From contig NZ_FOQL01000003.1 of NCBI RefSeq assembly GCF_900113745.1, forward strand, positions 124,001-188,000: a stretch of 64,000 nt of DNA, in the 5' to 3' direction. Below the pieces are notes generated by a model. It saw only the letters and a list, made by a program, of their open reading frames with translations, did not search any database and had not been told where the DNA came from. Origin of the DNA: Pseudomonas guineae (lineage in GTDB: Bacteria; Pseudomonadota; Gammaproteobacteria; Pseudomonadales; Pseudomonadaceae). The position numbers and the translations under genes were made by a program. Shown in pieces: positions 1 to 64,000 of this stretch (the stretch's first letter is position 1; each line of letters begins with the position of its first letter).

Positions 1-336
1 GTGCGCTGCTTTATGTGGTCACAACCCTGGATGGCCGCAGCGGCCTATGGCTGGCAACTCAAGCGCAGCCTGATGCGCATCACCAATGTGATGCACCACG
101 TCAAACCCGGAGTGGCTGCACATGACCCGGACGCCATGAAGTTGCTGCGCTTCTATCATCTCGGCCTGACCCAAATGCACCAGCTGGACGGTAACTCCAG
201 CGCACTCAGCGAAGCCGTGGCGGAGATCAACCGGCACAAAGAGCGCATGGAAAGCCTGGGGATGGACATCGATCAGCCGCAACTCAACCCCAACTGGATC
301 GAAGCCGTGAAAAAAATCAGTGTGCTGCCCGGCTAA
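1..336 (+). CDS. Unrecognised protein, C-terminal part
   Basis: The reading frame is open from the first base of the window to a TAA at 334-336. The in-frame GTG at base 1 may be an internal valine codon, and the gene probably begins upstream. The visible 111 residues have a hydrophobic, Trp-containing stretch (about residues 5-18) followed by a helical, charged region rich in His and Met. I do not recognise a family. It is followed by a 164-base gap and then the osmoprotectant transporter operon, with no sign that it belongs to that operon. Confidence 0.5.
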   Translation: MRCFMWSQPWMAAAAYGWQLKRSLMRITNVMHHVKPGVAAHDPDAMKLLRFYHLGLTQMHQLDGNSSALSEAVAEINRHKERMESLGMDIDQPQLNPNWIEAVKKISVLPG

Positions 337-500
337 ACATCGCAAACCCACAACCTTGCTGCACGCAAAACAGCAGCGGCTAGCCCCCTGCATCGGCGCT
401 GCAATCGATCATGGTCTCTGCGCTGGGTAATGCCTGGTCGGTGGGTTTCTAACTGAAAGACCGCTATTGTTTTACTCGTTATCTTTACAGGAGCCTCACC

Positions 501-1421
501 ATGACTCTCATGCAACGTAGAACTGCGCTCATCTTGGCTGGCTTACTGGCCATGGGCAGCGCCTTCGCTCAAGCGGATACACCCGTGCGGGTGGGCTCCA
601 AGATCGATACCGAGGGCAAGTTGCTGGGCAATATGATTGTGCTGGCACTGGAAGCCAATGGCATCAAGACCGAGAACAAATCTGGCCTGGGCAACACCAA
701 GGTGATGCGCGGCGCGCTGACCGCCGGCGAGATTGATCTGTACCCTGAATACACCGGTAACGGCGCCTTCATTTTTGCCGAAGAGTCCAACCCGGTTTGG
801 AAAGACGCTAAAGCTGGTTACGAACGCGTCAAGGCGCTGGACTACGAGCAGAATAATATTGTCTGGCTGACGCCTGCGCCGGCCAACAACACCTGGGCGA
901 TTGCCATTCGCCAAGATGTGGCCACCCCCAACCAACTGAAAACCCTCGACGACCTGGGCCAATGGCTGGGCAAAGGTGGGCAGTTCAAGCTGGCCGCCTC
1001 GGCTGAGTTTGTCGAGCGCTCGGACGCGCTGCCAGCCTTCCAAACGGCCTACAACTTCACCCTCAAACCCGAGCAGCTGCTGACGTTGGCCGGTGGCGAC
1101 ACGGCGGTAACGATTCGTGCGGCTGGTGAAAAAACTTCCGGCGTCAACGCGGCCATGGCCTATGGCACAGACGGCGCCGTGGCTGCCTTAGGCCTGGTAA
1201 TTCTCGAAGACCCCAAAGGTGTTCAGCCTATTTATGCCCCCGCACCTATTGTTCGCGAAGACGCCCTCACGCAACACCCTCAAATCGCCGACGCCCTGGC
1301 GCCGGTATTCGAACTGCTGGACGGCCCCACGCTGCAGAGCCTGAACGCCAAGATTCAGCTCGAAGGCCAGGACGCGAAGAAAGTCGCCTCAGACTTCCTC
1401 AAATCCAAAGGGCTGCTGTAA
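501..1421 (+). CDS. osmF: Osmoprotectant (glycine betaine-type) ABC transporter, periplasmic binding protein
   Basis: The 306-residue protein begins with a Sec signal peptide (residues 1-23, ending in a GSAFA-type cleavage region). The rest reads as an OpuAC-type betaine/choline-binding domain, including the family stretch around EIDLYPEYTGNG near residues 77-88. Its length matches E. coli YehZ/OsmF (about 305 residues). An AGGAG element lies about 8 bases before the ATG. It is the first gene of a yehZ-yehY-yehX-yehW type operon, the same order as in E. coli. By family it binds the osmolyte in the periplasm and delivers it to the two permeases. The exact ligand cannot be read from sequence; the E. 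coli homologue is a low-affinity betaine system. Confidence 0.85.
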   Translation: MTLMQRRTALILAGLLAMGSAFAQADTPVRVGSKIDTEGKLLGNMIVLALEANGIKTENKSGLGNTKVMRGALTAGEIDLYPEYTGNGAFIFAEESNPVWKDAKAGYERVKALDYEQNNIVWLTPAPANNTWAIAIRQDVATPNQLKTLDDLGQWLGKGGQFKLAASAEFVERSDALPAFQTAYNFTLKPEQLLTLAGGDTAVTIRAAGEKTSGVNAAMAYGTDGAVAALGLVILEDPKGVQPIYAPAPIVREDALTQHPQIADALAPVFELLDGPTLQSLNAKIQLEGQDAKKVASDFLKSKGLL

Positions 1422-1460
1422 TAAGCCCGCTGCTGGCAGCGCACTGGCGCGGCAATAACC

Positions 1461-2660
1461 GTGGTTAGAATCTCGAACCCAGCGGCCCACCCTCGCTGGC
1501 GAACGGCCCAAGCCGTCCTCACGTTGTTGGCTGTGGTTGCTTTATGGAGCCTGCCGCTGGTGCGGGTGGCGCCCAATCGTCTGGTGTCAGGTGAGGCGGT
1601 CTCATTTTTCGACTTGCTGCAAGGCTCGGCATGGGGTTTGGCCGTCTTGCTGATCGGGTTGCTATTACTCTCGCTAGCACCGCCTAGGCGCATCTGTTTG
1701 TGGCTGACCGTAGTGGCGGCAACCGTCTTGGCGGTGGGGCTCGGCATTCAGGCCGCCAACCACGCCACCCAGGTGGTACAGGCAAGCACGCCGTTTGCCC
1801 GCACGGCATTGGGCAGTGGTCTGTGGCTGGTGTGGCTGCTGTTGGGCTTGGTGTTGGCCGATGCACTGCAAGCGCTGCGAGCCGGCACACTGGCACGCCT
1901 GGGTGTGGCTACGGCGGTTTTGCTACCGCTGGGACTCATGCTGGTCAGCGGCGGTGCCGATGAGTTATCGATCATGAAGGAATACGCCAATCGCAGCGAT
2001 GAGTACTGGGGCGTGATTGCGCGCCATTGTCAGATCGTCGCGCTGGCGCTGCTCTTCACCCTGGCCATTGGCCTGCCGCTCGGTTGGGCCACCCACCGCT
2101 ACGTACGTGTGGGACGGGCGATGTTCCCGTTGCTCAATATCGTCCAAACCATCCCCTCGATTGCGCTGTTTGGCCTGCTGATGGCGCCGTTGGCCTGGTT
2201 GGCCGCGAGCTGGCCGGCACTAGGCCGCGCCGGCATCAGTGGCGTAGGCCTGGCGCCAGGGGTGTTGGCGCTGACGCTGTACAGCTTGTTGCCGGTGGTG
2301 CGTGGCACGCTGGCCGGGCTGGCGCAGGTGCCGTCTGCAGTGACACAGGCCGCCCAAGGCCTGGGCTTTTCACCGGCGCAATTGTTTTGGCAGGCGCAAG
2401 TGCCGCTGGCACTGCCCGTGGTGTTGAGTGGTGTGCGCATCGCCAGCATTCAGGCGGTGGGCCTGGCCGCAGTCACGGCGCTGATTGGCGCGGGTGGCCT
2501 GGGTAGCCTGATGTTTGAAGGTTTGTTCAGCAGCGCCCAGGATCTGGTGTTGCTCGGTGTGGTGCCCATCGTCGCGCTGGGCGTTTTGGTGGACGGCGTG
2601 TTCAAACTGCTGATCGCCCGCACCCGCCCAGCCACCCCCAACATGGAGTCGGCGCATTGA
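1461..2660 (+). CDS. yehY: Osmoprotectant ABC transporter permease, YehY-like, with extra N-terminal membrane segments
   Basis: This 399-residue inner-membrane protein has four to five hydrophobic segments in its first 160 residues. A BPD_transp_1 permease domain follows from about residue 185 to 385, with the coupling (EAA-like) region near AQGLGFSPAQLFWQAQVPLA. The long N-terminal membrane extension is typical of YehY (385 residues in E. coli) and separates it from the shorter YehW. The start is a GTG at 1461 without a strong ribosome site, so the exact N-terminus is uncertain. Its TGA overlaps the TTG start of the next gene, which suggests translational coupling. Confidence 0.83.
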   Translation: MVRISNPAAHPRWRTAQAVLTLLAVVALWSLPLVRVAPNRLVSGEAVSFFDLLQGSAWGLAVLLIGLLLLSLAPPRRICLWLTVVAATVLAVGLGIQAANHATQVVQASTPFARTALGSGLWLVWLLLGLVLADALQALRAGTLARLGVATAVLLPLGLMLVSGGADELSIMKEYANRSDEYWGVIARHCQIVALALLFTLAIGLPLGWATHRYVRVGRAMFPLLNIVQTIPSIALFGLLMAPLAWLAASWPALGRAGISGVGLAPGVLALTLYSLLPVVRGTLAGLAQVPSAVTQAAQGLGFSPAQLFWQAQVPLALPVVLSGVRIASIQAVGLAAVTALIGAGGLGSLMFEGLFSSAQDLVLLGVVPIVALGVLVDGVFKLLIARTRPATPNMESAH

Positions 2661-3643
2661 TTGAATTTGCAAACGTTTCGAAAACCTATGGCCATACGGC
2701 TGATGCGCCTAAAGCCCTCGATGATGTGAGTCTGCGCATTGGCAGCGGTGAGCTGGTGGTGTTGATTGGCGGCTCGGGCTCGGGCAAATCTACCTTGCTG
2801 AAAATGATCAATCGCATGGAGCAGCCCGACACCGGCACTGTAGCGTTGGACGGCCAGGACATGGTGCATATGCCGCTGCGTGAGCTGCGCCTGCGCATGG
2901 GCTATGTGATTCAGTCGGTGGGGCTGTTTCCGCACTGGACGGTGGCGCGCAATATTGGCGTGGTGCCAACCATGCTCGGCTGGAAACCCGAGCGCATTGC
3001 CGCCCGTGTGACCGAGCTGCTGAGCCTGTTTGACCTTGACCCTACCACCTACGGCCCGCGCTACCCGCACCAGTTGTCGGGTGGTCAGCAGCAGCGTGTG
3101 GGCGTGGCGCGCGCGTTGGCGGGCGACCCGGAGGTGCTGCTGATGGATGAGCCCTTCGGCGCGCTGGACCCGCTTATTCGCACGGCCTTACAGGACGAGG
3201 TGAAGCGCATTCATCAAGCCTCGGGCAAGACCATCGTCATGGTCACGCATGACATCGACGAGGCACTGCGCCTGGGCACCCAGATCGTGTTGTTGGAGCA
3301 GGGTCGGATTGTACAAGTCGGCTCACCGTTGGCTCTGCTGAGCCAGCCCGCCAATAAGCAGGTGGCTGACTTTATCGGCCGCAGCGACGTCGGCATCAAG
3401 CTGTTGTCACTGCAGAGCGCAGGCAGCCTGGCACGCGTTGAGGCGCCACAAAGCACGCCCTTTCTGCCTGCCAGCGCCAGCCTGCGCGAAGCCGTTTCGA
3501 CCCTGGCATTGCACGGCTGCCAGAGCCTCAACCTGCTGGACGATACGGGCGCGCACGCGGGGGTTCTGCACGCGACCGACTTATTCAATCGCCGGCACAC
3601 TGGCTCTCTGCCGTTAAGCGATGACCAGGGGCAGCATGCTTAA
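2657..3643 (+). CDS. yehX: Osmoprotectant ABC transporter ATPase, YehX-like
   Basis: The protein has 328 residues. The ATPase domain (about 1-240) has a Walker [10 protein letters not shown], signature [15 protein letters not shown], Walker [14 protein letters not shown] and a switch His in MVTHDID. The C-terminal part (about 255-320) has the look of a degenerate CBS region, as in ProV/OpuAA-type subunits. The start is an unusual TTG that overlaps the stop of the permease gene (TTGA). No ATG lies near it, and the protein begins with the expected [10 protein letters not shown]. It should energise import together with the flanking permeases. Confidence 0.86.
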
Positions 3644-4379
3644 GCCGCGCTACGCCTGGCTGGGCGACAAGCTGCTCTGGGCCGTCTTGCTGCTGGCGGC
3701 CTTGGTGTTCGGCCTGCCCCACAGCGAAGCGCTATTCGCCAGCCTGTTCCCGCAGTTGGAACGCCCGGTATACCGCCAGGAGCCGTTCACCCAATTACTC
3801 TGGCAACACGTGTTGCTGGTGGGCGCATCGGGCGCGGCCGCCGTACTAGTGGGCACTCTGGCGGGGATCTGGGTAACCCGCCCCGCAGGACGGGCCTTTC
3901 GCCCGGTGCTGGAAACGCTGGTGTCCATGGGGCAAACGCTGCCACCAGTGGCCGTGTTGGCACTGGCGGTGCCGGCGGTGGGCTTTGGTGAACTGCCCGC
4001 TTTGATCGCGCTGGCGTTATACGGGCTGCTGCCGGTGGTACAGGGCACGATCACAGGTCTGCAAGCCGTGGCTGCGCCCGTGCTGCAAGCGGCCAATGGC
4101 ATGGGCCTGTCGCCGTGGCAGCGCCTGCGTCAGGTCGAGGGGCCGTTGGCCATGCCGGTGTGGCTGTCAGGTGTGCGCACCTCAGTCATCATCAATATTG
4201 GCACCGCAGCCATTGCCTCCACCGTAGGCGCCAAAACGTTGGGCTCACCCATCATCGTCGGTTTGAGCGGCTTCAACACCGCCTACGTACTGCAAGGCGC
4301 GGTGGTCGTAGGCATGCTGGCCGTGGTGGTGGACATGGGCTTTGAGCGCCTGGCCCGCCGAGTAGACTGGGCGCACTGA
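3621..4379 (+). CDS. yehW: Osmoprotectant ABC transporter permease, YehW-like
   Basis: The protein has 252 residues, with about five to six membrane segments and a BPD_transp_1 domain. The coupling region is near [21 protein letters not shown], and E. coli YehW has a similar length (243). The ATG at 3621 overlaps the ATPase gene by 23 bases. A second ATG at 3636 would remove five residues and is equally possible. It is the last gene of the four-gene transporter operon. The next gene, a LysR regulator, is convergent. Confidence 0.84.
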
Positions 4380-4459
4380 GCGGGCTCTGCGCCTGCTCGA
4401 TGCAAGCAAACCCCAGTGCTGGCGCGACTGAAAGGGCTTGAATCACGACGTCATCATGC

Positions 4460-5332
4460 TCAATGAGCCGATAACAACTCATCGAGAATCCCCAAGTTGA
4501 AGTGCCGTTGCTGGGTTACCGCGAAGAACTGCTCAGCAATCTCTGGGATTTGTGCATAAAGCTGTAACACGCCCGCCTGTAATTCATCCTGCACAACCAC
4601 CGCCGGCAGTAGCGCAACGTCGCCGGAGTCGCGCGCCAGCAGGCGTAGCATGGCCATGTCATCGACCTCAGCGCAGATCATCGGGTTTAAGCCCTGGCTA
4701 TCGCAGAACAGCTCGAACTGACTGCGAATATCGCTGCTACGGCCTGGCACGATTAAGCGCACCTGATTGAGGTCGCGGAGCAGGTCGAAAGGTGGCTGAT
4801 CAATACGCGGTGGCCCGACCAAACACACCGACTGGCGATCCAACAGCCGACAGCGCCAAGACCGCTGGGCATCCGAACTGACCGGCGTATTACTGAGCAC
4901 GATGTCCAACTTGTGCAGTGCGAGGCGCTCCAGCAATTCGCCCAAGCTGCCCGACTCCAGGGTTATGCGCACATCACGGCGGCCCAAAAAAGGCCGCAGC
5001 AGGTTCTCCTGGAAGTTACGCGAGAGCGTGGCCACCGCGCCAATGCGAAGTGGCTGATTGGCTTGTTGGGCACCCTGTAGGGTCATTTGTAATTCATTGC
5101 CCAGGGCGAAAATACTTTCTGCGTAATCCAGCGCCAGGCGACCGGCCTCGGTGAGCAGCAGGTTGCGGCCTGAACGGATGAACAGCGCATAGCCGAGTTG
5201 ATCTTCCAAGGCGCGGATCTGGCTCGACAGCGCCGACTGAGCGACATGCAGCGACTGTGCGGCGCGGGTCAGGTTGCCTTCCTTGGCCACGGCCCAGAAA
5301 TAGTGCAGGTGATGAAAGTTCAGCCGACGCAT
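4460..5332 (-). CDS. LysR-family regulator divergent from the dab operon
   Basis: The 290-residue protein has an N-terminal winged HTH (about residues 3-62; ARGNLTRAAQSLHVAQSALS-like pattern with two S/A-rich helices) and a LysR substrate-binding domain (about 90-288). The N-terminus MRRLNFHHLHYFWAVAKEG resembles NhaR-type LysR proteins. It is transcribed away from dabB across a 103-base AT-rich gap. LysR proteins usually control the divergent neighbour, so a role in regulating dabBA is a reasonable inference, but the inducer is unknown. It could also act elsewhere. Confidence 0.8.
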   Translation of the reverse strand: MRRLNFHHLHYFWAVAKEGNLTRAAQSLHVAQSALSSQIRALEDQLGYALFIRSGRNLLLTEAGRLALDYAESIFALGNELQMTLQGAQQANQPLRIGAVATLSRNFQENLLRPFLGRRDVRITLESGSLGELLERLALHKLDIVLSNTPVSSDAQRSWRCRLLDRQSVCLVGPPRIDQPPFDLLRDLNQVRLIVPGRSSDIRSQFELFCDSQGLNPMICAEVDDMAMLRLLARDSGDVALLPAVVVQDELQAGVLQLYAQIPEIAEQFFAVTQQRHFNLGILDELLSAH

Positions 5333-5352
5333 GATTCGTTCTTTATTTAAGA

Positions 5353-5383
5353 TAATTAAGTTCTATTCAATCTATTTTAATTA
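5353..5383. promoter_or_regulatory. AT-rich inverted repeat in the lysR-dabB intergenic region
   Basis: TAATTAA (5353-5359) and TTAATTA (5377-5383) form inverted arms separated by 17 bases in the 103-base gap between the divergent lysR and dabB starts. Position and symmetry fit a LysR-type operator, but the arms are so AT-rich that chance or a simple promoter element is also possible. Confidence 0.35.
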
Positions 5384-5435
5384 AAAAAGCAACTGCTAGA
5401 GACTGAACCTACCGACCATCTGCGGAGGTTCTCTA

Positions 5436-6977
5436 ATGCCTTTTCTGCTTTCTCAATTGAGTACCTTGCTGCCCTGGCTTTACCTGCTGGCTTTACTACC
5501 TGTGGCCATGAGTGCATCCAACTCGCCAGTTGCACGCTTCTGGTGGCCCGCGCGAATCGCGGGCTACCTGGGCTTTGCCTTAGTGCTGTTAGCGCTACTG
5601 CAGGCCACGCTGGACGGACGTGAAAACGATCGGCTGGGTCTGGCCATGGCCTCCCTGATCAGCCTACTCGCGCTGGTTATCATCGACTTCTCGCAACGCT
5701 ACCTCGAGGGTGAGCCGGGTCAACGTCGCTACGTTCTAGCGCTACTTGGCACGCTGGCTGCGGTGGCTCTCGTGGTTACCAGCCGCGACCTGTTCGTAGT
5801 GGTCGGCGCTTGGATTACCTCCAGCTTGTGCCTGCATCAGTTACTGACCTTCTATCGCGACCGCCCCATGGCCCAGGTGGTGGCGCACAAGAAGTTCATT
5901 GCCAGCCGCCTGGCTGATATTTGCTTAATGATGGCGACCCTCTTGCTGGTGCGCGCAGGCGGCGACAGCGCGATTACGGTGATCCTCGATGAGGTCGCCA
6001 TGCGCCTGCAAGCAAACGCCACCTTGGGCTGGGACCTGCAACTGGCGGCCGTGCTGCTGGTGTTGGCGGTGATTCTAAAATCCGCTCAGTTACCGCTACA
6101 CGGCTGGCTGATTCAGGTCATGGAAGCGCCCACGCCGGTCTCAGCGCTGCTGCATGCCGGCCTAGTCAACCTGGGCGGCTTTGTGTTGCTGCGTTTCGCC
6201 CCCTTGCTGTCAGCCGCCCCCACGGCGCAGACCTTGTTAGTGGTGGTCGGCGGCGGGACGGCGGTACTCGCAGGCTTAGTGATGATGACCCGCATCAGCA
6301 TCAAGGTCCGTTTGGCGTGGTCCACCTGTGCACAGATGGGTTTGATGCTACTCGAGTGCGGTTTGGGCCTCTATGAATTGGCGCTGGTGCACCTACTGGC
6401 CCACTCGCTGTACAAGGCCTATGCCTTCCTCGGTGCAGGTGAAACGGTCACCCAGGTGCGACGCCAAGCATTGTGTGACCCGCGTCCAGCGCTTGGGCTG
6501 CAACAAGTGTTGCTGGCGCTTGGTCTGGCCACGCTTTGGGTCGCGCTGCTGCATGGTCTCTGGAACATGCTACTGCCGGCCCACTCGTTGCCTCTCATGG
6601 CGCTGGTCATCCTGGCCATTGGCCTGGCCCCCTGGTGCCTGCGCCTGAGCGGTGCGTGGCACAGCCTGGGCATGCTCACACTGGTACTCGGCCTCTACCT
6701 CTTATGGCACCTCGCCGCCGCCCACGTGTTGGGCAGCAGCCCTGCGCCAAGCGTTCTGCAGCATTACCTGGGGCTGTTGGCGCTGCTGCTGTTCGTCACG
6801 CTCTATGTGTTTCAGGGGCTGATCATCACTCGCCCCAATGGCGCATTAGCGCGGCGGCTGTATCCCCTGGCCTTTGCCGGTTTTTATCTGGATGAACACT
6901 TTACCCGTCTGACTTTCCGCCTGTGGCCGGTACGCCATGCACCGAGTTCCGTTGACGCAACTGGAGACAGCCAATGA
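5436..6977 (+). CDS. dabB: DabB: NuoL/Mrp-like membrane subunit of inorganic carbon transporter
   Basis: This 513-residue, very hydrophobic protein has about 12-14 membrane segments and a proton-conducting transporter core of the NuoL/MrpA kind (PF00361). Examples are the stretch LKSAQLPLHGWLIQVMEAPTPVSALLHAG and the conserved Lys and His residues after it. A GGAGG site stands 6-7 bases before the ATG. Its stop overlaps the start of the DUF2309 gene (ATGA), the standard dabB-dabA arrangement. In the known DAB systems of Halothiobacillus and others, DabB carries cations and energises CO2 hydration by DabA. No other complex I or Mrp genes are nearby, so it is not part of those complexes. Confidence 0.85.
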   Translation: MPFLLSQLSTLLPWLYLLALLPVAMSASNSPVARFWWPARIAGYLGFALVLLALLQATLDGRENDRLGLAMASLISLLALVIIDFSQRYLEGEPGQRRYVLALLGTLAAVALVVTSRDLFVVVGAWITSSLCLHQLLTFYRDRPMAQVVAHKKFIASRLADICLMMATLLLVRAGGDSAITVILDEVAMRLQANATLGWDLQLAAVLLVLAVILKSAQLPLHGWLIQVMEAPTPVSALLHAGLVNLGGFVLLRFAPLLSAAPTAQTLLVVVGGGTAVLAGLVMMTRISIKVRLAWSTCAQMGLMLLECGLGLYELALVHLLAHSLYKAYAFLGAGETVTQVRRQALCDPRPALGLQQVLLALGLATLWVALLHGLWNMLLPAHSLPLMALVILAIGLAPWCLRLSGAWHSLGMLTLVLGLYLLWHLAAAHVLGSSPAPSVLQHYLGLLALLLFVTLYVFQGLIITRPNGALARRLYPLAFAGFYLDEHFTRLTFRLWPVRHAPSSVDATGDSQ

Positions 6978-9424
6978 GCGCATTCGAACACGGACTTAGC
7001 CTTGATCAGGACGTCCTAAATACCCTCGCCCGCGAGGCTTGCGAACGCATTGCACCGACCTGGCCGCTAGACCGCATGATCGCCGTCAACCCTTTGTGGG
7101 AGCGGCGTGACCAGCCCTGGGCCACAGTCGCTGAGCAACTTCACAGGCGCGCTGGCAGCGGCCTAACGCTGACCGCAACTGACTACCGAGCAGCCTGGGA
7201 GGAGGCACGCATAGCCGAGCGTCATCTCCAGCAGGCGCTGACCGAAACATCGCTCGCCTGGACACCCGAGCAGTTGCTGCAATTACTGCATGAGTCGCCG
7301 AGCAATAGCCAACGCCTGCCGTTGCTCGAAGACATGGCTGAGGCCCAAATCACCCTACCCGGTTGGCCCGCGTTAATTACCCAGCAAATAGGCCAGTGCT
7401 GCGCGGCCTGGTTCGATGAAAACCAGGCTGACTGGCGACCTGATGCGCAGCATGGGCTTTATCAGAGTTGGCGTTCGGCCATGGTGCAGGATCGCGGCTT
7501 GAGTGTGCTAAGCGCCTGCAGCGCGCTGAGTGAGCGGATTGCTCAGCTGCCGCTTGAACCGCACGCAGCCTTACAGACTGCTGTGCAGCACTTGGGGCTT
7601 GCCGAGGATGAGCTAGCCGAATGGTTCGACTGCCTGTTGCTGCGCAGCCTTGGCTGGGCATCCTGGTGTGCCTACCTGCGTTGGCAGGCGCGCCTGCAAG
7701 CGGGCGACGCCCCCATACTCATGGAATTACTGGCGATCCGGGCCGCCTGGGAGTGGCTAGTGGACGACCGCCGGCGTGATGCGGACAGCCGCTGGAGCGC
7801 CTGGCGCCTGGCATGGCAGGCTGCGCGCAGTGCGTCACCTTCGCCGGGCTGGCAGGCGCTGCAGGTATGGCAGCGGGCCGAAGAACTGGCCTGGCAGGAG
7901 CAGTTGCAAGGGCTGCTGTGCCAGCCCCCTGCCGCTCAGGCTTATAGCTCCCCGGTGGCACGCGTGTATTTCTGCATCGATGTGCGCTCGGAGGTGATGC
8001 GACGTGCCATTGAGCAGGTCAGCCCGCAGGTGCAGACCAGCGGATTCGCCGGTTTTTTTGGCCTACCGATCGCCTACACCCCACTGGGCACTCAGACCAC
8101 GCGACCGCAACTGCCTGGACTGCTGGCGGCCCAATTAACCGCTACGGACAGCACCGGCGATGCCACCCGCGACCTGCGCCTGGCCAACCAGCGACAAACC
8201 CGTTTGCAGCGCGCCGGGCGCTGGCAGTTGTTTGAGCGGCTGCCTGCTTCGACCTTCACATTGGTTGAGGCGCTGGGCGTGGGCTATGCCGGTGCACTGC
8301 TTGGACGCGTCGGCGGTCTCTTCTCTCGCCCGGCCGCGCCTGATCGCATGGCTTTACGGCCGCATGAATGGCAGCAGTTGAGACCTACTCTCCCGGTGCT
8401 TGAGCTTGAACAGCGTGTGAGTGTGGCAGCGCGTATCTTGCGCGCAATGGGCCTGACCCAGGATTTCCCGCCGCTGGTGCTACTGCTGGGGCATGGTAGC
8501 CAAAGCGCCAACAATCCGCAGGCAGCCGGATTGGATTGCGGTGCCTGTTGCGGCCAGAGTGGCGAGATCAATGCACGCTTACTGGCCGAATTGCTCAATG
8601 ACGCCGACGTGCGCTGCCTGCTTCGCGAGCAGGGTATCCACCTGCCAACAGACTGCTGTGTGCTGGCAGGGCTGCACAACACCAGCACCGACGAGATTCA
8701 GGTATTTGACAACACAGCGCTGCCGGCTGCACTGCAGCCAGCGTGGCTGACTCTGCGTCAGGCACTCGATGATGCCGGTGTCATCGCGCGGCGCGAACGC
8801 GCCAGTCTTTTAGGGCTCGCGCACCTGAGCGAAAAGCCCGCAAAGCTGTTGAGCAGCCTACGCCAGCGTGCCACTGACTGGGCGCAGACCCGGCCAGAGT
8901 GGGGCTTGGCCGGTAATGCGGGGTTTATCGCCGCGCCGCGCTCACGGACCCTCGGTCAAAACCTGCAGGGGCGCGTATTCCTGCATGACTACGACTGGCG
9001 TCAGGATGCCGATGGCAAGGTGCTGGAGTTGATCATGACCGCGCCTATGGTGGTGGCGCACTGGATCAACCTGCAGTACCTGACCTCCACCACCGACAAC
9101 CTGCGCTTTGGCAGCGGCAACAAGGTGCTGCACAACGTTGTCGGCGGTTGCATTGGGGTATTCGAAGGCAACGGCGGCGACCTGCGTATCGGCCTGGCGC
9201 ACCAGTCGCTGCATAACGGCAAGCGCTGGGTGCATCGACCACTGCGGTTGACCGTGATTATTGACGCGCCGCAAAGCTTGATTGATAACGTCATCGCCGA
9301 GCATTCTGCGGTCCGTGACCTCGTTATAAACGGCTGGCTTCATCTGCTGCGCATTGATGGCGACTGCGTAAACAGGCTTGAGCGGCGCACGCCTGAGGGC
9401 TGGCAATCTCTGGGCGAGCGTTAA
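6974..9424 (+). CDS. dabA: DabA: DUF2309 carbonic anhydrase-like subunit
   Basis: The protein has 816 residues (PF10070/DUF2309). The zinc ligands of the beta-carbonic-anhydrase-like site are visible: C334 and D336 in VYFCIDVRSE, H507 in LLGHGS, and C522 in GLDCGACCG. The spacings (2, 171 and 15) equal those reported for Halothiobacillus DabA (C351, D353, H524, C539). No membrane spans are apparent, and it should sit on the cytoplasmic face of DabB. Known role: energy-coupled one-way hydration of CO2 to bicarbonate. It overlaps dabB by four bases, so the two are co-translated. No RuBisCO or carboxysome gene is in the window, so the bicarbonate probably serves ordinary carboxylases. Confidence 0.9.
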   Translation: MSAFEHGLSLDQDVLNTLAREACERIAPTWPLDRMIAVNPLWERRDQPWATVAEQLHRRAGSGLTLTATDYRAAWEEARIAERHLQQALTETSLAWTPEQLLQLLHESPSNSQRLPLLEDMAEAQITLPGWPALITQQIGQCCAAWFDENQADWRPDAQHGLYQSWRSAMVQDRGLSVLSACSALSERIAQLPLEPHAALQTAVQHLGLAEDELAEWFDCLLLRSLGWASWCAYLRWQARLQAGDAPILMELLAIRAAWEWLVDDRRRDADSRWSAWRLAWQAARSASPSPGWQALQVWQRAEELAWQEQLQGLLCQPPAAQAYSSPVARVYFCIDVRSEVMRRAIEQVSPQVQTSGFAGFFGLPIAYTPLGTQTTRPQLPGLLAAQLTATDSTGDATRDLRLANQRQTRLQRAGRWQLFERLPASTFTLVEALGVGYAGALLGRVGGLFSRPAAPDRMALRPHEWQQLRPTLPVLELEQRVSVAARILRAMGLTQDFPPLVLLLGHGSQSANNPQAAGLDCGACCGQSGEINARLLAELLNDADVRCLLREQGIHLPTDCCVLAGLHNTSTDEIQVFDNTALPAALQPAWLTLRQALDDAGVIARRERASLLGLAHLSEKPAKLLSSLRQRATDWAQTRPEWGLAGNAGFIAAPRSRTLGQNLQGRVFLHDYDWRQDADGKVLELIMTAPMVVAHWINLQYLTSTTDNLRFGSGNKVLHNVVGGCIGVFEGNGGDLRIGLAHQSLHNGKRWVHRPLRLTVIIDAPQSLIDNVIAEHSAVRDLVINGWLHLLRIDGDCVNRLERRTPEGWQSLGER

Positions 9425-9578
9425 TCAGCGCCGCTCAGAGACTGCAGTACAGCGCTCAACTTACCGGGGTTCGTATGCACAATACCCATCAACATGCCTT
9501 GAAAAGGCTGCACCCTAGGTGGTTGATCAATCCCGCTACAACGCGGACAATCCTGTACAAGAATACAGTGATGCCGCC

Positions 9579-11219
9579 ATGCCCACCCCGCTCCCTCCTG
9601 AACTTTATTACCTCAGCAACTTCCGTACTGCGCTCGCCTGGGTGGGCGAGCGCTATGCCGATTTGCTGACGGCCGAGGAGCAAGCGTTTATTGCGGCTTT
9701 CCACCATCTGCAGTGGCAGGCCCAAGCGCTGCTAGTGCGGATGATCATGCGCCGCGGCTGTCACTTTCGTCTGAGCAAGCTCGACTACCCGGAACTGGGC
9801 GATTGCCTAAGCACCGCCAAACCGTTGCTCGAACTCGGCTGGCTGACTGACCAAGCGCCGCTGGCGCCGGCCGAAATTGTCGAGCTGCTACGCAAGGATG
9901 AACTGCTGCTGCACCTGCCCATGCCTGGGCAACGCGCCGCGCAGAAGAAGAGCGAGCTGGTCGAGCAGTTGCTAGCGCAAGACTTACCCACGCAGACCTT
10001 CACTGACTGGTGCCCTGCTCTGGATGATCAGCTATTAAGCGTGCTGGTGGGCGCGTTGTGCGACCGCCTGCGCCTGATGTTTTTTGGCAACCTAGCTCAA
10101 GACTGGTCCGAGTTTGTTTTGGCAGATCTGGGCATCTACCGCTACGAGGCGGTGAACATTAGCCCGCAGTCACGCGGCTTTCAGTCTCGGCAAGATATTG
10201 ATGACTACCTGCATTTACGTGAACTGCGAGTGCGCTTCGAGGAAGGCGAAGCCTTCGAGACGATTCTAGCGCCGCTGCTGGCGTTCTCATCGAGCAACCC
10301 TTATCTGTGCAGCCGACAATCGCGGCTGTTATTTCAAATCGCTCAGCACGTGGAAAAACAAAGCGAGCTGGAACTTGCCCTAACGCTTTATCCGCGCAGC
10401 GAGCACGGTCAGGCGCGCTGGCGGCAGATTCGGGTGCTGGAATCCTTAGGTCGGCATGCTGAGGCGCATCAACGGGCAAGCGCCTTCAGCCAACTGCCCA
10501 GCAGTGATGAAGAAAGTCAGCGTCTTGAGCGCGCCCTTAACCGCCTGGGTCGCACGTTAGGTTTGCCGGTGGTGAAGCGACCCAAGGCAGTCGCAGAGTC
10601 ACGCATCGAATTGGTCTTACCCTTACCGGAACGAGGCAGTGTGGAAATCGCTGTGCGTGATCACCTGCATCAGGACGATGCGCCGGTGCATTACGTGGAA
10701 AACACTCTGCTTTGTAGCTTGTTCGGCCTGCTCTGTTGGGATGCGATTTTCGCGCCGCTGCCGGGAGCGTTCTTTCATCCGTTCCACAACGGCCCCGTAG
10801 ATTTGTACAGCGCGGAGTTCTATCCGCGTCGCCAAGTGCTGTTCGAGGCGTGTCTGGCGCGCCTTGAGCAGCCCGACTATGCGCAACTGCTGCTTGAGCG
10901 TTACCGCGATAAATTCGGCATCCAATCGCCCTTTGTATTCTGGACGCTGCTCGATGAGCCCTTGCTGAAGATGGCCCTGCAGTGCATCCCGGCGCAGCAT
11001 CTACAGGCCTGTTTCAGGCGCATGCTGTTGGACCTCAAAGCCAATCGTACCGGCATGCCCGACCTGATCCAGTTTTACCCGCAACAGCAGCGCTACCGCA
11101 TGATCGAAGTAAAAGGCCCCGGCGATCGCCTGCAAGACAACCAGAAACGCTGGTTGGCCTTCGCCGCGCAGCAAGGCATTGCCGTGGACGTGTGTTACGT
11201 CAGCTGGCAGGCGGCATGA
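9579..11219 (+). CDS. FAN1-type structure-specific nuclease with VRR-NUC domain
   Basis: With the start at the ATG at 9579 (MPTPLPPELYYLSNFRTALAW) the protein has 546 residues. Upstream in-frame codons would add 20 unlikely residues. The C-terminal VRR-NUC domain holds the PD-(D/E)XK site: D495 in GMPDL, E510 and K512 in IEVKGPGD. The 15- and 2-residue spacings match those known for Pseudomonas FAN1. The N-terminal 200 residues read as the SAP-like/winged-helix DNA-binding part, followed by a helical TPR-like middle. By family it cuts 5'-flap and interstrand-crosslinked DNA. Its stop overlaps the start of the helicase gene. Confidence 0.86.
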   Translation: MPTPLPPELYYLSNFRTALAWVGERYADLLTAEEQAFIAAFHHLQWQAQALLVRMIMRRGCHFRLSKLDYPELGDCLSTAKPLLELGWLTDQAPLAPAEIVELLRKDELLLHLPMPGQRAAQKKSELVEQLLAQDLPTQTFTDWCPALDDQLLSVLVGALCDRLRLMFFGNLAQDWSEFVLADLGIYRYEAVNISPQSRGFQSRQDIDDYLHLRELRVRFEEGEAFETILAPLLAFSSSNPYLCSRQSRLLFQIAQHVEKQSELELALTLYPRSEHGQARWRQIRVLESLGRHAEAHQRASAFSQLPSSDEESQRLERALNRLGRTLGLPVVKRPKAVAESRIELVLPLPERGSVEIAVRDHLHQDDAPVHYVENTLLCSLFGLLCWDAIFAPLPGAFFHPFHNGPVDLYSAEFYPRRQVLFEACLARLEQPDYAQLLLERYRDKFGIQSPFVFWTLLDEPLLKMALQCIPAQHLQACFRRMLLDLKANRTGMPDLIQFYPQQQRYRMIEVKGPGDRLQDNQKRWLAFAAQQGIAVDVCYVSWQAA

Positions 11220-13489
11220 GTTATCGGGTGGCGGTGCGCGCGCTGTGTGAGTTCACCGCCAAACAGGGCGATCTTGATCTGCGCTTCACGCCATCGCCCA
11301 CGGCGCAAGAAGGCATGGCCGGGCACCAGACTGTGGTCGGCCGGCGCGGTGAACACTACCTGGCCGAACTACCACTGAGCGGCAGCTATAAAACGCTATT
11401 GGTCAGTGGCCGCGCTGACGGTTATGACCCCGAGGCCAATCGCCTAGAAGAGATCAAAACCCATCGCGGCGACATCAGCCGCATCCCGGCCAATCATCGG
11501 CTGCTGCACTGGGCGCAGCTCAAGGTGTATGGCTGGCTACTCTGCCAGCAGTTCAACTTGCAAAAAGTCGAGCTGGCGGTGGTGTATTTCGACGTAATGA
11601 GCCACGCCGAGCATGCCTTTGTCGAAGAGCACAGCGCCGATCAACTGCAAGTCTTCTTCGCGCAGCAGTGCCAGCATTTTTTGAGCTGGGCACTGCAGGA
11701 GCACGCCCATCGCGAACGGCGTGACCGCTACCTAGAGACCCTGAGTTTCCCCTACCCGACCTTCCGGCACGGGCAACGGCAACTGGCCGAGGCGGTCTAT
11801 CGCGGCGCCCGTGACGGTCACACCTTGCTGGCGCAAGCCACCACGGGCATCGGTAAGACACTGGGCACGCTGTTCCCGCAACTCAAGGCAATGCCCGGTC
11901 AGCAACTGGATCGGCTGTTCTTCCTCACCGCGAAAACCCCCGGTCGGCGCTTAGCCCTAGACGCTCTGCACAGCCTGCGCGAGCAGGCGCAAGACGCACC
12001 GCTACGGGTGCTAGAACATGTGGCACGTGATAAGGCGTGTGAGCACCCGGACAAAAGCTGCCATGGCGAATCTTGCCCGCTGGCCAAAGGCTTTTATGAC
12101 CGTCTGCCCGCCGCGCGTTTAGCGGCTCTTGAACAAAGCTGGCTAACCCATGAGCAGGTTCGGCGCATCGCCCTGCAGCATCAAGTGTGCCCCTACTACC
12201 TGAGCCAAGAGCTTTGCCGCTGGGCCGATGTGGTGGTCTGTGACTACAACTACTACTTCGATATGAACGCCCTGCTCTATGGCCTGACGCTACTCAATGA
12301 ATGGCGCATCGCGGTGCTGGTGGACGAGGCGCACAACTTGGTCGACCGTGCTCGCGGGATGTACACCGCCGAGCTTGATCAAGGGCTGTTCCACCAGCTC
12401 TGCCAACGCGCGCCGGCGGGTTTACGCAGCGCCTTGCAGCGCGTCAGCCGACACTGGGAGCAACTCAATCGAGTTCAAGAAGGGGATTACCAGATTTATC
12501 CGCTGGTGCCCGAGCTGTTCGTCGCGACCCTGCAAAAAGCCGTCAGCGCGATCACCGACCACCTGAGCGAACAGCCCAACGGCAACGACCGCGTCCTGCT
12601 GCAGTTTTATCTGGATGCCATGTTGTTCTGCCGCTTGAGCGAAGCCTACGACCCACACTCGTTGTTTGATATCACCCGGCAAACAGAGCAGGCGCTGAGC
12701 ATCGACACCACCCTCTGCTTGCGCAACGTGGTGCCCGCGCCGTTTCTCGCCAGTCGCTTCAGCGATGCGCATACCACCACGCTGTTCTCGGCCACGCTGC
12801 GCCCGGATAACTATTACCGCGACTTGCTCGGCCTGCCGCACGAAGCACAGTGGATCGACGTGGCCTCACCCTTTGCCGCCGAGCAACTCAGCGTGCGCGT
12901 GGTGCGCAACCTGTCGACCCGCTACCAGCATCGTGAGTCGAGTCTGGCGCCTATTTGCCGGCTGATGGCCGAACAATACCAGCATGAGCCAGGCAATTAC
13001 CTGGCGTTTTTCAGCAGCTATGCCTATCTGGAACAGGTGCGCGAGCTATTCCGAACACTGCACCCGAACACTCCCACCAGCGTGCAAACACGCAGTATGA
13101 ACGAAGGCGAGCGCCAGAGTTTTCTCGACAGCTTCACCCTGCACTCCGAAGGGATTGGCTTTGCCGTGCTCGGCGGCGCCTTCGGTGAAGGCATCGACCT
13201 GCCCGGCAAACGCTTGATCGGCGCCTTTATCGCCACCCTTGGGCTGCCGCAAATTAACGAGGTCAATGAAGAAGTCAAAGCGCGCATGCAGAAGATGTTC
13301 GGCAAAGAGAATGGCTATGACTACGCGTATCTATACCCTGGCATACAGAAGGTGGTGCAAGCCGCAGGCCGAGTGATCCGCACCACCGATGATCAGGGTG
13401 TGGTGTATCTGCTGGATGATCGTTTCGGCCAGAGCAAGGTCAAAGACCTATTGCCTGCGTGGTGGAAGGTGGAGCCTTACCGCTTATGA
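11216..13489 (+). CDS. XPD/DinG-like DNA helicase with N-terminal PD-(D/E)XK domain
   Basis: The frame is open further upstream, but ATG 11216 overlaps the FAN1 stop (ATGA) and gives a natural N-terminus (MSYRVAVRALCEF), making 757 residues. Residues 1-170 look like a RecB/Cas4-type PD-(D/E)XK domain (D68 in GRADGY, E79-I-K81). A superfamily 2 helicase follows, with Walker A ATTGIGKT (K214) and DEAH at 370-373. A Cys-rich segment lies between them, with Cys in ACEHPDKSCHGESC and CPYYLSQELC, consistent with the XPD/DinG iron-sulfur cluster. A C-terminal HELICc2 part contains GEGIDLPG and QAAGRVIR. Co-translation with FAN1 suggests joint action on crosslinked or flapped DNA. Confidence 0.84.
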   Translation: MSYRVAVRALCEFTAKQGDLDLRFTPSPTAQEGMAGHQTVVGRRGEHYLAELPLSGSYKTLLVSGRADGYDPEANRLEEIKTHRGDISRIPANHRLLHWAQLKVYGWLLCQQFNLQKVELAVVYFDVMSHAEHAFVEEHSADQLQVFFAQQCQHFLSWALQEHAHRERRDRYLETLSFPYPTFRHGQRQLAEAVYRGARDGHTLLAQATTGIGKTLGTLFPQLKAMPGQQLDRLFFLTAKTPGRRLALDALHSLREQAQDAPLRVLEHVARDKACEHPDKSCHGESCPLAKGFYDRLPAARLAALEQSWLTHEQVRRIALQHQVCPYYLSQELCRWADVVVCDYNYYFDMNALLYGLTLLNEWRIAVLVDEAHNLVDRARGMYTAELDQGLFHQLCQRAPAGLRSALQRVSRHWEQLNRVQEGDYQIYPLVPELFVATLQKAVSAITDHLSEQPNGNDRVLLQFYLDAMLFCRLSEAYDPHSLFDITRQTEQALSIDTTLCLRNVVPAPFLASRFSDAHTTTLFSATLRPDNYYRDLLGLPHEAQWIDVASPFAAEQLSVRVVRNLSTRYQHRESSLAPICRLMAEQYQHEPGNYLAFFSSYAYLEQVRELFRTLHPNTPTSVQTRSMNEGERQSFLDSFTLHSEGIGFAVLGGAFGEGIDLPGKRLIGAFIATLGLPQINEVNEEVKARMQKMFGKENGYDYAYLYPGIQKVVQAAGRVIRTTDDQGVVYLLDDRFGQSKVKDLLPAWWKVEPYRL

Positions 13490-13544
13490 CGCCTGAGCAG
13501 AGGCGGGTCGGCCCACAGCGAACAGTCAGGTTCGTCGAAAACAA

Positions 13545-15941
<2,397 letters not shown>

Positions 15942-15986
15942 GCGTTCATCTATCCCGGTTTGGCAAAGGGGTGGTGACAGACCGCC

Positions 15987-16406
15987 TTATTGCTTGGCAG
16001 GCGCTTGCAGGTCCGTCATCAGTTGCATCATCGCGTCCATCATGTCCATGTGCTTATCTAGGTTAGTACAGTCCATTTGCATGCCATTGGACATGCCCAT
16101 GCCGCCCATATGGCTGCCCATCCCGGCACCCATGCCACGGCGCATGTGCCCCATCATCGTCATGCCGCTCTGCATCGAGGTCATGCCTTCCTGCATCAAA
16201 GCGGCACGCGCTTCGGGCGTCTTGGCCGCCATTATCTTTTCGTGCATGTCCTGCATGGCTTTGGTCTGCTGCTCAATCTTCGCGTCATCAGGTTGTACGG
16301 CAGAGGCAGCCGGAACCGGTTGGCTGCCCTGCGTGATCGGAGTCGCAGCATGGGCGCTGGCAACGAAAGCAAGTCCCAGGGTGGCGATAAGTTGTTTAGT
16401 GTTCAT
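15987..16406 (-). CDS. Met/His-rich periplasmic protein of the copper operon
   Basis: With the start at MNTKQLIATLGLAF (16406) it has 139 residues and a clear signal peptide cleaved after AHA (about residue 20). The open frame extends further upstream, but without a signal sequence at its front. The C-terminal half is packed with Met, His and Gly (MTMMGHMRRGMGAGMGSHMGGMG and following), a pattern suited to binding Cu+ or Ag+. I do not recognise a named family. It lies between copZ and the copper ATPase in the same orientation, so periplasmic copper binding is a sound inference, not a demonstrated role. Confidence 0.75.
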   Translation of the reverse strand: MNTKQLIATLGLAFVASAHAATPITQGSQPVPAASAVQPDDAKIEQQTKAMQDMHEKIMAAKTPEARAALMQEGMTSMQSGMTMMGHMRRGMGAGMGSHMGGMGMSNGMQMDCTNLDKHMDMMDAMMQLMTDLQAPAKQ

Positions 16407-16491
16407 GGCTTTCTCCATTGGAATTGGGATCAGCTTAGGGCTGAATGGTCGGGCCGTATTGATCGGTGTCAACGTGCTGAGTTGGCACTGC

Positions 16492-16749
16492 TTAATTGCA
16501 GCAGCAACCGCCCTTGCTCTTCTTGATCGGCGCTGAAGGTGCCGGGACTATGCTCGTCGCAACTGGGGAGTAGCCGGCCTTCTCAATAGCTTGGCTAAGA
16601 TCAGTTTCGGCGCATGCCGACTCAATTTTCACCCGGTGTGATGGCAGGTCGATTAGCACGCTGGCGGCTGGGTCTAAGGCCAGCACGGCCTGGGTAATAG
16701 CGTTTGTGCAGTGTCCGCAGGTCATGTCTTTTACTTCGAAGGTAGTCAT
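16492..16749 (-). CDS. copZ: CopZ-like copper chaperone with triple-Cys tail
   Basis: The protein is 85 residues long. The start at 16749 follows AAAGGAGCGCGCG; the upstream in-frame ATG lacks such a site. It is a single HMA domain with the metal motif MTCGHC (C11, C14), as in cytoplasmic Cu+ chaperones. After the fold ends (about residue 65) it carries a short tail rich in Pro, Lys and Ser, ending in GGCCCN, which adds three more cysteines. That tail is unusual for CopZ and could be a second metal site. It is the first gene behind the CueR-type promoter and should hand Cu+ to the ATPase of the same operon. Confidence 0.85.
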   Translation of the reverse strand: MTTFEVKDMTCGHCTNAITQAVLALDPAASVLIDLPSHRVKIESACAETDLSQAIEKAGYSPVATSIVPAPSAPIKKSKGGCCCN

Positions 16750-16792
16750 CGCGCGCTCCTTTAAGAGCAATGGTTGATGATTCAACTTTCGG

Positions 16793-16815
16793 CCTTACCA
16801 TCGCGGCAAGGTCAA
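16793..16815 (-). promoter_or_regulatory. CueR-type (MerR family) promoter of the copZ operon
   Basis: Read on the minus strand, a -35 element TTGACC (16815-16810) overlaps the dyad CCTTGCC-GCGAT-GGTAAGG (16811-16793). Arms are seven bases with one mismatch, around a five-base centre. This matches the form of CueR and related MerR-family copper operators, which lie in a stretched 19-20 base spacer. The -10 region is weak, as expected for an activator-distorted promoter. It lies 44 bases before the copZ start. No cueR gene is in the window. Confidence 0.75.
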
Positions 16816-16884
16816 GCAAAAATTTGCTCGGCGCTGAAACTTATAATGCCAAGCGCCGCTATTAGCCTTGTCATGATGAAAAGG

Positions 16885-16921
16885 TATCGCCTGAGCTCAT
16901 CAACAATGAACTCAGGCGATA
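16885..16921. terminator. Long hairpin between the two copper operons
   Basis: TATCGCCTGAG (16885-16895) and CTCAGGCGATA (16911-16921) form a perfect 11-bp stem around a 15-base loop. It lies between the end of the cusF-like gene and the copZ promoter, so it could end transcription of the upstream copper unit. It lacks a strong T tract on either side, so it could equally be a processing or attenuation structure. The rest of the gap 16816-17139 shows no gene. Confidence 0.4.
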
Positions 16922-17111
16922 TTCAGCGTTTCATTAAAGATAATCCGTCGCGTCAAGGCTGCCGGTCTGTACGCTGCAACACTTAAGCCGGCAATAGAAT
17001 CAGTGTCTGTGCTGGCGCCAGCTGATAAAGCAGCAAGAGTGCCTGGCGGCAGTGTTCAGGCGAACATCGCCCACTTGAGCGAACGCTGCGCGAGGGCCTG
17101 AATAGGCAAAC

Positions 17112-17130
17112 GGGGCCGTATAACAGCCCC
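17112..17130 (-). terminator. Short hairpin just after the cusF-like gene
   Basis: GGGGC (17112-17116) and GCCCC (17126-17130) can pair about ten bases beyond the stop of the cusF-like gene. On the minus strand it is followed by GTTTG, not by a T run, so it is at most a weak terminator. Confidence 0.3.
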
Positions 17131-17139
17131 ATCCAGCCC

Positions 17140-17460
17140 TTATTGCGCAGGCTGCAACTCGGTTGCGACAAACTGACTGCCTTGCTGCTGCGCAACAAAC
17201 TGCACCTTGTCGCCGACGTTCAGCCCTTCAAGCTGAGTGGCATCCTGCACGGTAAACACCATGGTCATCGGCGGCATGCCCAGGTTGGCTAACGGGCCAT
17301 GGCGCAGGGTAATTTTTTGGTTAGCCGAATCGATTTTGCGCACCTCTGCCTGGCTCATGGCCACGGCATTGCTGGACGCTGTTTCAGCGGCTTGAACAGT
17401 GGTGAGGGCTGGACCGCTCAACATACCGACCATAGCGATCGCATTTAATAGCTTTTTCAT
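17140..17460 (-). CDS. CusF-like periplasmic copper-binding protein with Met in place of the capping Trp
   Basis: This 106-residue protein has a signal peptide (about 1-24, ending VQA) and a CusF-type OB-fold domain (about 38-104). The metal residues align as H54, M65 and M67, with spacing identical to H36, M47 and M49 of E. coli CusF. The Trp that caps Cu+ in CusF (W44) is Met here (M62, in NLGMPPMTM). That may give a four-ligand site. It is the last gene of the minus-strand copper unit beginning near 21.75 kb. A chaperone role passing periplasmic copper to partner proteins is inferred; no cusA or cusB lies in the window. Confidence 0.8.
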   Translation of the reverse strand: MKKLLNAIAMVGMLSGPALTTVQAAETASSNAVAMSQAEVRKIDSANQKITLRHGPLANLGMPPMTMVFTVQDATQLEGLNVGDKVQFVAQQQGSQFVATELQPAQ

Positions 17461-17487
17461 TTTGATTCCTCTCGATTGGGTAAAACG

Positions 17488-17991
17488 TTATTCCGCCAGC
17501 ACGCGAATTTTACCGACCATACCGGCCTGGTAATGACCGGCAATCAGGCAGGCGAATTCAAATTCGCCTGCGCGGTTAAAGGTCCAGATAATCTCTGCGT
17601 CCTGCCCTGGAGCGACATGAGCCATATAGGGCTCGTCATGTTCCATACCGGGAAACTTGACCATCATGGCCGCATGCGCATCCAGATCAGCCTGAGTACC
17701 GAGCACAAACTCATGCATCATGTTGCCCGCATTACGGTGTACAAAGCGGATGGTCTCGCCTTGTTTAACTTCCAGCTGATCGGGGCTAAAACGCATTTGG
17801 TCGCTCATGCCGATCTCAATGGTGCGCGTGATCTGCTCGCGGTCTCCGGCGATGCCCCAGTCCTTCTGCTCTTTGATTACGGCAGCGCTAGGCTGGGTGT
17901 GTTTCTCGCTATGCGCCATGGCCGGGCTGACCGCAACGATGCCGGCAAAGCCCAGAATCAGGACACTCAGGTTTATAAATCCATTCATCAT
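17488..17991 (-). CDS. Periplasmic cupredoxin (type 1 copper protein)
   Basis: The protein has about 167 residues. GAGGTG stands before two adjacent ATG codons at 17991 and 17988, either of which may be used; the GTG within the site itself is unlikely. A signal peptide ends near SPAMA. The mature part is a plastocyanin/azurin-like fold with type 1 ligands visible: His in NMMHEF, Cys in ACLIAGH, the following His, and Met in QAGM. Such proteins sit beside multicopper oxidases in copper resistance operons (CopI/CopG-like settings) and carry or bind periplasmic copper. It lies 68 bases downstream of the oxidase gene. Confidence 0.82.
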   Translation of the reverse strand: MMNGFINLSVLILGFAGIVAVSPAMAHSEKHTQPSAAVIKEQKDWGIAGDREQITRTIEIGMSDQMRFSPDQLEVKQGETIRFVHRNAGNMMHEFVLGTQADLDAHAAMMVKFPGMEHDEPYMAHVAPGQDAEIIWTFNRAGEFEFACLIAGHYQAGMVGKIRVLAE

Positions 17992-18058
17992 TAACACCTC
18001 AAATAAGCTACAGGCTGCATATGCAGCGTTAGAGCGGCTAGTGCCGCTACTGGGTCAA

Positions 18059-19471
18059 TCAATGGCCGTCATGCCCGCTGGGCTTACGCACCTGCACTTC
18101 GACCGGCTCGCTAAGCGGTTGTTTAAGCGGCATCGACTGCCCACCCGCCTCACTTGAGCGCGCCGGTTTAGCCAGCTCGCCTGTCCATTCATGAGCCACC
18201 GTGCCGGCTGGATGCTTGTACCAACCGGGGTCGCGGTAATCACCGGCGGGCTGGTCCTTGCGCACCTTGAGCATGCTGAACATGCCGCCCATTTCCACTG
18301 AACCGAAGGGACCGTCACCGGTCATCATCGGCGCGGTGTTGGCCGGCAGCGGCATCTGCATTTCTGCCATATCGGCCATGCCGCGCTCACCCATCACCAT
18401 GTAGTCCGGGATGATTTTGGCGATCTTGCGCGTCATGCCGCGATGATCGACACCGATCAACGTCGGCACGTCATGGCCCATGGCATTCATGGTGTGGTGG
18501 CTCTTGTGGCAATGGAACGCCCAATCGCCCTCCTCATCGGCGAGGAACTCGACTTGGCGCATTTGCCCCACGGCAATGTCGGTGGTGACCTCCGGCCAAC
18601 GCGAGCCAACAGGTGTCGGTCCACCATCAGTACCGGTCACCTCAAACTCGTGACCATGCAGGTGGATGGGGTGATTGGTCATGGTTAGGTTGCCGACGCG
18701 GATCCGCACCTTGTCGTTATGGCGCACCACCAGCGGATCAATACCGGGAAAGATGCGACTGTTGAAGGTCCACAAGTTGAAATCAAGCATGGTCATGATC
18801 TTCGGCGTATGGGCACCCGGATCAATGTCGTAAGCATTAAGCAGGAAGCAGAAATCACGATCGACCTCACTGATCAGCGGATGATGACCCTTGGGGTGGG
18901 TGACCCAAAAGCCCATCATGCCCATGGCCATCTGCGTCATCTCATCGGCATGCGGGTGATACATAAAGGTGCCGGGGCGGCGCGCCTCGAACTCATAGAC
19001 AAAGGTTTTGCCCACCGGAATTGCCGGTTGGGTCAGCCCCGACACCCCGTCCATACCGTTGGGCAGGCGCTGGCCATGCCAGTGAATGCTGGTGTGCTCG
19101 GGCAGCTTGTTGGTGACGAAAATGCGCACCCGATCGCCCTCCACCACCTCGATGGTCGGCCCCGGTGACTGGCCGTTGTAGCCCCACAAATGCGCCTTAT
19201 AACCGGGCGCCAGCTCGCGCACCACGGGCTCGGCAACCAGGTGGAACTCCTTGACGCCGTTGTTCATGCGCCACGGCAGTGTCCAGCCGTTGAGCGTGAC
19301 CACCGGGTTATAGGGGCGGCCACTTTGCGGCTGTAAAGGCGGCATGGTGTCGGCACTGCTCTGCGACACAGCCTCGGGAATACCTGCCAGCGAAACCCGG
19401 CTAACGGCAGAGGTGGCGACAGCGGCGGTTATAGCGCTGGCACCGAGGAAAAAATCACGTCGTGAAACCAT
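18059..19471 (-). CDS. Tat-exported multicopper oxidase
   Basis: The protein has 470 residues. The N-terminus has a twin-arginine signal (SRRDFFLG, R4-R5) with a hydrophobic stretch to about residue 30. Copper motifs are present in order: HWHG, HPHAD, HLHGHE and the C-terminal HCHKSHH, followed by Met. Together they make the type 1 and trinuclear sites of a laccase/CopA-type oxidase. A Met-rich stretch follows near the C-terminus (about 380-420). By family it oxidises Cu+ to the less toxic Cu2+ in the periplasm. It starts 15 bases after the TolC gene ends, so they are co-transcribed. Confidence 0.87.
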   Translation of the reverse strand: MVSRRDFFLGASAITAAVATSAVSRVSLAGIPEAVSQSSADTMPPLQPQSGRPYNPVVTLNGWTLPWRMNNGVKEFHLVAEPVVRELAPGYKAHLWGYNGQSPGPTIEVVEGDRVRIFVTNKLPEHTSIHWHGQRLPNGMDGVSGLTQPAIPVGKTFVYEFEARRPGTFMYHPHADEMTQMAMGMMGFWVTHPKGHHPLISEVDRDFCFLLNAYDIDPGAHTPKIMTMLDFNLWTFNSRIFPGIDPLVVRHNDKVRIRVGNLTMTNHPIHLHGHEFEVTGTDGGPTPVGSRWPEVTTDIAVGQMRQVEFLADEEGDWAFHCHKSHHTMNAMGHDVPTLIGVDHRGMTRKIAKIIPDYMVMGERGMADMAEMQMPLPANTAPMMTGDGPFGSVEMGGMFSMLKVRKDQPAGDYRDPGWYKHPAGTVAHEWTGELAKPARSSEAGGQSMPLKQPLSEPVEVQVRKPSGHDGH

Positions 19472-19486
19472 GGGAAATATCCTTGA

Positions 19487-20890
19487 TCAGTGCCCGGCGG
19501 GCTCGTCGCTAACGGTGGTGACCGCCATACTGGTTGACAGGCTGGGAGTGCCTAACATGGCCATATCCAGATCGGCCTTGGCCGTCCAGAAGTCACGCTG
19601 CGCCTGCAGGTAACCATCGACCGCGAGGATCTGTTTGCGCGCATCGGCGAGCAGATCGAAGGTGCTGATAAACATGCCGTTGTATTGCAGGACGTTTTCT
19701 TCGGCGATACGCGCCCGCAGCGGTATCACCTCATCGCGGTAATGCCGCGCGATGTCATGGGCCGCCCGATAGCCCAGGTACGCTTCGCGCACCTGTGAGC
19801 GGGCATTGACCGCCGTCGCGGCCGCGCGATTAAGCATCTGCCGGTACTGCGCCTCGGCTTTGGCGACCTTGGCCCCGCTCCAGTCGAACAGCGGCAACTC
19901 GACGCTGATCTCATAACCGCGTTGAGTTGGCTCCTCGTTTGAGCGGTTGCTCACTACACCCAGCTCCAGCACGTTGATAAAACGCGTGGTTTTACTGAGT
20001 CCCAGGTTGCTGGCCAGCCGTTCGGCGTCCAGGCGCACGGCCTGAATATCCACGCGTTGCGCCATCGCTAGGCGCTCAACATCTGGAAGCTGCTCGGCCA
20101 TAGCCGGCAACTCCGGCAGACGCTCAGGCAGGCGATAATCGATCTGCTCGCCCCACAATCCCAGTAACCGCGTTAGTTGCTCACGCGCCTGCACCCGTGC
20201 TTGTTCAGCGCGAATCAAATTCAAGCCGGCATCGGCGTAAAAGCTCTGCTCCTGCGCCTGCTGCAGCAGGGTGTAGTTGCCCACTGCCGCTAAGCGCCGT
20301 GCCAGTTCAGCACCCGCCTCAGCGGAGTCCATCACTTGGCGCATAAAGCCCAAGCTTTCCTGCGCCGCTACTGCGCCATACCAGGCCTTGCGCGTCTGTG
20401 TAGCCAATTCAAACAGGGCTAGATTGGTTTGCCGTTGCACCTGCTCGAAACGCTTGGCCTCCATGCCGGAGGTCAGCGGCATGGCAATCAGGCGCGCCAG
20501 GTTGATATGCAGACCGCGTTCATATTCCACCTCGGTGCCTTTCTCCAGCCGGCCGAAGGAAAACCCAGGGTTAGGGATACGCCCCGCCTGCACACGCTCG
20601 GCTTCGCTGATGCCCAGCTCGTCGAAACTGGCCTGCAAGCTGCGGTTATTCAGCAAGGCAACCTGCACTGCCGTTTCTACCGTCAGCGGCTGCGCCAACA
20701 ACTCAGCGACGCGATCGGCCAGCTGGCTGCGCTGCTCTGGGGTTTTCGCCCACACCACCTGTTTATCCAGTTGCGCGCCAGCCTGCTCCACGGCTGTGAA
20801 GCCGCCATCCGGGGTAAAGCTGGCGCAACCGCCGAGCAGCGCAAGCAATGCAAAGAGCAATCCGCCCTTAGCGCGTGAAAAGAGCGTCAT
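19487..20890 (-). CDS. TolC-family outer membrane lipoprotein of the copper unit
   Basis: The long open frame reaches 21181, but the sensible start is the ATG at 20890 (MTLFSRAKGGLLFALLALLGGC). That gives 467 residues and a lipoprotein signal with the lipobox Cys at residue 22. The rest has the repeated helical pattern of outer membrane efflux proteins (two OEP domains; QAQEQSFYADAGLNLIRAEQ and similar). In copper regions such proteins may act as CusC-like channels. No RND pump or membrane-fusion gene lies next to it, so its partner must be elsewhere, or it may serve another role such as a CopB-like function. Confidence 0.82.
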   Translation of the reverse strand: MTLFSRAKGGLLFALLALLGGCASFTPDGGFTAVEQAGAQLDKQVVWAKTPEQRSQLADRVAELLAQPLTVETAVQVALLNNRSLQASFDELGISEAERVQAGRIPNPGFSFGRLEKGTEVEYERGLHINLARLIAMPLTSGMEAKRFEQVQRQTNLALFELATQTRKAWYGAVAAQESLGFMRQVMDSAEAGAELARRLAAVGNYTLLQQAQEQSFYADAGLNLIRAEQARVQAREQLTRLLGLWGEQIDYRLPERLPELPAMAEQLPDVERLAMAQRVDIQAVRLDAERLASNLGLSKTTRFINVLELGVVSNRSNEEPTQRGYEISVELPLFDWSGAKVAKAEAQYRQMLNRAAATAVNARSQVREAYLGYRAAHDIARHYRDEVIPLRARIAEENVLQYNGMFISTFDLLADARKQILAVDGYLQAQRDFWTAKADLDMAMLGTPSLSTSMAVTTVSDEPAGH

Positions 20891-20900
20891 AGGTCGCGCC

Positions 20901-21215
20901 TCAATGATGGTCATGCGGGTTATCCCCCATCGGCATTGCAGAGGGCGCAGGCGCACTTTCGCTCGGCTGTTCCCAGGGCTCCATGGCATAGGTGCGCCAG
21001 CCACCGATGCGACCCACCAGGTCATTAGCCTCGCGCCAGTTTTGCAGCGGTTGCTCGCGAAAACCTTGGTAGGTTTTGAGCGGCGATTGATAGTCCAGGG
21101 CCGTGGTGGCAGCCGTGCTGTCAAGCGGATCGGGCAATTCAGCCCAAGCGCCGACGGGAAGTAGCAACACCAGACAGGCAAGCGCCTGCTGACGAAAAAA
21201 AAGACAACACTTCAT
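20901..21215 (-). CDS. Small secreted protein of the copper unit, unknown function
   Basis: The chosen start MKCCLFFRQQALACLVLLLPVG (21215) gives 104 residues and a signal peptide cleaved after AWA. The mature protein contains the pattern LPDPLD, then LDYQSPLKTYQGFREQPL, NDLVGRIGGW, and a C-terminal Met/His end (MPMGDNPHDHH). I do not recognise a named domain. The His-rich end and its position ten bases before the TolC gene suggest a periplasmic metal-related role. The longer open frame to 21284 has no signal sequence at its front. Confidence 0.65.
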   Translation of the reverse strand: MKCCLFFRQQALACLVLLLPVGAWAELPDPLDSTAATTALDYQSPLKTYQGFREQPLQNWREANDLVGRIGGWRTYAMEPWEQPSESAPAPSAMPMGDNPHDHH

Positions 21216-21337
21216 CGAAACATCTCGCATGCAGCGGCGTTGCCTGCGTAGGACAGGCGAGCGACCGCTATGAGCTAAATACACGGAGTACGCAAAACGG
21301 CTTAAACTTAGGCCGGTACGTCAACGCATGGTTTGGC

Positions 21338-21754
21338 TTAGGCGAGAAACAGGCGGGGGGGTCTTTCCGGGGTTTCGGCGATAAAACCGACAAACTGATT
21401 CAGGCGTGCCATCGAGGGCTCAATGGCGTGCAACGGGGAAGCACTGCTGGTCAACGAACTGAGGGTCACAGCACCGACGCAGAACGCACAGAGGCTGCAC
21501 AGGCTGTTATCCGCGGTAGGCGCACCCGTGTCTGAACTGTCGAGGTTACTGGCGTGATGCACAGCGTGATCAGCAACGGCAGATTGGGGCATGAGCATGG
21601 CGCCTGGATGATGCGCAGCCATTTGCGGATCATCTTGAGCCGCCGAGCCACTGGACTGCGTAACTGCGCATAACTGCATGCTGATAGCCGCCATGCTCTG
21701 CGCCGGGAGGGCGAGCATTAGCATCCAGATCAGGACAGTTTTCAGTGAGCGCAT
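21338..21754 (-). CDS. DUF2946-like secreted protein, likely copper-linked
   Basis: The 138-residue protein has a signal peptide (about 1-22, ending SMAA). A His/Met-containing middle (MAAHHPGAMLMPQ and HAVHHASN) follows, then a CSLCAFC cysteine cluster, a hydrophobic stretch, and the end ERPPRLFLA. Length, layout and the C-terminal RPP pattern resemble DUF2946 proteins found in metal resistance loci, though the match is by eye. It is the first minus-strand gene of the copper unit. The 122-base gap before the next gene may hold a second promoter. Confidence 0.55.
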   Translation of the reverse strand: MRSLKTVLIWMLMLALPAQSMAAISMQLCAVTQSSGSAAQDDPQMAAHHPGAMLMPQSAVADHAVHHASNLDSSDTGAPTADNSLCSLCAFCVGAVTLSSLTSSASPLHAIEPSMARLNQFVGFIAETPERPPRLFLA

Positions 21755-21916
21755 AATAATCAGGCGTCTGCGAGCAACATGGGTAAGCGATTATCCACCG
21801 ATTAGTCCATTTGTACACCGCTGACAATAAGAACAAGGTTTTTATGCATGAGGGGGTTCGACGAACCGCTCAATAACCTGCTGTCGTGCAGGCTATTGGT
21901 ACCGGCAAACCAAGCA

Positions 21917-22219
21917 TCAGCTCAAGCGTGACGTCGACTTGCGAACGATTTTGATCGAGTGCTTAAGCGTCGGCTTGCGCGTTACGCTGATGGCTTTTCG
22001 GGTCACCGTATCTATGGTGATATTCCAGAAACCGCTGCTAGGTACGGTGATCTTCGCCGGAAAGGTGTCAAATGCGCCACCGTGGTAGGTGTGGCGGCCG
22101 CCATTCTTAAAGCTGCGGAAATTGGCATCGCTCATCAGTCGAATATTGCAGGTTTGCGAGCATACAATCTCGACGACGTCGTCTTCATTGAGGTGTTCGC
22201 GCTGGTGTATAAATTTCAT
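21917..22219 (-). CDS. DUF1883 family protein
   Basis: This 100-residue soluble protein begins MKFIHQREHLNEDDVVEI and includes SFKNGGRHTYHGGAFDTFPAKITVPSSG. I recognise this as a DUF1883 domain, a small beta-rich fold of unknown function seen alone or linked to TIR-type domains. Here it stands alone, with a basic C-terminal tail (about 75-100). It is transcribed divergently from the RlmN-like gene and shows no operon partner. Confidence 0.7.
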   Translation of the reverse strand: MKFIHQREHLNEDDVVEIVCSQTCNIRLMSDANFRSFKNGGRHTYHGGAFDTFPAKITVPSSGFWNITIDTVTRKAISVTRKPTLKHSIKIVRKSTSRLS

Positions 22220-22373
22220 CTACCGCTCCGCACAGCTGGGTCAGGCTTATCAGGCCGCTAGTATGAGTGTCAGGCACAGGTTGAGCAAAGGCTAAGCCAT
22301 TTTGTATCCGCTCAACGCTTGTCTAGTTCAACGCATACCGCCGCCGCCTGACCGGTGATAGCATGCGCGCCCC

Positions 22374-23405
22374 ATGAATATTGACCAATTCCACCAGCGC
22401 CTTACCGACCTCGGTGCCAAGCCTATGCACATCGGGCGGATTACCCGTGCCTGGCTGGGCGGCAAGCCGCTGGATACGGGTACGCGTAATCAGAAAACCG
22501 AGAACTTTCTACCGTTGGCGGTGCGTAACGCATTGCCCGAGCTGAGCCGCGAACTCGACGCTCTGGCCCGTTTGAGCTCCGAACACCCTGCTGCAGATGG
22601 CTCGGCACGCCTGCTGGTGGATTTGGCCGACAAGCAAATGGTGGAAAGCGTGCTGCTGCCGCGCGATGGCCTGTGCGTGTCCAGCCAAGTCGGTTGCGCG
22701 GTGGGCTGCGTATTCTGCATGACCGGCAAGAGCGGCCTGCTGCGCCAGCTGAGCACCACTGAGATTCTTGCTCAGGTGGCCCTAGCCCGGCGCTTTCGCC
22801 CGGTAAAGAAAGTGGTGTTTATGGGCATGGGCGAGCCGGCACACAACCTCGACAACGTGCTGGAGGCGATCAACCTACTCGGCACAGAGGGCGGCATTGG
22901 TCAACGCAACTTGGTGTTCTCCACCGTGGGTGACCCTCGGGTATTCGAGCGCTTGCCGCAGCAGCAAGTCAAACCGGCCCTAGCGCTATCGCTGCACAGC
23001 ACCGATGCCGAACTGCGCCAGCAGCTGCTGCCGCGCGCACCGCGAATTGACCCTGAAGAACTGGTTGAGCTGGGTGAAATATACGCACGGAAAATCGACT
23101 ATCCGATCCAGTACCAATGGACACTGCTCAAGGGCATCAATGACAGCCAAGAGGAAATGGACGGCATCCTGCGGCTACTCAAGGGCAAGTACGCGATCAT
23201 GAACCTGATCCCCTACAACAGCCTGGAAGCAGACGAGTTCCAACGCCCCGAGGGCGACCGTATCGTGCAAATCGTGCGCTACCTGCACAGCCGTGGCGTA
23301 CTGACCAAGGTACGCAACTCGGCGGGTCAGGATATTGATGGCGGCTGCGGGCAGCTACGGGCCCGGGCGACCGCAGTACTGGAGCGCCGTATAAGCCGTA
23401 CATAA
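22374..23405 (+). CDS. RlmN/Cfr-like radical SAM RNA methyltransferase paralogue
   Basis: The protein has 343 residues. The radical SAM cysteines are C108, C112 and C115 (CAVGCVFC). The second-shell methyl-carrying cysteine is C325 (DIDGGCGQL), and MGMGEPAHN matches the RlmN/Cfr core. The N-terminal domain differs from canonical RlmN, which usually sits next to pilF and ispG in pseudomonads, so this is probably a second, paralogous family member. By family it would methylate C2 or C8 of an adenosine in RNA. The target is not known from sequence. A strong bidirectional terminator separates it from nfuA. Confidence 0.82.
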   Translation: MNIDQFHQRLTDLGAKPMHIGRITRAWLGGKPLDTGTRNQKTENFLPLAVRNALPELSRELDALARLSSEHPAADGSARLLVDLADKQMVESVLLPRDGLCVSSQVGCAVGCVFCMTGKSGLLRQLSTTEILAQVALARRFRPVKKVVFMGMGEPAHNLDNVLEAINLLGTEGGIGQRNLVFSTVGDPRVFERLPQQQVKPALALSLHSTDAELRQQLLPRAPRIDPEELVELGEIYARKIDYPIQYQWTLLKGINDSQEEMDGILRLLKGKYAIMNLIPYNSLEADEFQRPEGDRIVQIVRYLHSRGVLTKVRNSAGQDIDGGCGQLRARATAVLERRISRT

Positions 23406-23463
23406 GTGATGACTGCACTGTTTCCGCGAACCAGCGCTTTATCAAACAACCAGCACCATAAAA

Positions 23464-23487
23464 AATGCCCGCAGTGCGCGGGCATTT
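23464..23487. terminator. Bidirectional rho-independent terminator
   Basis: TGCCCGC (23466-23472) pairs with GCGGGCA (23478-23484) around a five-base loop. It is flanked by A5 on the left and T6 on the right, so it can stop transcription from both the RlmN-like gene and the convergent nfuA. Confidence 0.85.
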
Positions 23488-23502
23488 TTTATGGCCATCT
23501 AC

Positions 23503-24087
23503 TTAGTAGTAGGCGTTTTCCTTGATGCTGTGATCGGTCACATCACGCACGCCTTTGAGCTCAGGAATACGCTCCAGCAAGGTTTTTTCGATGCCTTCCT
23601 TAAGGGTCAGGTCGACCTGACCGCAGCCCTGGCAGCCGCCGCCGAACTTCAGCACCGCAATACCATCTTCAACCACGTCGATTAGGCTAACTTCACCGCC
23701 ATGGCTGGCCAAACCGGGATTGATCTCGGTTTGCAGGTAGTAGCTGATGCGCTCGTTAAGTGGGCTGTCATCATTAACCATCGGCACTTTGGCGTTCGGT
23801 GCTTTGATGGTCAGCTGGCCGCCCATGCGGTCGGTGGCGTAATCGACCACAGCATCGTCGAGAAACGGCTCGCTAACGGCGTCAATCCAAGCGGTGAAGG
23901 TAGCCAGGCCCAAGGCAGTATCTTCAGCCTTCTGCTCGCCCGGCTTGCAGTAGGCAATGCAGGTTTCGGCGTACTGGGTGCCTGGCTGGGTGATAAACAC
24001 GCGAATGCCGATGCCTGGGGTGTTCTGCTTGCTCAGCAGATCAGCCAGATAATCGTGGGCAGCGTCGGTAATGATAATGGTGCTCAT
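23503..24087 (-). CDS. nfuA: Fe-S biogenesis protein NfuA
   Basis: The protein has 194 residues from the MSTIIIT start. An ATG-like start five residues upstream is less likely. The degenerate A-type (HesB-like) domain occupies about residues 1-95. The NifU-like domain follows at about 105-185, with the CxxC cluster ligands C152 and C155 ([10 protein letters not shown]), aligned with C149 and C152 of E. coli NfuA. It carries a 4Fe-4S cluster to target apoproteins, particularly under oxidative or iron stress. Confidence 0.92.
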
Positions 24088-24197
24088 GGCAACTCCTCGC
24101 AAACATGGGCGCAGTGTACGCCACTCGCCAGCGCCGGCAAAGTCCTAGTGTTTTAGTAGGAATAGCATTCAATCGGCCTAATTATCCCAGCACGCGG

Positions 24198-24878
24198 TTA
24201 TCGGCAGAGAAAAGCTGCAACCGCATCAGCGGCACTAAGCAGGTGCTGTTGATGGGTAAAGCCTGAGCTTTTCAGCGGTTTCAGGTCGTGATCACCGGCG
24301 ACCAACCAGTGCAGCCTGACCGACTCCGACAGGTTATAGCCGGCAACCGCCTGACGATTGCCCAAGGCATCACGCTCGCCTTGGATGATCAGTGTCGGCG
24401 TTTGCAACTCGGCCAGGTGCGCTACCCGTGGTTTCTCCGGTTTGCCAACGGCGTAGAAGGGATAACCCAGACACACCAACGCGTCCACGTTTAACTCATC
24501 AGCCAGCAGGCTGGCCATGCGTCCGCCCATCGACTTGCCACCGATGGCCAATGGTCCTGCGACCTGTTGGCGCACTTGCAGATAGACCGCGCGCCATTGC
24601 TCGAGCAGTTTGGCCTGTGGATTAGGCGGACGTTTTTTGCCGTCCAAACGCCGCGCCGCCATATAAGCAAACTCAAAGCGCAGCACCGCAATTCCGCGCG
24701 CAGCCAGCAGTTGCGCCATTTCCTGCATAAACGCGCTGTCCATCGGCGCACCTGCACCATGGGCCAGGATCAAGGTCGCGCGCGGCTCGCCTACCGGGCG
24801 ATCCCACAACCAACTGCCTCCGTCCTGACCTTGCTGACATTGATCCTCGTCAATACCTGCCTCGCGCCCTTTGCTCAT
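24198..24878 (-). CDS. Alpha/beta hydrolase, KANL3/Tex30-like
   Basis: The 226-residue protein has an alpha/beta hydrolase fold. The segment LILAHGAGAPMDSAFMQEMA carries the oxyanion loop, the nucleophile elbow is GKSMGGRMAS, and the catalytic Asp and His are likely in QGERDALG and AGDHDLKP. This pattern fits the small hydrolase family often annotated as a dienelactone hydrolase-like or Tex30-type protein. The substrate is unknown. It is divergent from the first ccoN gene. Confidence 0.7.
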   Translation of the reverse strand: MSKGREAGIDEDQCQQGQDGGSWLWDRPVGEPRATLILAHGAGAPMDSAFMQEMAQLLAARGIAVLRFEFAYMAARRLDGKKRPPNPQAKLLEQWRAVYLQVRQQVAGPLAIGGKSMGGRMASLLADELNVDALVCLGYPFYAVGKPEKPRVAHLAELQTPTLIIQGERDALGNRQAVAGYNLSESVRLHWLVAGDHDLKPLKSSGFTHQQHLLSAADAVAAFLCR

Positions 24879-24893
24879 GCTTGCCTCGCTTAA

Positions 24894-24945
24894 AAAATCA
24901 GTTGGACTGCGGAACAGATCGTACAGGTCCGCAGCCGCTGATTTT
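24894..24945. repeat. Interrupted inverted repeat between hydrolase and ccoN2
   Basis: AAAATCAG (24894-24901) pairs with CTGATTTT (24938-24945). Inside it CTGCGGA (24907-24913) pairs with TCCGCAG (24928-24934), leaving a 14-base loop. The structure sits in the divergent promoter region. It could be an operator dyad or an RNA hairpin in the ccoN leader. No clear ANR box was found here. Confidence 0.55.
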
Positions 24946-24984
24946 CGATGATCGGTCTATAACCGTGGATGGAAGCCCGCACAG

Positions 24985-26435
<1,451 letters not shown>

Positions 26436-26436
<1 letters not shown>

Positions 26437-27044
26437 TGAGACACGAAATACTCGAGAAGAACATCGGCCTAATGGCGCTGATGATGGTCCTGGCCGTGAG
26501 TATCGGCGGCCTGACGCAGATCGTGCCGCTGTTCTTTCAGGATGTCACCAACGAGCCGGTAGCGGGCCTCAAGCCTTATACCGCGCTGCAACTGGAAGGT
26601 CGTGACATCTATATCCGCGAAGGCTGCGTCGGTTGCCACTCGCAGATGATCCGCCCATTCCGCGCCGAAACCGAGCGCTACGGCCATTACTCGGTGGCCG
26701 GTGAAAGCGTCTACGACCATCCCTTCCTCTGGGGTTCCAAGCGCACCGGGCCAGACCTGGCCCGCGTAGGCGGTCGCTACTCAGATGAATGGCAGCGTGC
26801 ACACCTGTATAACCCGCGCAATGTGGTGCCGGAGTCAAAGATGCCTGCCTACCCCTGGCTGGTGGAAAGCACACTGGACGGCAATAACACCCCGGCCAAG
26901 ATGAAGGCGTTACGCATGGTTGGCGTGCCGTATAGCGACGCAGACATTGCCGGGGCCAGCGACGCCGTCAAAGGCAAGAGCGAAATGGACGCCATGGTTG
27001 CCTACCTGCAAGTGCTTGGCACTGCCGTGAAGAACAAGAGGTAG
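26436..27044 (+). CDS. ccoO: cbb3 oxidase subunit II, mono-haem cytochrome c (first copy)
   Basis: The protein has 202 residues with one N-terminal membrane anchor (about 10-30). The c-type haem motif is CVGCH at 64-68 and the distal Met is probably in [10 protein letters not shown]. It passes electrons to CcoN. Start and stop are tightly packed between ccoN and ccoQ. It is very similar to the second copy at 29992. Confidence 0.92.
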
Positions 27045-27048
27045 GGCT

Positions 27049-27234
27049 ATGTCATTCGAACTTATTGATATCGGCACGATGCGCGGCATTGGTACGGCAC
27101 TGGTTCTGCTGTCCTTTGTTTGCGTCACCCTGTGGGCGTACAGCGGCAAGCGCCGCGTGGCCTTCGACCAGGCAGCACAACTGCCCTTTGCCGATGAACC
27201 CCCGCTGGCAGTAATAAGGAGCAAGACCCCATGA
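27049..27234 (+). CDS. ccoQ: cbb3 oxidase small subunit (first copy)
   Basis: The 61-residue protein has one membrane segment (about 8-28) followed by a short charged tail with LPFADEPP. This is the typical form of CcoQ, which stabilises the complex. It overlaps ccoP by four bases. Confidence 0.85.
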
Positions 27235-28169
27235 GCACGTTCTGGAGCTGGTACATCACCCTGCTGACTGTCGGCACCCTGCTCGCCCTGTCCTGGCTAA
27301 TTTTTGCCACCCGCAAAAGCGAAGTTCACAAGAATCCAACAGATCAGACCATGGGTCATGCCTTCGATGGCATCGAGGAATATGACAATCCATTGCCCAA
27401 GTGGTGGTTCATGCTGTTTGTCGGCACCATCGTCTTCTCAATTGGCTACCTGGTGCTGTACCCCGGCTTGGGCAACTGGAAAGGTGTGCTGCCGGGCTAC
27501 GAAGGTGGTTGGACCCAGGTCAAGCAGTGGCAGCACGAAGTCGACAAGGCCGATGAGCTGTACGGGCCGATCTTCGCCAAATACGCTGCCATGCCCTTGG
27601 AGGAAGTGGCCAAAGACGAGCAGGCGTTGAAAATGGGCGGCCGCATGTTTGCCACCTATTGCTCGGTCTGCCATGGCTCCGACGCCAAGGGCGCAGTGGG
27701 CTTCCCTAACCTCACCGACAGCCACTGGCGCTGGGGCGGCGAGCCATCCATCATTAAGACCACCATTCTCAATGGCCGCATGGGCGCAATGCCCGCTTGG
27801 GCGCCGGTCATCGGCGAAGACGGCGTGCAACAAGTCGCGGCCTATGTGCGTAAAAACCTAGCCGACCTGTCGCTACCCGCCGATAAACCGTATGACCTCG
27901 ACAAGGGCGCTGCTATTTATGCCGCCAACTGCCTGGCTTGCCATGGTGCCAAAGGTAAAGGTATGGCCGTGCTCGGTGCGCCGGACCTGACCAGCCCAGC
28001 GGGCTGGATCTACGGCAGCAGCCTGGTGCAGTTGCAGCAAACCATCCGCCACGGTCGCAACGGCCAAATGCCGGCGCAAGAGCAATACCTGGGTAACGAT
28101 AAAGTGCACTTGCTGGCCGCTTATGTACTGAGCCTAAGCCAGAATCAGCAGAGCGCTGCTGCGCAGTAA
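27231..28169 (+). CDS. ccoP: cbb3 oxidase subunit III, di-haem cytochrome c (first copy)
   Basis: The 312-residue protein has two N-terminal membrane segments (about 5-25 and 57-77). Two c-type haem motifs follow: CSVCH at 144-148 and CLACH at 234-238. It accepts electrons from soluble cytochromes or the bc1 complex. Compared with the second copy it lacks about 17-20 residues just after the second membrane helix, in the loop before the first haem domain. Confidence 0.92.
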
Positions 28170-28549
28170 CCGATCAAAAGGCAACATGCGCCTGGCGCCT
28201 GATGTCGCCAGGCGTACTAAAACGCCTCTCCCAGCACCTGGGTGCCCGTCCGAACTGTGCGACCCAGAGTCGCACCCATCAGATCAAGTACACGCGCAAC
28301 GTTTGAGTTGAGCTAATCTTGTCCACAGTCGCCACCTGCCATAACTCCAAGGCGATTCCCATCTTTGCGCTACGCCTATTAAGGCATTTGTTACCTGCGG
28401 CAATGCCATGTAGCTACCCCTGTGCATGCTTGTCTACAGCGCTGAAAGCGCCTATCGCACCGGCTTGTGTCGTTGCAATGAGCACCTGCTTTATACATAC
28501 TTGCCGCCGATTTTTGCCCCTAAAAAATCCATTAACCGTGGAACCCATA
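28170..28549. other. Inter-operon region between the two cco operons
   Basis: This 380-base stretch has no convincing gene. An open frame runs in from 28319 but is only an upstream extension of ccoN. It holds two hairpins: 28189-28214, and GTGCGAC (28257-28263) with GTCGCAC (28269-28275). It should also contain the promoter of the second operon. I could not find a TTGAT-N4-ATCAA box, which agrees with the second operon being the constitutive copy in P. aeruginosa. Confidence 0.6.
28189..28214. terminator. GC-rich hairpin after the first ccoP
   Basis: CGCCTGGCG (28189-28197) pairs perfectly with CGCCAGGCG (28206-28214) across an 8-base loop, 20 bases after the ccoP stop. There is no T tract behind it, so it may act as an mRNA 3' stabiliser or partial terminator. 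Confidence 0.5.
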
Positions 28550-29992
28550 ATGAGCACAGCAATCAGTCAGACTGCTTATAACTACAAGGTGGTTCGCCAG
28601 TTCGCCGTAATGACGGTGATTTGGGGAGTCATTGGCATGTCTCTTGGTGTTTTCATCGCCGCGCAACTCGTGTGGCCTGAACTTAACCTAGGCATGGAAT
28701 GGACGACCTTCGGCCGTCTGCGTCCGCTACACACCAACGCGGTTATCTTCGCCTTTGGCGGATGTGCGTTGATGGCAACATCCTTTTATGTAGTGCAACG
28801 CACCAGCCAGGCTCGCCTGATCTCCGACGGCCTTGCGGCCTTCGTCTTCTGGGGCTGGCAAGCAGTCATTGTTGCAGCGGTCATCACTCTGCCTATGGGT
28901 TACACCGGTTCCAAGGAATACGCTGAGCTCGAGTGGCCAATCGACATCCTTCTCGGGATTGTCTGGGTCGCTTATGCCGTGGTGTTCTTCGGCACTATCG
29001 TGAAGCGCAAAACCAAGCATATATATGTGGGCAACTGGTTCTACGGTGCCTTCATTCTGGTTACCGCAATGCTGCACATCGTCAACAGCGCGGCCGTACC
29101 GGTCAGCCTGTTCAAGTCCTACTCGGCCTATGCTGGTGCGACCGACGCGATGATTCAGTGGTGGTACGGCCATAACGCCGTAGGTTTCTTCCTGACCACT
29201 GGCTTCCTGGGCATGATGTACTACTTCGTCCCCAAGCAGGCAGAGCGTCCGATCTACTCCTACCGCCTGTCTATCGTGCACTTCTGGGCGCTGATCACCC
29301 TGTATATCTGGGCGGGCCCGCACCACCTGCACTACACCGCACTGCCGGATTGGGCACAGTCCTTGGGCATGGCAATGTCGATCATTCTGCTGGCTCCAAG
29401 CTGGGGCGGCATGATCAACGGCATGATGAGCCTTTCAGGCGCCTGGCATAAGCTGCGCACCGACCCAATCCTGCGCTTCTTGGTGGTATCGCTGGCGTTC
29501 TACGGCATGTCGACCTTCGAAGGTCCGATGATGGCCATCAAGACCGTCAACGCACTGTCTCACTACACCGACTGGACCATCGGCCACGTTCACGCCGGTG
29601 CCCTCGGCTGGGTTGCGATGATTTCCATCGGCGCGCTGTATCACTTGCTACCGAAAGTATTTGGTCGCCCGCAGATGCATAGCGTTGGTCTGATCAACGC
29701 ACACTTCTGGTTGGCCACCATCGGCACCGTTCTTTATATCGCCTCGATGTGGGTTAACGGCATCACCCAAGGCCTGATGTGGCGTGCAGTCAATGAAGAC
29801 GGCACCCTCACCTACTCCTTCGTTGAAGCGCTGGAAGCCAGCCATCCAGGCTACGTGGTGCGCATGATTGGTGGTGCGTTCTTCGTCACTGGCATGCTGC
29901 TGATGGCTTACAACACTTACCGTACCGTGCGTGCCGCGAAAGCTTCGGAATACGAAGTGGCTGCACAGATTCCAGTCGGAGTAGCGCACTGA
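28550..29992 (+). CDS. ccoN: cbb3 cytochrome c oxidase catalytic subunit I (second copy)
   Basis: The start is the ATG at 28550 ([15 protein letters not shown]), giving 480 residues. The frame is open for another 231 bases upstream, but the extra residues have no counterpart in the other copy. All haem-copper His motifs of the first copy are present, and the two proteins look largely identical, differing mainly in the first 130 and last 30 residues. By order this is the cco1 copy. It overlaps ccoO by one base. Confidence 0.92.
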
Positions 29993-30600
29993 TGAAACAC
30001 GAAATCATTGAGAAAAATATTGGCCTGATGGCGTTGCTGATGGTTCTGGCCGTCAGCATCGGTGGCCTGACTCAAATCGTTCCGCTGTTTTTCCAGGACG
30101 TGACCAATGAGCCGGTGGAAGGCCTTAAGCCCTACACCGCGTTGCAACTGGAAGGCCGCGACGTATATATCGCTAACGGTTGTGTTGGTTGCCACTCGCA
30201 GATGATCCGTCCATTCCGTGCGGAAACCGAACGCTACGGTCACTACTCGGTAGCCGGTGAAAGCGTCTGGGATCACCCATTCCTGTGGGGTTCCAAGCGG
30301 ACCGGCCCAGACCTGGCACGTGTTGGCGGACGCTACTCGGATGAATGGCAGCGTGCGCACCTGTACAACCCGCGCAACGTGGTGCCTGAATCCAAAATGC
30401 CGGCATACCCCTTCTTGGTCGAGCACAAGCTTGACGGTAAGGACACCGCCAAAAAGATGGAAGTCATGCGTGGCTTTGGCATCCCGTATACCGATGAAGA
30501 CATCGCAGGGGCCAAGGACGCGGTGAAAGGCAAGACCGAAATGGACGCACTGGTGGCGTACCTACAGGTTCTTGGCACCTCCATCAAGAATAAGCGGTAA
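29992..30600 (+). CDS. ccoO: cbb3 oxidase subunit II (second copy)
   Basis: The protein has 202 residues, the same length as the first copy, with an N-terminal membrane anchor and CVGCH at 64-68. Differences lie mainly in residues 130-175. It forms the electron entry to the second CcoN. Confidence 0.92.
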
Positions 30601-30606
30601 CTCACG

Positions 30607-30807
30607 ATGCCTTCTTTCCTCACGGACGTCGGGACCATTCGCGGCATAGGCACTGCAGTGGTGTTCATTGCTTTTATTTCTGTGGTGCTCTGGGCCTACA
30701 GCAGCAAGCGTAAATCGAACTTCGATGAAGCTGCCAACCTGCCTTTTGCCGATGACCCAAAACCCGTTGATCGTGACGAGCAATCTTCCAGGAGCAATAA
30801 CCAATGA
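30607..30807 (+). CDS. ccoQ: cbb3 oxidase small subunit (second copy)
   Basis: The 66-residue protein has one membrane segment (about 10-30) and a polar tail with LPFADDPKP. It overlaps ccoP by four bases, as in the first operon. Confidence 0.85.
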
Positions 30808-31793
30808 CCACGTTCTGGAGTTGGTACGTAACCATTCTGTCTCTGGGCACCATCTTTGCCCTGACTTGGTTGGTCTTCGGCACCCGCAAGGGCCAGCGCG
30901 AAGAAACCACCGAAGAAACCGTCGGCCACTCTTTTGACGGTATCGAAGAGTTCGACAACCCGCTGCCCAAGTGGTGGTTCATGCTGTTTGTCGGCACCAT
31001 CATCTTTGCCCTCGGCTACCTCGTGCTCTACCCGGGCTTGGGTAACTGGAAAGGTTTGTTGCCTGGCTACGAGCACCTCGATACCGAGGCCAAGACGCCC
31101 TTCGCCACTAACATCGAAATCGCTGGCGGCGCAGAGCGTAATGCGGGCTGGACCGGTGTGCACCAGTGGGAAAAAGAGATGGCCAAAGCTGATGCGCAGT
31201 ACGGCCCTATCTTCGCCAAATACGCCGCCATGCCGATCGAGCAAGTGGCTCAGGACGAGCAAGCGCTGAAAATGGGCGGCCGCCTGTTTGCGTCCAACTG
31301 CTCAGTTTGCCACGGTTCCGATGCCAAGGGTGCCTACGGCTTCCCTAACCTGACAGACAACGATTGGCTGTATGGCGGCGAGCCAGAAACCATCAAAACC
31401 ACTCTGCTGAAGGGGCGCCAGGCTGCCATGCCTGCGTGGAAGGACAGCATTGGTGAAGAAGGCATCCGCAACGTTGCCGGCTATATCCGCACCTTTTCTG
31501 GCTTGAAAAATCCAGAAAATATTGAGGTCGACCTTGCCGCAGGTCAAAACATCTTCGCGACCAATTGTGCAGTCTGTCATGGCGCTGAAGGTAAGGGCCA
31601 ACAGGCCATGGGCGCACCTAACCTGACCGACAAAGTCTGGCTCTACGGTTCCAGCTTCGCTCAAGTGCAACAAACGCTGCGCTATGGTCGCAACGGCAAG
31701 ATGCCAGCCCAGGAAGACTTCCTCGGCAATGACAAAGTGCATCTGCTAGCGGCTTACGTGTACAGCCTGTCGCAAGGTAAAACCGAGAAGTAA
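30804..31793 (+). CDS. ccoP: cbb3 oxidase subunit III, di-haem (second copy)
   Basis: The 329-residue protein has two membrane segments and two haem motifs (CSVCH and CAVCH). It carries an extra loop after the second membrane helix (around [20 protein letters not shown]) that the first copy lacks. It is the last gene of the second operon and is followed by a large GC-rich stem. Confidence 0.92.
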
Positions 31794-31801
31794 TTCTCTG
31801 G

Positions 31802-31838
31802 CCCGACAGGCGCGACCGCAGGTCGCACCTGTCGGGCA
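31802..31838. terminator. Long stem-loop after the second cco operon
   Basis: GCCCGACAGG (31802-31811) pairs with CCTGTCGGGC (31829-31838), and the inner GCGACC (31813-31818) pairs with GGTCGC (31822-31827). Only one mismatch interrupts the stem, and the loop is three bases. There is no T run, so its terminating strength is uncertain. Confidence 0.6.
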
Positions 31839-31929
31839 ATCGTCAGGCGTACCATAGCGCAAGAGCCCGTATGACTCCCACCGACACGTATCGGCAGGAG
31901 CAGCCAATCATTCGCCGTGGTACCCATTG

Positions 31930-33342
31930 ATGAGCGCACAGATCCCCGTTAAAGACGTCACCCCTGCCCAGGCCAAGGTCGAAATTGTTGACCTGTACGC
32001 CAACCGCGAGAAAATCTACACCCGCTCCTTCACCGGTATTTTCCGCAACTTGCGCATGCTCGGTGGTGCAGCCCTCTTCCTGTTGTACTTCGGCACCGTA
32101 TGGTTGACCTGGAATGGCCGTCAGGCCGTCTGGTGGAACCTGCCGGAGCGCAAGTTCCATATCTTCGGTGCCACCTACTGGCCACAGGATTTTGTCCTGC
32201 TCTCGGCTCTACTGATCATCGCTGCCTTCGGCCTGTTCTTTATCACCGTATTTGCTGGCCGCGTCTGGTGCGGTTACACCTGCCCACAGAGCGTCTTCAC
32301 CTGGGTATTCATGTGGGCGGAAAAGGTCACCGAAGGTGATCGTAATCAGCGCATGAAACTCGACAAGGCACCGATGACCTCGCAGAAGTTCTTGCGCAAG
32401 CTAGGCAAGCACGGCATCTGGGTCGGCGTGTCACTTGTTACTGCGATCACCTTTGTCGGCTACTTCACCCCAATTCGCGAGCTAATCCCTGATCTGTTCA
32501 CCCTACAAGCTGGCGGCTGGGCGTTGTTCTGGGTCGGTTTCTTTACCCTGGCTACCTATGGCAATGCCGGTTACCTGCGAGAGCAGGTGTGCATTTACAT
32601 GTGCCCCTATGCACGTTTCCAGAGCGTGATGTTCGACCAGGACACCCTGATCGTTTCCTATGACCCTCGGCGCGGCGAGCAGCGCGGTCCACGTAAGCGT
32701 GATACTGATTACAAGGCTGACGGCTTAGGCGACTGCATTGACTGCAAGATGTGCGTGCACGTCTGCCCCACCGGCATTGATATTCGCGATGGACTGCAAA
32801 TCGAATGCATCGGTTGCGCGGCTTGTATCGATGCGTGCGACAGCATCATGGACAAGATGAACTACCCGAAAGGTCTGATCAGCTACACCACCGAACACAA
32901 CCTCTCCGGACAAAAGACCCAGCTGGTACGGCCACGCCTGATTGGCTACGCCATCGCCCTGCTGGCCATGTTTTGTGTCTTTAGCTGGGCCATCGTTGAT
33001 CGCTCACTGGTGGAACTGGATGTACTCAAAGACCGTGTGCTTTACCGCGAAAACGAAGAAGGCCGGATCGAAAACGTTTACACCCTGAAGATCATGAACA
33101 AGGCCCAGCACGAAGTGACCTTCCGGATCGAAGCCGACGGCCTAGACGGCCTGGTGTATGAGGGCAAGCGTGAGATCAAAGCATTGGCTGGCGAAGTGCT
33201 CTCGCTGCCTGTGGAACTGTCCATCGAGCCGGAAAAACTGCCTTCGAGCGCCAATGAAATCAGCTTCCGCCTGCACGCGGTGGATGATCCAAGTATCCAA
33301 ACCCACGCCGCCAGCCGCTTTATCGGCCCCAGCGTACGCTGA
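31930..33342 (+). CDS. ccoG: CcoG/RdxA: polyferredoxin-like cbb3 assembly protein
   Basis: The start ATG at 31930 is preferred over the TTG codon just before it, giving 470 residues. Five to six membrane segments occupy the first 220 residues. The motif WCGYTCPQSVF and then two 4Fe-4S clusters (CIDCKMCVHVCPTG and CIGCAACIDACD) lie at about 255-310. A C-terminal periplasmic beta domain of FixG type occupies about 350-470. CcoG homologues reduce Cu2+ to Cu+ for insertion of CuB into CcoN. It is the first gene of the ccoGHIS assembly operon. Confidence 0.9.
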   Translation: MSAQIPVKDVTPAQAKVEIVDLYANREKIYTRSFTGIFRNLRMLGGAALFLLYFGTVWLTWNGRQAVWWNLPERKFHIFGATYWPQDFVLLSALLIIAAFGLFFITVFAGRVWCGYTCPQSVFTWVFMWAEKVTEGDRNQRMKLDKAPMTSQKFLRKLGKHGIWVGVSLVTAITFVGYFTPIRELIPDLFTLQAGGWALFWVGFFTLATYGNAGYLREQVCIYMCPYARFQSVMFDQDTLIVSYDPRRGEQRGPRKRDTDYKADGLGDCIDCKMCVHVCPTGIDIRDGLQIECIGCAACIDACDSIMDKMNYPKGLISYTTEHNLSGQKTQLVRPRLIGYAIALLAMFCVFSWAIVDRSLVELDVLKDRVLYRENEEGRIENVYTLKIMNKAQHEVTFRIEADGLDGLVYEGKREIKALAGEVLSLPVELSIEPEKLPSSANEISFRLHAVDDPSIQTHAASRFIGPSVR

Positions 33343-33354
33343 CCAGAGAAGATC

Positions 33355-33879
33355 ATGACCGAGCCCATAGCTGAAAAAAACGCCGAGATCATCAAGCCTT
33401 GGTACAAGCAGTTCTGGCCTTGGTTCCTGATTGGCCTGCTGGCCTATTCAGTGATTCAGGGGCTGACCCTGCTGACCATCGCCACGCGGAACCCGCCAGG
33501 GCTGATTTCTGATGACTATTACGATGTCGGCAAAGGCATCAACCAGTCGTTGGAGCGGGAGAACCATGCGATCCGCCTCAAGCTGCATGCCAGCCTGCTA
33601 CTCAACGATGACAACGGTACCGCCACCCTGCAGTTGAACGGCAACAGCCGCCCTCAGCAGTTAGTGCTCAACCTGATTTCGCCGACCCAACCGGAGCGTG
33701 ACCGCCGGGTAATCCTGCAACCTCAGGCCGACGGCAGTTACAGCGGGCAGATGATCGATCCCGTACAGGGCCGGCGCTTTATCGAACTGATCGGCCAGGA
33801 AGGCGGCAAAGACTGGCGTCTATTCGAAGAAGAAAACGTACAAAGTGGTCAGAACATCCTCCTTGGGGATGCCCAATAA
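33355..33879 (+). CDS. ccoH: FixH/CcoH family cbb3 assembly protein
   Basis: The protein has 174 residues, with one N-terminal membrane segment (about 20-42) followed by a periplasmic FixH domain ([11 protein letters not shown] and [12 protein letters not shown] patterns). It lies 12 bases after ccoG and 8 bases before ccoI. CcoH interacts with the CcoN-containing assembly intermediate. Confidence 0.85.
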
Positions 33880-33887
33880 GCTCAACG

Positions 33888-36287
33888 ATGACCAATCCAA
33901 CCCCCTGCTACCACTGCGGCTTGCCGGCCCCAAGCGGCGGCCGTTTCCAAATCCAGGTACTGGGTGCAACCCGTGAGATGTGCTGCCCGGGTTGCCAGGC
34001 AGTGGCCGAAGCCATCATCAGTGGCGGCCTGGAGCATTACTACACGCACCGCAGTGAAAGCGCCGCCAACCCGCAGAGCCTGCCCCAGGCCTTGCCGGAC
34101 GAACTGGCCTTATATGACCGCAGCGATGTGCAGCAGCCCTTTGTCGAGCATGACGGCGAACTCAGTGAAACCTGCCTGCTGATTGAGGGCATCAGCTGCG
34201 CGGCCTGCGGCTGGCTGATTGAAAAGCACCTGCGAGGCATCCCAGGCGTCAGCGAAGCGCATCTCAACCTCTCCAACCACCGCCTGCAGGTACGCTGGGC
34301 CGACAGCCAGTTACCACTCAGCAGCCTAATCAAGGCGCTGCGTAAGATAGGCTACGCCGCCCACCCCTGGCAGGCCGACGCGGCCGCCGAACAATTGCAA
34401 CGCGAGAACCGCCGCGCCATGCGTGAGCTGGGCGTTGCCGGCATGCTGTGGATGCAGGTAATGATGGCGACCATGGCGACCTGGCCGGAATTCAATATCG
34501 ATCTATCTCCCGAGCTGGATAAGATCCTGCGCTGGGTCAGCCTGTTTCTGACCACCCCGATTGTTTTCTACTGCTGCGGTCAATTCTTCCGTGGCGCGCT
34601 GCGCGACCTGCGCACCCGCCACCTGACCATGGATGTGTCGGTATCCCTAGCAATTGGCGGTGCCTACATCGCCGGTATCTGGTCAACCATTTCCGGCCAA
34701 GGTGAGCTGTATTTCGACGCCGTCGGCATGTTCGCCCTCTTCCTCCTGGCCGGCCGTTACCTGGAGCGCCGCGCCCGCGAGCGCACGGCCGCGGCGACCG
34801 CTCAACTGGTCAACCTGTTACCCGCATCCTGCCTGCGTTTGGATGCCCAGGGTCAGAGCCAACGCATTCTGCTCAGCGAGCTGCACGTAGGCGATCAGGT
34901 ACTGGTACCACCAGGCGCCCTACTGCCTGCTGACGGGCGCATTGTGCAAGGTCAGTCGAGTGTCGATGAGTCACTGCTGACCGGCGAATACCTGCCACTC
35001 GCACGCAACCCTGGCGATGCCGTGACCGCTGGAACCCTCAACGTTGACGGGCCGCTCACGGTCGAAGTACAGGCCCTAGGTGACGCAACTCGACTGTCGG
35101 CCATCGTTCGCTTGCTGGAACGCGCACAGAACGACAAACCACGCCTCGCAGTGCTGGCCGATCAGGTCGCGCAGTGGTTCCTGCTGATTGTGTTGGTGGT
35201 TGCCGCCTTAGTCGGCTTGGTCTGGTGGCAGCTCGATCCATCACGCGCCTTCTGGATTGTCCTCGCCCTACTGGTCGCCACCTGCCCTTGCGCCCTCGCA
35301 CTGGCAACGCCCACCGCACTGACTGCTGCCACTGGCTCGCTACACAAGTTGGGCATGTTGCTGACCCGTGGCCATGTACTTGAAGGCCTTAATCAGATCG
35401 ACACTTTGGTGCTGGATAAGACCGGCACCCTGACTGAAGGTCGCCTGACACTTAGCGCCATCCATCCTCTGCGCGAACTAGATGCAGACAGCTGTCTGGC
35501 CCTGGCTGCAGCGTTAGAAAATCGTTCAGAACATCCGATTGCTCGCGCTTTCGGCCAGGCCCCCGAAGCGGCTGAGCAAGTCGACAGCCATCCAGGTCTC
35601 GGTTTGCAGGGCCGTGTCGGGGAGCGTTTATTGCGTATCGGTCAGGCGGACTTCGTCTGCGTACTGAGCGCTCATGCCGTCCCCGCGATTACCGGTGAGC
35701 ACGGTCAATGGCTGCTGCTCGGCGACGAGCATGGGCCGCTGGCCTGGTTTGTGCTCGATGACCGCCTGCGTGACGATGCACCGCAATTAATCGCCATGGC
35801 CAAAACCAAGGGCTGGCAGATTATGCTGCTGTCCGGCGACAGCTCGCCCATGGTCGCCGAAGTGGCGCGTCAACTGGGTATCGATGATGCACGTGGCGGA
35901 CTAACGCCCGATGCCAAACTGACCGAACTGAAACGGCTGCACAGTCAGGGCCGCCGAGTCTTGATGCTGGGTGACGGGGTCAATGATGTGCCCGTCCTGG
36001 CCGCTGCCGACATCAGCGTGGCCATGGGCAGCGCCACCGACCTGGCGAAAACCAGCGCCGATGCAGTACTGCTCTCCAACCGGCTGAGCAGCCTGGTGCA
36101 GGCGCTACACATGGCGCAAAGAACCCGCAGGGTGATCATCGAAAATCTCGCTTGGGCCAGTCTGTACAATGGCCTGGTGCTGCCCTTCGCCGCCATCGGC
36201 TGGATTACCCCGATCTGGGCCGCGCTGGGCATGTCGGTCAGCTCACTGCTGGTCGTCCTTAATGCCTTAAGGCTGACGCGCCCTTAG
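33888..36287 (+). CDS. ccoI: CcoI/FixI: copper P1B-ATPase for cbb3 assembly
   Basis: The protein has 799 residues. The N-terminus has a Cys-rich segment (CYHCGLPAP then CCPGCQAVAEAI) and an HMA-like motif ISCAACGWL. The ion-path motif is CPC at 466-468, the phosphorylation motif [10 protein letters not shown], and GDGVNDVPVLAAAD is in the hinge. This subfamily exports copper to the periplasm slowly, for CuB insertion into cbb3 oxidase, and does not confer resistance. It differs from the resistance ATPase at 13545, which has the YHS and CPMHP front end. Confidence 0.9.
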   Translation: MTNPTPCYHCGLPAPSGGRFQIQVLGATREMCCPGCQAVAEAIISGGLEHYYTHRSESAANPQSLPQALPDELALYDRSDVQQPFVEHDGELSETCLLIEGISCAACGWLIEKHLRGIPGVSEAHLNLSNHRLQVRWADSQLPLSSLIKALRKIGYAAHPWQADAAAEQLQRENRRAMRELGVAGMLWMQVMMATMATWPEFNIDLSPELDKILRWVSLFLTTPIVFYCCGQFFRGALRDLRTRHLTMDVSVSLAIGGAYIAGIWSTISGQGELYFDAVGMFALFLLAGRYLERRARERTAAATAQLVNLLPASCLRLDAQGQSQRILLSELHVGDQVLVPPGALLPADGRIVQGQSSVDESLLTGEYLPLARNPGDAVTAGTLNVDGPLTVEVQALGDATRLSAIVRLLERAQNDKPRLAVLADQVAQWFLLIVLVVAALVGLVWWQLDPSRAFWIVLALLVATCPCALALATPTALTAATGSLHKLGMLLTRGHVLEGLNQIDTLVLDKTGTLTEGRLTLSAIHPLRELDADSCLALAAALENRSEHPIARAFGQAPEAAEQVDSHPGLGLQGRVGERLLRIGQADFVCVLSAHAVPAITGEHGQWLLLGDEHGPLAWFVLDDRLRDDAPQLIAMAKTKGWQIMLLSGDSSPMVAEVARQLGIDDARGGLTPDAKLTELKRLHSQGRRVLMLGDGVNDVPVLAAADISVAMGSATDLAKTSADAVLLSNRLSSLVQALHMAQRTRRVIIENLAWASLYNGLVLPFAAIGWITPIWAALGMSVSSLLVVLNALRLTRP

Positions 36288-36326
36288 GGTGGTTCACGCC
36301 TCACCCAAGCCGTACCTGGAGACCTT

Positions 36327-36545
36327 ATGCCCGCCCTCTATATCCTGATTCCGGTCGCAATTGCGTTAGTAGGCTTTGCCATCTGGCTGTTCTTTTGGGC
36401 GGTAGACAGCGGCCAGTACGACGACCTCGACGGCCCGGCACACAGCATTCTGTTCGACGACGAAGACCCTAAGCACAAAGCAGCTGTTACCCAAGTCCAG
36501 CAGCAAGACGCGGAGAAAGAACCGCAGGTACCTCCACGTGCTTGA
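36327..36545 (+). CDS. ccoS: CcoS: small cbb3 maturation protein
   Basis: The 72-residue protein has one membrane segment (about 4-26, ending in FFWAVDSGQYDDLDGPA, the family signature) and a polar tail. CcoS is needed for cofactor insertion into CcoN. Its end overlaps the start of the next gene by eight bases. Confidence 0.87.
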   Translation: MPALYILIPVAIALVGFAIWLFFWAVDSGQYDDLDGPAHSILFDDEDPKHKAAVTQVQQQDAEKEPQVPPRA

Positions 36546-37221
36546 ACTGCTACCGCTGCTGGTCTCGGCCATGATCCTCGGCCTGCTCGGTGGCGGCCAT
36601 TGCTTAGGGATGTGCGGCGGCCTCATGAGCGCCCTCACCTTGGCCATTCCGCCCGAGCAACGCGCACGGCGCTTTCAGCTGCTACTGGCCTACAACCTAG
36701 GGCGTATTTTCAGCTATAGCCTGGCTGGTCTATTACTCGGTCTGGCCGGCTGGGTAGTAGCCGGCAGCCCCCTGGTTACCAGCCTACGCGTTGTTGCCGC
36801 ACTGCTGCTGATTGCCATGGGCCTTTACCTTGCCGGCTGGTGGAGCGGCCTGACCCGTATCGAAGCACTCGGTCGTGGCATATGGCGCTACATCCAACCC
36901 CTAACCCGACGTTTTATGCCGGTCACCAGCCTGCCCCGCGCGTTAGTACTGGGTAGCCTGTGGGGCTGGCTACCCTGCGGCTTGGTTTACAGCACCCTGT
37001 TATGGGCCGCGAGCCAGGGCAACGCGCTCGACAGCGCCGCACTGATGCTAGCCTTCGGTTTGGGCACCTTGCCAGTTCTACTGACCACCGGCCTAGCCGC
37101 CGAACGTCTAACGGCCCTGCTGCGCAAGCGAGGCATCCGCATGGCCGGCGGTATTTTGGTTATCTTGTTCGGCCTGTGGACCCTGCCCGGCCCGCACCAA
37201 CACTGGCTAATGGGCCACTGA
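36538..37221 (+). CDS. TauE/SafE-like (DsbD_2 type) membrane protein
   Basis: The 227-residue protein has six to seven hydrophobic segments. It includes the conserved front GLLGGGHCLGMCGG (two Cys and one His) and PCGLVYSTLLWA, as in the sulfite exporter TauE/SafE-like or UreH-type family regularly found between ccoS and hemN. The start is a GTG inside the end of ccoS. The conserved C/H/M residues suggest metal handling for oxidase assembly, an inference from context rather than a proven role. Confidence 0.78.
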   Translation: MLELLPLLVSAMILGLLGGGHCLGMCGGLMSALTLAIPPEQRARRFQLLLAYNLGRIFSYSLAGLLLGLAGWVVAGSPLVTSLRVVAALLLIAMGLYLAGWWSGLTRIEALGRGIWRYIQPLTRRFMPVTSLPRALVLGSLWGWLPCGLVYSTLLWAASQGNALDSAALMLAFGLGTLPVLLTTGLAAERLTALLRKRGIRMAGGILVILFGLWTLPGPHQHWLMGH

Positions 37222-37249
37222 TCGGCAATCGACCAAAGCACGCAGCCGC

Positions 37250-37263
37250 TTGATACAGGTCAA
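37250..37263. promoter_or_regulatory. ANR/FNR box upstream of hemN
   Basis: TTGATACAGGTCAA is a near-perfect FNR-type dyad (TTGAT-N4-GTCAA). A -10-like TTAGAC stands at about 37285-37290, which puts the expected start about 41 bases after the box centre. That is the class II activation geometry. The anr gene lies immediately downstream of hemN. Confidence 0.85.
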
Positions 37264-37325
37264 AACACCCCCAACGTGTCGCACTTAGACTCCCCGGTAT
37301 TGAAAGCCAAACCGGGAATACCCGC

Positions 37326-38708
37326 ATGCTCAACGCTATCCAGTGGGACAGCAATCTGATCAGTCGCTACGACCAGGCCGGACCGCGCTACACCTCCTAC
37401 CCGACTGCCGTGCAATTCCATGAGCGCGTCAGCCAGTTCGATCTGCTGCACGCCCTGCGTGATAGCCGCAAAGCCTTGCGCCCGCTGTCACTGTATGTGC
37501 ACATCCCGTTCTGCGCGCACATTTGCTACTACTGCGCCTGTAACAAGGTGATCACCAAGGATCGCGGGCGCGCTCAGCCTTACCTGGAAAAGCTCGAACG
37601 CGAAGTCGAGATCATCAGCCGTCATCTCGACCAAAAACAAAAGGTTGAACAGCTGCACTTCGGCGGCGGCACGCCGACTTTTCTTAGTCACGATGAACTG
37701 CGCCATCTGATGACTCACTTGCGCCAGCATTTCAATCTGCTCGATGACGATTCTGGTGATTACAGCATTGAGATCGACCCGCGTGAAGCGGATTGGTCGA
37801 CCATGGGCCTGCTCCGTGAATTGGGCTTTAACCGCGTCAGCCTAGGCGTGCAAGACCTCGACCCGGCCGTACAGCGAGCAGTCAATCGCCTACAGACTCT
37901 GGAAGAAACCCGCGCCATCATCGAAGCCGCGCGCACCCTACAGTTCCGCTCGGTAAATATCGATCTGATTTACGGTCTACCGCTGCAAACGCCAGAACGC
38001 TTCGCCCGCACGGTGGACGAAATCATAGCCCTGCAACCCGATCGCCTATCGCTATTCAACTACGCCCACTTGCCCGAACGCTTTATGCCGCAGCGGCGCA
38101 TCAACACCAGCGACCTGCCCAGCCCAGGCGACAAGCTGGCTATGCTGCAGGCCAGCATCGAGCAACTTAACGCCGCCGGTTACCGCTATATCGGTATGGA
38201 TCATTTCGCTCTGCCCGATGACGAACTGGCCAGCGCTCAGGAAGATGGCAGCTTGCAACGTAACTTCCAGGGCTATACCACCCACGGCCATTGCGACCTG
38301 ATTGGCCTAGGCGTGTCATCGATCAGCCAAATTGGCGACCTCTATTGCCAGAACAGCAGCGACCTGAGCAAGTACCAAGACAGCCTCGGCCATAGCGAGC
38401 TGGCTACCCTGCGTGGCCTGCACTGCGATGCCGACGACCGCCTACGGCGTGCGGTGATCCAGCAGCTGATCTGTCATTTCCAGCTGCGCTTTGCCGATAT
38501 CGAGCAGGTCTATGCCATCGACTTTCGCAGTTACTTTGCCGAGATCTGGCCGCCACTCCAGCAGATGGCCAGTGATGGCCTGATTGAGTTGAGCGCCCAA
38601 GGCATCGACGTGCAGCCCGCCGGTCGTCTAATGGTGCGCTCGTTGTGCATGCTATTTGATCGCTACATGGGTGATGTCAGCCGGCAACGTTTTTCCCGGG
38701 TGATCTAA
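37326..38708 (+). CDS. hemN: Oxygen-independent coproporphyrinogen III oxidase
   Basis: The 460-residue radical SAM enzyme has cluster ligands C63, C67 and C70 (HIPFCAHICYYCAC). C72 follows, aligned with the C62/C66/C69/C71 set of E. coli HemN. GGGTPTFL and the HemN C-terminal domain (about 370-455) are present. It converts coproporphyrinogen III to protoporphyrinogen IX without oxygen, supplying haem for the cbb3 oxidases. An ANR box lies 63 bases upstream of the start. Confidence 0.94.
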   Translation: MLNAIQWDSNLISRYDQAGPRYTSYPTAVQFHERVSQFDLLHALRDSRKALRPLSLYVHIPFCAHICYYCACNKVITKDRGRAQPYLEKLEREVEIISRHLDQKQKVEQLHFGGGTPTFLSHDELRHLMTHLRQHFNLLDDDSGDYSIEIDPREADWSTMGLLRELGFNRVSLGVQDLDPAVQRAVNRLQTLEETRAIIEAARTLQFRSVNIDLIYGLPLQTPERFARTVDEIIALQPDRLSLFNYAHLPERFMPQRRINTSDLPSPGDKLAMLQASIEQLNAAGYRYIGMDHFALPDDELASAQEDGSLQRNFQGYTTHGHCDLIGLGVSSISQIGDLYCQNSSDLSKYQDSLGHSELATLRGLHCDADDRLRRAVIQQLICHFQLRFADIEQVYAIDFRSYFAEIWPPLQQMASDGLIELSAQGIDVQPAGRLMVRSLCMLFDRYMGDVSRQRFSRVI

Positions 38709-38716
38709 CCTTTAAC

Positions 38717-38736
38717 GGTGCGGACGCTGTCGCACC
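38717..38736 (+). terminator. Hairpin after hemN
   Basis: GGTGCG (38717-38722) pairs with CGCACC (38731-38736) across an eight-base loop, directly behind the hemN stop. There is no T run, so it is at best a weak terminator. Confidence 0.4.
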
Positions 38737-38849
38737 CGGATAACCCCTCAAGATTTTGGAGATTCTCTTAAGACTTGCGTCCTAGTGGCCCTGCAATGCG
38801 CCCTGCTGTAACCTTACGGCTATTGTGTGTTTATCCAGGATCACCCGTG

Positions 38850-39584
38850 ATGTCCGAAAGCATCAAGTTGCACGCACCCCATCAAGCGCATTGCAAGGAT
38901 TGCAGCCTGTCGAGCTTGTGCCTGCCACTCTCGCTGAACATGGAGGACATGGACGCTCTCGACGACATCGTCAAACGCGGTCGACCACTGAAAAAGGGCG
39001 AGTTTCTGTTCCGCCAGGGCGACACCTTCAGTTCGGTGTTCGCCGTGCGCTCCGGCACGCTTAAAACATTCAGCCTGAGCGACGGCGGCGATGAGCAGAT
39101 CACCGGCTTTCATCTGCCCAGCGAACTGGTCGGCTTGTCGGGCATGGACAGTGAAGCCTACCCCGTCTCGGCTGTGGCGCTAGAGACCACCTCGGTGTGT
39201 GAAATCCCCTTCGAGCGTCTCGACGAGTTGTCGGTACAACTGCCGCAACTGCGCCGCCAGCTGATGCGCGTTATGAGCCGAGAGATCCGCGACGATCAGC
39301 AGATGATGTTGCTGCTGTCGAAGAAAACTGCCGATGAACGCATCGCCACCTTCTTGGTTAACCTCTCAGCACGCTTCCGCGCACGCGGCTTCTCGGCCAA
39401 TCAGTTTCGCCTGGCCATGTCGCGTAACGAAATTGGCAACTATTTAGGTCTTGCGGTCGAAACCGTATCGCGGGTTTTCACCCGCTTCCAACAGAACAAG
39501 CTGCTTGAAGCCGAAGGCAAAGAAGTACAGATCCTCGACCCCATCGAACTGTGCGCCCTGGCCGGCGGTAATCTCGACGGCTGA
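38850..39584 (+). CDS. anr: ANR: oxygen-sensing Crp/Fnr regulator
   Basis: The start at 38850 ([15 protein letters not shown]) gives 244 residues. The four cluster cysteines C15, C18, C24 and C117 match E. coli FNR C20, C23, C29 and C122 with a constant offset of five. A cyclic nucleotide-binding-like fold is followed by an HTH with the recognition helix region ETVSR (about 205-225). With its 4Fe-4S cluster intact at low oxygen it activates promoters with TTGAT-N4-ATCAA boxes, here most clearly hemN. The open frame upstream of 38850 is not coding-like. Confidence 0.95.
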
Positions 39585-39612
39585 CAGAACCGCCCAGCGC
39601 AGGACCAAACAC

Positions 39613-40161
39613 ATGACCTTCGACGAATTCAGCATCAAAACACTGATCCGCCCGGTGGTGGACTTCCCCAAGCCAGGGGTGATCTTTCGCGATATAACGC
39701 CGCTTTTTCAGTCGCCACGTGCCTTGCGCATGGTTGCTGACAGTTTTATTCAGCGTTACGTTGAAGCAGACTTCAGCCACATCGGAGCCATGGATGCACG
39801 CGGCTTTCTGATTGGCTCGATCATCGCTTATGAGCTGAACAAGCCGCTGGTTCTGTTTCGCAAGGAAGGTAAACTACCCGCCGACGTACTCAGCGAGAGC
39901 TATAAAACCGAATACGGTGAAGCCAAGCTTGAAGTGCATGCCGACAGCCTTTGCGAAGGCGACAAAGTGCTTATTTTCGATGACCTGATCGCCACCGGCG
40001 GTACCCTGCTCGCGGCCGTACAATTAGTCCGGCGCATGGGCGCAAGCATCATCGAGGCGGCAGCAATCATCGATCTACCCGAGCTTGGTGGCTCGCAGAA
40101 GCTGCAGGACAGTGGCATCCCAACGTTCGCGTTGACCTGCTTCGCCCTAAACGATCAGTAA
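39613..40161 (+). CDS. apt: Adenine phosphoribosyltransferase
   Basis: The protein has 182 residues from the ATG at 39613 ([15 protein letters not shown]). The PRPP-binding motif [13 protein letters not shown] is at about 122-134, and the family signature [15 protein letters not shown] lies near the N-terminus. It salvages adenine to AMP. It lies directly after anr, as in other pseudomonads, and ends before a strong terminator. Confidence 0.94.
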
Positions 40162-40173
40162 TCGTCATACAGA

Positions 40174-40200
40174 CAAACGCCCGCTTTTTGCGGGCGTTTG
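40174..40200. terminator. Terminator after apt
   Basis: CAAACGCCCGC (40174-40184) and GCGGGCGTTTG (40190-40200) form a perfect 11-bp stem around a T5 loop. The A/T-rich lower stem makes it work in either direction, serving apt and probably the convergent antiporter gene. Confidence 0.85.
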
Positions 40201-40259
40201 CGTTTCTCAGCAGGCGTATCCGTGGCCTTCTCACCTCACGTAGGCTGAGATCAAGGCCT

Positions 40260-41825
40260 TCAGGAGGCCTCGGTGCGGGTTTCCAGCGTTCTGATCACAT
40301 GTTCAGCCAAGCCAGAGCCAGCTTCGCTCATGGTCAGGTAGGTCCGGTCTGCTCCTGCATCTTGGATACGCCTAGCAATGTCTTCGTACAAGGCATGGGA
40401 CACCACCAGGCCGTTAAAGCCACGCGCGCGGAGTTTCTGCGTCGCAATAATCTTTGCCTCTTCATCGTTGAGCGTAAGAATCACTGCATCAATCCCGGGC
40501 ATATCCAAATGCTGCCAAAACACCGAGTCCTCGCCATCGGCGAACAGCACTTCACGCCCAGCAACCTTGCTCTGTTCAATCACCACCGGGTCGGAGTCCA
40601 GCCCCACCACGCGATAGCCCTGCTCGGTTAAATAATCGTAAGCAGCGCGCCCGGTTCGCCCCATGCCCATCACCAGGGTCTGCGCATCACCCAAAGACAG
40701 GGGCTGCTCGTCGGGATGGCGAATATTGCGTTCAAAGGGGATCAGTCGCTTAGCCAGCCACTCGTAAAGCGGGTGAGCAACACGGTTGAGTGGTGCCGAG
40801 ATAACAAAGGATAACGCCACCGAAATGGCCAGCGGTATCAGCCACTGAGGCATGACCACGCTAACCATAATCAAGCCGAACTCACTGTAATTGGTCAGGC
40901 TAATGCTGGTGAGGAAGGCGCTGCGCGCGCGCAAGCGAAAAAGTAGGAACAGAAAGAAGAACAACACACCTTTGAGCGGTAATAACAGCGTCATGACCAG
41001 GGCAAACTTCAGGGCGTCAGCATCCGGAAGCCCGCCAATACCGATCTGCAGAAAGAAGCCGACCAAGAAGACTTCTTTGATCCCCCACAGGGAGTTAGAC
41101 AGCTCGGTGGCGCGCTTATGCTTGGCCAACAACGCACCGAACGCCAGCGCACCCAGCTCTGAGCTCAGCCCCAATTGCTCAAAACCGAAACCACCAACCG
41201 CTAGCGCCAATAGCAGGCCTAGCAAGAGCATCAGTTCCTCATGGCCGCTGGCATCGAGTAGGCGAAATAAAAATGGCCGCAGCAACGGTAAGCCAAACAC
41301 CAGTAACGCCCAAGGAGACGGTAAATCCCCCGCAGCCAGGCTCATTACCAGCAAGGCGATCATGTCCTGAATCACCAATACGCCAATCGCCACTCGGCCA
41401 TGGAACGCCCGCAGCTCTCGCTTGGCTTCAAGTACCTTGGCCGCCAATACCGTACTGGAAAACGACAAGGCCATGGCCAGCAACAGGCATTGGTGCCAAG
41501 GCAACTCAAGCAGCAACATGATCGCGGGGAGAAACACCACACTGGAAATAACAAAGTGCAGCAGCGCGCCACCCACTACCTCACGGCGCACAAGATTACT
41601 CGGCTTAAGCTTGAGTCCCACCGTAAACAGCAACAGCAATACGCCCAAATGGGCAATATGCTGCAACGCAGCGCTGTCACGTGGACCAAACCCAAGCAGC
41701 TCACCGGCAGCAGCCAAAGCAAAACCTGCAGCCAAGTAACCAACCAATGGTGGCAGACCTACAACTCGTGCAGCCAATCCCATGCCAAAAGCAAAGGCGA
41801 TCCAGGCGGCTTCAATCATCGGCAA
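40260..41825 (-). CDS. KefB/YbaL-like cation:proton antiporter with TrkA-N domain
   Basis: The 521-residue protein has a Na+/H+ exchanger (CPA2) membrane domain with about 12 segments (about 1-370). It includes FSSTVLAAKVLE and LGALAFGALLAKH. A cytoplasmic Rossmann TrkA-N domain follows (GMGRTGRAAYDYL, about 400-410). It lacks a C-terminal TrkA-C, like a shorter YbaL or KefC form. It probably moves K+ or Na+ against protons. No KefF/KefG-type partner is adjacent. Confidence 0.83.
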   Translation of the reverse strand: MPMIEAAWIAFAFGMGLAARVVGLPPLVGYLAAGFALAAAGELLGFGPRDSAALQHIAHLGVLLLLFTVGLKLKPSNLVRREVVGGALLHFVISSVVFLPAIMLLLELPWHQCLLLAMALSFSSTVLAAKVLEAKRELRAFHGRVAIGVLVIQDMIALLVMSLAAGDLPSPWALLVFGLPLLRPFLFRLLDASGHEELMLLLGLLLALAVGGFGFEQLGLSSELGALAFGALLAKHKRATELSNSLWGIKEVFLVGFFLQIGIGGLPDADALKFALVMTLLLPLKGVLFFFLFLLFRLRARSAFLTSISLTNYSEFGLIMVSVVMPQWLIPLAISVALSFVISAPLNRVAHPLYEWLAKRLIPFERNIRHPDEQPLSLGDAQTLVMGMGRTGRAAYDYLTEQGYRVVGLDSDPVVIEQSKVAGREVLFADGEDSVFWQHLDMPGIDAVILTLNDEEAKIIATQKLRARGFNGLVVSHALYEDIARRIQDAGADRTYLTMSEAGSGLAEHVIRTLETRTEAS

Positions 41826-42193
41826 TCCTTATCGGCGCAGGTAAGTATCTGCCGAGCAACATAAAACAACTCAGGTACGCAAAGCGAATTCATCTCCTAG
41901 CATACGTGCGCAGCTCCTCAACGACATTGACCCGTATCAGGTCATAGCCGTCTCAGTAGCTCCAGGCTTTTAGCGGTTAAGGGGTAATCACCAACCGGCA
42001 AGACCCGTTTAGCGCATCGTTAAGTAATCTGGCCGAGAACGCACTTGCGGCAAACTTCGAGGGTGTCTGGGCTCAAATCGCGCATAGATTAGGTATTCGG
42101 CGCGACTCTCACCTAGCAATCTATCCTGTCAGTCACACGCAACATATTCGGCGTAGAACAGCGCTACTGATTAACGAGCCAGGAGACCCGCGC
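41826..42193. other. Intergenic region without recognised content
   Basis: This 368-base gap between the antiporter and the SDR gene should hold both divergent promoters. I see no gene, RNA or clear operator in it; an AGGAG ribosome site stands near its right end. Confidence 0.5.
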
Positions 42194-43077
42194 ATGAAGT
42201 CGTTTGAAAACAAGGTAGCTGCTATCACGGGGGCAGGCTCCGGCATCGGCCGCGCGCTGGCCTTCGGCTTGGCCCGCCAGGGTGCCAGCTAGCCCTTTGC
42301 GATGTTGACGCACAAGCGCTGGCAGAGACAACCGCACAACTTCGCACACTGGGGGTGCAGGTCAGTGAAACCGTGGTTAACGTTGCTGACCGCGCAGCTG
42401 TGCATGCCTGGGCCGATCTGATCGTGAGTGAGCTCGGCAAGGTCAATGTGATTTTCAACAACGCTGGCGTGGCCCAGGGCGGCACGGTGGAAGGCAACGA
42501 CTACGCCGACTATGAATGGATCATGAACATTAACTTTTGGGGGGTGGTCAACGGCACCAAAGCCTTCCTGCCGCATATCAAGGCGTCGGGTAATGGTCAT
42601 ATCGTTAACATTTCCAGCGTCTTCGGACTATTCGCGCAACCGGGCATGAGCGCCTACAACGCCAGCAAGTTTGCCGTACGCGGTTTTACCGAATCGCTAC
42701 GCCAGGAGTTAGACATGGCCAAGTGTGGTGTCTCGGCGAGCTGCGTTCACCCTGGCGGGATCAAGACCAATATCGCCACCACCGCACGAATGAACGCCAG
42801 CCTGAGCAGCGTCACCGGGCAAGATATCGATCAGGGTCGCCAGCAGTTTAACGACCAACTGCTGTGCACCCCGCCAGAGAAGGCTGCGCAAGTCATTATC
42901 AACGGCGTGCTGGCGAATAAGCGACGCATTTTGATCGGTACAGACGCTTACCTATTGGATGCCCTACAGCGCTTGTGTCCAGCGTTCTATCAGCGAATGA
43001 TGACCGCCTCGATGCGCTTGGCCGCCCGCTTTTCGACTAAAAAAGCCAGTAAGCAAGCACCAGAGGCCATGGAGTAA
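42194..43077 (+). pseudogene. Short-chain dehydrogenase/reductase gene broken by a one-base deletion
   Basis: The ATG at 42194 starts MKSFENKVAAITGAGSGIGR with the NAD(P)-binding TGxxxGIG motif, behind an AGGAG site. The frame ends at TAG 42290-42292. Reading one frame over restores a continuous SDR: CTA GCC CTT TGC GAT (LALCDVDAQ), then NNAG, the catalytic SAYNASK, and a C-terminus to 43077. A single missing base near 42287-42289 explains the break. Intact, it would be about 294 residues. The remaining open frame from 42355 lacks the cofactor-binding start. It is either a recent pseudogene or a sequencing error. The substrate is unknown. Confidence 0.85.
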
Positions 43078-43086
43078 TGCCAAGCC

Positions 43087-43121
43087 AATAAGCCCCAGCG
43101 CTATGGGTGTCTAGGCTTATT
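43087..43121 (+). terminator. Hairpin after the SDR gene
   Basis: AATAAGCC (43087-43094) pairs with GGCTTATT (43114-43121), with further possible pairing inside the loop. It lies ten bases beyond the SDR stop and is followed by a short AT stretch. Confidence 0.5.
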
Positions 43122-43230
43122 TATACCTGGTGCGAAGCCGACCCTAACCAAGGCAATGCGCATTCAATTGGTATAACGGTAGTTAGCGCGATAAATTATC
43201 TGCACTCGCACTTCGCCTTCGGAGCACTCC

Positions 43231-43680
43231 ATGACCACGCAAGCACCTTGCGCTGAACTGTTACTCGATAATCAGCTGTGCTTCGCCCTCTACTCAACGT
43301 CGCTGATGATGACCAAGGTCTACAAACCCCTGCTCCAAGAGCTGGGGCTGACCTACCCGCAGTACCTGACCATGATGGTGCTCTGGGAAGACGATGGCAT
43401 CACCGTAGGCGACGTTAGCAGCCGCCTGCTGACTGATCCAGGCTCTGTCACTCCCCTGCTCAAGCGCCTCGAAGCCGAAGGCCTACTCAAGCGAACCCGC
43501 AGCAGTGTCGATGAACGCGTTGTAGAACTTTTTCTAACGGATAAAGGCCTCACCCTGCGAGAGCGCGCCAAAGCCATTCCCACTTGCATCCTCAGTGCTA
43601 GCGAGCAATCGATGGCTGAGCTGAGTACGCTGAAAAATGAGCTGATCGCGCTGCGTGACAACCTGCAAAAGGCTATTTAA
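43231..43680 (+). CDS. ohrR: OhrR: MarR-family organic peroxide sensor
   Basis: The 149-residue protein is a winged-HTH MarR protein with the OhrR signature DNQLCFALYS. The peroxide-sensing Cys is at C17 and another Cys at C7. The Tyr residues that bind the reactive Cys in OhrR are present (KVYKPLL and TYPQYL). GGAG precedes the ATG. By family it represses ohr until oxidised by organic hydroperoxides. The ohr gene follows 233 bases downstream in the same direction. Confidence 0.88.
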   Translation: MTTQAPCAELLLDNQLCFALYSTSLMMTKVYKPLLQELGLTYPQYLTMMVLWEDDGITVGDVSSRLLTDPGSVTPLLKRLEAEGLLKRTRSSVDERVVELFLTDKGLTLRERAKAIPTCILSASEQSMAELSTLKNELIALRDNLQKAI

Positions 43681-43816
43681 ACGCTAGGCGATCAGCCAAT
43701 CGCCCGATTACCTCGCCTCTATATTGCCATCACCCGCGAGAGCACCCGCTTATAACGGGTAAGAAGTTTCTTATCGCAAAATAATCATAAAACTACTTTG
43801 CACGCAAAACAGTTGG

Positions 43817-43835
43817 TCGATATATTCGTTATCGA
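43817..43835. promoter_or_regulatory. Candidate operator upstream of ohr
   Basis: TCGATA (43817-43822) and TATCGA (43830-43835) are inverted arms with a seven-base centre, about 80 bases before ohr. The position fits an OhrR operator, but the sequence is not an evident match to published OhrR sites, so this is only a candidate. Confidence 0.3.
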
Positions 43836-43913
43836 GGATTTAGTTGGCGCACAATACTTTAGTGAGCAATCTAAAATCCTACTCGAATTTAAACGCCGCA
43901 GAGGAACATCACT

Positions 43914-44342
43914 ATGTCAATTCAAACCGTTGCTTATCGCGCCTATGCAGAAGCCACCGGCGGTCGTGACGGCCGCGCCATCTCGTCTGACGGCGTGCTC
44001 GATGTCGCTCTGACCACGCCAAAAGAGCTTGGTGGCGCAGGTGGCCAGGGCACCAACCCTGAACAGCTGTTTGCAGCCGGCTATTCGGCCTGTTTTATTG
44101 GCGCGATGAAATTTGTCGCCGGTCGCGACAAACTGGCTATACCTGCTGAAGTGTCAATTGAAGGCGTGGTGGGCATTGGTGCTATCGCTAACGGTTTCGG
44201 TATCGAAGTTGAGCTACGTATTAGCCTGCCGGGCATGGATCGCGAGCAAGCCAAGGCCTTGATCGACCGCGCACATATCGTCTGCCCTTACTCCAATGCC
44301 ACCCGCGGCAATATCGATGTGACCCTCACACTGCTCGACTAA
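43914..44342 (+). CDS. ohr: Ohr: thiol-dependent organic hydroperoxide peroxidase
   Basis: The protein is 142 residues of the OsmC/Ohr family. The catalytic Cys pair is C60 (GYSACF) and C124 ([10 protein letters not shown]), with the conserved Arg in GRDGR and Glu in NPEQLF. The pattern [21 protein letters not shown] is typical of Ohr rather than OsmC. A GAGG site precedes the ATG. It reduces lipid and other organic peroxides using lipoylated partners. Confidence 0.93.
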
Positions 44343-44480
44343 TAAGCTAGCCAGCGGCTGGTACCGTTCCTATACCAGGCAAGAAAGCACTAATGAGACG
44401 CGTTGCATTCAGCTTTTTGGGCAGCAAACTCACTATGCGGGGCGTAGGCAACATCATTTACTAGATGCTTGAATGGCCTA

Positions 44481-44530
44481 CAGCCCAGTCAAATAGAGGG
44501 CTGTCGCATTTTTTTCTGATAAAAATGCGA
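44481..44530. repeat. Two tandem hairpins between ohr and the cold-shock gene
   Basis: CAGCCC (44481-44486) pairs with GGGCTG (44498-44503). It is followed at once by TCGCATTTTT (44504-44513) pairing with AAAAATGCGA (44521-44530) around a seven-base loop. The first hairpin followed by the T run looks like a terminator for ohr. The second could form part of the cold-shock gene leader. The rest of the 44343-44665 gap shows no gene. Confidence 0.6.
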
Positions 44531-44665
44531 TTATTTAAAGTTAAAACCAACACTATCCGTAAAAACGGCCTATTATGGCTGAGCTGACTTGCAGTATTCA
44601 GCAAAACCGCATAGGTGCTATGAGCACTCTGGCACCGCAATTCGTATCGATTTAAGAGACACACC

Positions 44666-44878
44666 ATGGCAAATCGCGAAACTGGCACCGTCAAATGGTT
44701 CAACGATGAGAAAGGCTTCGGCTTCATTACCCCGACTAACGGCGGCGATGATCTCTTTGTTCACTTCAAAGCTATCCAAAGCGACGGTTTCAAAAGCCTG
44801 AAAGAAGGCCAGACTGTTACCTACGTGGCCGCTCGCGGTCAGAAAGGTATGCAAGCTGAAGAGGTACAGGTGGCTTAA
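44666..44878 (+). CDS. Cold-shock domain protein, CspA family
   Basis: This 70-residue single cold-shock domain has RNP1 KGFGFI and RNP2 LFVHF motifs, typical of CspA/CapB-like RNA chaperones in Pseudomonas. It stands alone, with a long upstream region as is usual for csp genes, and a strong terminator follows. Whether it is cold-induced cannot be read from sequence. Confidence 0.9.
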
Positions 44879-44894
44879 GCCTCTGTCCTGCTTT

Positions 44895-44926
44895 AAAACA
44901 AACCCCGCGCTCGCGGGGTTTGTTTT
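44895..44926. terminator. Strong terminator after the cold-shock gene
   Basis: AAAACAAACCCCGC (44895-44908) and GCGGGGTTTGTTTT (44913-44926) form a 14-bp perfect stem with a four-base loop, usable in both directions. It also serves the convergent acyl-CoA dehydrogenase. Confidence 0.9.
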
Positions 44927-44953
44927 GTCTGCTTTTTGAAACCCCGACCGAAT

Positions 44954-46102
44954 CTATAAGCCCATCTGCCTGCTGATGATCTCGTTCATGATTTCACGTG
45001 AGCCACCGCCAATCGACAAAATACGATTATCGCGGTAAAGCCGCTCCACCAGGCTTTCGCGCATATACCCCATGCCCCCCATGATCTGCACTGCGTCGTA
45101 CGTCAAGCGGTCGGCAATATCCGTAGCAAAGTTCTTGGCCATGGATATCTCTTTGATCACACTCTTACCGGCAGCCATCTTCGCAGCTTGTCTGTAGGTA
45201 AAGTCACGCGACACTTCCAGCTGAGTGGCCATCTCTGCCAAGCGATGCTTGAGCACCTGGAACTTGCCGATCGGCTTGCCGAACGCTTCACGCGCCTTGG
45301 CCCAGCCCAATGCCTCCTCGAGTGCCAGTTGCGCAGTCATGTTGGCCATGATGGCCAATGACAAGCGCTCACTCTGGAAGTTAGCCATGATGCAGGCGAA
45401 GCCCATGTTTTCAACACCAATAAGGTTACCGACTGGAACCTTGCAGTCGTCGAAGAACAACTCGGCCGTGTCAGATGCCCACCAGCCCATTTTCTTCAGT
45501 TTGCGGCCAACGGTGAAGCCAGGTGTACCCTTCTCCACCACCAGCAAGCTGACGCCGCCAAAACCATCACCACCGGTACGCACGGCAACCGTGTAATAAT
45601 CGGCTCGCACACCACTGGTAATAAAAGTTTTGCTACCTGTAACACGGTAAAAATCACCCTCACGCACAGCTCGTGTTTTTAGATTGGCCACATCAGAACC
45701 ACCCGATGGTTCGGTCACCGCCAGCGCCATAATCTTTTCACCCGCAAGTACCTGCGGAACAATGCGTTCACGCAACTCAGGCCTGGCCCACTTCACCACG
45801 GGTGGCAAGCCGATATCCAACGAGCCAAGCCCAGCCACGAGACCGCCAGAGCCGGAGCGCATCAACTCCTCACTGGCAGCAACCTTGGCAAACACATCAC
45901 CCTCATGACTACCTCCAAACGCTTCCGAGTAACCGATGCCGAGAATCCCAGCCGCACCGGCCTTCAGATATAGCTCACGAGGAAACTCCTCAGCTTCCTC
46001 CCACTCATTGATATGCGGCAGAATTTCACGCTCGACAAAACGCCGAACTGAATCGCGCACCAACTGGTGCGAGTCATCAAAATATTCCTGGAAGACAGAC
46101 AT
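44954..46102 (-). CDS. Acyl-CoA dehydrogenase
   Basis: The start at 46102 (MSVFQEYFDDSHQLVRDSVRRF) gives 382 residues, the usual family length. Signatures are ALAVTEPSGGSDVANLKTRA (FAD/substrate loop) and the C-terminal QIMGGMGYMRESLVERLYRDNRI. It resembles the long/medium-chain, CaiA-like flavoprotein group and oxidises acyl-CoA with an electron transfer flavoprotein as acceptor. It lies next to recR, the same neighbourhood as in P. aeruginosa. Chain-length preference is unknown. Confidence 0.88.
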   Translation of the reverse strand: MSVFQEYFDDSHQLVRDSVRRFVEREILPHINEWEEAEEFPRELYLKAGAAGILGIGYSEAFGGSHEGDVFAKVAASEELMRSGSGGLVAGLGSLDIGLPPVVKWARPELRERIVPQVLAGEKIMALAVTEPSGGSDVANLKTRAVREGDFYRVTGSKTFITSGVRADYYTVAVRTGGDGFGGVSLLVVEKGTPGFTVGRKLKKMGWWASDTAELFFDDCKVPVGNLIGVENMGFACIMANFQSERLSLAIMANMTAQLALEEALGWAKAREAFGKPIGKFQVLKHRLAEMATQLEVSRDFTYRQAAKMAAGKSVIKEISMAKNFATDIADRLTYDAVQIMGGMGYMRESLVERLYRDNRILSIGGGSREIMNEIISRQMGL

Positions 46103-46209
46103 GAGGCGACTCCGCTGAGATTTCAGCGAAATTACCAAGCGCTTGCTTGGTTTACAAGGAAATGCTTAAAACGGCGCCAACGGTAATCGAGTCGCTCGCC
46201 AATCGCAGC

Positions 46210-46809
46210 CTAAAGCAGAATAGGTCGCCGCCCAGCAATCGAGTGCGCCAAGGTACCCCCGTCGACCAATTCCAGCTCACCACCCAACGGCATACCGTGG
46301 GCAATGCGCGAAGCAATCAGACCTTTTCCCGCCAACAGCTGAGCGATGTAATGCGCTGTAGCCTCACCCTCGACCGTTGGGTTGGTTGCTAGAATCACTT
46401 CATCGAAACTTCCTACTGCGATGCGCGCTAGCAGTTCGGGAATGCCTATCGCCTCCGGCCCTAGACCATCGAGTGGCGACAAGTGCCCCTTGAGCACAAA
46501 GTAGCGCCCACGAAACCCGGTGTGCTCGACGGCATAAACATCCATTGGCCCTTCAACGACGCACAGCAGACGATCATCACGACGCGGATCAAGACAAATC
46601 TGGCACTCATCCTCCTCGCTCAAACTGCGGCATTGCTTGCAGTACCCGACACCGTTCATCGCTTGGGTTAGCGCCTGGGCCAGACGCAGCGCCCCAGTCC
46701 GATCACGCTCAAGCATCTGTAACGCCATACGTTGAGCGGTCTTTTGCCCAACGCCGGGAAGAATGCGTAGAGAGTCAATCAGGTGGCGGATCAGCGGGCT
46801 AAAGCTCAT
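46210..46809 (-). CDS. recR: Recombination mediator RecR
   Basis: The protein has 199 residues. An N-terminal HhH part ([16 protein letters not shown]) is followed by a four-Cys zinc motif ([16 protein letters not shown]) and a Toprim domain ([13 protein letters not shown] through [12 protein letters not shown]). It loads RecA onto gapped DNA with RecF and RecO. It follows ybaB and dnaX in the conserved cluster. Confidence 0.95.
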
Positions 46810-46963
46810 AGGGGCATACTCAACGACGACAAAGACTCAAGCGCTTGCTAGTCAGCCACCCTACAGGTTGTTTAGACTTGCAGAGCTAACAATGAGCGAG
46901 TGCAGACTGAGGACGCCTACACGCGCTTGCAGCGCAGTCATCTGCGCTAGCCGGGATAGCTTT

Positions 46964-47290
46964 TTAGAACGGCATCTTGAAGCCTGGAGGCATCTGCATA
47001 CCCGCCGTCACACCAGACATCTTATCCTGACTGTTCTGCTCAACCTTGCGCACGGCATCGTTCACCGCAGCGGCAATTAGGTCCTCAAGGATTTCCTTGT
47101 CTTCTTGCATCAGACTGTCATCCAGACTGACACGCTTGATATCGTGACGCCCAGTCATGACCACGCTGACCAAGCCAGCACCGGATTGACCGGTTACTTC
47201 GGCGTTCGCCAGCTCTTCCTGCATCTTCTGCATTTTTTCCTGCATCTGCTGAGCCTGCTTCATCAGGCCGGCCATGCCACCTTTCATCAT
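46964..47290 (-). CDS. ybaB: YbaB/EbfC nucleoid-associated protein
   Basis: The 108-residue protein has a long Met/Gln-rich helix ([19 protein letters not shown]) followed by the dimer beta sheet region, typical of YbaB/EbfC DNA-binding proteins. It lies 17 bases after dnaX and before recR. Confidence 0.93.
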
Positions 47291-47307
47291 GGGGTAATCC
47301 TCGGTAA

Positions 47308-49326
47308 TTAGGGGTTAACAGGAGTATCTAGGGGTTCAATGCTGTCTGCGCGAATCACCGCACCGAATTGCTGAATCATCTGTTGGATCAAAGGATCTTT
47401 CTCGATAGACGCCTCTGCATCACGCTGTCGATTAGCACGTTTACGCGCCGCAGCTTGCGCAGGTGTTTCCTGCTCAGGCTTATTCAACTCAATCAATACA
47501 CTGAGTTCGCGCCCGTGAAACTGATTAAGCGCCTCATTAAGACGTCGCTGCTGAGTTGAATTGAACAGCGCCGACTGCGCAGGATCAAGGTGCAGCAACC
47601 AGTTATCGCCCTCAACAGAAATCAGCGTGCAGTTGGCCCCGATACTGCCGGTCATCCCAGACAGCCCAAGCCTAGGGAATAATTCCAGCCACTCAGCAGC
47701 AAGTCCTGTTGCGGGCTGGGCGGCGGGCAACACCTCTGGCTCGGCAGACTCACTGCGCTCTACGGCGTCAAAATCATAATCAAACGACTCGGCATCCATC
47801 TCGACATAGTCATAGTCGCCCAGCGGCGGCTCATCGTCGTCGTCAACCAGCGATGCCACGGGGATCGGCTCAGGTACTGCGGGCTGTGGCACTTCAACAA
47901 TTACATCGCCAGTATTAGGCACGACAGGTTCAAGCGCATTAGAAACCGGCGTTTGAACCGGCTCTTCCCAGGGCAAATCAACAACCTTTTTAGGCGCAAT
48001 GCCGACAAGCGCAGACTGCGCAGCGGGCTCTTTGACAATTTCTGACGCAACCACAACGTGCTGCTCAACAGCAGCGGGTGTAGCCTCGATAACTGGGGCT
48101 GGCTGAGATTCGGCGACAATCGCAACAGAATCGCTGACCGGGCCTACATGAGCAGAACCGGCCACTTGGTTGGTCGTGGGATCAGCAGTGGCCTGGCTAA
48201 TCCCTAGCGGCTTTAGCACCATCTTGGGCGCATCACGGGTATCCGCAGGGCGGAAGGCCAGCATACGCAACAACACCATCTCGAAGCCGCTACGCGGATC
48301 TGGCGATAATGGTAAATCGCGTCGTCCAATCAGCCCCATTTGATAATAGAACTGCACGTCCTCACTGGGCAGAACGCTAGCCAGCTCAAGAACCCGCTCA
48401 CGGTCGCCCTGGCCGTTATCCAAGGCCTCGGGCAACGCCTGAGCAATGGCCACACGGTGTAGTACATTGAGTATTTCGGATAACACACCATTCCAGTCAG
48501 GCCCCTGCTCAGCCAAGTGCCGAACGGCCTCAATAAGGCCACGGGCATCGCCCTCAAGTAAGGCATGCAACACGCCATAAACCTGGCCATGGTCGAGAGT
48601 CCCCAGCATGGCGCGCACATCAGCCGCTAAAACCTTGCCCTCGCCAAAGGCAATCGCCTGGTCGGTCAAGCTCATGGCGTCACGCATGGAGCCATCTGCC
48701 GCTCGGCCGAGCAGCCAGAGCGCATCGTTTTCAAATGGAATCTGTTCGGCGGCCAAAACATGACTAAGGTGGTCGACCACCCGCTCGGGCGGCATGTTCT
48801 TCAGCGAGAACTGCAGACAACGCGACAGCACTGTGACCGGCAGCTTCTGTGGATCAGTTGTAGCCAAAAGGAATTTGACGTGAGGAGGCGGCTCTTCCAG
48901 TGTTTTCAACAATGCGTTGAAGGAACTGGTAGAGAGCATATGTACTTCGTCTATCAGGTAGACCTTGAAACGTCCACGACTGGGCGAGTACTGCACGTTA
49001 TCAAGCAATTCGCGGGTGTCTTCAACCTTGGTCCTGCTGGCTGCATCGACCTCAATCAGGTCAATAAAACGACCTTCGTCAATCTCTTTACAGATCGAAC
49101 AAACACCGCAAGGTGTCGAGCTAATGCCAGTTTCACAATTCAGGCACTTGGCAATAATCCGCGCAATCGTTGTCTTGCCCACACCACGCGTGCCCGTAAA
49201 CAAATAGGCATGGTGCAGACGTTGACTATCGAGCGCATTGATAAGCGCACGAAGCACATGAGTCTGGCCAACCATTTCGCTGAACGAGCGCGGACGCCAC
49301 TTACGTGCAAGAACCTGATAACTCAT
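47308..49326 (-). CDS. dnaX: DNA polymerase III tau subunit
   Basis: The protein has 672 residues. The AAA+ clamp-loader domain has Walker [10 protein letters not shown] (K51), zinc cysteines C64, C73, C76 and C79, and an SRC arginine finger region. A Pro/Val/acidic linker (about 370-540) and a tau-specific C-terminal domain follow. At K446-K447 the linker codons read T AAA AAG, and a -1 slip there would meet a stop after two further residues, close to where E. coli gamma ends. The heptamer is imperfect, so production of a short gamma form is only a possibility. Confidence 0.94.
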
Positions 49327-49786
49327 CGAAACCCGTCACGAGAGGAAAGCAAAAGTGGCGCTAATGCTAACGGAGCATGGGCTAAATTGCATCTGATGCG
49401 CAGCCCACGAATGACCGCCCAGCACATTACTGACAAATGAGCTGGCTAATAATTAACCAAACGAGTATTATCCGCACTGTTCGTACCACGCTGTAAGTCA
49501 ATCAGGCCTTTTGGCCGCCTCGATGGTTTCCAGGTAAGAGCGCATAACCCAAAGGTAATGCCGCACAGCTCGAGCCCTTGACCCAACCTGCTGACTGATC
49601 TGGCCGTCCCGCGCAAGCGCTGACTCAAGCCCGCCTCCGAAGTACCGACCCGCACATAGCAACCTCAATGGGAACTTGTGCGCGCAGTCCAGCTCCAATT
49701 TGCACATGCAATAGACAATTCAAGTCGACCGCCTGGAGCTCTATTTAGCGCAATGACGCGCCTGCTGTTTTAGGAAATACCAAAAA
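49327..49786. other. Region upstream of dnaX with no firm gene
   Basis: These 460 bases hold the dnaX promoter. A minus-strand open frame at 49498-49707 (69 residues, ending RAVRHYLWVMRSYLETIEAAKRPD) has a plausible helical C-terminus, but no family or good ribosome site is seen, so it may be chance or a remnant. No SRP RNA signature or tRNA was found by eye. Confidence 0.4.
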
Positions 49787-50008
49787 ATGAATACTCAACA
49801 CCAAATTCAGGATGCCATTCGCACCCTATCCAGTGCATTTGCACCGCTTGATTGCCGCATCCTTGCCGCCCGCAAAGGCAGCTTTAGCTTCACCATCGTC
49901 AACGATGCTGGCATCGCCAAGCACAGTCAGCGCCTATATCCCGGCCAGTACGGTGCCGCGCACCTGCAGCAAGTCATTGAGCGTGCCCGACAATCACTGG
50001 CGGCCTGA
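49787..50008 (+). CDS. Small protein, DUF3509-like
   Basis: The 73-residue protein has a beta-rich first half (LDCRILAARKGSFSFTIVNDAG) and a helical end (HLQQVIERARQSLA). The layout resembles DUF3509 proteins, a small family seen mainly in Pseudomonas, and the next gene is a clearer member. Its function is unknown, and the match is by eye. Confidence 0.6.
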   Translation: MNTQHQIQDAIRTLSSAFAPLDCRILAARKGSFSFTIVNDAGIAKHSQRLYPGQYGAAHLQQVIERARQSLAA

Positions 50009-50078
50009 TCACCGAAAGCGGCGAACCATCGAGCTATCTTGAGGTCTGAATCTATCACCCTCAGGATGGAGCACCGTT

Positions 50079-50366
50079 ATGGATAGCATTAATCGCCAAC
50101 TCGTCGAACAGTTGTTTTCTCCACTGCGCGCCACATTCAGCCCGCCCCGCCCAGATGGCGGAATCGTCCTCTCATTACTGGATGCAAGCGACGCCACAGC
50201 CTATAGCCGCGTACTCAGCGCCGCTCAACGCGCTGACTCACAAGCCTTCATACAAAGCCTTGAAGACATCCGCCTAGAGCTTGCAATGCGCTCTGGCAAC
50301 ATACCCGCCGACATGCGCAAAGCGCTTAAGGAACAGGACAGCGTCCTCAGCTACCAGACAAACTGA
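50079..50366 (+). CDS. DUF3509 family protein
   Basis: The 95-residue protein includes NRQLVEQLFSPLRATFSPPRPDGGIVLSLLDASDA, then a helical segment with LSAAQRAD and a tail of about 25 residues longer than usual. I read it as DUF3509. It follows the related small gene at 49787 in the same direction, so the two may be a tandem duplication that has diverged. Its function is unknown. Confidence 0.62.
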   Translation: MDSINRQLVEQLFSPLRATFSPPRPDGGIVLSLLDASDATAYSRVLSAAQRADSQAFIQSLEDIRLELAMRSGNIPADMRKALKEQDSVLSYQTN

Positions 50367-50375
50367 AGACACTCG

Positions 50376-50398
50376 AGGCCCCGCTCACTGCAGGGCCT
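50376..50398 (+). terminator. Hairpin after the DUF3509 gene
   Basis: AGGCCC (50376-50381) pairs with GGGCCT (50393-50398), ten bases after the stop, followed by an AT-rich stretch with TTTT at 50408-50411. Confidence 0.4.
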
Positions 50399-50569
50399 GC
50401 AACATAATTTTCCTTACCCCATCACCGCGCAAAGCATCGCTGCACGAAGCGTTTTTTGATCGAGAGCCATGAGCAGGCGAGAGCCGGAACATTGGCTGCC
50501 GGCTTAGTGAATCGCCCCTAGTTTCGTAGACACCTCCATGCCTCATAATACGGCCCATTAGGAGGTGCC

Positions 50570-50848
50570 ATGAGCAACCCGCGTTATCCCGAAGAATTTA
50601 AAATTGAAGCAGTCAAACAAGTTACCGAGCGGGGTCTGCCGGTGGCTGAGGTAGCTGCTCGTTTGGGCATGTCGACACACAGCCTTTATGCCTGGGTGAA
50701 GCGCTACAGCAAACCCCAAGAACAACGAGCGCAAGAAGACGATCAGCAAGCTGAGTTGCGTCGCCTGCGTGCCGAACTAAAGCGCGTGACCGAAGAGCGA
50801 GACATCTTAAAAAAGGCCGCCGCGTACTTTGCCAAGGAATGCGGCTGA
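50570..50848 (+). CDS. IS3-family transposase OrfA
   Basis: The 92-residue protein has an N-terminal HTH (RYPEEFKIEAVKQVTERGLPVAEVAARLGMS) and a leucine-zipper-like C-terminal helix (about 60-85), as in IS3 OrfA. AGGAGG precedes the ATG. A perfect slippery heptamer A AAA AAG at 50809-50815 lies in frame near its end, where a -1 shift enters the orfB frame to make OrfAB. Confidence 0.9.
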   Translation: MSNPRYPEEFKIEAVKQVTERGLPVAEVAARLGMSTHSLYAWVKRYSKPQEQRAQEDDQQAELRRLRAELKRVTEERDILKKAAAYFAKECG

Positions 50849-51719
50849 AGTACGCCTTCATCAATCAGCTATCCGCAGACTATACGGTTCGCCGTCTGTG
50901 CCTGACTTTGAAAGTACATGCCAGCGGTTACTACGCCTGGCTGGCAGAGCCTACGTCGGCGCGAGCCAGGATGACCAACGCCTGCTTGGTCTGATCAAGC
51001 ACTCATGGCTAGAGAGCGGCGGCGTGTATGGCTACCGCAAAATCCATGACGACCTGCGTGAGCTTGGAGAGGCGTGCGGCAAGCACCGTGTTGCTCGACT
51101 AATGCGTTTGGAAGGACTGCGCTCGCAGACAGGATATCGGCGTCGACCAGGCCGTTATGGCGGTAAGCCTCCAGTAGCTTCACCAAATCATCTGGAGCGC
51201 CGATTCAATGTCACCGAACCTAACAAAGTCTGGGTCACGGACATCACCTACATCCGCACTTACGAGGGCTGGTTGTATTTGGCGGTAGTGCTCGATCTGT
51301 TTTCGCGGCAGGTAATCGGTTGGTCAATGAAGCCGCAGATGACCAGCGACCTGGCTATTGATGCATTGCTGATGGCGGTTTGGCGGCGTAAGCCAAAGCA
51401 GGAAGTGATGATCCATTCAGACCAGGGTAGTCAGTTCAGCAGCGGCGACTGGCAGAGTTTCCTGAAAGCCAACAACTTGCTTGGCAGCATGAGTCGACGC
51501 GGAAATTGTCATGACAACGCAGTAGCGGAAAGCTTTTTCCAGCTTCTGAAGCGCGAGCGGATCAGGCGAAAGATCTATAGCACTAGGCAGGATGCCCGCG
51601 CTGATGTGTTCGACTACATCGAGATGTTTTACAACCCAAAACGCCGACATGGTTTCAACAACCAGCTGTCACCGGTAGAGTTTAAGAAGCGACATTTACT
51701 GAGCCTGGAAAGTGTCTAA
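50845..51719 (+). pseudogene. IS3-family transposase OrfB with a one-base deletion
   Basis: OrfB begins in the -1 frame relative to orfA (LKYAFINQLSADY from 50845, HASGYYAWLAEP near 50920). At about 50968-50971 one G appears to be missing (AGCCAGGATGACC where AGCCAGGGATGACC is expected). The rest continues in the next frame (DDQRLLGLIKHSW to 51719). The DDE residues are in that second part: WVTDITYI, IHSDQGSQF and NAVAESFF. An artificial open frame from 50829 joins out-of-frame bases to the second part. The copy is therefore probably inactive unless the deletion is a sequencing error. Confidence 0.82.
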
Positions 51720-51748
51720 GAAATCCGGGGCGATTCAGTTTACCGTGA

Positions 51749-51780
51749 CGTTTTTACACGCTCTGGGCCAAAAGCGGACG
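51749..51780 (+). repeat. IS-end-like scar beside the IS3 element
   Basis: ACGTTTTTACAC followed by CTGGGCC and AAAGCGGAC begins ten bases beyond the IS3 right end. About 25 of 29 bases match the reverse complement of 63144-63172, and the first 12 match 63296-63307. It looks like the terminus of another transposon family. The surrounding 51739-51848 stretch has no gene. Confidence 0.55.
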
Positions 51781-51848
51781 GTGAAGGCTAACTATCAGCT
51801 AGATGCCTGAGCCTTTACTCATTTTTCTCAGAATCAGCGCAGCGCTTC

Positions 51849-52622
51849 TCAACCGTGCCAACAGCGGTACCAGCCATCCTGCTCAGTGACGCGCAACGGT
51901 GTTTGGTACAACGCCGACAGATTTTCGCTAGTGAGGATTTCGGCCTTAGGGCCATCGGCGACAATCTTGCCGCGCTTGAGCAACACCACGCGCTCGATCT
52001 CTGGAATGATCTCGTCGATATGGTGGGTGGTGATGACCATCGCCCGGTCGCTGCTGCAATAACTGCGCAGCAATGTCAGCAGTGCTAGGCCGGAACCCAT
52101 ATCAAGGCCGTTGGCCGGCTCGTCGAGAAACAGCGCCTGCGGCTTGTGCACCAACGCCCTTGCCAGCAACAAGCGACGTTTCTGCCCAGTGGACAGGCGC
52201 TGGAACATGCTGTCATCAATGCCGGTGAGGCCAATTGCCGCCATCTGCTCTTTGGCTAGGGCTATTTGCTCCGCCGTTGCCTGCAGATGCCCGTGACTGC
52301 CGATGGCACCAAAGAAACCAGAAATCACCACATCAAGAGCGCTGGTGGAGGGCGTGTAATCTTCTTGTAGGTCTTGGGAGACAAAGCCGATCTTGCTGCG
52401 TAGTTCCCAGATATTCACCCGATCATCGCCAAACAGTTTCAGCCAACTGTCTTCTTGGTGCAGCGGATACAGTTCACGGTCGATCAACTTGAGTAACGTG
52501 CTCTTGCCGGCGCCGTTGGGGCCAAGGATAGCCATGCGTTCATGGGCACCGATGTGTAGGGAAAAACCGCTGAACACACGAGTCTGTTGCTGATAAGCGG
52601 TGATGTTGTGGATGTCGATCAT
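51849..52622 (-). CDS. ABC transporter ATPase, stand-alone
   Basis: The frame is open to 52883, but the start at 52622 (MIDIHNITAYQQQTRVF) fits the ABC fold, giving 257 residues. Motifs are Walker A GPNGAGKST, signature LSTGQKRRLLLARAL, Walker B LFLDEPANGLD and switch VITTHHIDEI. No permease or binding protein lies next to it. The layout resembles ModF/YfeB-like or Uup-like single-domain ATPases. Its substrate is unknown. It sits just right of the IS3 element, so it may have lost partners. Confidence 0.75.
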   Translation of the reverse strand: MIDIHNITAYQQQTRVFSGFSLHIGAHERMAILGPNGAGKSTLLKLIDRELYPLHQEDSWLKLFGDDRVNIWELRSKIGFVSQDLQEDYTPSTSALDVVISGFFGAIGSHGHLQATAEQIALAKEQMAAIGLTGIDDSMFQRLSTGQKRRLLLARALVHKPQALFLDEPANGLDMGSGLALLTLLRSYCSSDRAMVITTHHIDEIIPEIERVVLLKRGKIVADGPKAEILTSENLSALYQTPLRVTEQDGWYRCWHG

Positions 52623-52665
52623 GAGGTTCCAGAGGTTTGGCTGGTTACTGGTTAAAAGTCTGTTA

Positions 52666-53409
52666 TCAACTTCTGAGCGTATTGCATGAGGATATAGGTG
52701 ATAAGGACCCATCCCACTCCTCGCCCTCGAAGCTCTTATCAAAACTGTAGATGCGATCCTCCTTAACAGCGTAGAAAGCGAGAGCACCTTCGTTTCCACC
52801 AGTGCAGTCGAGGGCGAGATAGTTACCAAGCCGGAGCGGTGCTTGAACTTTAGTATGGCCCGCACAAACACGCCATACCTCATGAACGCCTGACACTATT
52901 GCATCTCTGACTCGCTCCTGACCCCAAAGCGCGTAATGTTTCGTTTCATCATTGACGATGTCGTTCTTAAAGTCGGACCAGCCCATCCCAATAGGGACGT
53001 CAGCATGAACAATACCAATCAACCCCTGCTCAGCCTCCAATTCGATCGCAATGGGAAGCGATTTAAGTCGCTGGACTATCTGGTAGCGAGATCGCTCATC
53101 TATTAGGTCCCACCAAGCTGCCCCTCGTGCAGGAGAAGATCCATACGGATCATTATCGTAGGCCTGAATGAGCATCTGCTCGTGGTTACCCATAACCATG
53201 TGAAACCAAGGCTGATCTAATAGCTTTAACCCACTCGCTGGATCCGGACCTCGGTCGACTAGATCCCCGACAGAAAGAATACGATCGCGCGTGGGGTTAA
53301 AATTAAGCGCGTTAAGGCCATAGAAAAAATCCGGCATTTTGAAATGTATATCGCCGACGATAAAATCACGGCCACTGGTATTCTTACCCAGCTTCAGGAA
53401 ATCGCTCAT
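52666..53409 (-). CDS. PrpA/PrpB-type metallophosphatase
   Basis: The 247-residue protein has calcineurin-like phosphatase motifs: GDIHFK (usually GDIHG), VGDLVDRGPD, MGNHEQML, and later His residues in IVHADVPIG and CAGHTKV. This order fits the lambda/PrpA/PrpB serine-threonine or bis-nucleoside phosphatase group. The Gly of the first motif is replaced by Phe. Codon use is more AT-rich than in the core genes, consistent with acquisition. The open frame of the neighbouring ABC gene overlaps it, but the true starts do not. Confidence 0.78.
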   Translation of the reverse strand: MSDFLKLGKNTSGRDFIVGDIHFKMPDFFYGLNALNFNPTRDRILSVGDLVDRGPDPASGLKLLDQPWFHMVMGNHEQMLIQAYDNDPYGSSPARGAAWWDLIDERSRYQIVQRLKSLPIAIELEAEQGLIGIVHADVPIGMGWSDFKNDIVNDETKHYALWGQERVRDAIVSGVHEVWRVCAGHTKVQAPLRLGNYLALDCTGGNEGALAFYAVKEDRIYSFDKSFEGEEWDGSLSPISSCNTLRS

Positions 53410-53465
53410 CTCGCATTACCTGTCGGGACTTTAAACGCAAAGATCAAGAAAGTTGTCCGGCATAG

Positions 53466-53708
53466 TCACGAGCAAATTGAGCTGCAATACGTCCAGGACG
53501 GGAGCCTCTTTGGGTTGTCCAGGGATTTAAAAGCGATGACATCGGGGTCTAATTGCTGATCCTGCCTATTGGGGTATGCGCGCTCCAGAGCGTCCGCAAT
53601 GCTCGCTAACTGTTTCAGAGGCTCGTGCTCAAAGGGCGTAGATTGATTAGCGATCATTGCGTGTAACCTGGGTTCTCGATGAGTTTTAAGCTTGCCAACA
53701 GCTGTCAC
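53466..53708 (-). CDS. Hypothetical small protein
   Basis: This 80-residue open frame starts at a GTG (53708), with a possible internal ATG start at residue 18. It is hydrophilic, with LKQLASIADALERAYPNRQDQQLDPDVIAFKSL as its most protein-like part. It lies 56 bases before the phosphatase in the same direction and could be co-transcribed. No family is recognised, and it may not be real. Confidence 0.35.
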   Translation of the reverse strand: MTAVGKLKTHREPRLHAMIANQSTPFEHEPLKQLASIADALERAYPNRQDQQLDPDVIAFKSLDNPKRLPSWTYCSSICS

Positions 53709-53851
53709 TCCCGTCTAACGACGGATAGACCTAGATCGTCGATTAATGGACATTTTCGGATGAATTACGCGTTATTGGTAGACCCACCGAAAAGACAGAC
53801 AAGCCCGGCTCAACCCGTGAGCAAACTCGCTTATTAGCTTTGTAGGGCGCA

Positions 53852-54646
53852 TCAATCCGATGTTTTGTGCTGCGATCGCTGGAAAGCCATTGGAGCGATA
53901 CCGAACTCGCGACGGAACATTGCTGAAAAGGCACTTGGATTGGCGTATCCGGCGTCCAGCGCAACATTAAGGATGCTTCGTCCCAGCGCAAGCTCTTCGA
54001 GTGCCACGAGCAATCGAGCTTGCGTTCGCCATTTCCCGTAGGTGATACCGAGTTCACTGGCGAACCATCGTTGAATGGTTTTTACGTTGACGTCCAGATG
54101 CGAGGCACATTCAGCCAGCCCCCAATCCAGAGTCCGCGCAGCCACGAGACGATGGCATAGCTCGCGTAGCGGACCTTTATTAGGAAGCGGTAAAAAAACC
54201 GATCCAATTTTAGCTCGAGAAAGCTCCTCAAGCAGCAGGTTGAACACAAGCTCGTTACGCCGATCGGGGAGCTCGCCTCCATCAATTTGTGACGCTGTGA
54301 TCATGAGTTCTTTGGTTAACGGTGTTATCTCTAGCACCACGCAGTCGCTGCTCAGGCTAATCGTTCGCTCGCCAAGATAGACGCTTTTAATGCTTACGGC
54401 ACCGAGCGTTCTAGTGCGGTGCTGAACGTCGGCAGGTATCCATAACGCATAGTTGCTCGGCACTATCCAGCAGCCACTCTGGGTGGTGACCATCAACACC
54501 CCTTGAGTGGTGAGCAGCACCTGAGCCTGCTGATGATGGTGCACGTCGATATCAGTACCATCGTTGAGATCCAAAGTGAGGGTCGACACACCGCTTGCCG
54601 TTGCAGCTACGCTATCACTGGATGGTAAATGCTTTGATATGTCCAT
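53852..54646 (-). CDS. AraC-family regulator with cupin sensor domain
   Basis: The 264-residue protein has an N-terminal cupin (HHHQQAQVLLTTQGVLMV and WIPADVQHR, about 35-90). A C-terminal double HTH follows (about 165-255; LDVNVKTIQRWFASELG and ALDAGYANPSAFSAMFRREFG). This is the group of short AraC proteins with an amino-terminal cupin. It is divergent from the ribH remnant, which may have been its target. Its inducer is unknown. Confidence 0.82.
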   Translation of the reverse strand: MDISKHLPSSDSVAATASGVSTLTLDLNDGTDIDVHHHQQAQVLLTTQGVLMVTTQSGCWIVPSNYALWIPADVQHRTRTLGAVSIKSVYLGERTISLSSDCVVLEITPLTKELMITASQIDGGELPDRRNELVFNLLLEELSRAKIGSVFLPLPNKGPLRELCHRLVAARTLDWGLAECASHLDVNVKTIQRWFASELGITYGKWRTQARLLVALEELALGRSILNVALDAGYANPSAFSAMFRREFGIAPMAFQRSQHKTSD

Positions 54647-55182
54647 TATTCGATGACTGGTGCTAATTGGTCGCTAGACGAACTTTAGCGAATCGTAGCA
54701 TTATAACTCAGGTGATGCACACACCATGCTCCGCCGATTTTAAATAACAAGTATGGCTTGAGCGCATAGTTATTATTTCGGCTCCGCAAATACTTTAATA
54801 CATTAACTATTTTTTTGGAGAAATGATTAAACCCAACTTGCTATGAGAGCCTTATGAGTCAGCTTATTTTAAATAAAACTTCAGAAACTATATTTTTAGA
54901 CAGCCTAAAAATATAGCTTTTGCCTACCCTACCTGGCATCAACCTATAGTTGAAAATGCCGTGAAAGATTCTAGGGATTTTTTTGAAAAAATGGATTTAT
55001 GAGCGATGAAATCGCCATTTATATATTACCTGGCGCATTTGAACTGCCGTTGCACGTCAAAAAGCTCGCACAAATAGGAGAGTTTGATGCAATCATTGCA
55101 TCAAATGCAGATCATCAAAGTATCGACTAAGTTAAGGACGTATTCAGAATACGACAGATCTTATTTGCTCACTCAGCGCACT
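54647..55182. other. AT-rich gap holding a decayed gene
   Basis: This 536-base stretch is markedly richer in A and T than its neighbours and has no intact gene. Its first 200 bases should hold the araC promoter, and 54854-55130 is the ribH remnant. A perfect palindrome CGTATTC-A-GAATACG lies at 55139-55153. Confidence 0.6.
54854..55130 (+). pseudogene. Remnant of a lumazine synthase (ribH-like) gene
   Basis: Three consecutive frames give pieces of one protein. ATG 54854 encodes MSQLILNKTSETIFLDSLK and then stops. One frame over continues NIAFAYPTWHQPIVENAVKD to FFEKMDL and a TGA at 55000. A third frame gives SDEIAIYILPGAFELPLHVKK and LAQIGEFDAIIAS before ending at 55128-55130. The pattern W-H-x-x-I-V, then PGAFELPLHVKKLAxxGxFDAI, is the lumazine synthase core, closest in style to RibH2. 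The segment with the catalytic His and the C-terminal third are missing. It is a clear pseudogene, divergent from the AraC gene. Confidence 0.78.
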
Positions 55183-55923
55183 TTAGGTGTTTAAAGTAAC
55201 GCGCCCAAGACCGGTAAACTCAACTTCAACCCTCGCCCCCGCTGGTGCCCAATAAATACCGGTCCAGCTACCTGTAGCGACTATATCCCCGGCACGTAAT
55301 GGATTGCCCTGCGCTACGGCATGCTTTGCTAGCCAAGGCAGCGAGTTTAGCGGCTGAGCAAACGGGTGAGTGCCGATGTTATGAATCTGCATTACACCGT
55401 TCACTCGAACTTCAGCCGTTTGTTTTGACCAGTCAGGCTTATGTTCAAACGTAAAGGGCTGTCCCGTAATCAGGGCACGGTTTAACTGTTGATCAGCCAA
55501 GCGCAATAGCGCTGAAGCTTGCTCAGCATGCACCCAACGCGTATCGCATAACTCGATAGCTGGAAGCCATTCTTCAACCGCTTTGTATGCAGCGGCCATG
55601 TCAGTATGTTCATCGAGGTCGCAACCCAAGCGCACTAACAATTCGCTCTCAATACCAAAGGCATGACAATAGCCGGGCGGCACCTGCCAACCTGACATGT
55701 GAATAGCCTTAGACGGTACACCAGAGGCGCTGATAAACGTGTTCGGAGCGCCACCTAGTTTCCAAGCTTGAGCAGGGCCGTCTGCAAACCATCCAAGCGC
55801 TTGCGCTACGTGTTGCTGCACGGCATAAGCTTGGGCTTCATTTGCGAGGACCAAGCCTTGATGCGACTGGCGCTCACCGCTGCGCCAACTGCGAATTAAG
55901 CACTCGACAACTTGCTCAACCAT
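55183..55923 (-). CDS. FAH/2-keto-4-pentenoate hydratase-like protein
   Basis: The start at 55923 (MVEQVVECLIRSW) gives 246 residues; the longer frame upstream overlaps the hydantoinase gene. The protein reads as a MhpD-type member of the fumarylacetoacetase superfamily (GIESELLVRLGCDL metal region, PAIELCDTRW, and GDIVATGSWTGIYWAPAGARVEV near the end). Members hydrate, decarboxylate or hydrolyse 2-keto acids. It begins two bases after the hydantoinase stop, so the two are translationally coupled. The reaction here is unknown. Confidence 0.75.
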   Translation of the reverse strand: MVEQVVECLIRSWRSGERQSHQGLVLANEAQAYAVQQHVAQALGWFADGPAQAWKLGGAPNTFISASGVPSKAIHMSGWQVPPGYCHAFGIESELLVRLGCDLDEHTDMAAAYKAVEEWLPAIELCDTRWVHAEQASALLRLADQQLNRALITGQPFTFEHKPDWSKQTAEVRVNGVMQIHNIGTHPFAQPLNSLPWLAKHAVAQGNPLRAGDIVATGSWTGIYWAPAGARVEVEFTGLGRVTLNT

Positions 55924-55925
55924 GC

Positions 55926-57362
55926 TCACAGCGGTAACTCCGTCTTGCGTCTGCGCTTTTGCGCCGGAACCGGTCGCTGACAAGCCAGAAACTGACCACG
56001 CCCTGCTGCGCCACGTGGCTGGCCATCCCACACCACCTCGCCGCGTGACAAGGTCATGGCTGGCCACGCGCTCAGTTGCATACCGGCATACGGCGTGTAA
56101 TCGACGTTGTGATGGAGCATTTGATTACTCAGTTCGACCGTTTGGCCTTCATCCCAAATCACTAAGTCTGCATCTGAGCCAATCGCGATGCTGCCTTTGC
56201 GTGGGTATAAACCGTACATTTTTGCGGCGTTGCTCGCCGTCAGCGCGACAAAGCTTTGTGCACTGATTCGCCCGCTTCGCACACCCTCGGACCAGAGCAG
56301 GGCCATGCGTGTTTCGACCCCGGGAATGCCGTTGGCGATCTGGTCGAACGACACATCTTCGCCATGGGCTTTCTTACCGTCTGGGCCGTTAAAGCGAAAA
56401 GGCGCGTGGTCAGATGAGAAAATCTCAAACGAGCCATTTTCCAACCCGTCCCAGATCACTTGTTGATTAGCCGTATCTCGTGGTGGCGGGCTACAAATGC
56501 ATTTTGCACCTTCAAAGCTGTCATCGCAGCCAAGCGAGTCAGCCGTCAAAAATAAATATTGGGGACAGGTTTCAGCGTACACCTTCAGGCCTTGAGTTTG
56601 CGCCCGACGAATTTGCTCAAGCGCTTCTCGGCCCGAGACGTGCACAATCAAAATCGGTACATCCACCAACTCAGCTAAGGCAATGGCACGATGAGTCGCC
56701 TCACGCTCCACCAACATCGGCCGTGAGTTGGCGTGATATTTCGGCGCACTTAAACCAGCGGCTAACAAGCGTTCAGTCAGCCAAGCAATGCAGTCGCTGT
56801 TTTCAGCATGGAGCATGACCATCGCACCTTCACGCCGAGCAACTGACAGGGTTTCTAGAATTTCACGATCCCCCAGCTTGAGAGCATCGTAGGTCATGTA
56901 GATTTTGAACGAGGTGTAGCCCTCAGCGATTAACGCGGGTAACTCTTCACGCAGCACTTGCGGCGTCGGGTCTGTGACGATCAAGTGGAACGCGTAATCG
57001 ATCACCGGCTTGTTGCCTGCACGCCGGTGATAATCATCCACCGCAGCGCGCAACGTTTCACCCTTCTGCTGGCAGGCAAACGGGATCACCGTCGTGGTAC
57101 CGCCACAAGCTGCCGAAACCGTACCACTGAAGAAGTCATCGGCCATTAGCGAGCCATCGCCGGTCGGTTGATCAAAATGCACGTGACTGTCGATACCGCC
57201 CGGCGTGACATGACGGCCAGCTGCGTCGATCTCTTTCAGGCCCTGGGACAAGTCCAACGCTAGCGCTGCGATGCGCCCATCACGAATACCAATATCGCTG
57301 GTAAATGTGTCAGCCGCGGTAACCACGCGAGCATTGCGAATGACCGTATCGAAAGGTTGCAT
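55926..57362 (-). CDS. Dihydropyrimidinase / D-hydantoinase family cyclic amidohydrolase
   Basis: The start MQPFDTVIRNARVV (57362) follows GAGG by six bases and gives 479 residues; an ATG five codons upstream lacks spacing. Metal ligands are visible: H60 and H62 (SHVHFD), carboxylated K153 (SFKIYMTYD), H185 (MLHAENSD), H241 (VHVSGREA) and D318 (SSDHAPF). This full set predicts an active binuclear zinc hydrolase opening a hydantoin, dihydropyrimidine or similar cyclic ureide. The surrounding genes do not include pydA/pydX or a beta-ureidopropionase, so a standard pyrimidine pathway is not implied. Confidence 0.87.
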   Translation of the reverse strand: MQPFDTVIRNARVVTAADTFTSDIGIRDGRIAALALDLSQGLKEIDAAGRHVTPGGIDSHVHFDQPTGDGSLMADDFFSGTVSAACGGTTTVIPFACQQKGETLRAAVDDYHRRAGNKPVIDYAFHLIVTDPTPQVLREELPALIAEGYTSFKIYMTYDALKLGDREILETLSVARREGAMVMLHAENSDCIAWLTERLLAAGLSAPKYHANSRPMLVEREATHRAIALAELVDVPILIVHVSGREALEQIRRAQTQGLKVYAETCPQYLFLTADSLGCDDSFEGAKCICSPPPRDTANQQVIWDGLENGSFEIFSSDHAPFRFNGPDGKKAHGEDVSFDQIANGIPGVETRMALLWSEGVRSGRISAQSFVALTASNAAKMYGLYPRKGSIAIGSDADLVIWDEGQTVELSNQMLHHNVDYTPYAGMQLSAWPAMTLSRGEVVWDGQPRGAAGRGQFLACQRPVPAQKRRRKTELPL

Positions 57363-57474
57363 AGTAGGCCTCATCAAACAGGACTTGGCCTCAGCAAGTG
57401 AAGCCGATTGAACCGCAGTAAATGGGCAATTAGCGAGGTGAGGATGCCGTCACCTTGCCAAACTTCAGCGTGTT

Positions 57475-58386
57475 TTAGGCCGAAGCAGCCGCGTCGCGTT
57501 GCAGCCAGGCTTCCGCGATTTGTTCGCGCGTGGCAAACCACACGCCTTCGTGGGCTTGGGCGTACTCAATGAACTTCTTCAATGCGCGTACCCGGCCTGG
57601 ACGGCCAACCATGCGTGGGTGCAGGCCAATGGACATCATGCGTAGGCCGTCTGCGGACTCTTCGTGCAGCACCTCAAAACTTTCTTTCATGTACTCAAGG
57701 AAGTCTGACGCTTGCGATAAACCGGGCGAGTTCCAGTAGCGAAAGTCATTGACGTCGCTGGTGTACGGCACCACTAAGTGGCGCTTGCCTTCGACCTCAA
57801 CAAAGTACGGAACGTCATCGTTGTAGGCGTCGGAGTCATACAAAAAACCGCCTTCTTCGCAGACCAGCCGACGCGTGCGCACACTGGCTCCATAGCGGCA
57901 ATACCAACCCACTGGGCGCTTACCGCAGGTACGCTCAAATGACTCAACCGCTAAGCGAATATGCTCACGTTCCTGTTCTTCGCTAAGGCGAAATACCTCT
58001 TCCCAGCGATAACCATGGCTGCAAACTTCGTGACCCAAAGTAACCGCCGCTTTAGCAACGTCTGGGTTTTGCTCGAAGGCGACCGCGCAAGCATGAAAGG
58101 TCGCGGGAACATTAGCTTGCTGCAGAATATCGAGAATCCGCCAAATACCGACACGCGAGCCGTATTCATACATCGACTCCATGGCCAAGTTGCGCACGCC
58201 ATCGGGGAATTGATAACTGCCCCATTCGGTCATGCTTTCTTGGTCAGGATCCCCCATCGCCAGTGAGCGTTCGGAGCCTTCCTCGTAGTTGATCACCACA
58301 CTGATAGCCAACCGCGAACCATTGGGCCAAGTGCCTTGCGGGCGTTGCTGGCCATAGCCAACAAGATCTCGAAGGGGTAACGCCAT
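57475..58386 (-). CDS. PuuE-like polysaccharide deacetylase family protein (allantoinase-type)
   Basis: The ATG at 58386 (MALPLRDLVGYG) with AGGAG eight bases before it gives 303 residues. The sequence has INYEEGSERS, GSRVGIWRILDIL, GHEVCSHGYRWEEVF and GLHPRMVGRPGR, patterns shared with Pseudomonas PuuE. PuuE is a cofactor-independent allantoinase of the NodB superfamily. It may therefore open another cyclic ureide or remove an acyl group. No uricase or allantoicase gene is adjacent, so ordinary purine use is not shown. It belongs to the catabolic cluster with the hydantoinase. Confidence 0.78.
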   Translation of the reverse strand: MALPLRDLVGYGQQRPQGTWPNGSRLAISVVINYEEGSERSLAMGDPDQESMTEWGSYQFPDGVRNLAMESMYEYGSRVGIWRILDILQQANVPATFHACAVAFEQNPDVAKAAVTLGHEVCSHGYRWEEVFRLSEEQEREHIRLAVESFERTCGKRPVGWYCRYGASVRTRRLVCEEGGFLYDSDAYNDDVPYFVEVEGKRHLVVPYTSDVNDFRYWNSPGLSQASDFLEYMKESFEVLHEESADGLRMMSIGLHPRMVGRPGRVRALKKFIEYAQAHEGVWFATREQIAEAWLQRDAAASA

Positions 58387-58431
58387 GGGAAACACTCCTA
58401 CAGGTTTGGCAAACTGCTCAGCCGCTCAGGC

Positions 58432-59319
58432 TCAGCAATCGATATCTTTCAATGCTTCATGATCAGGCCCGGTGAACGTTTGGCCATCGCCAAACGCCAA
58501 ACCCATGGCCAATGTTTGGGCAATACAAAACGCGGCAGTGAGCGAGCGAAAACCGAGCAACTCTGCATCGTTTACCTCGATCATGACAGAGGCGCATTGG
58601 CCGACTGGGCTGAGGATGCTATCGGTGATTGCCACAATCGGTGTGCCCGCAGCGACGGCCTGTTCACAAGCATCGATAGTCTCTTGGGCATAAGGCGGGA
58701 AGCTTACGGCGACCAGAACATCATCGCAGTGTAACGCTCCGACCTGCTCGCGCAGGCTGCCGCCTAAACCACTGATATGCACTGCTCGGCGCCCTACTCG
58801 GCTGAGCGCATAGCTCAAATAAGCAGCCATTGGGAAAGAGCGGCGCATGCCCACCACAAACGTGGTCCGGGCTTTTTGCAGCAAGGCAATCGACTGCTCC
58901 AGCGCCTGCACTTGCTCACCTTCAGCCAAGTGTTCAAGCGAGACTATATTGGCTTGGCTGAATGCACTGAGCATGGCCCCAATATCCGTAGGATCATCCA
59001 GTAACTGCTCACCACGATAGTGACGAATACGTTCCTTGAAACTGCCCTGCCCGGCCTTTTCCAGCGGTGCTTTGAAGACTCGCTGGAGGTCGCTAAAGCC
59101 GCCATAACCTAACGCCTGCGCCAAGCGAATAAACGCCGAAGCAGGAATAGCCGAGCGCTTAGCCAATGCCGCTAACGTGTTAAGCGCCACGTCATGTGGG
59201 TGCTCAATCAAATAGTGGGCGGCGTCACGCATACGTGCTGTGAGTTTGTCCTGACCCAGCGCAATCGCGGAGCGCAATTCAACTAGGGTTTGTGGTAGTG
59301 GCATAGGCAGATCGCTCAT
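58432..59319 (-). CDS. RpiR-family regulator (HTH-6 plus SIS domain)
   Basis: The 295-residue protein has an N-terminal HTH_6 (about 15-90, LAALAKRSAIPASAFIRLAQALGYGGFSDLQRVF) and a SIS domain (about 125-260, TTFVVGMRRSFPMAAYLSYAL). SIS domains in this family usually bind phosphosugars, but RpiR proteins near amino acid catabolic genes are also known. It is the likely local regulator. A palindromic AT-rich site at 62891-62906 is its candidate operator. Confidence 0.84.
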   Translation of the reverse strand: MSDLPMPLPQTLVELRSAIALGQDKLTARMRDAAHYLIEHPHDVALNTLAALAKRSAIPASAFIRLAQALGYGGFSDLQRVFKAPLEKAGQGSFKERIRHYRGEQLLDDPTDIGAMLSAFSQANIVSLEHLAEGEQVQALEQSIALLQKARTTFVVGMRRSFPMAAYLSYALSRVGRRAVHISGLGGSLREQVGALHCDDVLVAVSFPPYAQETIDACEQAVAAGTPIVAITDSILSPVGQCASVMIEVNDAELLGFRSLTAAFCIAQTLAMGLAFGDGQTFTGPDHEALKDIDC

Positions 59320-59325
59320 TAAATA

Positions 59326-60573
59326 TCAGGTGTGGCGCAGTTCGGTAATGGCCTCTGCCAAGCAAGCGACTAACCGCGTCATTTCTTCGACGGTGTTGTA
59401 GTGTGCAATCGATACGCGCACCACTCCGCCCTGTTGCGCCAAACCCAATTCTTCGATCAGGTGACGCGCGTAAAAATCGCCAAAGCGGATACCGATACGT
59501 GCCTCATCAATACGCCGCACAATCGCTTCGGACTGTACGCCTTCAACCACAAAACTGATGGTCGGTACTCGGTCACCTTGGGTAACCCGTGGTTTGCCGA
59601 TGATACGAACAGCCGGTGCCTCACGCAGATAAGCCAGCAGCGTTTCAGCCAACAGATCTTCCTGTATTTCAAAGGCATCAAACGCCGCTTGCATCAACTC
59701 ACGCGGGCTGCCTTTAGCGCCAATACGGCGGCCAATATCAAGTAAGTAATCGCTGATACCGATACAGCCATAAGACAGCTCATAGTTGAGATTGCCCGGC
59801 TGTAATTTGTAAGGCAGTACCTCGGCACCAATGAAAAAATGGTTGAGGCTTGGCAACTCCAACAGCAATTCGCGCTTACCCCACAGCACGGCGAAGTGCG
59901 GACCAAATACTTTGTAGAAACTGAACACGTAGTAATCTGCGCCACTGGCCTGAACATCGACCAAGCGATGCGGCGCGTAGGCCACGGCGTCGACGCACAA
60001 CTGCGCGCCAACTGCGTGCGCCCGGCGTGCAACCTCGGCGACAGGGTTAACGCTGCCTAAAATATTCGAGGCGTGAGTCATCGCCACATAACGTGTTTTG
60101 GCGCAGAGTAAAGTATCAAGGTCAGCCAATTCCAACTCTAAGGTTTGCGCATCAACGTGCCATACCCGCAGTACCGCACCGCGCTCTTCGCACAAGCGCT
60201 GCCAAGGGCCAATGTTGGCTTCATGGTCGCTGTGAGTGACGATAATTTCATCACCGGGTTTGATAGACGGCGCAATTGCACGCGTCAGTATTTGCAGCAA
60301 ATGCGTGGTCGAACCGCCCATCACGCACTCTTCAGGGTGATACGCGTTGATCAACTGGGCCACCGACTCCCGCGCTTCTAACACCTTAGCCCCGGCCTGC
60401 ACAGACGGCTGATAAGAAGCCCCCAGCTGCACGGAATGGTTGAGCAAATAGTGGCTGATGCGCTCAGCGACGGGTTTCAGTACCGCCGAACCACCAGCGT
60501 TGTCGAGATAGGCATAGCCGTCGGCCAGAACGGGGAACTGGCTGCGAACGTAATTAATATCGAGCAAAGTCAA
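59326..60573 (-). CDS. Class V aminotransferase / cysteine desulfurase-like PLP enzyme
   Basis: The 415-residue PLP fold-type I protein has a PLP lysine probably in the FSFYKVFGPH stretch (K near residue 217), with AGGSAVLKPVAERISHYLLNH at the start and VSIAHYNTVEEMTRL at the end. The type resembles the TIGR01976 VC1184-like group rather than true IscS/SufS. The start is a TTG at 60573 with GGGAGA seven bases upstream; no ATG is available. Located between the ABC transporter and the RpiR gene, it probably acts on an amino acid intermediate of the cluster (transamination, desulfuration or elimination cannot be told apart). Confidence 0.78.
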   Translation of the reverse strand: MTLLDINYVRSQFPVLADGYAYLDNAGGSAVLKPVAERISHYLLNHSVQLGASYQPSVQAGAKVLEARESVAQLINAYHPEECVMGGSTTHLLQILTRAIAPSIKPGDEIIVTHSDHEANIGPWQRLCEERGAVLRVWHVDAQTLELELADLDTLLCAKTRYVAMTHASNILGSVNPVAEVARRAHAVGAQLCVDAVAYAPHRLVDVQASGADYYVFSFYKVFGPHFAVLWGKRELLLELPSLNHFFIGAEVLPYKLQPGNLNYELSYGCIGISDYLLDIGRRIGAKGSPRELMQAAFDAFEIQEDLLAETLLAYLREAPAVRIIGKPRVTQGDRVPTISFVVEGVQSEAIVRRIDEARIGIRFGDFYARHLIEELGLAQQGGVVRVSIAHYNTVEEMTRLVACLAEAITELRHT

Positions 60574-60591
60574 AATGAGTCTCCCGGGTTA

Positions 60592-61326
60592 TCAGTGATG
60601 CAGGATCGCCTGTAAGAAAGCCTGCGTTCTAGGCTCTTGCGGGGCTGTAAAAAAGTCCTGCGGATTGTTCTGTTCGATGATTCGTCCGTTCTCCATAAAG
60701 ATCACCCGGTCGGCGACTTTGCGGGCAAAACCCATCTCATGTGTGACCACGATCATGGTCACACCAGAGCGCGCCAAGCTCTGCATCACGTCGAGCACTT
60801 CACCGACCATTTCTGGATCCAGGGCTGAAGTGGGTTCATCAAATAGAATGACGCGCGGTTCCATTGCCATGGTCCGGGCGATAGCCACACGCTGCTGTTG
60901 GCCGCCGGATAATTGGCTCGGGTACTTGTCGGCATGTGCTGCCATGCCTACTTTTTCCAATAGTGCTCGGGCTCGCACCTGCGCATCGCGGCGTGACATG
61001 CCCCGTACCCGTACCGGAGCTAGCGCAACGTTAGCCAGCACAGTCAGGTGCGGATACAGATTGAAATTCTGAAACACCATGCCGACCTCACAGCGAATGC
61101 CTGCCAGCTTAGGGCCATTCTCTACGCGTTGATCAGCGACTCGAACGTCACCGTCCTGATACGCCTCCAGCAGGTTGATGCAACGAATCAGCGTGGATTT
61201 ACCCGAACCTGAAGGCCCGAGAATAACCACTACCTCACCTTGCTCAACCGTCATATTGATGTCGCTCAAGGCCTGAAACTGACCGTAGAACTTATTCATG
61301 TGTTCGATTTCAATGACGTTGCTCAT
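60592..61326 (-). CDS. Polar amino acid ABC transporter ATPase
   Basis: The 244-residue protein of the GlnQ/HisP class has Walker [10 protein letters not shown], signature [19 protein letters not shown], Walker [17 protein letters not shown] and switch [10 protein letters not shown]. It overlaps the permease gene by four bases (ATGA). It energises uptake together with the neighbouring permease and binding protein. Confidence 0.9.
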
Positions 61327-62000
61327 GCGCGTTTACCTCCCGCTGCATTGCGCCGCTCCACCCAGCTAACCAACTGCACCATTGGCAATAGCAGCAACAG
61401 ATACATCACCGCCGCACCTACTAGTGGCGTCGGGTTGGCGGACAGCGCTTGGGCTTGGGTCGCCTGTTTAAGCAAGTCCGGCATTGCCACCACGGAAGCC
61501 AGCGCCGTGTCTTTCATCACGTTGATGCAGTTACTGGTCATCGGCGGCATGACGATACGCATTGCTTGCGGCAGAATCACATCACGCATGGTGTTAAAAA
61601 AACTCATGCCTTGAGAAGCCGAAGCTTCAAATTGTCCGCGCGGAATAGCTTCGATACCCGAGCGAAAAATTTCCGCCGAATAGGCACATGACACCAGCGA
61701 CAAGGCTGCAGCGGCGGCCGCGAATGACGACAAGCGAATCCCCACGAACGGTAATGCGTAATAAATCAACACCAGCAGTACTAGCAGCGGAATCGAACGC
61801 ATTACATCGATATACGCTCGCGAAAACCAACGAATCGGGGCGTAACCGTAAAGTCTGAGCATGGCCAGCAGTAAGCCGCCAACCAAGCCGAGAATAATAC
61901 TCACCACGCCCAACAACACCGTCACGCCAAGGCCGCGAAGCATCAGTGGAAACGCATCTACAAATACGTCCCAATTGAAGAATGTGTCTAGCAGCTCCAT
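61323..62000 (-). CDS. Polar amino acid ABC transporter permease
   Basis: The start at 62000 ([20 protein letters not shown]) gives 225 residues; a GTG nine bases upstream overlaps the ribosome site. It has five membrane segments and the coupling region [29 protein letters not shown] (His/Glu/Gln/Arg permease family). It is probably a homodimer, as only one permease gene is present. Confidence 0.88.
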
Positions 62001-62034
62001 AAAAAACACCTTGGTCGTGAGCAGTTAATCGGGA

Positions 62035-62811
62035 TTATTTAGGTACGTCGGTGACCTTAATTGTGCTCGAGTCTGCAGCTGCATCTGCACCGAACCACTT
62101 CTTATGCAGGTCAGCAATCACACCGTCCTTCTTCATATTGGTGATGATGTCGTTAACCTGGGCGCTGTCAGACCAATCTTTAGCGTGCATCAGCGAGTAC
62201 TTTTCGCCGGTCGGAATCCTCGCAACCACTGCGTACTGCGGCTTATCTTTGATGTAATACAGCACCGCAGGAATATCACTGACATAGCCATCTAAGCGGC
62301 CCGAAGCCAGATCGAGCATCGCAGGTGATAACCCTTCGTAGCGCGATACATCCTTGAACTTGTATGCACTCTTATGCTCACCAACCCACATGTCACCGGT
62401 GGAACCGGTATCAACACCAACGACTTTGTCAGCCATGCCGTCTAGGCCCTTGATGCCCGACTTGGTCAGTACTGACAACGACTGGTCACTGTCGTAATAC
62501 GGCTGGGCAAAACCAACCGACTCTAGACGTTTAGGGGTGATGGTGATCGATGAAATAGCGATGTCAGCACGCTTGGATTGCACGGCGCTGAACAGACCGT
62601 TGAAAGGAATATTAACGAACTCGACGCTCTTGCCAGCGCGCTTTGCGACTTCTTTGACGACATCTACTTCGAAGCCAACAATCTCGCCTTCAGCATTCTG
62701 AAACTCCCATGGCACGTTGCCAACGTTAGCACCTACCGTCCAATCAGCGGCCATAGTCGATGTTGAAAATGCAGTGGCCATCGCCATGCCTATGAGTACT
62801 TTAACGTTCAT
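62035..62811 (-). CDS. Amino acid-type periplasmic binding protein
   Basis: The 258-residue protein has a signal peptide cleaved near TMAA (about residue 22) and an SBP_bac_3 domain. The domain includes GNVPWEFQNAEGEIVGFEVDVVKEVAKRAG, SKRADIAISSITITPKRLESVGFAQPYY and DKVVGVDTGSTG. It is the first gene of the transporter operon and the one nearest the candidate operator. The ligand may be the cyclic ureide, its carbamoyl product or an amino acid; sequence does not tell which. Confidence 0.88.
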   Translation of the reverse strand: MNVKVLIGMAMATAFSTSTMAADWTVGANVGNVPWEFQNAEGEIVGFEVDVVKEVAKRAGKSVEFVNIPFNGLFSAVQSKRADIAISSITITPKRLESVGFAQPYYDSDQSLSVLTKSGIKGLDGMADKVVGVDTGSTGDMWVGEHKSAYKFKDVSRYEGLSPAMLDLASGRLDGYVSDIPAVLYYIKDKPQYAVVARIPTGEKYSLMHAKDWSDSAQVNDIITNMKKDGVIADLHKKWFGADAAADSSTIKVTDVPK

Positions 62812-62890
62812 GTCTAGCTCCTCGATTCAAGTCAGTCCTACAGACCGCCTGCCTACATAAACAGACGTTTCGAGATTGAGCATAAGCATC

Positions 62891-62930
62891 TGAATTAAAT
62901 ATTTCAATTTATTTATATAATGAATTAAAT
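62891..62930. promoter_or_regulatory. Candidate RpiR operator with 30-base-spaced repeat
   Basis: TGAATTAAATATTTCA (62891-62906) matches its own reverse complement at 12 of 16 positions. TGAATTAAAT recurs at 62921-62930, exactly 30 bases on (about three helical turns). The pair sits 80-120 bases upstream of the binding-protein gene. TGAA-N8-TTCA dyads are common for RpiR-type regulators, so control by the 58432 gene is a reasonable guess. Confidence 0.45.
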
Positions 62931-63156
62931 GCTCCAGCCGAGTGCGGATCTGACTTAAAACGGTGCATTGGATGCAACGTACAAGCGGCAGGCATTGAAC
63001 CAAGTCTCTGCCTACCTCAACGATGAAAGGCGCACTGATCCAGGGCGCTCAAATAGCTGTCACCCAAGCTTTGACTATGCGGCGCATTGCCTCGCGGAGA
63101 GATGGTCTGTGAATCGGCCCGAATTTCTTAGGCTCTCGGTGATCGCTTCTGGCCCA

Positions 63157-63311
63157 GGCTGTGTAAAAACGTAGGCTCCATTTTGAAGTCTACGTTGCTA
63201 CTTAAAATCTACCGCAGCTTGGTCAATCAGCAGACTTGAAATTTGCGTAGGACCGCGATTTATGTTCCGCCTCAGACCATCAAACAGGCTCAAAAACGTT
63301 TTTACACAGCC
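63157..63311. repeat. 155-bp MITE-like or IS-remnant element with perfect 16-bp ends
   Basis: GGCTGTGTAAAAACGT (63157-63172) and its exact reverse complement ACGTTTTTACACAGCC (63296-63311) bound a 155-bp segment with no coding capacity. The bases outside the left end (GGCCCA and CTTCTGG) also match the scar at 51749 when reversed. No clear target duplication is seen. It is probably an internally deleted IS or a MITE. The rest of 62812-63553 has no gene; weak open frames here are not coding-like. Confidence 0.6.
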
Positions 63312-63553
63312 TCGGCAGTAACCGGCCAGAAATAGAGATTCGTAATACCTACCAATCAACTCGTCGCAACTCAGTTGTGATCCTTCGCTGACGAGTGACG
63401 GCGAATCACGCCCTTCCCCCATGACCATGTCATTCATACATTTGTACAGGCGCGCAGCACGTCGCATGAATTTTGACGATGTTCAGCCCTGTTTGATCTG
63501 CATAACCTTCTGAGCAGGCTCCGTTGATCACTAACAATAAAAGGAGATAACCA

Positions 63554-64000
63554 ATGCCTATTCAGACCGAGCACGACCCGCGGTTGAAACGCACATTAAA
63601 GACGCGACACATCAGTATGTTGGCACTGGGCGGTGTCATAGGCGCTGGGCTTTTTGTAGGCTCTAGCGCTGTTATCGCATCAACCGGCCCGGGTGCTTTT
63701 ATTACCTATGCCATCACCGGGCTCATCGTGGCCCTGGTGATGCGAATGCTGGGTGAAATGGCCGCTGCACACCCCTCAAAAGGGTCGTTCGTCGACTATG
63801 CCCGCATGGCCTTTGGACGCCCAGCAGGCTACATGACCGGTTGGCTCTACTGGTACTTCTGGGTCATCGTGGTTGGCTTTGAAGCGGTCGTCGGCGGCCA
63901 GATCATCAATGGTTGGCTACCGGATATTCCGGTCTGGGTCATCGCGCTTGGCCTGATGATAAGCATGACATTACTCAACTTGATGTCGGTGCACTCCTTC
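63554..64000 (+). CDS. Amino acid permease (APC/AAT family), N-terminal part
   Basis: The frame runs from ATG 63554, with AAGGAGA nine bases before it, past the end of the window, giving 149 residues. It starts MPIQTEHDPRLKRTLKTRH and then has the family signature SMLALGGVIGAGLFVGSSAVI, GPGAFITYAITGLIV, and GEMAAAHPSKGSFVDYARMAFG. This is typical of GabP/AnsP/CycA-type proton symporters with 12 membrane segments. It follows the catabolic cluster in the opposite direction. The substrate cannot be decided from this part. Confidence 0.88.
   Translation, partial: MPIQTEHDPRLKRTLKTRHISMLALGGVIGAGLFVGSSAVIASTGPGAFITYAITGLIVALVMRMLGEMAAAHPSKGSFVDYARMAFGRPAGYMTGWLYWYFWVIVVGFEAVVGGQIINGWLPDIPVWVIALGLMISMTLLNLMSVHSF

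Follow-up and report, generated by a model that had tools for sequence, protein, structure and literature searches.

The window, a 64,000-nucleotide stretch of Pseudomonas guineae DNA, contains a gene cluster whose conserved starting point is an amino-acid-type importer and a PLP enzyme related to FGM3 and UstD, not its ring hydrolases. The first-pass annotation had described a cluster for uptake and catabolism with two ring hydrolases that matches neither standard route, which is borne out, and had suggested import of a cyclic ureide or imide and its stepwise opening to a keto acid, which is supported only in part. Because of this conserved start, an imported amino acid that yields or carries a ring is likelier than a free hydantoin or imide. 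We tentatively propose, with somewhat less than even confidence, that the operon takes up and degrades an alpha-amino acid with a side chain that already is a cyclic ureide or amide or is turned into one. In the openly licensed literature, we found no assignment of this gene set to a substrate or pathway.

All eight genes lie on the minus strand in one tight run from 62811 to 55183 (window positions), where they had been annotated, and were compared with family profiles. The run starts with a family 3 solute-binding protein (SBP, 62035..62811; PF00497, 116 bits), followed by the single permease gene of the transporter, of the polar amino acid family (61323..62009; PF00528 and TIGR01726 over cut-off), and a GlnQ-like ATPase (60592..61326; PRK09493, 325 bits, cut-off 379). 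Then come the VC1184-like class V PLP enzyme PLP5 (59326..60573; TIGR01976, 396 bits against a cut-off of 352), the RpiR/MurR-type regulator RPIR (58432..59319; PF01380 (SIS) and PF01418 (HTH_6)), the PuuE-like hydrolase of polysaccharide-deacetylase fold PUUE (57475..58395), the cyclic amidohydrolase DHP (55926..57377) and, directly downstream of it, the fumarylacetoacetate-hydrolase-fold protein FAH (55183..55923; PF01557, 59 bits). DHP likely starts at the ATG at 57362, giving 478 aa. The FAH frame was listed from 56067, which is too far upstream; the gene likely starts at the ATG at 55923. Since the intergenic gaps span only −4 to 97 bp and a terminator scan of both strands gave 11 sites, about the shuffle level (mean 9.5), the eight genes are likely one operon.

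Judged by sequence, the importer has the features of a polar amino acid ABC uptake system. SBP retains R95 and D179, which align with ligand residues of glutamine- and arginine-binding proteins; we take these positions (Arg and Asp) to be the amino-acid ligand contacts of those proteins. The permease resembles a cystine permease (168 bits), under the cut-off of 300. Upstream of SBP, the first gene, we found a putative operator on the minus strand (62891..62906), an imperfect palindrome with arms like TGAATTA-N2-TAATTCA that overlaps a weak sigma-70-like site. A promoter-like match is located at 62907-62879, from a scan that gave 5 sites, fewer than shuffles (7.6). With at most 3 mismatches over 14 arm positions, the palindrome occurs in 43/44 upstream regions (43 related loci and the window) compared to 1.5% of shuffles, a count biased by the consensus having been built from these same regions. 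RPIR probably controls the operon via this putative palindrome.

Among solved structures, the two best relatives of PLP5 by sequence are FGM3 of the fusaoctaxin pathway (PDB 9x4u, 288 bits) and UstD (PDB 7mkv, 187 bits), so that its closest kin are PLP-dependent C-C lyases. A PHR...YK stretch is common to all three and a DHE.N..PW stretch to FGM3 and PLP5. FGM3 and UstD are fungal biosynthetic enzymes, whereas PLP5 is encoded in a bacterial operon with an importer and ring hydrolases. FGM3 is described as carrying out a retro-aldol reaction on gamma-hydroxy-arginine (PMC10367076). In PLP5, Lys221 aligns with the PLP lysine of the relatives, and Tyr368 sits where SufS and CsdA have their catalytic Cys (RxGHHC region); both residues are invariant in 13 sequences. 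The Tyr proposed as the FGM3 base is apparently replaced by Phe223 in PLP5, as in UstD (the alignment numbering is off by one), and thus the retro-aldol step of PLP5 may differ from that of FGM3. The predicted structure (mean pLDDT 75) has a fold resembling SufS/UstD-type enzymes. Among the 50 matches listed in a fold search with this model, SufS entries came first by E-value and FGM3 was absent, while a UstD chain had the top query-normalised TM-score (0.82), nearly equalled by 3cai_A (0.81; target-normalised 0.85). On the predicted model, the fold search does not separate lyase from desulfurase.

The NCBI name of TIGR01976, cysteine desulfurase-like, and the cystine-like permease would suit a sulfur-related operon with cystine-type uptake and a desulfurase-like PLP5. 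We consider this highly improbable, given the invariant Tyr at the desulfurase Cys position and the lack of a role for the ring hydrolases. In addition, a scan of proteins from 51849 to 62811 gave no match to Fe-S or sulfur-assimilation families save for weak desulfurase-family scores of PLP5 itself.

To see how far the gene set is kept together, we turned to related loci, using the best 80 of 296 relatives and leaving the short loci (L001-L031) out of neighbourhood counts; ORF calls in part of these loci have wrong starts and now and then the wrong strand. When Pseudomonas loci were chosen solely by a PUUE match of 80% identity or more, all 43 also contained SBP, permease, ATPase, PLP5 and RPIR, so the association of these genes is not due to chance. 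DHP was found in 32 of the loci and missing from 11; FAH was found in 12 (once as a 125-residue match only) and missing from 31. Furthermore, PLP5 matched 43 plasmid records, of which 15, all with at least 45% identity, were inspected and 28 left out. In 14 of the 15, amino-acid ABC genes were found no more than 4 kb from PLP5, two of these having SBP and permease only and two being divergent, past an agmatinase gene. In 11/15 records, hydA was directly downstream of PLP5, and it follows PLP5 immediately in rhizobia, Rhodobacterales and a Deinococcus; on five rhizobial plasmids the operon consists of importer, PLP5 and hydA only, with no FAH adjoining. PUUE matched 311 plasmid records, one of which was opened from that search. 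Overall, the core of amino-acid ABC transporter, PLP enzyme and ring hydrolase was found in Pseudomonas, Halomonas, Polaromonas, rhizobia, Rhodobacterales and a Deinococcus. At the class level, 12 genomes matched PLP5, and we inspected 8 of their neighbourhoods, some of them on short contigs; only the 66% PLP5 homologue (L170) lies in such a cluster, and the homologues at 36-48% do not.

The cluster on Polaromonas pE10SP1 is among the closest to the window operon and carries importer, PLP5 (65%), hydantoinase, RpiR and AllA in one run; its hydantoinase shares just 42% identity with DHP. In the parts of the source available, these genes are published as separate annotations, without a proposed pathway (PMC6015842). 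Two sister clusters, from bacteria of Vicia and Vavilovia, combine a 45% PLP5 with an annotated agmatinase and a polysaccharide deacetylase. Gamma-hydroxy-arginine is reported in Vicia and lentil (PMC11854323, PMC6769807) and would suit these clusters as a substrate.

Concerning the ring hydrolases, all six metal ligands of DHP (H60, H62, K153, H185, H241 and D318) are present at the positions first noted, counted from the ATG at 57362. The binuclear metal site of bacterial dihydropyrimidinase/D-hydantoinase (PDB 1yny, 5e5c) is thus complete (TIGR02033, 544 bits). With 803.5 bits (cut-off 647), DHP belongs to the PRK13404 dihydropyrimidinase subfamily, whereas the DHPase encoded on contig C10 of the same genome, beside PreA/PydA, reaches only 409. 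PUUE shows full-length homology to PuuE allantoinase (PDB 3cl6 and 1z7a, 328 and 331 bits) and shares 48% identity with the genome's own PuuE, a second copy on contig C8. However, its TIGR03212 score of 350.2 bits is under the curated cut-off of 424.6 (C8 PuuE, 529.6), and 39 nearly fixed differences separate its clade from the PuuE clade. The cyclic imide hydrolase of P. putida has been grouped with HxnM, with HpPgdA as the closest solved relative there (PMC9304392). We rejected PUUE as an enzyme of that kind, as it scores only 77 bits with HpPgdA (3qbu) compared to the values for PuuE.

The cluster had been said to lack pyrimidine, carbamoylase and purine genes and to match neither standard route. 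This is correct for the cluster: among the ORFs listed around it we found neither pydA/pydX nor a carbamoylase gene, and neither uricase, UraD or AllA nor allantoicase. It is not correct for the genome, which encodes both routes elsewhere. On C10, a carbamoylase-family amidohydrolase, the DHPase, PreA/PydA and a protein taken to be PydX-like from its position are found together, and C8 carries PuuE, UraD and AllA. A genome search for allantoicase gave no match and was silent in 14/14 controls as well. With both sets of genes encoded elsewhere, we rejected the cluster as a complete ureide or pyrimidine route. Given these separate gene sets for reductive pyrimidine (C10) and allantoin (C8) breakdown, the window cluster is a third ring-opening system of the genome.

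A variant of allantoin or ureide scavenging, with PUUE and DHP as allantoinases, PLP5 acting on ureidoglycine and the cell's AllA finishing, would draw on the identity between PUUE and PuuE and on related clusters: AllA or AllA-like proteins occur in three PLP5-hydA clusters (L170, L194, L208), and two clusters have a protein of the Asp/Glu/hydantoin racemase family inside them or close by. Moreover, in at least 5 Pseudomonas loci among the best 80 of 296 relatives, DHP is immediately preceded by a class V aminotransferase with weak similarity to PhnW (102 bits, cut-off 361). Against this, PuuE, UraD and AllA are already encoded on C8, and PUUE stands apart from the PuuE clade as described above. 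The window cluster also has no AllC-like gene, the sole AllC/carbamoylase-family protein found by genome search adjoining the pyrimidine genes on C10. We regard this variant as improbable.

FAH is a distant member of the 2-keto-4-pentenoate hydratase family (MhpD, PDB 1sv6) by profile. It keeps E92, E94 and E124, which are invariant in 5 sequences, but scores weakly on the hydratase models (46.1 bits, far under the equivalog cut-off of 350), and the window run has no aromatic ring-cleavage gene. Its predicted structure is of low quality (mean pLDDT 42). At least three further types of cluster also contain the DHP-FAH cassette, and DHPs from three contexts group in one set of 26 rows in the tree (support 99/93). 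FAH was found in 17 phylum-sample genomes besides that of the window; in 7 neighbourhoods inspected in 6 of them, DHP was directly upstream once (L177), near but non-adjacent once (L178) and absent five times. Among 20 plasmid records matching FAH, two were opened. At one of 21 FAH loci (L132), stop codons lie inside the FAH match. The earlier idea that a ring is opened stepwise to a keto acid is thus supported in part: FAH, on which it was based, is the least conserved part of the cluster (12/43) and is shared with other cluster types.

We conclude that the cluster is a composite of a conserved core and a DHP-FAH cassette. If these were two unrelated modules side by side, importer-PLP5-RpiR-PUUE and a cassette with a job of its own, the other cassette contexts, the grouping of their DHPs and the 11/43 core loci without DHP would be accounted for. 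In a genus sample of 398 genomes, on the other hand, PLP5 was found in 28 and DHP in 29, and 25 have both, 4 of them non-adjacent. DHP occurs elsewhere in 4/7 PLP5 genomes without an adjacent DHP compared to 4/370 without PLP5 (Fisher 2.9e-6), a test that ignores phylogeny and in which 2 of the 4 cases are sister genomes with clusters only ~17 kb apart; dropping one sister gives 7.8e-5. DHP therefore tracks PLP5, partly even where non-adjacent. Together with hydA right after PLP5 in rhizobia, Rhodobacterales and a Deinococcus, this makes unrelated modules rather implausible. DHP is not strictly needed, since it was absent at E 1e-180 from 3 of the 28 PLP5 genomes. Likewise, 11 named Pseudomonas loci carry the core without a neighbouring DHP; in a genome-wide search covering 10 of them, 7 gave no DHP at E 1e-100.

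It is also conceivable, although unlikely, that the importer brings in a free cyclic ureide or imide, that DHP and the PuuE-like enzyme open its ring, and that PLP5 removes the amino group by deamination or transamination to give a keto acid for FAH. Two ring hydrolases in one operon, the intact DHP metal site, the hydratase-like family of FAH and DHP-FAH with other transporters in clusters without PLP5 are consistent with this. The importer, however, is of amino-acid type with both ligand residues retained, the nearest kin of PLP5 are C-C lyases and not aminotransferases, and the five rhizobial plasmids carry importer, PLP5 and hydA alone, with no adjoining FAH.

In the pathway that we favour, SBP, permease and ATPase would import the amino acid, as suggested by their families and the conserved ligand residues. 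PLP5 would then form a PLP aldimine with it and break the bond from the beta to the gamma carbon of the side chain, so that alanine is left and a ureide aldehyde or ring comes off, in analogy to FGM3 acting on gamma-hydroxy-arginine; this step, including the exact bond, is proposed from kinship. Following the chemistry of their families, DHP and/or the PuuE-like enzyme would open the hydantoin-type ring. Finally, the opened ureide might be converted to urea and a small keto acid by FAH or, in related clusters, by ureidoglycolate lyase (AllA); the AllA and racemase-family genes found with PLP5 and hydA fit this scheme too. As a guess, 5-hydroxyhydantoin (glyoxylurea) would be one product compatible with every variant; opening of its ring yields ureidoglycolate, on which AllA acts. 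We could not name a natural amino acid that suits all genes.

Annotation labels such genes dihydropyrimidinase, allantoinase PuuE and cysteine desulfurase-like, and their neighbourhoods argue that these labels miss the genes' actual job. More broadly, and with considerable doubt, we suggest a widespread, undescribed route that begins with a PLP lyase. This enzyme would take an imported gamma-substituted amino acid bearing a ureide and split it into alanine and a cyclic ureide, for example 5-hydroxyhydantoin. Hydrolases of either of two unrelated families, dihydropyrimidinase-type or PuuE-type, interchangeable between lineages, would open the ring, and AllA or an FAH-fold lyase would finish; sister operons that encode an agmatinase-family enzyme would do likewise for gamma-hydroxy-arginine from legumes. 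If true, bacteria including plant-associated Pseudomonas and rhizobia would have a common route for a class of nitrogen-rich amino acids for which our searches found no named pathway, and C-C cleavage of the FGM3 type would serve in catabolism as well as in the fungal biosynthesis from which it is known.

The operon lies on contig C6 of the 4.15 Mb genome and comprises eight genes on the minus strand (ORF coordinates 62811 to 55183): SBP, permease and ATPase (an amino-acid ABC importer), PLP5 (a VC1184-like class V PLP enzyme), RPIR (an RpiR-type regulator), PUUE (a PuuE-like hydrolase), DHP (a dihydropyrimidinase-type hydrolase) and FAH (a fumarylacetoacetate-hydrolase-fold protein), in that order, with spacings of −4 to 97 bp. 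Profile searches bore out the gene families named in the first-pass annotation, and the six metal ligands of DHP are found at the residue numbers that it had proposed, counting from the ATG at 57362. The likely start of FAH is at 55923, two bases past DHP, and the listed start at 56067 is not correct. Terminator-like sites in the operon region, both strands pooled, were about as frequent as in shuffled sequences (11 vs 9.5). Upstream of SBP we found a palindrome resembling TGAATTA-N2-TAATTCA (62906-62891, minus strand). With up to three mismatches it is present upstream of SBP in 43 of 44 Pseudomonas regions compared to 1.5% of shuffles, a contrast that is inflated by the derivation of the consensus from these same related sequences. 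A weak promoter-like match overlaps the palindrome; matches of this sort were no commoner in the scan than in shuffles. The palindrome can reasonably be regarded as a putative RpiR operator. Just downstream of FAH, a 43-aa open stretch (54999-55127, plus strand) matches RibH, lumazine synthase (PF00885, E 1.4e-6, profile positions 35-65 of 139), and by this match it appears to be a gene remnant. On the opposite strand upstream of the operon, an APC-type amino-acid permease gene (PF00324) begins (63554-64000, plus strand) and continues past the window edge, and an IS3-like transposase with an integrase core (PF00665) is located a few kb away (50829-51719, plus strand).

The view that the operon differs from the standard pyrimidine and purine routes was confirmed, as both routes are encoded elsewhere in the genome. 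Contig C10 carries a carbamoylase-family amidohydrolase, a dihydropyrimidinase, PreA/PydA, a probable permease (by eye) and a GltD-like protein that, from its position, would be PydX-like. The allantoin genes PuuE, UraD and AllA are all on contig C8. PUUE is 48% identical to the C8 PuuE and scores 350 bits with the PuuE model, under the cut-off of 424.6; the C8 protein scores 529.6. Moreover, 39 positions, fixed to at least 95% in both clades, separate the PUUE clade (60 relatives and the window protein) from 28 PuuE-clade sequences. DHP scores 803.5 bits with PRK13404 vs 409 for the C10 dihydropyrimidinase and is, judged by this profile, a PRK13404 member.

Loci were fetched by PUUE alone, taking the best 80 of 296 relatives, and binned by PUUE identity. 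Among these 80, SBP, permease, ATPase, PLP5 and RPIR were present at all 43 loci with at least 80% identity, DHP at 32 and FAH at 12 (one by a partial match). In the 65-80% bin of the same 80 (n = 15), the importer and PLP5 were found in four loci, all Halomonas, and a DHP-type gene in five; RPIR and FAH were found in none. Below 65% (22 of the 80 loci), none carried the importer and PLP5 at the identity thresholds used; at one of them (L106), PUUE adjoins an AllA-like gene and a weaker set of amino-acid ABC genes. Among other genomes of the class, 12 have a PLP5 match. Among the eight neighbourhoods examined, some on short contigs, only L170 (PLP5 66%) harbours such a cluster, and those with PLP5 homologues at 36-48% do not. 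The core, that is importer, PLP5 and ring hydrolase, extends beyond Pseudomonas.

In addition, 43 plasmid records matched PLP5, of which 15, all with at least 45% identity, were examined. In 14 of these, PLP5 has amino-acid ABC genes no more than 4 kb away, and in 11 a hydantoinase gene follows PLP5 immediately (Polaromonas, two Rhizobium tumorigenes, Rhizobium SL42, Pararhizobium, Ensifer, Aureimonas, Rhodobacter, Alloyangia, Deinococcus psychrotolerans and Microvirga). Importer, PLP5 and hydantoinase therefore make up the smallest unit that recurs. The hydantoinase is missing from the Mesorhizobium and D. radiophilus loci, the latter also having no amino-acid ABC genes nearby. The other two exceptions, strains from Vavilovia and Vicia (L202 and L203), combine an amino-acid ABC transporter, a PLP5 homologue (45%), a gene annotated as agmatinase and a polysaccharide deacetylase with 27-28% identity to PUUE.

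FAH was found in 20 of 398 genomes of the genus, and DHP lies directly upstream at 20 of 21 FAH loci, the remaining one stopping at a contig edge. At 19 loci the two genes are 6-18 bp apart; at one, where DHP is matched incompletely, the gap is 176 bp. DHP-FAH is a cassette, and it occurs in several contexts: the window's type of cluster; clusters in which a peptide-type ABC transporter is accompanied by SDR enzymes and another PuuE-like gene (L133, L134, L135, L137 and L141), L134 having an additional AllA-like gene; and clusters with an AtzA-like amidohydrolase, an arylmalonate-decarboxylase-like protein and a nitrate/taurine-type transporter (by eye; L139, L140 and L142; family scan run on L140 and L139 proteins). 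L136 has the arylmalonate-decarboxylase-like protein only, and a Klebsiella oxytoca plasmid carries a cluster resembling the third context without the AtzA-like gene. In a DHP tree of 54 rows, for which the tool warns of long branches, 26 rows group together (support 99/93). The group comprises all 16 FAH-linked DHPs of the window's cluster type, four rows each from the peptide-transporter and the third type, and those of two putida loci that lack an intact FAH. Outside the group are the FAH-linked DHPs of L136, L177 and L178. Klebsiella plasmids typed mobilizable (L187 and L188) are the site of a cluster with DHP-FAH and of one with hydA, PuuE, AllA and ABC genes; the K. michiganensis plasmid has an FAH match plus the PuuE-type cluster. 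Arylmalonate-decarboxylase/EutA-like proteins lie directly upstream of DHP-FAH in L140 (12101-12907) and L187 (9832-10557). In P. arsenicoxydans (L058, 9943-15513), a second amino-acid ABC transporter and LysR-type and asparaginase II-like genes (both by eye) sit between PUUE and a class V aminotransferase-DHP-FAH block.

Co-occurrence ties the cassette to the core. Among the 398 genomes, PLP5 (E 1e-150) was found in 28, DHP (E 1e-180) in 29 and both in 25; PLP5 and FAH occur together in 16. Since adjacency accounts for most of the PLP5-DHP co-occurrence, genomes without an adjacent DHP were tested separately. DHP was present elsewhere in four of seven such PLP5 genomes vs four of the 370 genomes that lack PLP5 (Fisher 2.9e-6; 7.8e-5 with one of two sister genomes removed, in which some 17 kb separate the clusters; both values ignore phylogeny). 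Against this association counts that, among 11 named Pseudomonas core loci without adjacent DHP, DHP (E 1e-100) was absent genome-wide in seven of the ten searched.

Among solved structures, PLP5 is closest in sequence to FGM3 (288 bits, full length) and then to UstD (187 bits); cysteine desulfurases score at most 168. FGM3 performs a retro-aldol reaction on (S)-gamma-hydroxy-arginine (PMC10367076), and UstD makes gamma-hydroxy amino acids (PMC13397446). Tyr368 of PLP5, invariant in 13 sequences, aligns with the desulfurase cysteine. The proposed base of FGM3, Tyr225, appears aligned with Phe223, an uncertain match as the chain numbering is off by one. The predicted PLP5 model (mean pLDDT 75) matches both SufS-type enzymes and UstD and does not discriminate between the two.

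In SBP, an Arg and an Asp are retained that align with their counterparts in glutamine- and arginine-binding proteins, where these residues serve in amino-acid ligand binding. Because of this retention, and because PLP5 requires an amino group, we propose an amino-acid substrate. AllA (ureidoglycolate lyase) is encoded in L170, over its subfamily cut-off, and annotated in the Polaromonas cluster, with an AllA-like ORF in that of Microvirga; Asp/Glu/hydantoin-type racemase-family proteins occur within L170 and, on the Polaromonas plasmid pE10SP1, about 6 kb beyond the cluster. The PLP5 companions of each lineage (hydantoinase, PuuE-type hydrolase, AllA or agmatinase-family enzyme) act on or release urea-like groups, and for this reason the amino acid is proposed to bear a ureide. 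The Vicia and Vavilovia gene set is a candidate gamma-hydroxy-arginine operon, and gamma-hydroxy-arginine, reported from Vicia and lentil seeds (PMC11854323, PMC6769807), would suit these two agmatinase-variant strains.

Every enzyme family in the operon is already known, and the available text of one plasmid survey gives the Polaromonas cluster genes separately (PMC6015842). The first-pass annotation had treated the cluster as lacking a known complete pathway; literature searches brought up no paper linking this gene set to a substrate, and we found no description of the gene combination and its likely PLP-first logic in the searchable literature. A ureide-bearing amino acid would be imported by SBP, permease and ATPase and cleaved by PLP5 between the beta and gamma carbons, yielding alanine; the ring would then be opened and urea or a keto acid released.
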